DNA from: Deltaproteobacteria bacterium | Lineage (GTDB): Bacteria; Bdellovibrionota; Bdellovibrionia; Bdellovibrionales; Bdellovibrionaceae | Direction of reading: 5' to 3' | NCBI GenBank assembly: GCA_017302835.1 | Contig: JAFLCC010000024.1 | Coordinates: forward strand, 1 to 42,164 | Length of the DNA: 42,164 nucleotides | Shown: positions 1-42,164 of the stretch, piece after piece | Layout: every line of letters starts with the position of its first letter | How positions within the stretch are numbered: the first letter of the stretch is position 1 | Made by a program: the position numbers and the translations under genes | Notes under the pieces: generated by a model | Databases searched by the model: none | Seen by the model: the letters and a program-made list of their open reading frames with translations, nothing else | Told to the model about the DNA's origin: nothing

Positions 1-1
1 T

Positions 2-58
2 AAACTTGAAAAAGTAGACATGATTCAACAACTAGAACTTGACTTGTATGCAGCTTAG
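2..58 (+). CDS. possible 3' end of a gene cut by the window edge
   Basis: An open frame enters from the left edge and ends at a TAG at 56-58, giving KLEKVDMIQQLELDLYAA. It is too short to identify. The alternation of charged and hydrophobic residues is compatible with the end of a helical protein, but chance cannot be excluded. It would lie upstream of, and on the same strand as, the gene at 131. Confidence 0.2.
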   Translation, partial: KLEKVDMIQQLELDLYAA

Positions 59-130
59 AAAATAAAAATAAAAAATCATTCTGGAGTATTTCTAAAAAGT
101 TTCTACCAGAAACGGGACGCCATCCTTGCG

Positions 131-652
131 ATGATGAGCTTCCACTCGTCAAATCGTGACGATCTTCGTTCGGCGCAAAAGAGGCTTGAAACCATCCTGC
201 GAACAATTAAGGAATTTGATGAAGGTGCCAACCTTGGAGGGAGGCTACCTACAACTTGGTTCAGTGCAAAGATCGACGGTCTCGCTCCAAACGATCATTT
301 AAAGAAAGCGCAGCTGGCTGTTGTGGCGGCGTCAAACTTCCTGCAAACACAGCGAAAAACGTTAAAACGTGGGCGCCCTGTAGGCGATGAAAAGTTACTT
401 CGCGCGCTCGAAGAACTTGAGAGATTTGGCCGGCAGTACCTTCGAAATGTTACTGTCGATGCAGTAGATTTTTGGCAAATTCTAGGAAATGACGTTCTGC
501 AATTCGACGAAGCTTTAGAGCATATTAACCTAGTCAGAGACACTTTTTTGATTCACGCCGCCTCATCTCTAGTTGGCCGGTCTGTCGAGTTTAAACGAAT
601 TCAAGGCTTGGTGAATGCTCGGGCCTGGAAGAATCTAGACCCGCTTTTTTAG
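131..652 (+). CDS. hypothetical protein, 173 aa
   Basis: I do not recognise this protein. It has no signal peptide or membrane segment and appears mostly helical, with several basic and acidic stretches (for example LKKAQLAVVAASNFLQTQRKTLKRG near residues 57-82). That fits a soluble cytoplasmic protein. The ATG is one of two in tandem at 131 and 134, without a clear Shine-Dalgarno sequence, so the start is uncertain. It is followed by 175 bases carrying inverted and direct repeats before the KAP NTPase gene on the same strand. Codon choice (many CGT, GCG, CTC) looks less AT-rich than the chromosome to the right, as in the rest of the 1-6.5 kb accessory region. Confidence 0.55.
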   Translation: MMSFHSSNRDDLRSAQKRLETILRTIKEFDEGANLGGRLPTTWFSAKIDGLAPNDHLKKAQLAVVAASNFLQTQRKTLKRGRPVGDEKLLRALEELERFGRQYLRNVTVDAVDFWQILGNDVLQFDEALEHINLVRDTFLIHAASSLVGRSVEFKRIQGLVNARAWKNLDPLF

Positions 653-660
653 TAGAATGA

Positions 661-696
661 ATGACAGGTCCTAGTCATGAATGACAAGGCGTCATT
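661..696 (+). terminator. two small inverted repeats after the 173-aa gene
   Basis: ATGAC (661-665) pairs with GTCAT (674-678). Immediately after it, AATGAC (680-685) pairs with GTCATT (691-696) around a 5-base loop, followed by TTAA. The second hairpin resembles a weak intrinsic terminator for the preceding gene. The stems are short, so an operator function is equally possible. Confidence 0.3.
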
Positions 697-744
697 TTAA
701 TCCAAAAACTAGGCGATTTCTGCGCGCCGTGCCGGGTGCAAGGA

Positions 745-775
745 AGAAATGGCAGGGAAGGACCCAGAAATGGCA
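745..775. repeat. 10-bp direct repeat, 21-bp period
   Basis: AGAAATGGCA occurs at 745-754 and again at 766-775, a spacing of 21 bp or two helical turns. It lies about 55-85 bases upstream of the KAP NTPase start. Same-face spacing in front of a gene is what a tandem regulator site looks like, but no known motif is recognised. Confidence 0.4.
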
Positions 776-827
776 CTATTGCAAACGACTCGACGATGTT
801 TCGTAAGTGCGTTACAAAGGTTATGCT

Positions 828-2603
828 ATGAACGAACAAATAATTAAAGACTTGAAGTCAGCCGAGCGGTTGCCAGGCGCCATATTACTTTCGGGTGATT
901 GGGGTTCAGGAAAAACGTATTTTTGGAATCACAGTGTAGTGCCTGCCCTAAAAGGTGTGCATCCAGTTTACTTATCCGTATTTGGACTTAGCTCCATCAG
1001 ACAGATCAAGTCTGATCTGGTTGCGCGCAACCTACTTGCAAATCCAGTGGGAAAGAAACTCGACGATTCCCTCGGAAGTTTTACAAAGATAATTACGGGT
1101 GTCAGTAAGCAAGTTGCAAGTGCCGTAGGCAAGGTAGCTGAAAACCAAATCGGTATAAATCCAATTGATCTGTTTTCGAAGATTGTCCCAGACGTTGATC
1201 CATTAGAGTTCCTTCCGTCAAATTTAGTAATTTGCATTGATGATTTAGAGCGATGTTCTCCAGAGCTGATAGTTGAAATTTTAGGACTTATTTCGTTTTT
1301 GACTGAAGAACGCCAATGTAAGGTTGTAGCTCTTTCAAGCCAAGAGGCGTTGGCGAAAAAATTAACTGATACCCCTTATATCGAAAAGGTTTTTTGGAAG
1401 ACAGTTCGTTTCCGGTCAGACCTCAATGAGGCTTTTGACGTGTCAATCGATAAGTATGTTTCAAAGTCGGCACGGAAGAGTGTCGCAAGTCACAAGAAAA
1501 GTTTGTTGGAAACATTTCGAGCGTTCGATCACAAAAATATCAGAACTCTAAATCAATGTTTACGATGGATATCTGATCTGCATGAATTAAAAATCGAATT
1601 AGCGCATGAATACGCCTCTTATCTGGCAGCTCTAACAATTATTAAATCAACTAAGGGTAGATTACTTAGCGATCCAAAAATTTACTCTTTCGGGAACGGC
1701 TATCATTTAACGGAAGCCATCGAGAAATCGAAATCTAAGAATCAGGCGGCTAAAGAATTGAGCGACGAAGACCGAGAATCGCTTCTAATTTACGATAACT
1801 TTTTTAAGAACCGTAACAATCCCTCATCGGTCGGACTGTACAAGATGGTTGACTCAAACTACATAGACGCTGAATTCATTCTCAACGAGATTGATCCTCC
1901 AAGTAAAAAGACAAAGGCCTATAAAACAACGACGAAACTAACGCAACAAGAGTGGCTTTTTGAAGACGATAAGCGTGCGAAGACGCTTCGAGCTGATGCC
2001 ATTAAAGTCCTCAAGACCGAAAAGAAGCTAGGAAGTCGATATGCTCTGGGTATTTTCAACGGGATTGTAAAGCTCGACCAAATCTTGGGACGGAACTCAG
2101 ACGATGCGAAGGCTGCTTTAGAGAAGTTTATCGATTCAACCAAGTTCGACGGCGAAACTCTTTCTGATTTGTCATGGGATTTCAGAACTCAAGAAGAAAG
2201 AACTGTCCTTGAGCCTTACTTCAAAGAGTTGCAGAAACGGCGATCGGAAAAAGTTAAAAAAGAAATCAAAGCGGAGATGATTCAAGGCGCTTCGAAAGGC
2301 ATTAAAGTTGACATTTTCTCTGGAGAAAGACGTTTTAACGAAGCACTTAAGGATCTGGCTATTGACGTCGATGTCAATGCGGCTATGGAAAAGGCTTTTT
2401 TCAAGCACCCCGCAGTACATTATGATTTCTATTTCTACATGCGTACCAGAGGCAAAGAGTCGAATTGGGGCGAGGTCATCAAAAAGGCAACATTGAAACG
2501 ACTAAAGGATTTCAAGTTGAAGAATAAATTGGATTCGATTCAAACGAAACGGTTGAGTTATTTAATTCAACGGTACGAAATGGGCGACGATGAAATTCGG
2601 TAG
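828..2603 (+). CDS. KAP-family P-loop NTPase
   Basis: This 591-residue protein has a Walker A motif GDWGSGKT at about residues 23-30 and a Walker B-like segment VICIDDLERC at about 132-141. That combination, with the DDLER signature, is typical of KAP P-loop NTPases (named after Kidins220/ARMS and PifA), a STAND-related family. No transmembrane segment is evident in the NTPase domain, unlike many KAP proteins. The C-terminal 300 residues are charged and probably helical. I chose ATG 828 over the GTG at 807 because AAAGG at 816-820 sits 7 bases before it. The lipoprotein gene follows 22 bases after the stop, so they are probably co-transcribed. Phage-exclusion roles are known for some KAP members (PifA), so a defence role is a reasonable inference here but is not shown. 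Confidence 0.85.
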   Translation: MNEQIIKDLKSAERLPGAILLSGDWGSGKTYFWNHSVVPALKGVHPVYLSVFGLSSIRQIKSDLVARNLLANPVGKKLDDSLGSFTKIITGVSKQVASAVGKVAENQIGINPIDLFSKIVPDVDPLEFLPSNLVICIDDLERCSPELIVEILGLISFLTEERQCKVVALSSQEALAKKLTDTPYIEKVFWKTVRFRSDLNEAFDVSIDKYVSKSARKSVASHKKSLLETFRAFDHKNIRTLNQCLRWISDLHELKIELAHEYASYLAALTIIKSTKGRLLSDPKIYSFGNGYHLTEAIEKSKSKNQAAKELSDEDRESLLIYDNFFKNRNNPSSVGLYKMVDSNYIDAEFILNEIDPPSKKTKAYKTTTKLTQQEWLFEDDKRAKTLRADAIKVLKTEKKLGSRYALGIFNGIVKLDQILGRNSDDAKAALEKFIDSTKFDGETLSDLSWDFRTQEERTVLEPYFKELQKRRSEKVKKEIKAEMIQGASKGIKVDIFSGERRFNEALKDLAIDVDVNAAMEKAFFKHPAVHYDFYFYMRTRGKESNWGEVIKKATLKRLKDFKLKNKLDSIQTKRLSYLIQRYEMGDDEIR

Positions 2604-2625
2604 TGCTCGCAAGGAAGGAATCTTA

Positions 2626-3294
2626 ATGAGGAAAACAATTCTGGCAATTGCTCTAATGCTAAATGGTTGTGCGAGCGTCCCCAGTGCACAGGCATTAGAG
2701 CGACACTTTTCTTGCCTCGAAGATAGTAAGCGTCTTGAAGCGCGTTCGAAGGAATTGGCCGAAATAGTAAAGGCTGATCAGGATGAACGTCATAACTGGC
2801 AAAGTAAGACGCCTGAAGAGATGATGAAAGTTGCAGATAATGATGTTTCGAGGCGCAAACGTGTTGGTGAAATTTTTGGCGAAGGCTGTTTCTCAAAGGC
2901 TGAAGACTATGCGGCCGCTGCGCTTGTTTATCAACATGGCGATGCGCCAGACCATTTCTATCAAACATTCATCTGGTCGAGACGAGGCGTAGAGCTTGGA
3001 GACAAATCTCAGGAGCGTATGATGGCTCTGGGGATTGATCGATACCTGGTTAATATCGGTCAGAGGCAACTCTTCGGAAGTCAGGCTACGAAGCCAAATG
3101 AAAGCAAATGTTGGTGTCTTCAGAGAATTGAAAAGAGCTTTCCCGACAAAAGGCGCTCTGAAATCGCCGGAAAAAGTTTAGCTCAGGCACTTGATTGGCT
3201 GAAGGAACTAAACGCGGGTCAGATATGTCCAATTTCAGAATGTGATGCCGACCTAAAGCCTACTCCAAGAGGAAGTGTTCCGGGCTTTTGGTAA
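2626..3294 (+). CDS. putative lipoprotein, unknown function
   Basis: The 222-residue product starts MRKTILAIALMLNGCAS, a lipoprotein signal with lipobox LNGC and the modified Cys at residue 15, so it should be membrane-anchored on the periplasmic side. The start ATG 2626 is preceded by AAGGAAGGAA (2611-2620). A longer in-frame ATG at 2590 overlaps the KAP gene and would spoil the signal peptide. The mature part is helical and has several cysteines (CLED, GCF, KCWC, CPISEC) that could form disulfides, and a segment around AAALVYQHGDAPDHFYQTFIWSRRGVELGD that recalls a Sel1/TPR-type hairpin. It sits 22 bases behind the KAP NTPase gene, which implies a shared transcript. Function unknown. Confidence 0.7.
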   Translation: MRKTILAIALMLNGCASVPSAQALERHFSCLEDSKRLEARSKELAEIVKADQDERHNWQSKTPEEMMKVADNDVSRRKRVGEIFGEGCFSKAEDYAAAALVYQHGDAPDHFYQTFIWSRRGVELGDKSQERMMALGIDRYLVNIGQRQLFGSQATKPNESKCWCLQRIEKSFPDKRRSEIAGKSLAQALDWLKELNAGQICPISECDADLKPTPRGSVPGFW

Positions 3295-3315
3295 TTTCCC
3301 ACGCGACAAGGGAGA

Positions 3316-5532
3316 TTACTTTTTCTCGCGAATATCTGTTTTAACCACAGTTCCTCCAAGATGGGCGGCGTGTTCTTCTAGTTTCTCGTCGTATTGCCAA
3401 GGTCGTTGAATGACCACGAGGAAGTCCAAAGGTTTCTTGCTACCTATAAATCCACAGAAGCCTACCCAGATGTCTCCCTTGTGCTTGTACTTGGATAACT
3501 CAGCATGAACTGAAATCCGTTTCTCAGGCCCAATGTAGTCGTCATGCTTAATAGACATAAACGTTATTCCTAAACGGGGTGAATAGTCTTCATCAGGAGG
3601 TATAGAGAAACTGTGCATTTTGCCGTCTTGCTCGGACTTAGCCTTCGTTTCTTTGATTAATTTCATGAAGCCTTTGCGCATATCACCACTTAAATCGAGC
3701 AAATGGAAAACGACGTCGGTGATTTTAGGATGGTCATGAGTCGCAAGCTGTTCAACAAACAAATCAAATTCTTCGTCTTTCCATCTGCTAGCAAGTGGAT
3801 TGTGTTTTGGATCAACTTCAATCCCTAAAGTTTTCGGTAAGTAGTCTTGACTGAGAATTTCTGCCAAACCACCGTCGAGCGCAATTCGATCTACCTCAGG
3901 TTCTTTCCATAGCTTATTTTGAAGGTGATACGTTAAAAATACTGATTCCTCGTCGGCAATTACTTGGTCTGCAAGCGCAATCCGCTGGCGAACGTAGTAA
4001 AGAAATTCATACGGATTTTTAAGATAATGGGCTACGATCTCTAAGTCGAAGATAGTCAAAATCATCGGGAGGGGATCAGCCTCTTCTTTTTGTAAAAGTA
4101 CCCTAGACTGATGAGCTAGAGATGGATAGTTCTCAGTGGTAACAACCAGAACATATACCTCCTCTACGGACTCAATTCCTTTAACGGCTCGCCCTCTGTC
4201 GTCTACGAAAGTTGCTTTGCGATCAAGAATGCATTTCCGTGCGAGCTTACCTTGATTGAACGCATCCTGAACGCCTGCTTGAAAATCCTTTTGGAGTTGT
4301 TTGTCGTCGCCAAGTCTTGAAAGCTCAGTGAGTTTTTTTGACTTGATTTGAACACACAAACCTTTGTTGCCGAGAATACAAAGAACATCGATATCTGTTT
4401 CGGTATGTCCTTTCTTAATTTCAACTTTTACAGATTTGTAAACTAGATCTTTTCCGAAGACATCAGCAAGAAATCGAAAAGCAAGCAATTCGCCGGCGTC
4501 TCCGCGATGCTTTGCTAGATTGTTACGGTAGTCTTTATCTTCAGCCATCCAATAGTAAGGGCTCTCGTATAAGGCTTCGGCCAAAATAAATGTAACTGGT
4601 AAGAAAAAACGATCCTGATCAATCTTCAAAAATGGATGAGACCGGCACTTGTTGTATGATCCTATTGATTGCAATCTTTCGTTGGTTGATGCTGATGGCT
4701 TGCATGAGAATAGCTCCAAAAGAATGTTGCCACCGGCAACAGAAGATACGTCTTCACGAGTGATAACAAAGAGATCAAGAAGGTTTTTACAAAAATTCTC
4801 AAAACCTTTCTCGCGAATGGTGTCTGCTTCTTTCTCAGCGATCTTTTCCAACTCAAAAAGATCTGCGTATTGAAAAATCTCAGATGCTTCAAAAAACTGC
4901 TCAACCTCTTCTTTTGGGTGAGACGTTTCGATTTGCTCTCTTAGTTCTTTCGACATTTGACGAACAAAAAGATTTACGCGCTTGCCTTTTTCTTCCAGTC
5001 GCTTTTTAACACACGAAAAAAAGTCAGCTGCGCTCTGGGGACTGTATCCTCTCTTTTGAATTAGCCAATCGAGATCGAATTTGTACTTGTGCTCAATTAA
5101 TCTGATCAACTGAAAATCATATGCGCCTGTGCCAGCATAGTGAATCGGTTCTACAAGCATATCACCACGGCCAAATAATTCCTTTTCCCCAGGGGGCGTT
5201 GAAGTTCCTTTATGCAACTTCTCCAACTCGTTCATAAATGGGAGGTGATATGAACTATGCAGCTCATCGAGTAAATCTTTTGTCTTTTGTTTCATCTTCA
5301 TCAGAGCTTGCGGTGACTCAGGGAGTGAAAAGTCGATGTCATTTTGAGCTAGAAAACCGACTATCAATAAAGCTTCGTTCATGCTGAGGTGCTGATGCGG
5401 ACTTTGCTCATGTATTTGGTCGATAATGATGTGAAATTCATCAAATAAAAGGAGACAAAGGGAGTAGATATATCCCTTTGATCTCAGAAGATCTTTTAGT
5501 TCGGCGATGATTTGCTCGCTAGTTCTTTGCAA
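3316..5532 (-). CDS. large PD-(D/E)XK nuclease-like protein
   Basis: The 738-residue product has no signal peptide. In the middle (about residues 343-398) it reads GDAGELLAFRFLADVF, then ETDIDVLCILGNKGLCVQIKSK. The Asp in the first strand followed by Q-I-K-S-K matches the D-x(n)-(E/Q)-x-K core of Mrr/NERD-type PD-(D/E)XK endonucleases, with Gln in place of the usual Glu. Flanking regions (1-340 and 420-738) are unrecognised and mostly helical. The start is a TTG at 5532 with AAAGG about 9 bases upstream. It is convergent with the KAP/lipoprotein pair. A DNA-cleaving defence or mobile-element role is inferred from the fold motif and context only. Confidence 0.7.
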   Translation of the reverse strand: MQRTSEQIIAELKDLLRSKGYIYSLCLLLFDEFHIIIDQIHEQSPHQHLSMNEALLIVGFLAQNDIDFSLPESPQALMKMKQKTKDLLDELHSSYHLPFMNELEKLHKGTSTPPGEKELFGRGDMLVEPIHYAGTGAYDFQLIRLIEHKYKFDLDWLIQKRGYSPQSAADFFSCVKKRLEEKGKRVNLFVRQMSKELREQIETSHPKEEVEQFFEASEIFQYADLFELEKIAEKEADTIREKGFENFCKNLLDLFVITREDVSSVAGGNILLELFSCKPSASTNERLQSIGSYNKCRSHPFLKIDQDRFFLPVTFILAEALYESPYYWMAEDKDYRNNLAKHRGDAGELLAFRFLADVFGKDLVYKSVKVEIKKGHTETDIDVLCILGNKGLCVQIKSKKLTELSRLGDDKQLQKDFQAGVQDAFNQGKLARKCILDRKATFVDDRGRAVKGIESVEEVYVLVVTTENYPSLAHQSRVLLQKEEADPLPMILTIFDLEIVAHYLKNPYEFLYYVRQRIALADQVIADEESVFLTYHLQNKLWKEPEVDRIALDGGLAEILSQDYLPKTLGIEVDPKHNPLASRWKDEEFDLFVEQLATHDHPKITDVVFHLLDLSGDMRKGFMKLIKETKAKSEQDGKMHSFSIPPDEDYSPRLGITFMSIKHDDYIGPEKRISVHAELSKYKHKGDIWVGFCGFIGSKKPLDFLVVIQRPWQYDEKLEEHAAHLGGTVVKTDIREKK

Positions 5533-5569
5533 TACTTTATACCTTTCTTGGCTCCACGGTTTCTAAATT

Positions 5570-5594
5570 ACCTCCGCGATGTAATCACGGAGGT
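5570..5594 (-). terminator. hairpin between two minus-strand genes
   Basis: ACCTCCG (5570-5576) and CGGAGGT (5588-5594) form a perfect 7-bp stem with an 11-base loop. Read on the minus strand it follows the gene ending at 5610 and is trailed by AATTT, so it could act as a weak terminator before the nuclease gene. Confidence 0.4.
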
Positions 5595-5609
5595 GTTAGG
5601 GTGGCGGGC

Positions 5610-6224
5610 TTACGATTTAGAATTTGTTCCTTGGTCCCGTCGGAATTGTGGATTCCAAAAACCGTTTAGCATGTTCAGATACTTCACTCGACGCTGGGAA
5701 CGCCCTGCGGTTGTTTTGTCGAAGGACTGATTCGCGCTATGACCGAAATCTTTAAGCTGATAGTCGCGTTCATCTTCTGTATTTAACTCAAGATGTACGT
5801 CGATTCCCTTTTGAATTTCGGAATCGTAGGTAAGCGAACAAATGGATGTCATTGTGCCCGAAAGCGAGTTCCAATTGCTAAGGCTGTCAACCTCAGAGAG
5901 ATTGCTCCCTCTGTATTCATTTACGTAAACCTTCGTATCTCGGTCGAATTTCGCAAAAAAATCTGCTAACTCACCGGCGGTTGGAAGTTTGGCTGCTATC
6001 GGCTTTTCTGAGCTGGAATTCGCTACCGATTTCTCCGTAACAGGCTTCGCAATATTTACCTCCGCCGATAGGGCCGAAGCAGTATTCCAGTCTTTGACTC
6101 CAAAAAGCCTGGAGACGATCTCCAGAGAATGGCCGTGTTTGACCTTCACGCTGTATTTTTCCAGCATGATTTCGCAAAGATGTTTTGCGCGTTCTTTCAA
6201 TTGTTCTTTTGTTGGTGCTTGCAT
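5610..6224 (-). CDS. protein with Glyoxalase_8-like N-terminal domain
   Basis: The 204-residue product starts MQAPTKEQLKERAKHLCEIM. Residues 5-50 (ending HGHSLEIVSRLFGVKDWNTASA) match the pattern of the small helical domain called 'glyoxalase-related' (Glyoxalase_8), whose hallmark is SHSQALE...GFRDWNTL. The rest has a low-complexity linker and a C-terminal part with GELADFFAKFDRDTKVYV, a region I do not recognise. The start at 6224 is well supported by AAGGAG eight bases upstream; an upstream in-frame start at 6269 has no such site. Function unknown; the domain often accompanies small regulatory or plasmid/island proteins. Confidence 0.65.
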   Translation of the reverse strand: MQAPTKEQLKERAKHLCEIMLEKYSVKVKHGHSLEIVSRLFGVKDWNTASALSAEVNIAKPVTEKSVANSSSEKPIAAKLPTAGELADFFAKFDRDTKVYVNEYRGSNLSEVDSLSNWNSLSGTMTSICSLTYDSEIQKGIDVHLELNTEDERDYQLKDFGHSANQSFDKTTAGRSQRRVKYLNMLNGFWNPQFRRDQGTNSKS

Positions 6225-6423
6225 AGCACAACTCCTTTTATTGGACTGCTGATCTTCTAGTGGTCGCACTAAAGATTCAGTCCTTAAAAAAAGTTGTTAT
6301 GACTTCTTTTGACGACGGGAAATTCACCTTAGCTTTACAGCCGCGACCGGCAGGTCTTCCCAAACCTGCGATCAGTTATAAATTATTTTAGAAATAGGTC
6401 AAACCGTTGAGCATCAAAGCGCT

Positions 6424-6472
6424 GTAGTCATTTTCGTAGTCAGATAGATTTGTGACTACGCGAGATGACTAC
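6424..6472. repeat. nested inverted repeat with four GTAGTCA/TGACTAC copies
   Basis: The outer arms are GTAGTCAT (6424-6431) and ATGACTAC (6465-6472). The inner arms are GTAGTCA (6436-6442) and TGACTAC (6453-6459) around a 10-base loop. The four heptamers form two concentric palindromes. This lies in the 388-base gene-free stretch between the 5610-6224 gene and the tRNA. It could be recombinase or excisionase sites near an attachment site, a dimeric-regulator operator, or a structured RNA. Confidence 0.7.
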
Positions 6473-6496
6473 AAAGTATTGCAACCAGCGTGTGAG

Positions 6497-6515
6497 AACG
6501 TGATTAAACGTGATT
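6497..6515. repeat. 9-bp direct repeat, 10-bp period
   Basis: AACGTGATT is present at 6497-6505 and 6507-6515. The one-helical-turn period resembles a protein-binding iteron. It lies between the nested palindrome and the tRNA terminator. Confidence 0.5.
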
Positions 6516-6579
6516 GACGAAAATCGATGCCCGCGAAAGCTTTCTTGCTAAGTTATTAAATGTTTTGGGGTTATCCCAG

Positions 6580-6606
6580 AAAAACGAAACCCGCTTGTTA
6601 GGCGGG
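6580..6606 (-). terminator. intrinsic terminator of tRNA-Gln
   Basis: On the minus strand CCCGC (6606-6602) pairs with GCGGG (6594-6590) around a 7-base loop, and is followed by TTTCGTTTTT. It starts 7 bases after the tRNA 3' end, which fits a rho-independent terminator. Confidence 0.75.
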
Positions 6607-6612
6607 TGAAAT

Positions 6613-6688
6613 TGGATGGGGTACATGGACTCGAACCATGGAATGATAGAATCAAAATCTATTGCCTTACCAACTTGGCTATACCCCA
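6613..6688 (-). tRNA. tRNA-Gln (anticodon TTG)
   Basis: A complete 76-base cloverleaf can be folded. The acceptor arms TGGGGTA and TACCCCA pair, the D arm is GCC/GGC, the anticodon stem ATAGA/TCTAT encloses loop TTTTGAT with anticodon TTG, and the T arm CATGG/CCATG encloses TTCGAGT. The discriminator base is T and CCA is encoded (6615-6613). Body sequence and anticodon identify a glutamine tRNA. A terminator follows. The 3' end faces the accessory region at 1-6500. Confidence 0.95.
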
Positions 6689-6776
6689 ATATAAAAATAT
6701 TGAATACAATACAATCGAATTAAGAATTAAAGAAAAAAATAGAGATTATCAAGTCTTTTCTTTAATTGCTTAAAAA

Positions 6777-8234
6777 CTATTCAGAAATAGTTACGACGAT
6801 GATACGGTTACCTCGGGCTATACGAAAAGTATTTGATTTTTTATCTAATTTATCAAAAACCTCTTTAGCTGTTGTAACTTCTGTTTTGTTAACATCTAAA
6901 ATCAAATCTCCTGCTTTTAAACCTGCAAGGTAAGCTAAAGAACCTACCTCGACGCTTAAAATGATAGGTTTAACAACTTCCTCAGGATAGTTCCATTGTT
7001 CACGAAGGTTGTCGGTAAGATCCGTAACAACAAATCCCATATTATTTGGAGCTTTCCTAGCTTCTGAGCTTCTTGGGTCCATGGTTTTTTGAGTTAGCTT
7101 CATATCGCTGGGTCGTTCGGCAATTTGAACGGTTAAATTAGTTTTTTTACCGCCTCTTAAAACGAGGGCTTTTAATTTATCGCCGATTTGACCATCAGAC
7201 ACGGCATCCATCAAGTCCGTTGAGTTTTTAATTTTTTTTCCATTAAAATTGAGAACGATATCATAGGCCTTAAATCCGGCTTTAGCTGCGGGGCCGCCCC
7301 TTTCAACTCCCACGATCACGGCTCCGCTAGAGCCTTCCTCGAGCCCTACATGTTCGGCTGCGTTTGGGTCCAGATCGCCCAATTGAATGCCAATATAGCC
7401 TTTTCTGATGGAACCCCTGGATTCTAACTCAGGAATAATTTTTTTAACTTCGTCGATAGGTATGGCAAAACCAATTCCTTGAGCTCTTGCATCAATAGCT
7501 TGATTGACGCCGATAACATAACCTTTTGTATTAACTAAAGGTCCACCTGAGTTGCCTGGGTTAATGCTGGCATCGGTTTGAAGGAGGGGAACTTTGTTAA
7601 TCTCCTCAAGGTCTCTGCCGATGGAAGAGATAATTCCTTTACTCACAGAATGCCCATGACCAAAGGGATTTCCAAAAGCAGCTACCCATTCTCCAACTTC
7701 TAAATCTTTACTGCTACCTAGGGAGGCGGCTATTAATTTTTGAGGAACATCAATCTTAATAAGTGCTACATCGATTCGAGCATCAGCTCCGATGATTTTT
7801 GCTCTATAAAGTTTTTCAGATTTTTCAGAGAGTTGAACTTCAACTAAATCGGCACCTTGAATGACATGATTATTGGTTAAAATGAGTCCATCTTCTCTGA
7901 TGATAAATCCAGTTCCAAGGGAAATTTTTTGTGGCTTGTTGGGACGTAGCTGAGGGCGTACACCATAAAATTGCTCGAACATTTCCATCATGGGATCGCG
8001 ATAGCGTTGGCCTCGGATCAAAGCACTTGAAGAAATATTCACAATGGTTGGATTAATATTTTTAGCAAGTTCAACAAACAAGTTAGAGGGAAGAGGGTCG
8101 CTGAGTTTAAGTGGGGGCGGTGGTTTGGAAACAAATTGCGCTTGGATTTCTTGTCCAGAAAAAAAATAAGACAAAAGCCCTATCAATATGAACGGAACAA
8201 TAAAAAAATGAATAAATTTTTTATAAATTGGCAT
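6777..8234 (-). CDS. degQ: DegQ/HtrA-type periplasmic serine protease
   Basis: The 485-residue product has an N-terminal membrane/signal segment (residues 7-25), a trypsin-like domain and two PDZ domains (about 275-360 and 395-480). The triad is visible: His123 in LTNNHV, Asp155 in RIDVAL and Ser229 in GNSGGP. Length and layout match DegP/DegQ-type envelope quality-control proteases that degrade or refold misfolded periplasmic proteins. A segment after the signal (residues 36-46) is proline-rich. The start is preceded by AGAGGT. It is followed by the tRNA gene 88 bases downstream. The choice between DegQ, DegP and MucD names is not decidable here. Confidence 0.93.
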   Translation of the reverse strand: MPIYKKFIHFFIVPFILIGLLSYFFSGQEIQAQFVSKPPPPLKLSDPLPSNLFVELAKNINPTIVNISSSALIRGQRYRDPMMEMFEQFYGVRPQLRPNKPQKISLGTGFIIREDGLILTNNHVIQGADLVEVQLSEKSEKLYRAKIIGADARIDVALIKIDVPQKLIAASLGSSKDLEVGEWVAAFGNPFGHGHSVSKGIISSIGRDLEEINKVPLLQTDASINPGNSGGPLVNTKGYVIGVNQAIDARAQGIGFAIPIDEVKKIIPELESRGSIRKGYIGIQLGDLDPNAAEHVGLEEGSSGAVIVGVERGGPAAKAGFKAYDIVLNFNGKKIKNSTDLMDAVSDGQIGDKLKALVLRGGKKTNLTVQIAERPSDMKLTQKTMDPRSSEARKAPNNMGFVVTDLTDNLREQWNYPEEVVKPIILSVEVGSLAYLAGLKAGDLILDVNKTEVTTAKEVFDKLDKKSNTFRIARGNRIIVVTISE

Positions 8235-8328
8235 GGTTCACCTCTGGAAAGCAAAATTACAACATTTTTTTCGTCATAGCAATGCGGAGCTACGATGCGC
8301 CAATCTGGTTGTGTTGAGTTTTAAGAGA

Positions 8329-8574
8329 TTACATTTTAAGAAAGTGAACTTGGAGGTCACTCACAAGACTTGTGATTAATTTGTTTTCTTCTTCATTGAG
8401 ATTGTTTTTGGTTTTTTCTTTTAACATGATCAGCAAATCAATATTAAATTTGGCAATATTTTTATCCTTATGAATTTTACCAGTGTGAGGATCCGGTGCT
8501 AGTCCCAAGGACATGGCAGCGCTGGAAGCCATTGACATAATTAAAGTTGAAAAGTTAGCACTTAGGTTTTCCAT
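8329..8574 (-). CDS. DUF1844 domain protein
   Basis: The 81-residue product MENLSANFSTLIMSMASSAAMSLGL... with APDPHTGKIHKDKNIAKFNIDLLIMLKEKT and a NEEENKLITSLVSDLQ tail is a full-length DUF1844 protein: small, helical, function unknown and common in delta-type lineages. The start at 8574 has AAGGAG 7 bases upstream; a longer frame upstream would overlap the preceding gene and lacks support. It lies 13 bases after the HtpX-like gene, so the two are co-transcribed, and upstream of degQ on the same strand. Confidence 0.8.
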   Translation of the reverse strand: MENLSANFSTLIMSMASSAAMSLGLAPDPHTGKIHKDKNIAKFNIDLLIMLKEKTKNNLNEEENKLITSLVSDLQVHFLKM

Positions 8575-8587
8575 AGGGTCTCCTTCT

Positions 8588-9421
8588 TTATAAAGGGCTG
8601 TGTCCAATAAGTTTGATGATTCTTTTTGGAATAGAGGGTTGAATTTTATCAAACCATAATAAATTTGATTGAGATGGTGGAATAATAAATAAATGGGTTG
8701 TACCGTGGGGAATGGATTGGGGAATTGTTTGAGAATAGCCATTCAGTTTCCATAAAAGTTCACAGTATTTTCTTTTGTCTCCTAGGGTCTCGCAGCTGGA
8801 TTTATCAGTTCTAAAATAAGTGTCTGGATTGGCTATGGATTTTAGTAGAAACCAGCAAAGAGAATTGAAAAAATAAGTAAAGGGGCCGTGAGTTTTTTTA
8901 AAGTAGAGATGAAATAAAAAAATATGATCCAAAAAATGTCCAAACCCTATAAGAGTATTTGCAAGAAGGCTCACCACTCCAAAGGAGAACGTATCCATTC
9001 TTTTAATTTGGTTTAAGGATAATAAAATCACGCAACGAAGTTCATCTTGAGTGAGGAGATTAAGAAGTTTTTTTGAAAGGAAAATAGATGGTTGGTTCCA
9101 AAATAATCCCAGGGTGAAGGCATTGGCTGATTCAGAGTCATAAATTCTTAATTTGGGAAGAGGAAAATGAAGTTGTTTAACATAAGAAGTTAAAATTTTA
9201 TTGGCGCCGTAGGGGTCTTGCCCTTCCAGCTCTTTGCTTATAAAATTGTTTTGGAGTTTGTAGTCTCCGTAAATAAAAATTAAAAGGTTAACAGCAATGG
9301 AAATAAGAAATCCAAAGATAAGTCCCAGGCGTTCAGCAAAATGATAACCCATTATTAAAATGGATAAACTTGTAAGAAGGATAAATAACCAGACTTTGGT
9401 CGAACCTGTAATTGAAAACAT
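8588..9421 (-). CDS. HtpX-like M48 membrane protein lacking the HExxH site
   Basis: Layout follows HtpX (M48B): two N-terminal membrane segments (STKVWLFILLTSLSILIMG; LGLIFGFLISIAVNLLIFI), then the SANAFTLGLFWNQPSIFLSKKLLNLLTQDELR segment that precedes the zinc motif in active enzymes, then more membrane segments. Where HELxH is expected (about residues 134-138 of the 277-residue product) this one has LSLNQ, so both His and the Glu are gone. The downstream EADR-like third-ligand region (YFRTDKSSCETLGD) also lacks the expected Glu position. It is probably a catalytically dead homologue. Start uncertain: ATG 9421 was chosen, while a TTG at 9481 would add 20 residues. No strong ribosome site at either. 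Confidence 0.7.
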   Translation of the reverse strand: MFSITGSTKVWLFILLTSLSILIMGYHFAERLGLIFGFLISIAVNLLIFIYGDYKLQNNFISKELEGQDPYGANKILTSYVKQLHFPLPKLRIYDSESANAFTLGLFWNQPSIFLSKKLLNLLTQDELRCVILLSLNQIKRMDTFSFGVVSLLANTLIGFGHFLDHIFLFHLYFKKTHGPFTYFFNSLCWFLLKSIANPDTYFRTDKSSCETLGDKRKYCELLWKLNGYSQTIPQSIPHGTTHLFIIPPSQSNLLWFDKIQPSIPKRIIKLIGHSPL

Positions 9422-9561
9422 ACCGAATCTGATTATTGTTAAATATAATAGTTTAAGCAATATTTTTTTATCTGGCGTCAAACGGAATTTCAGTAATAAA
9501 ACAATGTTTAAGAGGGTAAACTTTTGGAGTTAGGGTTTTACCTAGCGAGGATGGAGTATCA

Positions 9562-10554
9562 ATGGAAGCGGATATTTTTGCATTGAATGCGGCAATCAAA
9601 CAAGAAAGTCAATTTATCGAAAAGATGAAGACTGAAATAAATAAAGTGATTGTTGGCCAAAGCGACATGATTGATGGTATTTTGATGGGCTTGTTGACGG
9701 GGGGGCATATATTGCTCGAAGGTGTTCCTGGATTGGCAAAGACGTTAACCATCTCGTCAGTCGCACAATCGATTTTACTGGGATTTCAAAGAATCCAATT
9801 TACACCGGATCTTTTGCCTACAGATTTAATTGGTACTATGATTTTTAATCCTAAGTCTGGAGAATTTGCTCCCAAGAAGGGGCCTGTTTTTACAAATATC
9901 GTTCTGGCAGACGAGATCAATCGCGCTCCTGCAAAAGTTCAAAGTGCCTTGTTAGAGGCTATGGCAGAAAAGCAAGTGACCATTGGCGAGCAATCCTATA
10001 AATTGGAAAATCCATTTTTAGTTCTAGCAACGCAAAACCCTTTAGAGCAGGAGGGCACTTATCCGTTGCCCGAAGCACAAATGGACCGATTCATGTTTAA
10101 GATCAATGTGGTTTATCCATCCAAAGGAGACGAGCTTGAAATTTTAAATCGAATGGGGAAAAATGATAAGCCAAAAATAAATGCCGTTATCAGTAAGGAA
10201 GATCTTTTAAGGTCTTGTGAAAAAGCGGATATGATTTATGTAGATCAAAAAATTAAAAATTATATTGTGGATCTGGTCATGTCATCACGCGAACCAAATA
10301 AATATGGCTTGAGCCGTATTGCTAATTTAATTCAAGTTGGGGCCTCACCCAGAGCAACGATTAGTCTGTTACGAGCCGCCAAAGCCCATGCTTTCTTAAA
10401 AGGGAGAGGCTACGTGACCTCCGAAGATATCAAAGCTATAGGTTATCCAGTGCTTCGCCACCGTTTAATTCTTACCTATGAGGCGGAGGCAGAAAATATA
10501 AAAACAGATGATATCATCAAAGATATCTTTACCCAAATTGAAGTGCCTGCATGA
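9562..10554 (+). CDS. moxR: MoxR-family AAA+ ATPase
   Basis: The 330-residue product has Walker A GVPGLAKT (54-61), Walker B with DEIN (117-120), sensor 1 around LATQNPLEQEGTYPLPEAQMDRF, and an AAA lid at the C-terminus. These are standard MoxR features. MoxR ATPases act with VWA proteins to assemble or activate protein complexes. It heads the operon and its stop overlaps the DUF58 start by 4 bases (ATGA). GGAG lies a few bases before the ATG. The divergent HtpX-like gene is about 140 bases upstream. Confidence 0.95.
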   Translation: MEADIFALNAAIKQESQFIEKMKTEINKVIVGQSDMIDGILMGLLTGGHILLEGVPGLAKTLTISSVAQSILLGFQRIQFTPDLLPTDLIGTMIFNPKSGEFAPKKGPVFTNIVLADEINRAPAKVQSALLEAMAEKQVTIGEQSYKLENPFLVLATQNPLEQEGTYPLPEAQMDRFMFKINVVYPSKGDELEILNRMGKNDKPKINAVISKEDLLRSCEKADMIYVDQKIKNYIVDLVMSSREPNKYGLSRIANLIQVGASPRATISLLRAAKAHAFLKGRGYVTSEDIKAIGYPVLRHRLILTYEAEAENIKTDDIIKDIFTQIEVPA

Positions 10555-11417
10555 TTCCAAAGGAAGTTCTAAAAAGAGTGAGGCTTATTGAAATTCAAAC
10601 CCGAAAAAAAGTAAATAATATTTTTTCGGGGGAGTATCACACTCACTTTAAGGGACAAGGAATGACCTTTTCTGACTTTAGGGAGTATGTTCCTGGAGAT
10701 GATGTCAGAGTGATCTCGTGGCCGTTAACAGCACGAACCGGAAAAACGTTTATTAAAACTTTCGAAGAAGAACGTGAGTTAACAGTGATTCTGGCCGCAG
10801 ATATCAGTGGTTCCACGGATTTCGGCTCAGGTCAAAATTTCAAAGGTGAAATCATTATTTATTTAACCGCTTTGTTGGCTTATGCGGCAGAAAAAAATAA
10901 GGATCAAGTGGGACTAGTTCTTTTTTCGGATCATGTTGAGCATTTTATCCCCCCCAAGAAAGGGCGGGGGCATCTGCAAAGAATGCTGAGGGATTTACTT
11001 TATCTCAAGCCAAAGCATCAAAAAACAAAAATTTCTTCTTGTTCCGATTTTTTACAAGGTTTTTTAAAGAAAAAAGCGACAATTTTTTTGATGAGCGATT
11101 TTATGGATCAGGGTTACGATCAAAGCTTAAGGTTTTTAGCAAAAAAACATGAGCTTGTTGCCTGTGTGATTCAAGACCCTTTAGAAAATGAGATTCCAGA
11201 TTTAGGTATGATTCAACTACAAGACCCTGAAACGGGAGAGATTAAATTAGTCGATACCTCTTCGAGGGCTTTTCAAGAGACGATGCGTAAAAACTTTTTT
11301 TTGCAAAATGAAGCTCGCGATATTTTTCTTAAAAAATCTCAAATTGCTAGAGTCAATATTTCTACCAAAGGCGATTACGTCCAACCTTTGTTAGAGTACT
11401 TTCGAAGAAAGAAATGA
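10551..11417 (+). CDS. DUF58 VWA-like protein
   Basis: A 288-residue soluble protein with the DUF58 signature GMTFSDFREYVPGDDVRVISWPLTART followed by a VWA-like fold starting ILAADISGSTDFGS, where the DxSxS MIDAS triad is present. DUF58 proteins nearly always sit next to MoxR in Bat operons and are thought to be its partner. Translational coupling is evident: ATGA overlap with moxR (10551-10554) and a 4-base overlap with the next gene (11414-11417). Confidence 0.92.
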   Translation: MIPKEVLKRVRLIEIQTRKKVNNIFSGEYHTHFKGQGMTFSDFREYVPGDDVRVISWPLTARTGKTFIKTFEEERELTVILAADISGSTDFGSGQNFKGEIIIYLTALLAYAAEKNKDQVGLVLFSDHVEHFIPPKKGRGHLQRMLRDLLYLKPKHQKTKISSCSDFLQGFLKKKATIFLMSDFMDQGYDQSLRFLAKKHELVACVIQDPLENEIPDLGMIQLQDPETGEIKLVDTSSRAFQETMRKNFFLQNEARDIFLKKSQIARVNISTKGDYVQPLLEYFRRKK

Positions 11418-12373
11418 TGATGGATTTGCATTGTGAGTACATTTTTCCTTTATCAAAAAACAGAGAGATAACGGTGGGGGACGTTTTTTATGCGACTTGT
11501 TCTTCGCCGCCAGACGTTGCCATCGTGAAATCGAATTCTATTTCAAATTTTAAAATCCTAAAACTAAATGAGAATCAAAAATATACCTTAAAACTGATCT
11601 CTACGGAGAATCAAGATAACAAATGGGTGTTTAAATTTACATCCTATCAAGTGGGGCCAGTCAGCTTTCCCGAACTGGCGTTGGAAAAAGACAAAGAGGT
11701 CTACAATTTGGGATCCCTGGAGTTTAAAGTAAACTCCATACTCAATCCTCAGGAAAAAACGGAGCCCTTTGGTCCTTTTTCTGGAATCAAAATGGAGATA
11801 CCTCTCTTGTATTGGACCTTGCTAGTGATTTTAATTTTTTCAATGGTTTCTGGGATTTCTTCTTATTTTATTTTAAAGTGGAAAAGGAAAAAACTGTTAG
11901 AAAAACTCGAAGACTACGAAACTTCCACAAGTGCTTTACAGCAGTTCTATGCCACGCATAGAAAAGTACAAAGAGAGAATCCTTTTTTTTATCGAAATGA
12001 AATGCTAAATGAAGTATTGAGGGATGAAGAAAAATTAAAAATAAGTCCTGTTTTGAATGAATTAGAATCAGCTTTAAAATTGTTTTTGGTAAGAAAATTC
12101 AAAACACCAGCTCTGAGTAAAAATTGGAATTATACCTTAAAAGATTTGCAAAAATACCATGGTGACTATATGTCCTTTCAGTACTTAGACTTGAAAGATA
12201 TTATAAAAGAAATAGAAAAAGCCAGGTCTTCTTTACAGCATTTAACAACGAAAGACATGGTTCAGATATCCGAGAAAATAAGATTATTTATTGAGTTTTC
12301 GGAGAAGCTTAAGGACGCCATTGATCGAAAAGACCGTGGCCAATTAAAAAAACTGAGGAGTCTAAAAGTATGA
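11414..12373 (+). CDS. single-pass membrane protein of the Bat operon
   Basis: I do not recognise a named family, though the position and layout match the variable membrane protein (DUF4381/BatD-N-like) often placed between DUF58 and batA. Residues 1-130 look beta-rich. A single membrane segment lies at about 132-155 (LLYWTLLVILIFSMVSGISSYFIL), followed by KWKRKK, so the N-terminal part is extracytoplasmic and the C-terminal 160 residues are cytoplasmic and helical. No signal peptide is visible even though the N-terminus should be exported. The start at 11414 is the first of three tandem Met codons. Overlaps of 4 bases with both neighbours. Confidence 0.7.
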   Translation: MMMDLHCEYIFPLSKNREITVGDVFYATCSSPPDVAIVKSNSISNFKILKLNENQKYTLKLISTENQDNKWVFKFTSYQVGPVSFPELALEKDKEVYNLGSLEFKVNSILNPQEKTEPFGPFSGIKMEIPLLYWTLLVILIFSMVSGISSYFILKWKRKKLLEKLEDYETSTSALQQFYATHRKVQRENPFFYRNEMLNEVLRDEEKLKISPVLNELESALKLFLVRKFKTPALSKNWNYTLKDLQKYHGDYMSFQYLDLKDIIKEIEKARSSLQHLTTKDMVQISEKIRLFIEFSEKLKDAIDRKDRGQLKKLRSLKV

Positions 12374-13380
12374 GTTGGAAAAACCTAGAGTTTTTGGCTT
12401 TACTTTTCCCTTTGGCCTTGGCCATTGGTTATTACTTGTGGACCTTAAAAAGCAAAACAGCTACCTTGCAATTTTCTTCACTGGCGGCACTTAAGAACAC
12501 GGCCAAATCTCTGCGGGTTTATTTGCAACACTTTCCTTTGTTGCTGAAATCAATAGCCATTATTTTAGCTATACTGGCTCTGGTACGTCCCCAGCAAGCT
12601 GACACAAAAATAAAAAAAAATATTGAGGGAATTGATATCATTATTGCCTTGGATATTTCTGACAGCATGTTGATTGAGGATATGAAGCCACTGAATCGCT
12701 TGGAATCGGCCAAAGAGAAAATTAAAGAGTTTGTTTCTAAAAGAACTTCAGATAAAATTGGAGTGGTTATTTTTGCCGGCGAAGCGTTTACCTTAGTGCC
12801 GCCAACCTTAGATTATGATTTGCTAATAGCGCGAGTCTCTGAAATAATAACGGCCCAAAGTGCAAGGATTAAGGAAGGCACAGCTCTGGGTGTTGGAATG
12901 GCCAATGCCGTTGCCAGACTGAAGGATTCCCAGGCAAAAACCCGAGTGGTTATTTTTATGACGGATGGTGAGAATAACAGTGGAACAATTGATCCAGAAA
13001 CGGGCTTGGAATTGGCCAAAGGATTTGGTTTAAAAATATATACGGTGGGTATCGGTAAAGATGGGCCCACCAGGATTCCAGTCTATACAAAAGACTTTAT
13101 GGGAAATAAGATCAAAAGCTATCAACCATTTGAGTCCACAGTCAATGAGGACCTCTTGAAAAGAATGGCTAGCGAAACTGGTGGGAAATATTACCGAGCG
13201 AGCCAAGAAGATTCTCTGAAAGGAATTTTTGAGGATATTGATAAATTAGAGAAAACGAAGATGGACATTAATAAGTATACAAAATATACCGAGCTTTTTC
13301 AGCCCTTCCTGAAATGGAGTCTTTTTCTTTATTGTCTGTCTTGGCTTTTAGGTGTTACTTGGCTGAGGAGAGGTCCTTAA
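12370..13380 (+). CDS. batA: BatA: VWA-domain membrane protein
   Basis: A 336-residue protein with membrane segments at about 7-25, 57-73 and near the C-terminus, and a VWA domain between. The MIDAS motif DISDS is at 95-99, and FMTDGENN is the expected later metal-site region. The TSDKIGVVIFAGEAFTLVPPT stretch is typical of BatA. The Bat system is linked to stress tolerance and envelope assembly in Bacteroides and Leptospira-type bacteria; its mechanism is poorly known. Overlap of 4 bases with the gene before; batB starts 3 bases after the stop. Confidence 0.93.
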   Translation: MSWKNLEFLALLFPLALAIGYYLWTLKSKTATLQFSSLAALKNTAKSLRVYLQHFPLLLKSIAIILAILALVRPQQADTKIKKNIEGIDIIIALDISDSMLIEDMKPLNRLESAKEKIKEFVSKRTSDKIGVVIFAGEAFTLVPPTLDYDLLIARVSEIITAQSARIKEGTALGVGMANAVARLKDSQAKTRVVIFMTDGENNSGTIDPETGLELAKGFGLKIYTVGIGKDGPTRIPVYTKDFMGNKIKSYQPFESTVNEDLLKRMASETGGKYYRASQEDSLKGIFEDIDKLEKTKMDINKYTKYTELFQPFLKWSLFLYCLSWLLGVTWLRRGP

Positions 13381-13382
13381 AT

Positions 13383-14444
13383 ATGAGATTTGAAAATCCC
13401 TCTGCATTTTTTAATTTAGTTGTTGTTTTGATCTTACTTGGCGTTAGCTATCTTTTTCATAAGAGAGCAGAGAAAAAATATTTTCAGTATATTGGGAAGA
13501 AATTAACTCCCTTTTTGACCCAGTCATTAAGTTTTAGCAGGAGAAAATGGAAGTGGTTTTTACAAGCCATGACCCTCGTTTTTTTTACGATAGCTTTAGC
13601 TCGACCTCAAATAGGTGAAAAACAAATAACGATTAAGTCCGTAGGCTTTGAAATCATATTAGCGGTGGATGTTTCTGAAAGCATGATGGCTGAAGATGTC
13701 AAACCTTCACGATTGGAGCAAGCTAAGCTTGAGCTGAATCGCTTGTTAGATTTAATGCCTGGAAATAAAATTGGATTGATTGCCTTTGCTGGGTCCTCGG
13801 CGCTAATATCTCCATTAACGAATGATACCTCAGCCATTAAAATGTATCTAGATTCCTTGAGCCCACAAATGATTTCTAATCAAGGAACCAATTTTGAGTC
13901 GGCTCTTAAATATGCACAGGAAAGTTTTGATAGAGGAGGGGTCGCGAGCGATGCCTCTACCAAGGTGACTAAAGTGATCTTGATTGCTTCGGATGGAGAA
14001 GATCACGAGGAAGGAGCTCTTAAGGCAGCACAGGAGCTGGCTCAAAAAGGAATTCGTATTTTTAGCATCGCCTATGGAACTGAAAAAGGAGGGACGATAC
14101 CTCAAAGAGATCGTTTGGGTTACATGACGGGCAATAAATTAGACCATCAGGGAAAAACAGTGATTACCACAGTTAAGGGAGATTTTTTAAAGAAATTAGC
14201 AATCGAAGGAAAAGGGTCGTTTTATTTTTCAGTGTTTGGTGGGAATCATTTAAAAGACTTGGTTCAAGATTTTTCCAATTTTGAAAAAGCAGAATTTGAT
14301 TCTAAAGCCACTGTTGATTATGACGAAAAATTTCAATTGTTTTTATTTATAGGAGTGATCCTTTCAATGATGGAACTTATGTTGGGTGAAAGGCAAACTA
14401 AATTTACTTTCTGGAGAGGGAGATATGTTACGCAAAAAAAGTAG
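13383..14444 (+). CDS. batB: BatB: VWA-domain membrane protein
   Basis: A 353-residue paralogue of BatA. Membrane segments at about 9-25, 58-73 and at the C-terminal end flank a VWA domain with DVSES (96-100). GNKIGLIAFAGSSALISPLT and IASDGEDHEEG are characteristic. A longer frame from 13314 would overlap batA; the ATG at 13383, 3 bases after the batA stop, is the natural start. Overlaps the next gene by 20 bases. Confidence 0.93.
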   Translation: MRFENPSAFFNLVVVLILLGVSYLFHKRAEKKYFQYIGKKLTPFLTQSLSFSRRKWKWFLQAMTLVFFTIALARPQIGEKQITIKSVGFEIILAVDVSESMMAEDVKPSRLEQAKLELNRLLDLMPGNKIGLIAFAGSSALISPLTNDTSAIKMYLDSLSPQMISNQGTNFESALKYAQESFDRGGVASDASTKVTKVILIASDGEDHEEGALKAAQELAQKGIRIFSIAYGTEKGGTIPQRDRLGYMTGNKLDHQGKTVITTVKGDFLKKLAIEGKGSFYFSVFGGNHLKDLVQDFSNFEKAEFDSKATVDYDEKFQLFLFIGVILSMMELMLGERQTKFTFWRGRYVTQKK

Positions 14445-15213
14445 ATATCTTCTAGGACTCTGTATTTTTCTGTTATCGGCATGTGAATCGGGACTTCCTG
14501 ATTTGAGAGCTATACGAGTTAATAATTTGACGGTTTCAAAGTTTAAGGATCAGAGCCTGGAAGAGAGTCAGGGAGGCTTCTTGGAAGCCATGAGGAGAGA
14601 GCCCCTTCAAGAAGAAATTCATTTGAACTTAGGGACAACCTACGACGTATTGAAAGATTCAGATAAAGCCTTGCGTTTGTACAAAAATGCGGAAGACCTT
14701 TTTTTAAAGAAAAAACCGGTATTTGAAAATCAATTGTTGCGTCTTTTCAATCCGTCTCACCATCCTGAAATTTTGTTTATTGCCTTATTTAACCAAGCTC
14801 AGTTGCTTGCTCGTGAAAATAAAATAGATGAAGCCCTCGAAAAATATCAGCAAGCTTTAGAAATTAATCCTGCTTCTAAGGAAGTCAAAACGAATATTGA
14901 ATTGTTACTGCAGCAAAAGCAAAATCAATCGGGCGAGGGTAACTCTGAAGATAAAGATCAAAAAGATCAAAATAAAGATAATAAGGATAATAAAGATAAT
15001 AAGGACAGTAAGGACAATAAAAATCAAAAGGATCAGGATAAAAAGGAGTATTCGACGTCACCTAAGTACAAACCCAGGGAGTTTAAGGGTGAACTGAATA
15101 AAGAAAGTGTGCAAAAGATTTTTGGAGAAATATCTCAACAGGAAAAAAAGATGAGATCTCAATTTTCAAAACAAAGTCAATCTAAGGAGCCACCTCGTGA
15201 TAAAGATTGGTAG
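14425..15213 (+). CDS. batC: BatC-like TPR lipoprotein
   Basis: A 262-residue product with signal MLRKKSRYLLGLCIFLLSAC: a lipoprotein with the modified Cys at 20. Residues about 30-170 have TPR-type helical repeats (EEIHLNLGTTYDVLKDSDKALRLYKNAEDLF; NKIDEALEKYQQALEINPASKEVK). Then comes a stretch of about 35 residues built almost only of Lys, Asp, Asn and Gln (from about 174), and a basic tail. The start is preceded by GGAGAGGGAG and lies inside batB. Position and TPR content agree with BatC. Confidence 0.8.
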   Translation: MLRKKSRYLLGLCIFLLSACESGLPDLRAIRVNNLTVSKFKDQSLEESQGGFLEAMRREPLQEEIHLNLGTTYDVLKDSDKALRLYKNAEDLFLKKKPVFENQLLRLFNPSHHPEILFIALFNQAQLLARENKIDEALEKYQQALEINPASKEVKTNIELLLQQKQNQSGEGNSEDKDQKDQNKDNKDNKDNKDSKDNKNQKDQDKKEYSTSPKYKPREFKGELNKESVQKIFGEISQQEKKMRSQFSKQSQSKEPPRDKDW

Positions 15214-17239
15214 ACAGTTCCTAACTCAGTCGGTGAGTTTGAGCGGCTTAATGAGACCTGGGATGAAGAAGAGCTTTTGTCGTATTCTCTTTATTCTTTT
15301 TGCAATGACTTTTTTTTTCGTCAAAAAGGCGCACGCACAAGTTATTGTTCAAGCTCAGATTTCGCAAGATAAAGTCGGTATAAATCAAGCCTTTGAATTA
15401 GAGCTGAGCGTGACGACGACATCACAGGCAGATATTGGCAAACCAACGCCTCCGCAAATGAAGGAAGTAGAGGTTCAAGGATCCAATCAACGCACTCAAA
15501 TTTCAACTCGGATGCAAGCTGGTGCGAATGGGATGGAGTATGTCACGCAAAAAACAGTTCAATACAATTATGTTTTAGTCCCCACCAAATTAGGAAAAAG
15601 TGTCATTGGGTCTTTTGAAGTGGAGGTCGATGGAAAGAAGTACAAGACCTCGCCTATCCAAATTGAGGTGAGTCAGTCAATGCAAGGGAAACCACAATTA
15701 AAGCAAGGTCAAAATCGCCGTGGGCAGCCATCTCCGTTTGATGAGGAGCAGGATCCCTTCATGCAAATGGACCGCATGGAAGAAGAAATGTTTAACCAAT
15801 TATTAAGACGAAGAGGAATGCAAAACCCCCTCCGTCAAGAGGATGAGCCAACTTTTCAAGGAAACGAAAAAGAACCTCAATTTCGTTCAATGCCCAAAAA
15901 TAATGACGAGGCTTTTTTTATTCAAGTCGAAGTTGATAAAACTGAAGTTTATGAGGGAGAGCAGATTCTTGTGAGTTGGTACTTACTGACTCGTGGGCAG
16001 TTAGAAAGCTTAGACAGAACTAAATTTCCTGATTTAAAAGGATTCTGGAAAGAAATTATTGAGGAAGTTCCTGCGATCCAATTTTACCAAGAGGTCATCA
16101 ATGGTGTTCCATTTAAAAAAGCCATGTTGGCTCGTCATGCTTTATTTCCATTTAAAGCTGGGGAAACATTTATTGATGAATTTAAAATCAAGTCGAAGGT
16201 TCGACTCCCTCAGCAAGGATGGGGGTTAAATACTAAATCCTATGAGTTTACCAAGTCTTCACAACGGGTCAAAATTTCTGTTAAGCCTTTGCCGTCAGAA
16301 GGTCGCCCCGCCAATTTCACCGGTGCAGTTGGTAAGTTTCAAATTAAATCAAACATTCAGGGGTCTGAACCGATAGCCCATCAGCCAATTAATTTAAAAA
16401 TTAGATTTGAGGGTAGTGGAAATGCAAAGGGATTAGAATTGCCACCTATCGTTTGGCCCGAGGGATTGGAATTATTTGAAGTCAAGAGTGATTCAAAATT
16501 TTTAAAAAATGGGCAAAGTTTTAAAGAGTTTGATGTGATTTTAATTCCAAGAAAAGAAGGATCCCTCACGATACCAGCCATTGAGGCGAGTTTTTTTAAC
16601 CCTGAAACTGGAAAATATTATACCGAAAAATCAGAAGTGATCCCCTTACAAGTCCAACCTGGCAATCCACAAAACAATGAAAATACTTATCGCATGGGGA
16701 AAAAAGCAGAAGGGGCAAAAGAGGTACATAAGCAGACTTTACCAGATCCGATACAGGATTTACAGGGGTTTGATCGTAGAGATTTCCCAATGGGAATTAT
16801 TTGGATGGGGATTTATCTTTTAATTTTAGTGTTTTTTATCAGCTATTCAGTTCTTTCTTTTGGTTGGTGGAATCAGAAAAGAAGTTTTAAAAAAGAATTG
16901 CAGAGAAAAATTAATCAAATAGAAATAAAATGGGATAAGTCTTCTACTAAGCAAAATTATGTTGAGGTGACCAATCTATTTTATTTTGCTTTAGGGGTTC
17001 TTGCCGGAGAAGCTGGAGGAACTCAAGAAATGACAAAATTGATGGACAAAATGCCATCAAGTATGAGGCGCCAATATGGTAAAGAGCTCATAGAGCTTTT
17101 TGAATATTTTCAAACTTTAAGTTTTGCCCCAGATCATGTCATCGCAGAGGTTGAAAAGAATTCGGATGTAAAAAAACAATTTGAAAAAGTAAAAGTGCTG
17201 CTGTCCCTATGCGCGGAAGCCAGGCAAAACAAAACATGA
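15197..17239 (+). CDS. batD: BatD: oxygen-tolerance family membrane protein
   Basis: A 680-residue BatD/DUF protein: an N-terminal export signal (hydrophobic core RILFILFAMTFFFV, AHAQ cleavage region at about residues 45-48), long beta-rich extracytoplasmic Ig-like regions, one membrane segment at about 535-555 (GIIWMGIYLLILVFFISYSVL) and a cytoplasmic helical tail. The start is a choice: GTG 15197 has AAGGAG 7 bases before it and overlaps batC by 17 bases, but gives a long n-region; ATG 15251 or 15263 would give a shorter signal peptide. The Met/Gln/Arg-rich stretch 165-225 is low complexity. Overlaps the next gene by 4 bases. Confidence 0.88.
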   Translation: MIKIGRQFLTQSVSLSGLMRPGMKKSFCRILFILFAMTFFFVKKAHAQVIVQAQISQDKVGINQAFELELSVTTTSQADIGKPTPPQMKEVEVQGSNQRTQISTRMQAGANGMEYVTQKTVQYNYVLVPTKLGKSVIGSFEVEVDGKKYKTSPIQIEVSQSMQGKPQLKQGQNRRGQPSPFDEEQDPFMQMDRMEEEMFNQLLRRRGMQNPLRQEDEPTFQGNEKEPQFRSMPKNNDEAFFIQVEVDKTEVYEGEQILVSWYLLTRGQLESLDRTKFPDLKGFWKEIIEEVPAIQFYQEVINGVPFKKAMLARHALFPFKAGETFIDEFKIKSKVRLPQQGWGLNTKSYEFTKSSQRVKISVKPLPSEGRPANFTGAVGKFQIKSNIQGSEPIAHQPINLKIRFEGSGNAKGLELPPIVWPEGLELFEVKSDSKFLKNGQSFKEFDVILIPRKEGSLTIPAIEASFFNPETGKYYTEKSEVIPLQVQPGNPQNNENTYRMGKKAEGAKEVHKQTLPDPIQDLQGFDRRDFPMGIIWMGIYLLILVFFISYSVLSFGWWNQKRSFKKELQRKINQIEIKWDKSSTKQNYVEVTNLFYFALGVLAGEAGGTQEMTKLMDKMPSSMRRQYGKELIELFEYFQTLSFAPDHVIAEVEKNSDVKKQFEKVKVLLSLCAEARQNKT

Positions 17240-19248
17240 TACCAATTAAGGTAGACTTTTGTGCCTTCATCTATCATGCCTTGGTAAGTAGCGCTTTGAT
17301 CTTTTTAAGTGTCACTCCGGCACCAGCGGAAGTGTTAGAGTTTCCAAGAGATTTGAACCACATAAAATTTTTGAATTTATACGAGCTAGAGAGTAAAAAG
17401 AAATTACATCCCTTGAGCGCCTGGCGAATTTTGGAGATTGAAAGAAACTATTCGGAGTGTCTCAAAAAAGCCCCGTCGCTTTTTCAAAAAAATAAGAAAT
17501 TGCAAGGATGGATCATGGCGGTTTGGGCCCAGTGTCAATTAAAAGAATTAGAGATTCAAAAAGATTTAAAATTTTTTAATTCCTTTTTAAGTACTTTAGA
17601 AAAGAATCAAGAGTTGCTTGATTCTGGTCCATGGAAAAATTCCTTACAAAGTCTTAGCCAAAAGATTTTTCTTTGGATAATTAATTCTGAGGATAAAACT
17701 AAGTCAGAATTTTTTTATCCAAGAATTAAGAATTTTATTTTTAATAAATACGTCTCATTTAATGGGGAATTGAAAAAATGGGCACACAATCAAACAGAAA
17801 AAGAATTCCCTGGTTTAAATCCAAAAGCTAAAAAAGAAGAAAAATTCAATTCAGAAAATATAATACCTTTAAAAGCAAAAGAGAAACTTTTAAACCTGGA
17901 TCCTTTTTTGAAAAATCAAAACATAGACTCCTTTAAGGTAGATAAAGAAGTTCTTATGGAACTGTTAAATCAATCTTACAAAAAAATGGAATATCTAAAT
18001 TTAATTCAGGTTTCCAGTCAAATTGATAAGTATATTCAATTTTCCCATTCCTATCCAAATTTTCTGCTGATGTTGGGAAGGTCTCATCAATTTACGGGTG
18101 GCTATGAACAGGCAATTTATTATTTTCAAAAAATAATAAATGATTATGCTGAAGCCGACGAAACTCAAGAGGCTTTGTTTCGCTCTGGTTTAGTTTACAT
18201 GCGGCTTAAAAATTATAAAGAGGCCAAACGATTTTTTGAAACTTTGAATTCATTAAAATTAGACAGATACGACATTACGGGAAGGTACTGGTGGTTAAAG
18301 TCTTTGGAGCTAACAGATGATCCAAGGTTTTTATCAGAGAAGAAGAGTTTTGTATTTGATTATCCTTATTCATATTATGGCCTCAAACTTCAAATTGGAG
18401 CCGAAGAAGAGACATCAAGTGTTTTTAAAGATGTCTCGAAAATTCCAAATTCAAAATGGGAGGTTCTTGGAGAGGTCGAACAGGGTTGGAACCGTTTTAG
18501 GGAGTTAAGTCAAAGAGGCTGGCTTATAGAGGCACAAAGTGAAGCCGCTAACATTCCAGTTCCAACAAATCCTGTAAATATTTATTATTTTAGTGTTCTG
18601 ATGTCGAAGGCCTTTCAACATCCGCTTTCAGTTAAGTTGATGAATCAATTGTTAGAGCACACTCACGATATTAGAAATATAGAGATGCTAAAAAGCATTT
18701 ACCCTTTGACCTATTCTCAAAAAATTAAAATTGAGTCTGAAAAGTACAAGATTAATCCTGTTCTCATCATGAGTTTGATTCGCCAGGAGAGTGCGTTTGG
18801 ATTGCGGGCTTTATCTAGTTCGCAAGCCGCCGGCCTCATGCAAATGATTCAACCCACAGCCTTAGAGGTAGCTGGGAAACTCAAATTAAAAATTCAATTT
18901 CCTGAAGATCTCTATCGACCTGAAATCAATATCCCAATGGGTGTATTTTATTACGGTGAGGTATTAAAAGAGTTTAATAACCATGTCCCCTTAGCTCTTG
19001 CGGGTTACAATGCTGGACCCCATAAAATTAAAATATTTGTTAGTTTAAGAGATGAAACAAGAAAGATCATGAATGAAAAGTTAGATGCTCTTTCTAGTGA
19101 TTTATGGATAGATGAAATGCCTTGGTCTGAAACTACAGGGTACGTTAAATCTATTCTCAGAAACTCGCTGATTTATCAGCTAATCCAAGGAAAATCTCTA
19201 AGTAAAGAGCCTGACTTTTGGCGAGATTTAGTAGTCATTACTCAATAA
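17236..19248 (+). CDS. slt: soluble lytic murein transglycosylase
   Basis: A 670-residue product beginning MIPIKVDFCAFIYHALVSSALIFLSVTPAPA, a signal peptide. The middle contains TPR-like helices (YEQAIYYFQKIINDYAEADETQEALF), as in the superhelical scaffold of Slt70. The C-terminal SLT domain (from about residue 500) has the catalytic Glu in LIRQESAFGLRA, followed by SSQAAGLMQMIQPTA and LALAGYNAGP. It cleaves peptidoglycan glycan strands to 1,6-anhydro ends. The ATG at 17236 forms an ATGA overlap with batD and is preferred to 17209, so it belongs to the Bat operon transcript. Confidence 0.9.
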   Translation: MIPIKVDFCAFIYHALVSSALIFLSVTPAPAEVLEFPRDLNHIKFLNLYELESKKKLHPLSAWRILEIERNYSECLKKAPSLFQKNKKLQGWIMAVWAQCQLKELEIQKDLKFFNSFLSTLEKNQELLDSGPWKNSLQSLSQKIFLWIINSEDKTKSEFFYPRIKNFIFNKYVSFNGELKKWAHNQTEKEFPGLNPKAKKEEKFNSENIIPLKAKEKLLNLDPFLKNQNIDSFKVDKEVLMELLNQSYKKMEYLNLIQVSSQIDKYIQFSHSYPNFLLMLGRSHQFTGGYEQAIYYFQKIINDYAEADETQEALFRSGLVYMRLKNYKEAKRFFETLNSLKLDRYDITGRYWWLKSLELTDDPRFLSEKKSFVFDYPYSYYGLKLQIGAEEETSSVFKDVSKIPNSKWEVLGEVEQGWNRFRELSQRGWLIEAQSEAANIPVPTNPVNIYYFSVLMSKAFQHPLSVKLMNQLLEHTHDIRNIEMLKSIYPLTYSQKIKIESEKYKINPVLIMSLIRQESAFGLRALSSSQAAGLMQMIQPTALEVAGKLKLKIQFPEDLYRPEINIPMGVFYYGEVLKEFNNHVPLALAGYNAGPHKIKIFVSLRDETRKIMNEKLDALSSDLWIDEMPWSETTGYVKSILRNSLIYQLIQGKSLSKEPDFWRDLVVITQ

Positions 19249-19310
19249 ATGAATTTTGCGAACGAGATATTTGCGTTGAAAAACGAAAATTAATATTCTA
19301 AATTTTGAAT

Positions 19311-20894
19311 ATGAAAAGTATAAAAATTATCAACGTCAAAAAAAATCAATTACTTTGTCTTTCTCTTATATCGTTGTGGTTAGTTTCCTGTTCTCATTTG
19401 ATGGAATCAAGTAAAGAAGTTCCAACCACGACACCAACAGCCGTTGATGTTAGCAAAGCAAGTACAACAGTGCCTGCCGCTGAACCCACCAAAGTGGATC
19501 CATCTGGACCCGGTGTGGATTCAAATAAAGGCTTAACTTCTTTTCACCTTAACGAAGATAAATCCACAGCACCTCCTGTTGCTGAATTTGATTCCATTCC
19601 CTCGGAGGTAAATCCTTTGGTGGATAAATGGATTGCCTACTTTCAGGGGCGTGGTCGTCCTCACATGGAAAGATATTTGGCACGTTCCACTCGTTACGAA
19701 CTTTTAATGAAAAAAGTTTTAAGAGATAATGGTTTGCCGGAAGATTTATTTTACATAGCCCTTATTGAATCAGGCTTTACCTCCAGCGCCACTAGCCATG
19801 CGTCGGCAGTTGGTTATTGGCAATTTATCAGAGGCACGGGAAAAAGATATGGCCTGGAAATTAATAAATTTGTGGATGAACGCAGAGACCCCGTGGTGGC
19901 CACTCAAGCGGCCGCAGATTACTTCCGTGAACTTTATAAAATGTTTGGATCTTGGTACCTTGCAATGGCTTCTTACAATGTAGGCGAAGGAAAAGTCCGA
20001 CGTGAGTCTGTAAAAAATGATACCAGAGATTTTTGGGAAATTGCCAAAAAGAAACGGTTACCTAAGGAAACAGTGAACTATATTCCTAAATACATTGCCG
20101 CCAGGATGATTGCTAAGAATCCTGATAAATATGGCTTTGATGGCATAGATTACATGCCGCCTATCGAGTTTGATTCGATGACATTTGATGCTCCCATAAA
20201 CCTAAAACAGATGGCAGAGAAAATGAATTATAATTATGAAGATTTGAAAGCATTAAATCCAAAATTCAAAGGAGAAGTGGCAACTCTTTCAAATAATAAA
20301 TTGAGTTTAAGAATTCCCGTTGGTTCCATGGAGCAGGCCAAAATAGCGGCAGCTGAATCGAAAGTTGATAAAGTAGAATTCATTGCAGACACAGGAAATA
20401 CTCAAGTTTACAAAATTAGAGGTGGAGACTCGCTTCACACGATTGCTAGGAAATTTAGAACCACGGTAGCCTATTTACGAGATCTAAATGATCTTCCAAG
20501 AAAAAAGAAATTACGAGCAGGATCACGCATTTTTGTCCCAGATCGTTCGAGAGCTCAACAGCGAACTCAAGTGGCAGTAAGTCAAGCGGCCAAACAAGAA
20601 CATCCAGCTCAGGCGAAAACGGAAATTTTATCTGACGGTTTGGTTAAATACTATATAGTTCAAAATGGAGATTCATTATTTAGTATTGCTCAAAAGTACA
20701 ATACCTCTGTACAGACTTTAAAAAAAATAAATCAAATTCGTAGAGGAAGAGTATTAAAAGTGGGAATTAAATTAAAACTTCCAAATGTAGCTTCTGAAAA
20801 AGAATCAAAAGATAAAGTAGAACCAGTAGTAAACACTTTAGATTCGTCACAGAAAAAAGTAAAGAAAACCCATCTTAAAATTGTTAAAAGATAA
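19311..20894 (+). CDS. mltD: MltD-like lipoprotein lytic transglycosylase with LysM repeats
   Basis: A 527-residue lipoprotein, lipobox LVSC with Cys27, then a Thr/Pro/Ala-rich linker. The SLT domain has catalytic Glu in IALIESGFTSSATSHASAVGYWQFI. Two LysM repeats follow: YKIRGGDSLHTIARKF and YYIVQNGDSLFSIAQKY, which bind peptidoglycan. It has a Lys-rich C-terminus. ATG 19311 was preferred over TTG 19305. It starts 62 bases after slt on the same strand; a shared function in wall remodelling is clear. Confidence 0.92.
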   Translation: MKSIKIINVKKNQLLCLSLISLWLVSCSHLMESSKEVPTTTPTAVDVSKASTTVPAAEPTKVDPSGPGVDSNKGLTSFHLNEDKSTAPPVAEFDSIPSEVNPLVDKWIAYFQGRGRPHMERYLARSTRYELLMKKVLRDNGLPEDLFYIALIESGFTSSATSHASAVGYWQFIRGTGKRYGLEINKFVDERRDPVVATQAAADYFRELYKMFGSWYLAMASYNVGEGKVRRESVKNDTRDFWEIAKKKRLPKETVNYIPKYIAARMIAKNPDKYGFDGIDYMPPIEFDSMTFDAPINLKQMAEKMNYNYEDLKALNPKFKGEVATLSNNKLSLRIPVGSMEQAKIAAAESKVDKVEFIADTGNTQVYKIRGGDSLHTIARKFRTTVAYLRDLNDLPRKKKLRAGSRIFVPDRSRAQQRTQVAVSQAAKQEHPAQAKTEILSDGLVKYYIVQNGDSLFSIAQKYNTSVQTLKKINQIRRGRVLKVGIKLKLPNVASEKESKDKVEPVVNTLDSSQKKVKKTHLKIVKR

Positions 20895-20913
20895 AAATTT
20901 TAATTTAAAGAAG

Positions 20914-20931
20914 ATACTTCGAAGGTATTTT
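20914..20931 (+). terminator. weak hairpin terminator after mltD
   Basis: ATACTT (20914-20919) can pair with AGGTAT (20923-20928), including one G-U pair, around CGA, and TTT follows. It lies 19 bases past the mltD stop. The stem is weak; confidence is low. Confidence 0.35.
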
Positions 20932-20937
20932 GAAAAT

Positions 20938-20976
20938 AAAAAGTCTACAGTTATCCTTCATGATATTCTGTAGACT
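20938..20976 (-). terminator. intrinsic terminator of the riboswitch RNA
   Basis: On the minus strand AGTCTACAG (20976 inward, as the complement of CTGTAGACT) pairs with CTGTAGACT (20950-20942): 9 perfect pairs with a 17-base loop, followed by TTTTTATTTT. It ends the ncRNA before the convergent mltD gene. Confidence 0.85.
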
Positions 20977-21050
20977 AAGGGGAATGAAACCAATCCATGA
21001 ATATGTTTTTTTGTTTTGATCCTTCCATTTGTCACTCCGAATTTCCCTCG

Positions 21051-21156
21051 GGTTCTTACCTTTGGTAGCTGGCTGGCTTTGAATAAACATTAGCCCCTAT
21101 AGCTTTGCGTCTTTATCTTTCGATAAATTTGCCTTGAGGCAAAGGAAGGTAAAACC
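21051..21156 (-). promoter_or_regulatory. c-di-GMP-I (GEMM) riboswitch aptamer
   Basis: Minus-strand features in order: P1 5' strand GGTTTTACCTT (21156-21146); GGCAAA; P2 stem TTTATC-GAAA-GATAAA with a GAAA tetraloop (21127-21112); the conserved GACGCAAAGC (21111-21102); a P3 arm with GGGGCTAA and AGCCAGCTACC; and the P1 3' strand AAGGTAA-G-AACC (21062-21051), giving 11 P1 pairs with one bulge. The GAAA tetraloop plus GACGCAAAGC is diagnostic of the GEMM-I class that binds cyclic di-GMP. Confidence 0.85.
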
Positions 21157-21238
21157 AATTAAGGTTATTTACCTCTAGGAAACCTCCTTTATTTGGGCGT
21201 CGTCTTCCGTTTGACTTTCAGATCCAATATTTCAGAAT

Positions 21239-21269
21239 CTTATCGCTTACGTTCTATCATCATTGATAG
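21239..21269 (-). promoter_or_regulatory. candidate promoter and palindrome of the riboswitch RNA
   Basis: Minus-strand AGCGATAA near 21248-21241 matches six of eight positions of the sigma-28 (FliA) -10 box GCCGATAA, with a weak TCAA-containing -35 at the usual distance. The palindrome CTATCA-TCAT-TGATAG (21254-21269) overlaps the -35/spacer and could bind a regulator. An alternative TATAAT further upstream (about 21320-21330) lacks a good -35. Confidence 0.35.
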
Positions 21270-21364
21270 GATATGAGTTCATCATACTATAAGTAGAGAA
21301 AAAATCCATAAAAAAATTATAAATAGACTGTAATATCATATAGTTGTATCATTTTGATAATTCT

Positions 21365-21387
21365 GTTGATGGTTGTTAGCCATCAAC
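21365..21387. terminator. 8-bp hairpin between ncRNA promoter and small ORF
   Basis: GTTGATGG (21365-21372) and CCATCAAC (21380-21387) form a perfect stem with a 7-base loop. It lies 8 bases past the stop of the minus-strand ORF at 21395-21640, so it may terminate that frame. No clear U tract follows on either strand. Confidence 0.4.
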
Positions 21388-21394
21388 TTGATCC

Positions 21395-21640
21395 TCAAGG
21401 GGATGGCGTCTTAATTTTGGTAGAAATTCTTTTAGAGAAAATCCATAATGATTTTTTTATTTTTAATTCCAAAGCTGCACACAAGCCAAGTATCGCTTGT
21501 TCAAGCATTTCCACCTTTTCTGTTTCTATTTTACTCCGAAGTTTTTTAATCAATTCATCTACTTTAATGTAGTTACATCTGTCTACTTTAAATACACCCC
21601 TGCGCCAATCTATCCTACTCTCCGTAAAACCCTCCTGCAA
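21395..21640 (-). CDS. possible small protein, 81 aa or less
   Basis: The frame reads KVDELIKKLRSKIETEKVEMLEQAILGLCAALELKIKK, which looks like a genuine amphipathic helical protein. However, the only start in the frame is a TTG at 21640 without a spaced ribosome site; an AGGAGG lies just inside the frame with no standard start codon after it. It overlaps the longer upstream reading frame of the plus-strand secreted protein only if that protein started at 21497, which I do not favour. A hairpin follows the stop. It may be a decayed gene. Confidence 0.3.
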   Translation of the reverse strand: MQEGFTESRIDWRRGVFKVDRCNYIKVDELIKKLRSKIETEKVEMLEQAILGLCAALELKIKKSLWIFSKRISTKIKTPSP

Positions 21641-21691
21641 CGTTCAATACTCTCAATAAAAAAAGGCATGCTCTTTGCTCAATCAAATTAT

Positions 21692-23200
21692 ATGATAAAA
21701 TTGTATCTTCAATTGATGGTTTTCATTTTAAGCTTGGTTATTGGGACTGTTGTACCGGCATCTGCGGAGAACTCTTGCACGAAAATATATTCTACTCGTT
21801 CGACTCAATTTGACAGACACTGGTTAGTCGATATTGAAGAAAAGTATCGAAACGCTCGAGATTCCTTGTACCAAATAAACTCTTTTTGGCCTGAATCACC
21901 AGACCCGTATCACAAATGGGCATACCGCTTAGCCGTGCGCCATGCAGCAGGGGAAGACCACGCTGTACTGGCCCAAAAGCATTTGGGTTTTGAACTTTTG
22001 AAAGATAAATATAGCTCTGTGGTGATGCGTCCACCAAAGAGTCTAGCTCTCTTTATTAAAAATTTTGAAAAATGGAAAAAGGAAATTCAAATAAAACCTG
22101 AAGATAATCTGGAACTAGTGTTTATCTTCATCAAGTCCAACCTGAATCGTCTCCCAACCAAATTTGACGACTACCTCATTGTTAGAGCCAGCGAAGCTCA
22201 TAAGCCAGGAGTATGGCCAGATCCTGCCCTCTATAAAAATATTTCTGATTCCTACTTTAATTCACAGTTACCTCCCAATGTTTTTATTGAACTGTTTAGT
22301 AGAGGTTTATTTCAAGTGCCCGGCGGAGTTTTCTTCGATCACGAGGTAGCCCATCTAACCGAACTTCTTTCTCAATCTGCCCAAGGAAAAGATTCGTTGA
22401 TCGCCCAAATTCGTCAATATGGTTATCGGCAAAGGCAGAAAAAAACAATTGATGAAAAAAAGAAATTTCGAGAATCTCTACTCTTTGAATTTTTCGCCTT
22501 ACCTGAAATTACGAAATCTGATCAAATTGAAAAATTAGCACGGCAATACGGCTTTTCTAAGGGTGCCACTTTAGAGACTTTGGTTAAATCCATTTCAAAT
22601 AAATTATCAGCTCTACCCCAAAGTGAAATGTTGACCACTGTTGAAGCTTTTGCAAAAAACGTCTCTCCGCTTATTTACCGTCAGGGTGGCGCGAGCCGCG
22701 ACAGCTACGGTTTTTATGAAAATCATGCACATTTTAGCTTGCATAATGTCATGTTGGAAGAAAATGGAATTCAGGTTCCGCCGGACCCTGAAGTAAATCT
22801 CTTAAGTCCACGACGTGTATCAACTGATTCTTTGATAGGTTATCTTCGCGATCTAGAAACTGGATTTCCAGAATTACGCAATTCGAGATCTCTCTCGACA
22901 ACCCTTTATTATATGGAACACAGTTGGTCCCCGAAAATGAAAGTCAGCCCAGAAGAGTATCGACGGATGGCGGTTCATTTTTTCGCTGCTCGAATGTCGC
23001 GAATACTGATGGCCCTCACGACGGCTCTTGATCTCGGTTTAACCCCTGTCCAAACGCATCGCGAAGGTCTATCTGAAAGATTCAACCCGAATTCAGCTCT
23101 GGGACAATACTTAGATAGTTACTTACCAAAAAATTCTCCAATCAGAGAAGCATTCAACTTAATAAAAAAAGAAAAACGAAAAGACCTCCCTAACAAATGA
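21692..23200 (+). CDS. secreted protein with HExxH motif
   Basis: The 502-residue product starts MIKLYLQLMVFILSLVIGTVVPASAENS, a good signal peptide, so it is exported. At residues 217-221 it reads HEVAH inside VFFDHEVAHLTELL, the HExxH form used by zinc metallopeptidases; GFYENHAHFSLHNVM further on adds histidines. No known peptidase family is recognised and the motif may be structural. The start is uncertain: ATG 21668 is also possible, and a frame open to 21497 is not supported. No ribosome site is clear at either ATG. The gene ends 104 bases before the convergent mrp gene. Function unknown. Confidence 0.7.
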   Translation: MIKLYLQLMVFILSLVIGTVVPASAENSCTKIYSTRSTQFDRHWLVDIEEKYRNARDSLYQINSFWPESPDPYHKWAYRLAVRHAAGEDHAVLAQKHLGFELLKDKYSSVVMRPPKSLALFIKNFEKWKKEIQIKPEDNLELVFIFIKSNLNRLPTKFDDYLIVRASEAHKPGVWPDPALYKNISDSYFNSQLPPNVFIELFSRGLFQVPGGVFFDHEVAHLTELLSQSAQGKDSLIAQIRQYGYRQRQKKTIDEKKKFRESLLFEFFALPEITKSDQIEKLARQYGFSKGATLETLVKSISNKLSALPQSEMLTTVEAFAKNVSPLIYRQGGASRDSYGFYENHAHFSLHNVMLEENGIQVPPDPEVNLLSPRRVSTDSLIGYLRDLETGFPELRNSRSLSTTLYYMEHSWSPKMKVSPEEYRRMAVHFFAARMSRILMALTTALDLGLTPVQTHREGLSERFNPNSALGQYLDSYLPKNSPIREAFNLIKKEKRKDLPNK

Positions 23201-23271
23201 TCAGCAGAAGTATGGGTAATTACTCGCCGAGATAAAAAGTATTTTTCAGTATCTGAAAGGCTCGTATAATT

Positions 23272-23295
23272 AGCACTTCTGAAATAGAAAGTGCT
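23272..23295. terminator. bidirectional hairpin between convergent genes
   Basis: AGCACTT (23272-23278) and AAGTGCT (23289-23295) form a perfect 7-bp stem with a 10-base loop, placed between the stops of the secreted HExxH protein gene and mrp. TTGTT follows on the plus strand. Confidence 0.55.
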
Positions 23296-23303
23296 TTGTT
23301 AAA

Positions 23304-24122
23304 TTATTTGCTAACAAGCTCTGAAATCCTGATGGCTATGGCTTCAAATTCTTTGCTTTCGGCGCTTTCAGGGTGGGTTTCTATCACAGGGATCCCCGCT
23401 TCAGAGGCCATGCCGATGGAAGGGTTAAAGGGAACCTCTCCAATTTTTTTGATATGTTTGGCATCCATATACGAAGTTAACTCACCTTTTGGAAAAAGTT
23501 GAATTTTTTCTCCATTAAGAGGGTTGAGCATGTAGCTCATATTTTCTACGATACCTAAAATAGGAACTTGAAGTCGTTGAAACATATCGATCGCTTTCTT
23601 AACGTCAATAAGAGAAATATTTTGCGGGGTGGTGACCACAACGGCCCCGCTTAAGGGAACTTTTTGTGCCAAGCTCAGTTGGACATCGCCTGTTCCTGGA
23701 GGTAGATCGACAATCAAATAATCAAGTTCACCCCAGTCGACATCACGGAGGAACTGGTCCATGGCTTTAAAAAGCATAGGACCACGCCATACTACGGCAG
23801 AACCTTCGTCAATCAAGAACCCGATACTCATGAGTTTTATTTTATACCGTTCAATAGGAATGAGTTTTTGCTCGGGTGTGATGGCTGGCTTTTGATTAAG
23901 ACACCCTATCATTCTTGGCAGGCTTGGACCGTAGATATCAGCGTCTAATAAGCCCACCTTGAATTTTTTTGATAAAGCAAGCGCTAGGTGAGCACTCACG
24001 GTAGATTTCCCAACGCCGCCCTTGCCAGAGCTCACTGCAATAATGTGTTTCACATTGGGAATCTTTTTTTGTTGATCAAAAGGGTTTGGGGACGATGAGG
24101 CTGTAGAGTGAGGTGTGGTCAT
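23304..24122 (-). CDS. mrp: Mrp/ApbC-family Fe-S carrier P-loop ATPase
   Basis: A 272-residue protein with the deviant Walker A SSGKGGVGKS, DADIYGPSLPRM, the VDLPPGTGDVQLSLAQ switch region and VENMSYM, all hallmarks of Mrp/ApbC/Nbp35-type ATPases that carry and insert Fe-S clusters. It lacks the N-terminal DUF59 domain found in longer members and lacks the usual CxxC pair after VENMSY (MLNPLNGEKIQLF here), so cluster binding by that motif is doubtful. The start at 24122 has AAAGG just upstream. Divergent from the J-domain-like gene, 72 bases away. Confidence 0.92.
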   Translation of the reverse strand: MTTPHSTASSSPNPFDQQKKIPNVKHIIAVSSGKGGVGKSTVSAHLALALSKKFKVGLLDADIYGPSLPRMIGCLNQKPAITPEQKLIPIERYKIKLMSIGFLIDEGSAVVWRGPMLFKAMDQFLRDVDWGELDYLIVDLPPGTGDVQLSLAQKVPLSGAVVVTTPQNISLIDVKKAIDMFQRLQVPILGIVENMSYMLNPLNGEKIQLFPKGELTSYMDAKHIKKIGEVPFNPSIGMASEAGIPVIETHPESAESKEFEAIAIRISELVSK

Positions 24123-24194
24123 AGGTACCTTTCTGTTAAAAAGAGCTATCCGACTCTTGAAAAAATAACGCAAAATGGTGATAATATCAGTAGG

Positions 24195-24557
24195 ATGAAT
24201 AATCAAGTACTGTTGATTATACAATTTATATTTTCATTAATTTTTATTTGGTGGTTTTTGTCAAAGCGAGGACGAACGCCTCATCCGACGGTATTGAATT
24301 TAGAAAAAGATCTAGAAGTCCAGAAAGAGTTGAGAAATGTCAAAAAAATAGAGGGCTCGCCACCAAAGTCCCTTAATGTCATTTTTATGTGGAATGGGCA
24401 TACTTGGGATGCCTTTGAAGTTTTAGGACTCGCTGCAGGGTCTTCGATGGATAAGGTGAGACAACAATTCGAATCTCTTCATGTCAAATCAGATTCGGGG
24501 CAAAGAAAGTTTTTGGAAGAGGCCTACAATTCAATTCGGGTTAAATATAATCCATAA
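24195..24557 (+). CDS. membrane-anchored J-domain-like protein without HPD
   Basis: The 120-residue product has an N-terminal membrane segment (VLLIIQFIFSLIFIWWFL) and a C-terminal region TWDAFEVLGLAAGSSMDKVRQQFESLHVKSDSGQRKFLEEAYNSI that follows J-domain helices I to III. The HPD loop needed to stimulate DnaK is replaced (HVKS), so it is probably a J-like scaffold rather than a co-chaperone. Its last codons and stop lie in the first copy of the 14-bp tandem repeat. Confidence 0.6.
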   Translation: MNNQVLLIIQFIFSLIFIWWFLSKRGRTPHPTVLNLEKDLEVQKELRNVKKIEGSPPKSLNVIFMWNGHTWDAFEVLGLAAGSSMDKVRQQFESLHVKSDSGQRKFLEEAYNSIRVKYNP

Positions 24558-24600
24558 TATGTAGTCCATAATATGTAGTCCATAATATGTAGTCCATAAT
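24551..24600. repeat. 14-bp tandem repeat, about 3.6 copies
   Basis: The unit TCCATAATATGTAG runs perfectly at 24551-24564, 24565-24578 and 24579-24592, with a partial copy to 24600. The stop codon of the J-like gene is inside the first unit. Probably a slippage-generated repeat. Confidence 0.9.
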
Positions 24601-24625
24601 ACAAATTTGGTTTTTATTTTATTTG

Positions 24626-25051
24626 TTATTCTTGAGGTTTCTCAGAAACGATTTCCTCTTTTTCTTTGGTCTTCTTTTTTAAAAGGGTATCGTGCCGATT
24701 GTGGTCATTCAGAGATTCCTTATGAGGAAATTTTAACTGACCCTTATGGCAAGTAAAACAACTGGCTTCTGGCTCACCATTGGTGCCACTTAATCCGTTT
24801 AATTTTAATAACTCAACTATTTTGAAATGTTTTTTAGAAATTTGATAAGATTTTTTTAAGGAATCAGAAAAGTTATTTAAGACATGGCATTCTGTACAGG
24901 TAACACCTAATTGTCTTGAAATCACAATCATCTGTTGCCTGACTTCTTCCTCGGTAAGAATGATTTTCTCCACTACTTGAGACTGAGAAATATCGGGAGT
25001 GAATAGGGGGAAAAAAACAACAAGAAGGATTCTCTTAAGGTTGAAGTGCAT
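24626..25051 (-). CDS. diheme c-type cytochrome, exported
   Basis: A 141-residue product with signal sequence MHFNLKRILLVVFFPLFTPDISQS and two heme sites, CTECH (52-56) and CFTCH (98-102). The pattern GVTCTECHVLNNFSD... resembles the photosynthetic-reaction-centre-type or 'cytochrome c family' small carriers. It has a charged C-terminal tail of Lys/Glu repeats. It is the last gene of the minus-strand denitrification block, 145 bases past nnrS, and so may deliver electrons to NirK or NorBC; that is inference. Confidence 0.8.
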   Translation of the reverse strand: MHFNLKRILLVVFFPLFTPDISQSQVVEKIILTEEEVRQQMIVISRQLGVTCTECHVLNNFSDSLKKSYQISKKHFKIVELLKLNGLSGTNGEPEASCFTCHKGQLKFPHKESLNDHNRHDTLLKKKTKEKEEIVSEKPQE

Positions 25052-25196
25052 CCCCTAAATTTACCTTTGACTCAACAAAGTGGCAAGGGTCTGGGGGGTT
25101 TCTGCTCTTAGGGCCAGGTCAGTGGTTGCTCTCCTATTTGAGTCATGGTGTAAAATCTCATAAAACGAGCGTAACTTCTGGGACCCCTGTTCACGA

Positions 25197-26309
25197 TCAG
25201 AATCGTAAGAGTTCCTTTAAAAATCGAATCGACCAAGTCAAAAGGGCAGCAATAAATAAGAAAATTGAGAGACTCAGGAACAGGCTAGTCAAAGAAGTTC
25301 CAGCGAAAACTCTGAAAAGGGCAGCAAGACCAAAAAATAAGAAGGTCATGACGATGGCTTTAGAGTCAAGTTCTGGAGCCGTATTCTGTGGACCGTGGGC
25401 CAAGGTGACCCTCGTTGAGATCATGAGAGTGATCAAAGCAAAACCACCAATATAAACTAAATGTAACAATGGCAAAGAAATTTCCGATGTTAAACCTAAT
25501 CCAACATAGCCTAGGATCATAAGTAAAACAGAGCTTCTGATTCCCCAGCCAAGAAAGGATCTGGTGGCTGGAGGGAGCAGGAGTTTAAAGTTTTTGATGG
25601 CAATAAAAATGAGGACGAGGGCTTTTAAGAAATTACCAATTTGAGGATTGACTAAAAATTCTATGTAAAAACTAGAGTTGAGTAAAACCGCCATAATAAA
25701 GAATTCAAGGTATTTTGTTTTTACAGTGTTCACGTCAGGAGGGATAGCGGCTGGAACCCTGGTGATGACGGGAATCAGTCTGGATCCAAGTCCACATATT
25801 AAATTCAAAATAAAAGCTTGTCCTGAAAAGAAATAGAAGAGCTGGTAGTTTTGATTTTGGCTAGAGATAAAGAACCAAGCTCCGACAAAAGCTGAAAGAA
25901 AGGCAAAAGGAATAAAAACAAAACCTTCGAAGGGTATTTGTTGCCGGTGTCGAATTCTTCTTAAAATAAAGAATAATAAAAACAGAATTTGTATCAGGTA
26001 GAGGTAAATCGAAAGGAGAGTTTCGTTTCTTAAATTTAAGACCCATTGAAGAATCACCATGAATATCGCAAAAAATAATTCAACTGTTTTTGGACTTTCC
26101 GTTCGGGTCATTTTAGGAATCGCGGTCATTAAAAAGCCAGCAACATAGGACCAGATAAAACTAAAAAACATTAAATTTCCATGGGCCTGTCTTGGAAAAA
26201 AGGAAATGAATCGAGTTTGAAATCCCAGCCAAAGCAAAACTCCAAAGAGAGCCGAAAGTAACCCCATGGAAAAAAATATCGAATAGGGCTCGAGTTTTTT
26301 ATTTTCCAT
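25197..26309 (-). CDS. nnrS: NnrS family membrane protein
   Basis: A 370-residue polytopic protein with about 12 membrane segments. HGNLMFFSFIWSYVAGFLMTAIPK near the N-terminus and YIGGFALITLMISTRVTLAHGP near the C-terminus are the characteristic conserved histidine-containing motifs of NnrS, a heme- and copper-containing membrane protein associated with nitric oxide metabolism and denitrification. It overlaps the SCO gene by 11 bases, which indicates one transcript. It lies in the island next to NirK and Nor genes, as usual. Confidence 0.88.
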   Translation of the reverse strand: MENKKLEPYSIFFSMGLLSALFGVLLWLGFQTRFISFFPRQAHGNLMFFSFIWSYVAGFLMTAIPKMTRTESPKTVELFFAIFMVILQWVLNLRNETLLSIYLYLIQILFLLFFILRRIRHRQQIPFEGFVFIPFAFLSAFVGAWFFISSQNQNYQLFYFFSGQAFILNLICGLGSRLIPVITRVPAAIPPDVNTVKTKYLEFFIMAVLLNSSFYIEFLVNPQIGNFLKALVLIFIAIKNFKLLLPPATRSFLGWGIRSSVLLMILGYVGLGLTSEISLPLLHLVYIGGFALITLMISTRVTLAHGPQNTAPELDSKAIVMTFLFFGLAALFRVFAGTSLTSLFLSLSIFLFIAALLTWSIRFLKELLRF

Positions 26310-26883
26310 GGCTCTCTTCCATTTTTTTCATGAAGAGAGAGGTGTCTTCATTCAGGCTTCCAAGTCTAGAAATAATATTCCCTTGAATATCCAAGGCGGT
26401 GATCACATTCGAGTGGACAAAGTCGCCATCACCGATATCTTTATAGTTGACCCCTAATACATTAGCCAGTTCTCTGACATTAGCCTCATCTGAGGTTGAA
26501 ATCATTGTCCAGATTTGAGGATCTAATTCCTTTTTTTGAATATATTTATTTAAATCTTTTGGCCGGTCTTTTTTGGTATCAAAAGAGGCAAAAACAATTT
26601 GATAATTCAATATTTTTTTTAATTTGAGTTCGGTTTCTATTGTTTTCATTTTTGAAATAATCAAGGGGCACGAATGGGCGCAGCCGGTATACCCCATGGT
26701 GATTAAGACGAGTTTCCCTTTAAAGGTATTTAGTTTTCTCTCTTTGCCCGTATGATCTGCCCAGGTGCTATTTAATTGGTAGATGGAATCCTGACTCAAT
26801 TTTTCCTCTCCATTTTCCCCTCCAAAACTAATTGAAGAAATAAATAAAAAAAGAAAAATCAAAATACTCATTGTGTTATTCAT
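26299..26883 (-). CDS. SCO1/SenC-family copper chaperone
   Basis: A 194-residue thioredoxin-fold protein with signal MNNTMSILIFLFLFISSISFG and the copper-binding CxxxC motif in GYTGCAHSCP (Cys68, Cys72) plus the downstream His157 in DFVHSN. SCO proteins deliver copper, typically to CuA of cytochrome oxidase. In a nirK cluster it may metallate the copper nitrite reductase. ATG 26883 overlaps the nirV-like stop by 4 bases, with AGGA upstream. Confidence 0.9.
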   Translation of the reverse strand: MNNTMSILIFLFLFISSISFGGENGEEKLSQDSIYQLNSTWADHTGKERKLNTFKGKLVLITMGYTGCAHSCPLIISKMKTIETELKLKKILNYQIVFASFDTKKDRPKDLNKYIQKKELDPQIWTMISTSDEANVRELANVLGVNYKDIGDGDFVHSNVITALDIQGNIISRLGSLNEDTSLFMKKMEESHGK

Positions 26884-27701
26884 TTGTTTAATCCTATTTC
26901 CTGCTTTACGCATCTGAAACCTAAATTCCAGATTGAAGATTTTGCTTTTAAACTAGAGCGAAATGCAAATCTCATAAAAGATGAATAATTTTCTTGATCA
27001 TTGCTGTTCATCCCTCCCGCGCCACAAAACAGGTCTTTATTAAATGAGGTGTCCTCGCGGCTTTCTCCGGTAACAAAAATGGAATTAAAATCTTCGGTCC
27101 ATTCCCAAACAAGGCCATGTAAATCCCAAACGCCGTAGACATTCTTATAAATACTCTTTGTAGTCTTTAAATTTCCATTTTGAGGTTCGCCGTACCAATC
27201 TAGAATTCTTTTTAAAAAAAGTTTATCTTTAAATGCAGATTTTTTCGTTTCCGAAGCTTGGGCCATAAATTCCCATTCGTTGATTGTGGGAAGACGCATT
27301 TTCAAAGAGCCACAATAGGCCTTAGCCGCAAACCAAGAGACCCAAGTGATGGGTGCTAATTTATTTTCAGAATGAATTGATTTTAAATAACTATCATCCG
27401 TATACAAAGAGGGGACGTTTTCTTTTTTCCATTCAGGATTTTTTTCTAAAAACGTTTCGAACTGACCCACTGTGACCTGTGAAATCATGGTTTCAAATCT
27501 TTTAATGGGAATGAGCCATTTAGTTTTATCAGCTGGGTTACTTGTTTTGTTTTTCTTTGAAGAAAGTGAACTTTGCCAAAAGGGTTCAAGCTTTCCGCCA
27601 GGAATAGCAACCATTTCAAAAGTCCCATTTTTAACAGCTTCTGAAAATGAATAAACCACCTGAAAAAATATTAAAAATAAAATTTTAACAGATGGTTTCA
27701 C
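26880..27701 (-). CDS. nirV: NirV-like formylglycine-generating-enzyme-fold protein
   Basis: A 273-residue exported protein of the FGE-sulfatase (SUMF1) fold: FEMVAIPGGKLEP, VSWFAAKAYCGSLKMRLPTINEWEFMAQ, GVWDLHGLVWEWTED and NLGFRCVK at the end. Adjacent to nirK this is NirV, a protein of unknown role usually paired with copper nitrite reductase. The GTG start at 27701 gives an ideal signal peptide (KILFLIFFQVVYS); a TTG at 27719 would add six residues. Neither has a clear Shine-Dalgarno site. The copper-binding cysteines of true FGE are not obvious, so enzyme activity is doubtful. Confidence 0.8.
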   Translation of the reverse strand: MKPSVKILFLIFFQVVYSFSEAVKNGTFEMVAIPGGKLEPFWQSSLSSKKNKTSNPADKTKWLIPIKRFETMISQVTVGQFETFLEKNPEWKKENVPSLYTDDSYLKSIHSENKLAPITWVSWFAAKAYCGSLKMRLPTINEWEFMAQASETKKSAFKDKLFLKRILDWYGEPQNGNLKTTKSIYKNVYGVWDLHGLVWEWTEDFNSIFVTGESREDTSFNKDLFCGAGGMNSNDQENYSSFMRFAFRSSLKAKSSIWNLGFRCVKQEIGLNK

Positions 27702-27742
27702 TTTGTTCTCAATTCTCAATTCTCAGTTACTTTAAGTCATTA

Positions 27743-29128
27743 TTATTTAACAGAACTCACTTGTTTAGGTAAAATCGTCTTTTTTGAATTTCCCCAAGAA
27801 TGATAAACGTAAGTTAACACATTGGCAATGTCTTCGTCACTTAAGCTTAAGGAAGGCATCACTCCATCGTATTTATCTCCGTTGACTTTGATACTTCCAC
27901 TGAGGCCTTTTTTAACTACAGAAATAACTTTATTGACATCATTCTTTAAATAATCAGAGCCGGCCAAAGGAGGGAAAGCTCCAGAAACCCCTTTGCCATC
28001 AGGTTGGTGGCAGGCCGCGCAGTTTTGCGTGTAGACATTTTTCCCCATAGAGATTCGATCCTCCAGGGTTTTTGCTGTGGTTGGCTCTTCTTTTTCTTTA
28101 ACTTGTTGAATAGCACCACCTTCAGGAAGATAAACATTATCAGCAGTTTTGCCAGAGAATATGGTTTTATCTTCAGCGCCTATAGCTTTCATAATACCCA
28201 AAGAACCTTTATTGAAAGTTCTAAAGATGGAGTGATCCACTAAAATATAATTTCCTGGGACGTCTATTTTATACTCTACAATGGCAGAACCGCCGGCAGG
28301 TACAAGAGTTGTTTGTACATTGGTCTGAAATTTATCCCCACCCTCTGTATAAACTTTGTCAAAGATTTCTCCGATAACATGGAAAGAGGAAACTAAATTT
28401 GGTCCACCGTTTCCAACAAATAAACGCACTGACTCCCCAACCTTTGCCTGTAGCGCTTTCTCGCCAGTGAGGGATCCGACAGAGCCATTGAATAAGACAT
28501 AGGTAGGTTTTTCATCTATGGCTTTTTCCATATCAAAGGGCTGATAGCCTTGTTTTCCATAGCTTCCTTTTGTGTAGAAATCTCCCTGCATGACATAGTA
28601 TTCACGGTCCACTTTAGAAAGACCCTCTTTGGGTTCAACCAGAATTAATCCGTACATCCCATTCGCAATATGCATTCCAACAGGGGCCGTAGCGCAGTGA
28701 TAGACGTACAACCCTTTGTTTAAGGCCTTAAATGAAAAAACACTTTCATGTCCTGGAGAAGTAAAAGAAGCAGCCGCACCGCCCCCTTGGCCTGTCACTG
28801 CATGCAAGTCAATATTGTGAGGCATTTTGTTTGCGGGGTGATTCATCAAGTGAAACTCAACCTGATCCCCTTCTTTTATTCTAATAAAACTTCCAGGCAC
28901 GGTTCCACCATAGGTCCAAAAAGTGTATTCCACGCCCTCAGCAATTTTCATCTTTTTTTCGACGACTTCTAATTTAACAATCACTTTGGAATTATGAGTC
29001 CTCGTGATGGGGGGTGGCACTTCCGGTGGAGAAGTTAAGACGGCATTTTCTTCGCCTTTAATGGGAGCCTCGGTTAGTCCCGCTAAAGACAAAAATAAAA
29101 CGAAAAATCCTAGTTTGATAGCTTTCAT
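27743..29128 (-). CDS. nirK: copper nitrite reductase with C-terminal cytochrome c domain
   Basis: A 461-residue protein with an N-terminal signal. The two cupredoxin domains carry type 1 copper ligands His104, Cys145, His153 and Met158 ([19 protein letters not shown]) and type 2 ligands His109, His144 and His299, with catalytic Asp107 and His250. It reduces nitrite to nitric oxide. A linker follows, then a class I cytochrome c domain from about residue 355 with CAACH (370-374) and a Met in GVMPSL, as in the tethered Ralstonia pickettii type, so the enzyme has its own electron entry. Canonical NirK stops before this domain. A DNR-type box lies 56-69 bases before the start and AAGGAG-like bases precede the ATG. 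Confidence 0.96.
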
Positions 29129-29183
29129 AAAAAACTCCTTGTTTTGAACAGTTCACTTTACGGTCTGTTAAGGAGAATCGTTT

Positions 29184-29197
29184 ATGATCTATGTCAT
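29184..29197 (-). promoter_or_regulatory. FNR/DNR-type box upstream of nirK
   Basis: The minus strand reads ATGAC-ATAG-ATCAT, a dyad matching the FNR/DNR core TGAY-N4-ATCA, with A and T flanks instead of the consensus T and A. Its centre is about 62 bases before the nirK ATG, a usual activator position. The same form (ATGAT-N4-ATCAT) lies before norC. Confidence 0.6.
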
Positions 29198-29241
29198 CAT
29201 GAACCTCTGAATTGAATATTAGAATTTTCAACTGTGCTCTA

Positions 29242-29296
29242 AGAGCCTATCCCCAAAAGGTCCAACGAAGTAGATGACCTTTTGGGGGTTGGCTCT
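29242..29296 (-). terminator. large two-tier hairpin between dnr and nirK
   Basis: The inner stem CCCCAAAAGGTC/GACCTTTTGGGG (29251-29262 with 29276-29287) has 12 perfect pairs. A 3x3 internal loop separates it from the outer stem AGAGCC/GGCTCT (29242-29247 with 29291-29296). It begins next to the dnr stop. There is no U tract, so either factor-dependent termination or transcript stabilisation is possible. Confidence 0.65.
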
Positions 29297-30016
29297 CTAA
29301 GGAATTTCATTCAAGTGTTCTATGATTTTATCAACTTTCAAAATAAAAATTTGTTGATCAACGGTTTGAATAACTCCCTGCTTGGACCAATCACTCATAA
29401 TGCGAATCACTGATTCGACAGAGGCACCCAAAGAATCAGCAATCTCTTTTCGAGTCATGGGTAATTTAACTAAAGCATTGCTTTTGACATCGTTTGTGGC
29501 GATCCCTTTTTCTGGGTCTTTATCAATGAGGTGAATGAGCAAGGAAGCGATCTTGTGTGATAATGGGGATTTCGACATGACTTTTTGTTCTTGTAACAGA
29601 TTCATTCGGTTCGATAGCATATTTTGCACTCTTAAAATTAATTCCGAATTTTTTTTCCATAAAGTGATATAGTTTATCTTTGGAATTTTTAAAAACCGAG
29701 AAGGTCCCATGGCGATAGCAGAAACAGGATAGAGCGGTGACGGCTGAGCCATAATAAAAGCAGCCAGAGCTTCTCCGGGGGTGGCAAAGTGAACGATAAC
29801 ATCTTCACCAAGAGGTGAAGGTTTTGTTAGTTTGTAGGCACCACTTAAAATAATTCCAAAAAAATGGGCCTCTTTGCCGTATTGAAATAATAACTCTCTG
29901 TGGTTAGAGCTGATGATTTGACCTGAATGACATAACTCTAAGATTTGATGTTTTTCATAATCAGCGAACAGTTCAAAACCTGCCAGTTCATTCAATGCGG
30001 CTTCAATGGCATTCAT
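29297..30016 (-). CDS. dnr: CRP/FNR-family regulator, DNR type
   Basis: A 239-residue regulator with an N-terminal cyclic-nucleotide-type beta domain (about 20-120), a long dimer helix (SELILRVQNMLSNRMNLLQEQ) and a C-terminal winged helix: LTRKEIADSLGASVESVIRIMSDWSKQGVI. The recognition helix has E-SVIR, the E-SVxR form that reads TTGAT-type sites. The four-cysteine Fe-S cluster of FNR is absent (only one Cys near the N-terminus), so it resembles DNR, which senses NO through heme. Overlaps norD by 4 bases, so the regulator is made with the Nor operon. It most likely activates nirK and norC through the two palindromes. Confidence 0.88.
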   Translation of the reverse strand: MNAIEAALNELAGFELFADYEKHQILELCHSGQIISSNHRELLFQYGKEAHFFGIILSGAYKLTKPSPLGEDVIVHFATPGEALAAFIMAQPSPLYPVSAIAMGPSRFLKIPKINYITLWKKNSELILRVQNMLSNRMNLLQEQKVMSKSPLSHKIASLLIHLIDKDPEKGIATNDVKSNALVKLPMTRKEIADSLGASVESVIRIMSDWSKQGVIQTVDQQIFILKVDKIIEHLNEIP

Positions 30017-31878
30017 GATTTTAAGCTCCTCATCAGTTTAAAAATAAGACGGTATAATTCCTGAGGTAATTTTTCAGGAGAGCTCAACACCGTATAATAA
30101 TTAAACATCTTTGGAAAGAACTCTTTTGACTCTTTATCTATGGTTAAAGCAAAGGGGAGAATTCCCGAATTTTCGGCTTCGGTACAAGATTTTTTTATAT
30201 CAGAGACCCCATATCTTCCTTCGTAGCCATCAAGATCCGTCGGTTTGCCATCGGTAATGAGGATCAATAATTTTTTCTCTGCTTTATAGTTATGAAGTTT
30301 TGATATAGCGTGTCTTATGGCTGGCCCAAGACGTGTGTACCCCTTTGCTTGAATTTGATCTGCAGAACCAAAATAATCTGACCATGGTTGATCTTCTTCT
30401 TTGTAGATTTGGTAATAACAATGGTGGCGAGTCTCACTATAGGTTCCTGCGACTTGGATATGAGGAATCAGCTCATCAAAAATCAAACCCATTAAGCCGA
30501 CGGAATCAATGATGACATCAAGAACTCTTTTATTTTGAACCCAGGAATCGGTTGACATGGATTGATCAAAGAGAATCAAAATAGCCAGTTCCTGCTGGGA
30601 CTTCCATTTTTTGGAGTACCATCTTTGATTTACGGAAGTACTTGCTTTGAGGCTAGCAAAGTCATGTAAAAAACTATCAAAATCAATCTCTTCGCCTTCG
30701 TATAAACGGTTTTTCCATAGGGGATAATTTATAAGACTGGCCAACATTTTTTTCCAATGAGAAATTTCTCTTTGATGAGTTTTTGTTAAATTTTTTTCAA
30801 AGTGTGGAGTTGTTTTAGAGGTGGCCTGAGTTCTTTCTTTTTGTTCAATGAGCAAGCAATGGTTTGGCAAATAGTTGCCAGCTTTTAAATTCCATTCGGG
30901 ATAGGAAAAATGTTTTAATCCCGAGACGGGCGTCGTTGGGAGGTTATCGGGTATCATCAGCAAACCTTCCGCAGAGTAGACAGACTTGGCAGCTTCGCCG
31001 CCTCGGGTGACCTTTGATAAAGACAACTCATCGAGGGCGTGATGATGTTCTTTCAATTGATCCTCGCCAGAGTCAAATCGGTAACCACCCTGGTATTCAT
31101 CAGCTGTTTCTAGTTTTTCAAAAGAATGAGTTACCGGATTGGCTTTTTCCTTTTTTATGTCTACATATTCAGTCACCCCACTGTTTTTCTTTTTGAGTTC
31201 TGTGGTGGCCTGATCGTAATGGTTTTTTGCAGGGGACTCTGTCGTTAGGTTTGAGAAAGCAAAGGCATTGCGAGTTTCCTCAAGTTCCAAACAGGGTAGG
31301 GTGTAAAAAATAAAATCAGGGATTTTTTCATTTGTTTTAATTGTTTTTGGGATGGAAAAATTTAATTCAGAGTCCTTATTTCTTTTGAGAAAGTTGGCTT
31401 GCCAAAGGTGAAAATGTGCCGTTTTTTCGAGGGAGCTCATGTCGTCGAAAATTTCATTTTGCAGTTTATGAAAATTGGCAAATTCCTGATCTAAATAACT
31501 ATTGAGAATCCCTATTTTTTGAAGTGTTTCAAATCTCAAAGTCAGAGGGCTGGAGGTAGAACTGAAAGAGGGAGAGTGTTTTAAATTTAATCTCTTTGCC
31601 GTAGCGGAGAGTAGGATTAAATTTAGATAAACTTTTTTATTTGCCTCAACGTGGCCAAAGAGATCAACTTTTTCTGGTAAAAATAAAGTATTCTGATTCA
31701 AACCAATAAAATCTTTAGAGGCAGAAAGGAAAGGGACTTGATTGCTTCCAAATACAGCGCTTGCTATGGCGCTTAGGTACTTGCCGTGCTTGCAAAGATC
31801 AAATTGGGAGCGACTGTTTTTGTTTTGACGTTGATAACGATTTAATACTTTTTCAAAAAGTTTTTCTAAGAGATCCAT
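30013..31878 (-). CDS. norD: NorD: VWA-domain nitric oxide reductase activation protein
   Basis: A 621-residue protein whose C-terminal third is a VWA domain: ILFDQSMSTDSW (MIDAS DxSxS) and LLILITDGKPTDLDGYEGRYGVSD, a conserved NorD sequence. The N-terminal 400 residues are largely unique and low in conservation. NorD works with NorQ to activate the nitric oxide reductase complex. It shares one base with norQ and overlaps dnr by 4. Confidence 0.92.
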   Translation of the reverse strand: MDLLEKLFEKVLNRYQRQNKNSRSQFDLCKHGKYLSAIASAVFGSNQVPFLSASKDFIGLNQNTLFLPEKVDLFGHVEANKKVYLNLILLSATAKRLNLKHSPSFSSTSSPLTLRFETLQKIGILNSYLDQEFANFHKLQNEIFDDMSSLEKTAHFHLWQANFLKRNKDSELNFSIPKTIKTNEKIPDFIFYTLPCLELEETRNAFAFSNLTTESPAKNHYDQATTELKKKNSGVTEYVDIKKEKANPVTHSFEKLETADEYQGGYRFDSGEDQLKEHHHALDELSLSKVTRGGEAAKSVYSAEGLLMIPDNLPTTPVSGLKHFSYPEWNLKAGNYLPNHCLLIEQKERTQATSKTTPHFEKNLTKTHQREISHWKKMLASLINYPLWKNRLYEGEEIDFDSFLHDFASLKASTSVNQRWYSKKWKSQQELAILILFDQSMSTDSWVQNKRVLDVIIDSVGLMGLIFDELIPHIQVAGTYSETRHHCYYQIYKEEDQPWSDYFGSADQIQAKGYTRLGPAIRHAISKLHNYKAEKKLLILITDGKPTDLDGYEGRYGVSDIKKSCTEAENSGILPFALTIDKESKEFFPKMFNYYTVLSSPEKLPQELYRLIFKLMRSLKS

Positions 31879-32666
31879 TAAAGGCTCAGGTCAACAAGAT
31901 CTTTGAGGGTTTGAATCACCTCTGGGTCATCGCTAAGAACTTCTGCGATGCTTGAGTAACAAGCCCGCCGAGGGTTCATGCCATCTCTTATCAAAATAGC
32001 TGCGTAGACCAACAAGCGTGTCGAAACAGTTTCTCTTAAGTTTAACTCACTCAGGTTCCTGATTTTTTCAGCGAGTTTAATGAGTTTTAATGAAAGGTCT
32101 TCAGATAATCCGGTTCTTTCGCAGAGAAGTTTGACTTCAGTGTCGCGGTCTAAATAGGTCATCACTAAATTAATAAATCGTTGCCGGGTAGAAGGTTTTA
32201 ATTCCTTAAAACCTTTCTGATAACCTGGATTAAAGCTTGCAACACACATAAAAGAATTCGACGCTGAAACCACTTCGTTCACTCGATCTAAATAGATTTC
32301 TCTTCGATGGTCCGTGAGGGGGTGCAAGGCAACGATCACATCTTCTCTTGCTTCTGCCAACTCATCTAAATAGAGCAAGGCCCCTTGACGAACAGCTCTT
32401 GTGACGGGGCCATCTTGCCAAATCATTTCCGAGCCTTTTAAAAGAAAACGTCCCAATAAATCCGCACTGCTGGTATCCTCATTACAGGCCACTTTAACCA
32501 AAGGAAGTTCTAATTTTTTTGCCATATAGCTAACTAATTGAGATTTTCCACATCCCGTAGGTCCCTTTAAAAGCAAAGGTAACCGAGAGCGAAAGCATCT
32601 TTCAAAAATTTCGATCTCATGATGAAGGGAATAAAAAGAGTCAGTTAAAGATAAAGGACTCGTCAT
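31878..32666 (-). CDS. norQ: NorQ: MoxR-type AAA+ ATPase
   Basis: A 262-residue AAA+ protein with Walker A GPTGCGKS (residues about 34-41), Walker B LLYLDELAEA and the sensor sequence FMCVASFNPGYQKGFKELKPSTRQRFI typical of NorQ/CbbQ. Together with NorD it forms a chaperone pair that activates the cNOR, probably by inserting non-heme iron. Overlaps norB by 4 bases. Confidence 0.94.
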   Translation of the reverse strand: MTSPLSLTDSFYSLHHEIEIFERCFRSRLPLLLKGPTGCGKSQLVSYMAKKLELPLVKVACNEDTSSADLLGRFLLKGSEMIWQDGPVTRAVRQGALLYLDELAEAREDVIVALHPLTDHRREIYLDRVNEVVSASNSFMCVASFNPGYQKGFKELKPSTRQRFINLVMTYLDRDTEVKLLCERTGLSEDLSLKLIKLAEKIRNLSELNLRETVSTRLLVYAAILIRDGMNPRRACYSSIAEVLSDDPEVIQTLKDLVDLSL

Positions 32667-33994
32667 TTATGACTGACTTCCCCAACGGGTTTGCCAAATC
32701 GGATAAAGTTCCAAATATAGGCCATAATTCCAAGAGTAAATAAAGAGGCAGCCAAAACTAAGCCCAAAAAATGCACTTCAACTTCTTTTTGAACACTCAG
32801 AAAATCCATGCCAATGCGTCTTTCAAGGTAGACCTGTGCCACTCCGGCAATACCGAGCGCGACAGTCATGGCGGTCATTCCAATATTAGAAGTCCAAAAG
32901 GCAAAAATATTCATTGCCGAATCTTGTAATTTTCGGCCTGTCATGAGAGGCATGGAGTAGGTAATAATAGCTAAAACCAAACAGGCATAGGCTCCCCAAA
33001 AGGCCATATGTCCATGCATGGCCGTGACAAGGGTTCCATGGGTGTACAGATTCACCTGGGGTATGGTATGAGCAAAACCGAGGAGACCGGCACCCACAAA
33101 GGACATGATAGCACAACCTAAGGTCCACAGAAGTGCCGTTTTATTTTCCGGCATTCTGCCACCTTTTTTAGCCATAGAGACGGCGTAGATAGCCATGGCA
33201 AAAAAAGCGATGGGTTCCAGAGCACTAAAAACGCCACCAATCATCAGCCAATATCTGGGAGTTCCAATATAATAATAGTGATGACCCGTGCCGAGGATTC
33301 CAGAAAGAAAAGTGAAACCCACAATGATGTAGAGCCATTTTTCAATAATTTCTCTGTCAACCCCTGTCAGTTTAATCAATAGGAACGACAGGATGGCTCC
33401 CATAATTAACTCCCAAACACCTTCAACCCAAAGATGCACTACCCACCAGCGCCAGTAAGAATCCATGGACTGGTGGTCTGTATTTATCATTCCAGGCAAA
33501 TACAAAAGGGCAGTCATTAAGAGCCCAAAGAAAAGAACGGAACTGGTTGTTGTGTATCTTTTTCCTTTCAAAATAGTTCCGCCGATCAATCCTATGAATA
33601 ACAAAACATCCACAACCACAAGGTAATCTAAGGGTCTTGGAATTTCCAAAAATTTGCGACCTTCCCACCAATTAAAGTGAAAACCAATAATCGCAGTCAC
33701 ACCCACAACCACAAGGGCAATCAATTGAACGTAGGCCCACTTCACGGAAATTAATTCTCGATCCGCTTCTTCAGGGATAATATAATAGGCAGCGCCCATA
33801 AACCCAGCGAGCAGCCACATAACTAATAAATTAGTGTGGGTTGCTCTGGCGGCATTGAAGGGGATAATGGCATGGAGACCATCAAAACCCATGTGGGCAA
33901 AGCCCATCAAAAAGCCATAAACTAATTGCAATGAAAACAGCAGCATGCAAACGGCAAAAAACCAATAGGCGACTTTTTGGGATTTGAATTTCAT
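32663..33994 (-). CDS. norB: nitric oxide reductase subunit B (cNorB)
   Basis: A 443-residue protein with about 12 membrane segments of the heme-copper oxidase superfamily. Conserved stretches: MWLLAGFMGAAYYIIPEEADRE, VVHLWVEGVWELIMGAILSFLL, GTGHHYYYIGTPRYW and MHGHMAFWGAYACLVLAIITYSMP, containing the histidines of the low-spin heme and of the heme b3/FeB site plus the conserved Glu. It reduces two NO to N2O. The short N-terminal region and the separate norC gene make it cNorB rather than qNor. It starts 3 bases after norC. Confidence 0.95.
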   Translation of the reverse strand: MKFKSQKVAYWFFAVCMLLFSLQLVYGFLMGFAHMGFDGLHAIIPFNAARATHTNLLVMWLLAGFMGAAYYIIPEEADRELISVKWAYVQLIALVVVGVTAIIGFHFNWWEGRKFLEIPRPLDYLVVVDVLLFIGLIGGTILKGKRYTTTSSVLFFGLLMTALLYLPGMINTDHQSMDSYWRWWVVHLWVEGVWELIMGAILSFLLIKLTGVDREIIEKWLYIIVGFTFLSGILGTGHHYYYIGTPRYWLMIGGVFSALEPIAFFAMAIYAVSMAKKGGRMPENKTALLWTLGCAIMSFVGAGLLGFAHTIPQVNLYTHGTLVTAMHGHMAFWGAYACLVLAIITYSMPLMTGRKLQDSAMNIFAFWTSNIGMTAMTVALGIAGVAQVYLERRIGMDFLSVQKEVEVHFLGLVLAASLFTLGIMAYIWNFIRFGKPVGEVSHK

Positions 33995-33996
33995 AA

Positions 33997-34692
33997 CTAT
34001 TTTCCTCCTTCTTTAAGTTGAGATAGATATTGAACCAGTTCAGAGATTTCGGTTTCGGTCAGAGGCAGTTTGGGCATTTTGCTATCAGGCTTTACAGCTT
34101 GAGGATCAGAGATCCATTTCCTCAAATAATCGGAATCAAATTTGCTGCCGACGCCATCAAGTGCTGGGCCAACTTTGCCACCTTGCTCTTGAACTGCATG
34201 GCAAGCCACACATATCTGAGTGAACACCACAGGTTTCATGGCGGAGGTATTTTCCTTAGAAGGTCCGTTCATGGCGGTCAATGTGGGTTTTGGAGGAAAG
34301 CCATTTAAGTCCATTTCGCCAATCCATTTTAAAAACAAAGTGAGATCCGAAATTTCTTGATCAGAAAAATGATAGTTCACCATTTTTCGATCATTGGGGT
34401 ACATCTTTTGAGGGTCTTTCAGTATGAGCTTAATGAAATTCTCACCACGTCTTTCATAGACTTTAGTGAGTTCCGGCGCATAGTAGGCCCCTTCCCCTAA
34501 AAGAGTGTGGCAACCCATGCAATTATTTTTATCCCACAAGTGTTTCCCTCTGATCACTTCGGGAGTGAGATTTTCAGACTTTGTCTGAGCCGGAAGGCGC
34601 TGAAATGTATCCAGCGTTAATCCAATAAAAGCAGCCGAACAAAGTGCCGTACCAAATAGAAAAAAAGCTTTAGCTTGTGATTTTGATAACAT
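33997..34692 (-). CDS. norC: NorC with an additional C-terminal cytochrome c domain
   Basis: A 231-residue membrane-anchored cytochrome. The membrane anchor (about 10-28) and CMGCH (58-62) in NNCMGCHTLLGEGAYYAPEL are the canonical NorC subunit, which is about 150 residues long. It is followed by a Pro-rich linker and a second class I cytochrome c domain with CVACH (161-165), GPALDGVGSKFDSDYLRKWISDP and a Met in DSKMPKL. The fusion gives two hemes c; the extra domain may accept electrons in place of a soluble donor. The start at 34692 lies 3 bases after the small ORF's stop. Confidence 0.9.
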   Translation of the reverse strand: MLSKSQAKAFFLFGTALCSAAFIGLTLDTFQRLPAQTKSENLTPEVIRGKHLWDKNNCMGCHTLLGEGAYYAPELTKVYERRGENFIKLILKDPQKMYPNDRKMVNYHFSDQEISDLTLFLKWIGEMDLNGFPPKPTLTAMNGPSKENTSAMKPVVFTQICVACHAVQEQGGKVGPALDGVGSKFDSDYLRKWISDPQAVKPDSKMPKLPLTETEISELVQYLSQLKEGGK

Positions 34693-34695
34693 ATT

Positions 34696-34866
34696 TTACC
34701 TACTCGTTTCCGCAAATACCACAGCAATTAGAATGTTGAGGTATCGATTTTTTTGTAATAAAAACTTCCCACAAATCAGTTGATAATTGTTTAGAGGTCC
34801 AGTTTGAATTTGGAATTTTTGCTTTATCAAACGATCAAAGGCACGAAAGTCTAAAACAGTATCCAT
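34696..34866 (-). CDS. small ORF ahead of norC, 56 aa
   Basis: The frame MDTVLDFRAFDRLIKQKFQ... ends in ...NILIAVVFAETSR with a stop 3 bases before the norC start. Its ATG has GAGGGAGG about 6-7 bases upstream (34873-34880 on the complement), the strongest ribosome site in this part of the window. A palindrome and a DNR-type box lie just before. There is a hydrophobic patch near the end (ILIAVVF) and one Cys; no family recognised. Probably translated ahead of norC; it may couple translation or be a small accessory subunit. Confidence 0.6.
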   Translation of the reverse strand: MDTVLDFRAFDRLIKQKFQIQTGPLNNYQLICGKFLLQKNRYLNILIAVVFAETSR

Positions 34867-34892
34867 TTGCCACCCTCCCTCAAAAAAGGAAG

Positions 34893-34909
34893 CTTACTTT
34901 TTAAGTAAG
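34893..34909 (-). promoter_or_regulatory. 5'-leader palindrome ahead of the norC operon
   Basis: CTTACTT (34893-34899) and AAGTAAG (34903-34909) are 7-bp arms around TTT. They lie between the DNR-type box and the ribosome site of the 56-aa ORF. It may be a leader hairpin or a second operator overlapping the promoter. Confidence 0.45.
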
Positions 34910-34919
34910 AAGTGGGGGT

Positions 34920-34933
34920 ATGATTTAAATCAT
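34920..34933 (-). promoter_or_regulatory. FNR/DNR-type box upstream of the nor operon
   Basis: ATGATTTAAATCAT is a perfect palindrome with the FNR/DNR core TGAT-N4-ATCA. It has the same A...T flanks as the nirK box at 29184-29197, which suggests a common site form for the encoded DNR-type regulator. It lies about 60 bases before the small ORF start. Confidence 0.65.
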
Positions 34934-34968
34934 TAATGTGTTGAAATTACTTAGTAGCGTTGCGGATT

Positions 34969-35757
34969 CTATTCTTTTTTCTTAGTAAAGATCATGACCG
35001 CTGTCCCTTGGCTTTTACAAATTTCCTCTTCTTTAAATTCAAGAAGAAGTCTATCTTGATGATTGTTGTCTATAAAATGGTAAACGGCGTAGTCACGTTG
35101 ATTCTCCTTTTGGAGATAGCCGGAGCTATTAAAATATTCAGGCAAATCATTTTTAATGAAAGTTCCTAGAGCTGCCATTAATCCAACCATTCCCGGAATC
35201 GAAAATTTATAATTTAAAATATCATTTTCATTTTCTCCGCAACGAAGGATTTCTTGATAATTAATTTTTTTATCAACCAAGGAGCCTTTCATTGTGTAAT
35301 AAACAATTCCATTTTCTGAAATCTTTTCTAAAAGTTGTATTTTCGATTTAAACCAAATAATAGGGGATTGAAGGGTGTTTTTATTTAATTTGCAACTGCT
35401 ACCTAACACAGCTTTTTCAAGATAACGTTCAGGAATAATTCCTCCAGGCGAAGAATCTCTATTCAAAGAATCTCTATTCATTTTAGAAGAGATTTTTAGT
35501 TCCACATCAGGATAAAAAACCTGAGGATCTGAGTCAATTAATTGAGCACGAAAATATTCAAATGTTTTACCTTGGTTGTTTCGTTGCCTGCAATAGAGTT
35601 CATGCTTTTCCCAAATGCCATCAAGCCCATCAGCAGGAATTGGATCTGGCTTCAAAATGGGCTTCTCTGTTGAAAAACCAGGTGAGAAATTTTTAGACAA
35701 ATCTTGGGATAAAACGTTTATCGAGAATAATAAAAAGAATGTAAGGATAGGGTTCAT
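34969..35757 (-). CDS. secreted hypothetical protein, 262 aa
   Basis: The product starts MNPILTFFLLFSINVLSQD, a signal peptide, and is therefore exported. The mature part is not recognised; it has four Cys (YCRQ, SSCK, LRCG, EICK) that may form disulfides, and a duplicated RDSLN pentapeptide from a 15-bp tandem repeat. It lies upstream of the nor operon on the same strand but is separated from it by the DNR box and leader, so it is probably a separate unit. Confidence 0.65.
   Translation of the reverse strand: MNPILTFFLLFSINVLSQDLSKNFSPGFSTEKPILKPDPIPADGLDGIWEKHELYCRQRNNQGKTFEYFRAQLIDSDPQVFYPDVELKISSKMNRDSLNRDSSPGGIIPERYLEKAVLGSSCKLNKNTLQSPIIWFKSKIQLLEKISENGIVYYTMKGSLVDKKINYQEILRCGENENDILNYKFSIPGMVGLMAALGTFIKNDLPEYFNSSGYLQKENQRDYAVYHFIDNNHQDRLLLEFKEEEICKSQGTAVMIFTKKKE
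35451..35480. repeat. 15-bp exact tandem duplication inside a gene
   Basis: AAGAATCTCTATTCA is present twice in tandem (35451-35465 and 35466-35480). It encodes the repeated RDSLN segment in the secreted hypothetical protein and keeps the frame. It looks like a recent slippage event. Confidence 0.9.
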
Positions 35758-35839
35758 CGAATCACCTCAGCTTTCCAGATCTATATGAATCAGATCTATT
35801 CGAATTTAGGGCCAAGCTGGCGACCTATAAAATTTTTCT

Positions 35840-35861
35840 GACAAATAAAACTGTCTAAAAT
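35840..35861. repeat. IS-end-like motifs left of the truncated transposase
   Basis: GACAAATAAAA (35840-35850) abuts ACTGTCTAAAAT (35850-35861). The same two motifs recur, in the other order, at 42013-42038. The truncated transposase starts 42 bases further right, so these may be remnants of insertion-sequence ends. Confidence 0.35.
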
Positions 35862-35902
35862 ACAAACAAAGTCTTCATTTAAGTCACTTTCGAAGATTCT
35901 TT

Positions 35903-36673
35903 ATGATTCTGAGTAATCCTTTGTTAAAGAAGGTGGTGCCACTAAAGACGTTTGATTGGACGGTCACAGAGCCAGGTCATACGGAGATGGACACGGTAGC
36001 CCACTGTGGGTACTCGATGAGTGGGATATTTGTGTGGAGTTTGACGATAACAGATGTTTTTAGCGGCTGGACTGAAAATGGCTCGATGTGGGGAAAATAT
36101 GGCAGAGGGGTATTGGAAATAGTAAAGGAAGTGGAACTGAAGCTTCCATTCAAAATCCTCACGGCAAGTGTGGATAATGGGAATGAGTTTTTGAATAATG
36201 TTTTAATTGATAATTTTGGAAGCGAAGAAATTCGCGGAAAAAACACCATCAAAATACAGAGAGGGCGACCTTATAAAAAGAATGATCAATGCTATGTAGA
36301 GCAAAAAAATTATACTCACGTTAGAGAACTTTTTGGATATGAGCGATTTGAAAAAAAGGTTTTAGTTTTCCTAATGAACGATATTTATCAAAATGAATGG
36401 AGATTATTGCAAAACTTTTTTGTACCCCAAATCAAGTTAACCCAAAAAACAAGAGTTGGATCAAAGTACAAGAGAAAGTATTCCAAACCAATCACACCTT
36501 ATCAGAGATTATTAGACTGTGAGTCCATTACAGAGCAAACCAAGCAAGACTTACTAGAGCAGTACAAAACACTCGACCCATTTGAACTTAAGAAAAATTT
36601 AGAAAAAAAGCTAAATCAAGTTCATGAAATAATTAAATCAACCGAAAATACTCATAAAAAGGGGGTCTCTTGA
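35903..36673 (+). pseudogene. 5'-truncated DDE transposase/integrase catalytic domain
   Basis: The 256-residue frame begins in mid-protein and has the rve/DDE core: Asp in HTEMDTVAHCG, Asp in SVDNGNEF and Glu in YVEQKNYTHVR, plus GRPYKKNDQCYVEQKN, which marks the integrase-type (ISNCY-like) transposases. Relatives are usually over 400 residues with an N-terminal HTH, which is missing here. The open frame upstream to 35848 shows no HTH. After the stop, a different frame from 36676 (MKNNSMLLGNIVRRLSTLPKTF...) may be its displaced tail. Most likely a dead insertion sequence. Confidence 0.75.
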
Positions 36674-36766
36674 TAATGAAGAATAACTCAATGCTCCTTG
36701 GTAACATTGTTAGACGATTAAGTACGCTTCCAAAGACGTTTATGGTCTCTTTCAAATCTAGACCTA

Positions 36767-38206
36767 TCAAGCTTCGTCACCTATATCTAGTAATTTTTCT
36801 ACGGGAATTATTTTATCAAAGAAATCACTTTCAATGACTGAATTTGAAACCGCTCCCAAGTGAATAAGGTGGTTGAAGATAGTAAAGCCCTTGGGTTTTT
36901 TAAGATTTTTATTTTTTAATTTAACCTCATCAACAACGGATAATTCAATTGCAGATCCAGATTTAATCTCGCAGAGATGAAGCACTCCACGCTTACATTG
37001 AATTAATAAATCAATTTGAAGTCCGTTTTTAATTTTAGTTTGTGTCTGGAAATAAGGCCCTAGATTTTCAATGGTATTTACATCAATTTTGAGCACGTTC
37101 ATCAGACTGGATAAATTGTTGATGATAAGGTTTTCTAATTGTAAGGCGAAGATAATGGGCCATTGAATGATTTCTTTATTGTTAAGTTTGTGTGGCAGGC
37201 CCTGAATTCTATTCTTTTTGGGGTATACATATTTTAAGTAAAATCGGGTGTAATTGTCTATAATCCGGTATTTGTAATTTTTCGAATTTCCCCCTTTAAA
37301 GTTCCAAGAATAAAATTTTTTAATAAAACCAGCCTGTTCTAGATCGAATAGATAATCGGTGGAATCACCATTTAAAGGCAGATTTAATGATTTAGTAATT
37401 TCATTTAAAGTCATTGGTTTTTTATTAAGTTGCAAAAGAATTTTTTTATAGAGATCATTTCTCTTGCCAAAAATATCATTAAAAATAGTTTCAAATTCTG
37501 TGAAAAAAAAGCCATTCACATTCATAAAGAAATAATTAATCGTGTGTTCAGCTGATTCTTTGGGGTTAATCTCTTCAAGATATTTTGGTACCCCTCCCGT
37601 GAGACTCAAAAATTTTATAATTTCAGTCGTTTTAATTTTCTTATTTCTTTCAACTAAGAATTTTTTTGCCTCAAATAAGCTTAATTCTTTGAGGAAAATT
37701 TCGCTGGAGATTCTGCCGACAAAACCTGTATTGTTAAGGATATTTCTTTGAATCCAACTAGAAACAGAGCCACAGAGAATAAGTAAAATGGAAGCGTTTT
37801 TTCGGTTCAATAGATCGCAGGTATTTTTAAGCTTTCCAGGGAAGTCAGGATCTTTTCCTCCTAGCCATGAAATCTCATCTAATAGAATAATGATCTTATC
37901 TTTCTGGCAAAGTTTTTCTAATTGCCCAAGCCCCTCGCTCCAGTCTGAAAACTGAATAGATTTTATTCCTAGATATTTTGCATAGGATTTTGCAAAATGA
38001 TTTAGTTGGTCTTTATTCGTCTGTCCCTCCCTCGGGGACAGGCCCTGAAACTCATAGAGTCTACAATCCATTTTTTTGGCAAAAAAATGGATCAATGTGC
38101 TTTTGCCGATTCTTCGGCGTCCCTGTACTGTTACAAGGCCAAAATGAGGTCGAGAATAAATTTCTTCAAGCAGAGCTAATTCAGATTTTCTTCCTAAAAA
38201 TGACAT
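36767..38206 (-). CDS. archaeal-type ATPase with C-terminal DUF234 domain
   Basis: A 479-residue protein starting MSFLGRKSELALLEEIY. Walker A is GRRRIGKST (about 29-37) and Walker B is IILLDEISWLGG. A winged-helix-like segment follows (KPMTLNEITKSLNLPLNGDSTDYLFDLEQAGFIKK). The C-terminal part has LQIDLLIQCKRGVLHLCEIKSG, a PD-(D/E)XK-type pattern found in DUF234. Such proteins are usually in mobile or defence settings; the function is not established. It is next to the dead transposase and has a 29-bp repeat in front. Confidence 0.82.
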   Translation of the reverse strand: MSFLGRKSELALLEEIYSRPHFGLVTVQGRRRIGKSTLIHFFAKKMDCRLYEFQGLSPREGQTNKDQLNHFAKSYAKYLGIKSIQFSDWSEGLGQLEKLCQKDKIIILLDEISWLGGKDPDFPGKLKNTCDLLNRKNASILLILCGSVSSWIQRNILNNTGFVGRISSEIFLKELSLFEAKKFLVERNKKIKTTEIIKFLSLTGGVPKYLEEINPKESAEHTINYFFMNVNGFFFTEFETIFNDIFGKRNDLYKKILLQLNKKPMTLNEITKSLNLPLNGDSTDYLFDLEQAGFIKKFYSWNFKGGNSKNYKYRIIDNYTRFYLKYVYPKKNRIQGLPHKLNNKEIIQWPIIFALQLENLIINNLSSLMNVLKIDVNTIENLGPYFQTQTKIKNGLQIDLLIQCKRGVLHLCEIKSGSAIELSVVDEVKLKNKNLKKPKGFTIFNHLIHLGAVSNSVIESDFFDKIIPVEKLLDIGDEA

Positions 38207-38211
38207 TTAAT

Positions 38212-38295
38212 AAATCCTCTGTAAAATGATTTTTGTTAAAATACAGAGCAATATATACTTTAAGAAAAATCCTCTGTAAAATGATTTTTGTTAAA
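38212..38295. repeat. 29-bp direct repeat with inverted ends upstream of the ATPase
   Basis: A 29-bp sequence starting AAATCCTCTGTAAAATG is exact at 38212-38240 and 38267-38295, a 55-bp period. In the first copy CTCTGTA pairs with TACAGAG at its end. The first copy begins 6 bases outside the ATPase start on its upstream side, so it covers the likely promoter; the second is between this gene and leuS. Candidate operator or recombination repeat. Confidence 0.75.
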
Positions 38296-38325
38296 GTATA
38301 GAAGAATCAATAGAGAGCTGAATCG

Positions 38326-38352
38326 GATCAACGCGTTGGAATATCGTTGATC
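38326..38352 (+). promoter_or_regulatory. hairpin in the leuS upstream region
   Basis: GATCAACG (38326-38333) and CGTTGATC (38345-38352) form an 8-bp perfect stem with an 11-base loop, followed by TTGCATTTT. It is 83 bases before leuS. It could be an attenuator, a terminator or an operator. Confidence 0.45.
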
Positions 38353-38435
38353 TTGCATTTTAGAGGGTATTGGATTTAATCTCAATTCAGCAAACTCGCG
38401 CTTAGATAATATCTGATTCATCTGGAGGATAACAA

Positions 38436-41018
38436 ATGGCCAAGTACAACCCTCAACGTTTTGAAAAAAAATGGCAGACTCGATGGGAACAAGAAAAGGT
38501 TTATCAAACAAAAAACCCTGGAGAGCTTGGATTTGATCCTCAGAAGCCTTCTTATTACATCCTTGATATGTTCCCCTATCCTTCAGGTTCGGGTCTTCAT
38601 GTAGGGCATGCAAGTGGTTATATAGGTACTGATATTATCGCGCGACGGAAACGGATGGATGGTTTTAATGTTTTGCATCCGATGGGTTGGGATGCCTTTG
38701 GCCTGCCCGCCGAGCAGTATGCGATTCAGACGGGGCAGCATCCCAGAGTGACGACAGAGCAAAACGCGCAGACCTTTCGCAAGCAATTGAAGAATTTAGG
38801 ATTGAGTTATGACTGGGATCGTGAAATCGATACCAGCACTCCAGAGTACTATCAATGGACTCAATGGCTTTTTTTAAAATTATATGAAAAAGGATTAGTC
38901 TACCAAAAAGAAGTCGCTGTGTGGTGGTGTGAGGATTTAAAAACCGTCTTAGCGAATGAGGAAGTCATCGGGGGACGCTCCGAAAGAGGAAATCATCCTT
39001 GTGTGCGTCGGCCCTTAAAACAGTGGGTTTTAAAAATCACGGAATATGCTGACCGACTGATTTCTGATTTGGATCTCTTGGACTGGCCAGAAAGTGTCAA
39101 GAAAATGCAGGTAGATTGGATCGGCCGGTCAGAGGGCGCTGAGGTCGATTTTCCTGTTGAAGCTTCTGAAAAAAAGATTCGAGTTTTCACCACCAGACCT
39201 GATACCTTGTACGGAGTGACGGCCGTGGTGCTTTCCCCCGAGCATCCCTGGAGTCGAGAATTAACCACTCAAGCCCAAAAGCCTGTGGTTGAGGGTTATA
39301 TTTTCAAGGCGACTTCAAAATCCGATCGAGAAAGAAAAGCTGAGGCCAAAGAAATCACTGGGGTTTTTACGGGGAGCTACGCATTCCATCCTCTTTTGCC
39401 TCAGAAAAAGATTCCAATCTATATTGCAGACTATGTGATTGCTGAATATGGAACAGGAGCGGTGATGTCCGTTCCTGCCCATGATGAACGCGATCATCTC
39501 TTTGCCAAAACTCAGGGCTTGCCACAGATTCGTGTCGTCGTGAGTGAAGGGACGCAGTCATCAGGGGTTGCTTGCAGTGACGAACAAGCTTGCTTTACTG
39601 AGGATGGAAAGTTGCAAAACTCAGCTCAGTTTTCAGGTTTGACCTCAGAGGTGGCGCGTTTGCAAATCACCTCAGAATTAGAAAAGGTGGGACTAGGAGA
39701 AAAGAAAATCACTTATAAATTGAAGGACTGGGTTTTTTCACGACAACGTTATTGGGGTGAACCGTTCCCTTTGTCCTTCGCTCCTGATGGATCGATCGTT
39801 CCCGTTCATGAATCAGAGCTCCCGGTGGAATTACCAGATATGAAAGATTTCAAACCAAATGAGGATGGCTCGGCTCCGCTAGCTCGGGTTCCTGAATGGG
39901 TGCAACATACTTCCAAATCATTGCCTGGAGTGCCTCTATTGCGCACCACAGACACCATGCCTGGTTGGGCAGGGTCTTGTTGGTACTACCTTCGATTTAT
40001 GGACCCGAATAATGACAAAGCACCTTTTTCTCAAGAAGCAGTTAAGTATTGGGGAATGGTGGATCTTTATGTGGGAGGAACTTCCCATGCGGTCATGCAT
40101 TTGTTGTACGCTCGATTTTGGCACAAAGTTTTTTATGATTTAAAATTAGTTCCCCATCCTGAGCCCTTCAAAAAACTTTTCAATCAAGGCATGGTCACCG
40201 CCTTTGCCTTTAAAGATTCTACCGGACGTTTGGTAACCTCCGATGAGGTGCAAGCTTCTGGTGCGGAATGGATTCGAAAATCCACCGGCGAAAAAGTGGA
40301 AAGGTTTATCACCAAAATGTCCAAGTCCCTTCGGAATGTGGTAAACCCAGATGAAGTGATTGAGTCCCACGGGTGCGATGTCTTACGAGCCTATGAAATG
40401 TTTATGGGCCCTCTCGATGATGAAAAACCCTGGACAGATGAGGGCCTTCCTGGATGTGAGAGGTTTTTAAAGCGCGTTTGGAATTTTTTTCATGAAGAAA
40501 ATGATACCCTGAAAAAGCAATTTTTAAAACACGATGACCAAATGTCTACGGATCGGTTAATTCTTGAGCGAGCTTTTCATCGGTGCTTAAAACGAGTGAA
40601 TGATTCTTTCATCAATTTTAATTTCAACACGGCTATTGCAAGCTTTATGGAGTTTTTAAATACGGCCGTTGAAAAATCAAGCGCGATGAATCGTCAGCAA
40701 GCAGAAAACTTTCTTAAAGTTCTGTCGCCATTTTGTCCTCACTTGGCTGCCGAAATTTGGCAGGAATTAGGACATCAGAAAGTAATTGATTATGAATCGT
40801 GGCCTCAACTTAATCCTGCATTTCTTGAAGATACCGATTTCGAGCTAGTGATTTCAGTTAATGGTAAACCCAGAAAGCGAGCCCAGGTGGCGCGAGGAAC
40901 AAACAAGGAAGCCTTAGAGAAGATTGCCAAGGAGACTTTGGGGGATCTGATCGCAGGAACGACGATCCTTAAAGTGATCATCGTTCCAGACAAGTTAGTG
41001 AATATCGTTGTTAAATAA
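38436..41018 (+). CDS. leuS: leucyl-tRNA synthetase
   Basis: A full-length 860-residue class I synthetase. The HIGH motif is HVGH at residues 55-58 (MFPYPSGSGLHVGH), the KMSKS loop is in FITKMSKSLRNVVNPD at about 626-630, and GWAGSCWYYLRFMDP and the editing CP1 domain (TRPDTLYGVTAVVLSPEH) are present. It attaches Leu to its tRNA and clears misacylated product. The start has GGAGG seven bases before the ATG. Convergent with the next gene with a 6-base gap and no visible terminator between. Confidence 0.98.
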   Translation: MAKYNPQRFEKKWQTRWEQEKVYQTKNPGELGFDPQKPSYYILDMFPYPSGSGLHVGHASGYIGTDIIARRKRMDGFNVLHPMGWDAFGLPAEQYAIQTGQHPRVTTEQNAQTFRKQLKNLGLSYDWDREIDTSTPEYYQWTQWLFLKLYEKGLVYQKEVAVWWCEDLKTVLANEEVIGGRSERGNHPCVRRPLKQWVLKITEYADRLISDLDLLDWPESVKKMQVDWIGRSEGAEVDFPVEASEKKIRVFTTRPDTLYGVTAVVLSPEHPWSRELTTQAQKPVVEGYIFKATSKSDRERKAEAKEITGVFTGSYAFHPLLPQKKIPIYIADYVIAEYGTGAVMSVPAHDERDHLFAKTQGLPQIRVVVSEGTQSSGVACSDEQACFTEDGKLQNSAQFSGLTSEVARLQITSELEKVGLGEKKITYKLKDWVFSRQRYWGEPFPLSFAPDGSIVPVHESELPVELPDMKDFKPNEDGSAPLARVPEWVQHTSKSLPGVPLLRTTDTMPGWAGSCWYYLRFMDPNNDKAPFSQEAVKYWGMVDLYVGGTSHAVMHLLYARFWHKVFYDLKLVPHPEPFKKLFNQGMVTAFAFKDSTGRLVTSDEVQASGAEWIRKSTGEKVERFITKMSKSLRNVVNPDEVIESHGCDVLRAYEMFMGPLDDEKPWTDEGLPGCERFLKRVWNFFHEENDTLKKQFLKHDDQMSTDRLILERAFHRCLKRVNDSFINFNFNTAIASFMEFLNTAVEKSSAMNRQQAENFLKVLSPFCPHLAAEIWQELGHQKVIDYESWPQLNPAFLEDTDFELVISVNGKPRKRAQVARGTNKEALEKIAKETLGDLIAGTTILKVIIVPDKLVNIVVK

Positions 41019-41024
41019 ATCAGG

Positions 41025-41726
41025 TTAGAGGTATAGGTTTTTGAAGAAGTAGGGTGCGAAATTACTTAAAGGACCATTTTGATTGGGATTTGAGAATGTT
41101 TTATCATCCCTTCTGTTCAAGATGTCATTTATTATTTTATTATCATATTTACTTTGCTCCAAGAATTCAGCAATTACTTTTAATGTTCCTGAACTATCGT
41201 TAATTTTAAGAGCGGTTTGAATTTCTGAAGTATCTAACGTGTATTCTAATGCTCTTGATTTAGAATTAAATTTAACGCAGATAAGTTTATAATCAACTAT
41301 TTGATTTTCAGAAACCTGAGTATTAAAGTCGTGTAAATTTGCATATTTTATATCCCCATTAATTACAATATCTCTAATTTCTAAAACCTTTGGTGTTATA
41401 ACGACACGGTTCACTTTTGAGATATCATTTGAGGGAAATGTCTGTGGGTTAAAATATTTGCCATCCGGTTCAATAAAACAAGACGTCTGCGCAGAAATTG
41501 TGCTAGGGACAATTCTACCTCCACTTAAGTTTAAGCTTGGTACTTTATACGTTATTGCTTCGTCAGAGGAAGTAGTTAAATCTTTATAAGCTTGGTAACT
41601 ATTATTTTTATCAATATGAGCATAGGAATATATTAAAATCCTATCTTGTGACTTAATATCTGCCGCATGCAGATTAAAACTCGAAATTCCAATTATAATA
41701 CTTAGCAAATAATTATAATTCTTCAT
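41025..41726 (-). CDS. exported hypothetical protein, 233 aa
   Basis: The product starts MKNYNYLLSIIIGISSFNLHAADI, a signal peptide with an AxA-like cleavage site, so it is periplasmic or secreted. The rest is beta-rich and not recognised (two Cys, in SCFIEPDG and KLICVKF). GGAG lies 8 bases before the ATG. A possible 44-residue secreted peptide ORF lies upstream on the same strand. Confidence 0.65.
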   Translation of the reverse strand: MKNYNYLLSIIIGISSFNLHAADIKSQDRILIYSYAHIDKNNSYQAYKDLTTSSDEAITYKVPSLNLSGGRIVPSTISAQTSCFIEPDGKYFNPQTFPSNDISKVNRVVITPKVLEIRDIVINGDIKYANLHDFNTQVSENQIVDYKLICVKFNSKSRALEYTLDTSEIQTALKINDSSGTLKVIAEFLEQSKYDNKIINDILNRRDDKTFSNPNQNGPLSNFAPYFFKNLYL

Positions 41727-41770
41727 GGTTAGTCTCCTATGGTTATTAAAATAATTGTTAAAAACTTAAA

Positions 41771-41905
41771 TCAAAGTGAATCATTCAGTCTAAACTTATA
41801 ATTAATATCACTCGAATTAATATCATTTGCATAACTGATACCGTTAAAGACTAACCCTAAAAATAAAATTAATTTTAATTTCAAATTTCTTTCAGAATTG
41901 TCCAT
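41771..41905 (-). CDS. possible small secreted peptide, 44 aa
   Basis: MDNSERNLKLKLILFLGLVF... then NGISYANDIN... has a basic n-region, hydrophobic core and an SYA cleavage site, so it reads as a precursor of about 20 mature residues. No clear ribosome site. The stop is 44 bases before the exported hypothetical gene at 41726, same strand. It may be a truncated gene for an exported protein. Confidence 0.4.
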   Translation of the reverse strand: MDNSERNLKLKLILFLGLVFNGISYANDINSSDINYKFRLNDSL

Positions 41906-42012
41906 CTATATGAAATAATTTAAATAAATGGAAAGTTTCATTGTAAATAGGCTCGAACAGAAGTCTTATTTGAATTTTTGATGGGATATAAGATAGCGAA
42001 TTGTCACTGGTT

Positions 42013-42038
42013 ACTGTCTAAAATGATGACAAATAAAA
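42013..42038. repeat. IS-end-like motif at the right edge
   Basis: ACTGTCTAAAAT (42013-42024) and GACAAATAAAA (42028-42038) match motifs at 35840-35861. They are 31 bases past the stop of the partial minus-strand frame, as a terminal inverted repeat of an insertion sequence might be. Confidence 0.4.
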
Positions 42039-42069
42039 GCCTCTTTCTTCTTTTTGTGGGGATAGGGGT

Positions 42070-42162
42070 TTAATTGGATTCAGGGTCATACTTCCATTGC
42101 AGGGCAAAACGGCTGTTTAGGTAGCCAACTTTTTGCATTATTTTAAGCTTAAAATACTCCAT
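42070..42162 (-). CDS. 3' end of a minus-strand gene at the window edge
   Basis: The frame reads MEYFKLKIMQKVGYLNSRFALQWKYDPESN and then stops. ATG at 42162 may be internal, because the frame is open to the window edge. Position next to IS-end-like motifs suggests a transposase C-terminus, but I cannot identify the family. Confidence 0.35.
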   Translation of the reverse strand: MEYFKLKIMQKVGYLNSRFALQWKYDPESN

Positions 42163-42164
42163 GT

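Follow-up and report, generated by a model that had tools for sequence, protein, structure and literature searches.

The closest described counterpart of the RNA analysed here is merRNA of Bdellovibrio bacteriovorus HD100, a 445-nt transcript mapped to positions 1073741-1074185 of the reverse strand, with an expression of 2,038,479 RPKM in attack phase and 407 RPKM in growth phase (Karunker et al. 2013, PMC3627812). Reported to be dominant among the small RNAs of attack-phase Bdellovibrio, it is an odd RNA, namely a riboswitch without a gene that reaches rRNA-like levels in the attack phase of a predator. merRNA was described as non-coding, with no evidence of conservation beyond the Bdellovibrio lineage (PMC3627812). 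Other known systems are similar in part. Usual members of the c-di-GMP-I riboswitch family (RF01051) precede a conventional gene. The B12 riboswitches of M. tuberculosis carry a translated uORF on the same RNA, and this uORF regulates a long downstream gene (PMC11260477). In leader peptides and attenuators of the peTrpL type, a short ORF with a Shine-Dalgarno (SD) sequence ends near a terminator (PMC7298713).

The window, i.e. the whole stretch of 42,164 nt under study, is part of a 3.63-Mb genome of the Bdellovibrionaceae in which a c-di-GMP-I (GEMM-I) aptamer is present only once. The aptamer is located at positions 21061-21143 on the minus strand and matches RF01051 over the full model (1-87) with 71.5 bits (cmscan/Infernal, E 3.2e-12), compared to a gathering cut-off of 35 bits. 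The covariance model thus recovers the aptamer that the first-pass annotation had read from the letters, including the GAAA-capped P2 and GACGCAAAGC. Matches occur once per genome and are missing from 14 control genomes, and the signal is therefore far above chance. The base presumably corresponding to aptamer position 20, assigned via the Rfam alignment and the aptamer structure, is G in the window, and 86 of the 87 readable loci have a G there. A G at this position distinguishes binders of the c-di-GMP type from those of the cGAMP type. The window RNA can be expected with good confidence to bind c-di-GMP. It shares the aptamer sequence and fold as well as the presumed G20 with RF01051 riboswitches but, in contrast to their usual members, precedes only an ORF of 17 codons.

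The aptamer is followed by an intrinsic terminator (20942-20976, minus strand) with a 9-bp stem and a 17-nt loop. Its stem arms are AGTCTACAG (20976-20968) and CTGTAGACT (20950-20942), and the adjoining T tract TTTTATTTT is found at 20933-20941. The 9-bp stem and the T tract agree with the first-pass annotation, whereas the gap to the aptamer is 84 nt and not within 75 nt as proposed there. The terminator was called by our own reading and a script; a scan of the window with default settings did not detect it. A lax terminator test is passed by 84 of the 89 aptamer loci of the order, yet also by 101 of 408 random windows. Upstream of the aptamer, a likely promoter was read by eye at 21281-21309 (minus strand; -35 box ATGGAT at 21309-21304, 17-nt spacer, -10 box TATGAT at 21286-21281), from which transcription would likely start near 21274. 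The pattern NTGGAT-N17/18-TATNAT or TAGACT recurs upstream in the sequences of the genus that were read by eye, and a sigma-70 scan with default settings listed no minus-strand promoter site in the window.

The first gene beyond the T tract is mltD (19305-20894, plus strand; SLT and LysM domains), which is convergent, as previously annotated, and ends 38 nt past the T tract. The minus strand of the window holds no long co-oriented gene before the terminator, which confirms that a conventional target gene is absent. The earlier statement that there is no gene downstream is nevertheless probably wrong, since a short ORF with a conserved frame, here termed ORF2, occupies the interval. On the other side, a probably exported protein of 505 aa without a Pfam family at E 1e-5 is encoded divergently from the RNA (21683-23200, plus strand).

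To place the window RNA among its relatives, one genome (G060) is central, which we take to be that of B. bacteriovorus HD100. Its aptamer (1073868-1073951, minus strand) is enclosed by the published merRNA interval, in line with the merRNA counterpart that had been suggested earlier. Of 60 relatives sampled, 46 contain exactly one c-di-GMP-I aptamer, and the same holds for 89 of the order's 141 genomes. A gene for MltD lies at most 6 kb away at 35 of the 46 loci and one for an Mrp-type ATPase at 27, while 22 loci have both. The mltD/mrp vicinity is thus a feature of the window and most relatives examined, and the synteny expected earlier for a locus next to cell-wall enzymes is indeed present. 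Based on the matching HD100 coordinates and on the 3' motif and neighbors common among relatives, the window RNA is almost certainly an orthologue of merRNA. Like merRNA of HD100 (PMC3627812), it is a single-copy aptamer RNA with its own terminator and no long gene. The massive attack-phase expression is documented for HD100 alone. The merRNA gene is spread over an order and hence more widely than the published Bdellovibrio lineage.

This distribution also bears on the possibility that the RNA is a relic riboswitch whose target gene was lost, which would agree with the minus strand being free of a long gene before the terminator. However, the RNA is conserved in 89 genomes, its P2 and P0 stems covary, and it is abundantly expressed in HD100; this reading was therefore rejected and is given next to no probability.

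The terminator is preceded by the C-rich sequence GGUUUCAUUCCCCUUAG. A 20-nt form of it was found in 20 stretches of the genome collection; 19 of these bear the name Bdellovibrio, Pseudobdellovibrio or Bdellovibrionales. The remaining one is a metagenome-assembled genome, and its contig is the one of relative G084. The plasmid collection searched gave no match. One exact 17-nt match in the viral collection (L188), which lacks an aptamer, was taken as chance. The tested genomes that lack an aptamer match contained neither the patterns of the 3' end nor those of ORF1 (see below).

Single-copy c-di-GMP-I aptamers also occur farther out in the phylum. At loci of the phylum outside the class (L130-L167), an outer helix GAAGAGG/CCTCTTC surrounds the aptamer in 25 of 38 tested cases. 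A terminator-like hairpin often follows the aptamer there, and these loci perhaps represent a second stand-alone type. The locus L161 (genome G202) has an ORF of 212 aa with a strong SD 38 nt past the aptamer and looks like an ordinary cis-riboswitch within the same phylum. In another family of the same class, two loci (L137 and L148, genomes G270 and G272) show a 17-codon ORF with an SD, 40 nt past the aptamer.

ORF2 of the window (20975-21028, minus strand) comprises 17 codons, MEGSKQKNIFMDWFHSP followed by a stop codon that overlaps the terminator stem, and its frame is conserved across the family. It is preceded by the SD-like sequence CGGAGTG (21033-21039, minus strand), with a duplex energy of -6.1 kcal/mol against the anti-SD and a spacing of 4 nt to the ATG; its GGAG lies 6 nt upstream of the ATG. 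The HD100 counterpart, MEGTNTYKDWFHSP before the stop codon with the SD AGAGGTGT, is located inside the mapped merRNA. In ATG-anchored relatives, ORF2 spans 14 to 22 codons, and the ATG is in phase with the conserved end in 45 of 48. The frame survives 14 of 17 inferred length changes (binomial test against 1/3, P 4.7e-5; P is approximate, as the underlying tree is small and derives from the remainder of this RNA). In control intervals, the frame is kept in 6 of 21 cases (aptamer-to-ATG distance) and 3 of 26 cases (aptamer length). None of 32 distinct ORF2 linkers contains an in-frame stop, compared to 9 and 8 with a stop in the other two frames. Several relatives that lack the ATG of ORF2 possess a later in-frame ATG together with an SD. 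Exceptions are three relatives in which ORF2 is out of frame (G014, G078 and G081) and four in which its stop is absent. The published characterization of merRNA as an RNA with no conserved ORF downstream does not apply to these loci, since the ORF2 frame is conserved, HD100 included.

The conserved frame and the in-frame replacement ATGs favor translation, and ORF2 is probably translated. Clear purifying selection is not seen for the peptide itself (pN/pS 0.5-2.2; shuffle P 0.037 in one of five length classes). Synonymous changes are nearly absent from the conserved 3' end of ORF2, which points to a constraint at the RNA level in this part. An ORF of 81 aa on the minus strand upstream (21395-21640) ends with TCC CCT TGA, i.e. 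with the same last two residues (SP) as ORF2, probably by chance.

The short ORF with its SD ending near a terminator resembles the peTrpL type (PMC7298713), but no regulated gene is found on the same strand of merRNA. An attenuator could nevertheless act across strands: a ribosome at the ORF2 stop would mask a terminator arm, read-through would yield mltD antisense RNA, and c-di-GMP would thereby tune mltD. The overlap of ORF2 stop and terminator arm in the window fits this, as do 16 loci, out of 43 at which a downstream gene was called, where the first convergent gene is mltD. However, the downstream gene differs among loci and, in 11 of them, is co-oriented without belonging to one family, which makes such attenuation highly improbable.

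A second short frame, ORF1, is located upstream of the aptamer in 61 of the 89 loci of the order. In HD100, it encodes MRTHEHHDDELK up to the stop codon, has the SD GAAGGAGG and lies inside the mapped merRNA. ORF1 is absent from the window and its genus (six genomes), and the 5' part of the window RNA is apparently shorter than that of HD100 merRNA. It mostly has a strong SD, starts with ATG, GTG or TTG and ends with any stop codon, before which PPPK, PPPE or SPK is found (endings include HDHHDEPPK, HNDKSPK and LDPPPK). Third positions contain many synonymous differences among loci. In three sets of 17 (one genus), 10 and 8 sequences, ORF1 has pN/pS ratios of 0.22, 0.45 and 0.19, as opposed to 1.3-2.3 in the other two frames, and each ratio is below that of column-shuffled alignments (P 0.0017, 0.0017 and 0.005). 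Judged from these alignments, ORF1 is very likely coding in the relatives, i.e. a peptide gene. A search for copies elsewhere with a DPPPK-type pattern returned merRNA loci only. Matches of an SPK-type pattern in 8 genomes comprised five merRNA loci; the three others look unrelated. After the ORF1 stop, a short GTGA/TCAC hairpin and CACCAGGATT are found in many loci, among them L090 (HD100 merRNA nt 104-122) and its relatives.

Both frames have to be weighed against the published interpretation. Karunker et al. 2013 (PMC3627812) proposed a reservoir from the extreme abundance of merRNA: the aptamer would soak up c-di-GMP in attack phase and release it on prey entry, in which case a purely non-coding RNA would contain the ORFs as by-products of RNA constraint. 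In favor of this are the conservation of aptamer, outer helix and terminator and the lack of a conventional gene. Purifying selection on ORF1 in one frame only, mostly combined with a strong SD, and the survival of the ORF2 frame through most length changes speak against it, so that a purely non-coding reservoir appears rather unlikely. A sponge that is also translated remains compatible with the ORF evidence.

Two helices connect the region upstream of the aptamer with ORF2. P0 adjoins the aptamer stem P1; its 5' strand CCUUCC (21144-21149, minus strand) directly precedes P1, and the first G of its 3' strand GGAAGG (21021-21026, minus strand) is the G of the ORF2 ATG. All six pairs are kept in 43 of 43 aligned sequences (100% of cells), an alignment from which five members of the family were left out for a shifted or unusual sequence at this site; when these are retained, three of them (G012, G014 and G032) are incompatible with the six pairs in this register. 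P0 is supported by covariation, one pair being CG in 35, AU in 7 and UA in 1 of the sequences, and the aptamer stem P2 also covaries among relatives. The outer helix PX was predicted by RNAalifold with pair probabilities of mostly about 0.9. Its 5' strand AAGG(A)GG (21183-21189, minus strand) is SD-like without a start codon, and its 3' strand CCCCUU (20977-20982, minus strand) covers the last codons of ORF2 just before the terminator. Inside the family, PX is almost invariant and hence without covariation support.

Further pairings were considered. A helix between CCCCUUAG and CUANAGGGG of the aptamer was rejected in favor of PX, as GGGG changes to GGGA without compensation and no covariation was visible by eye. 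A CACC/GGUG hairpin over the SD region of ORF2, paired in 59-65% of cells in alignment A1, is not family-wide. At 24 loci outside family f1, no long complementarity around the aptamer was clearly beyond shuffles.

The invariance of the 3' end could also indicate a trans-acting small RNA, in which GGUUUCAUUCCCCUUAG pairs with target mRNAs and its exposure is set by c-di-GMP. This sequence is nearly invariant across genera with almost no synonymous changes, and the stretches carrying its 20-nt form are, but for one, of Bdellovibrio, Pseudobdellovibrio or Bdellovibrionales name. However, the predicted PX helix already explains CCCCUU, and trans-action is considered improbable.

In the window, the RNA is best explained as a short c-di-GMP-binding transcript with its own terminator and the aptamer in its middle that also serves as a mini-mRNA, with ORF2 ending at the terminator; we give this reading a slightly better than even chance. 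With ORF2 present in the window, and ORF1 in addition in most other genera, merRNA is probably not purely non-coding. As in M. tuberculosis (PMC11260477), riboswitch and short ORF share one RNA, but a long downstream gene is missing.

The position of the P0 3' strand at the ORF2 start makes control of translation by the ligand plausible. Binding of c-di-GMP would stabilize P1 and the adjoining P0, whose 3' strand starts at the G of the ORF2 AUG, and the RNA would then be closed, untranslated and stable, with c-di-GMP held. With falling c-di-GMP, ribosomes would translate ORF2 on the ligand-free RNA and open P0 and the predicted PX, which could leave the RNA open to decay. The closure step resembles start-site occlusion, which is typical of translation-controlling riboswitches (PMC11260477). 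When P1 was forced or forbidden in the folding, the accessibility of the start site did not change consistently; in several sequences, the AUG taken by the automatic rule was one upstream of the ORF2 start. The putative gating of ORF2 by c-di-GMP is thus put forward tentatively. The published sponge is compatible with the mini-mRNA mechanism, although not proved by it.

merRNA itself was already known; apparently new are its order-wide spread, a selected ORF1 in most loci and the frame-conserved ORF2. Neither the ORFs nor the order-wide spread are described in the literature searched, which included few subscription journals and no bioRxiv preprints. The 89 orthologous or likely orthologous loci, together with the conserved 3' motif, which is so far a family mark, provide a resource. 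Extended to the order, merRNA may be a micro-mRNA that is gated by c-di-GMP and encodes one or two peptides of about 9-22 residues. Translation of these peptides, or stalling at their proline-rich ends, would determine if the RNA remains folded with c-di-GMP held; we consider this possible, at somewhat less than an even chance. If merRNA encodes peptides, the sponge model would need revision.
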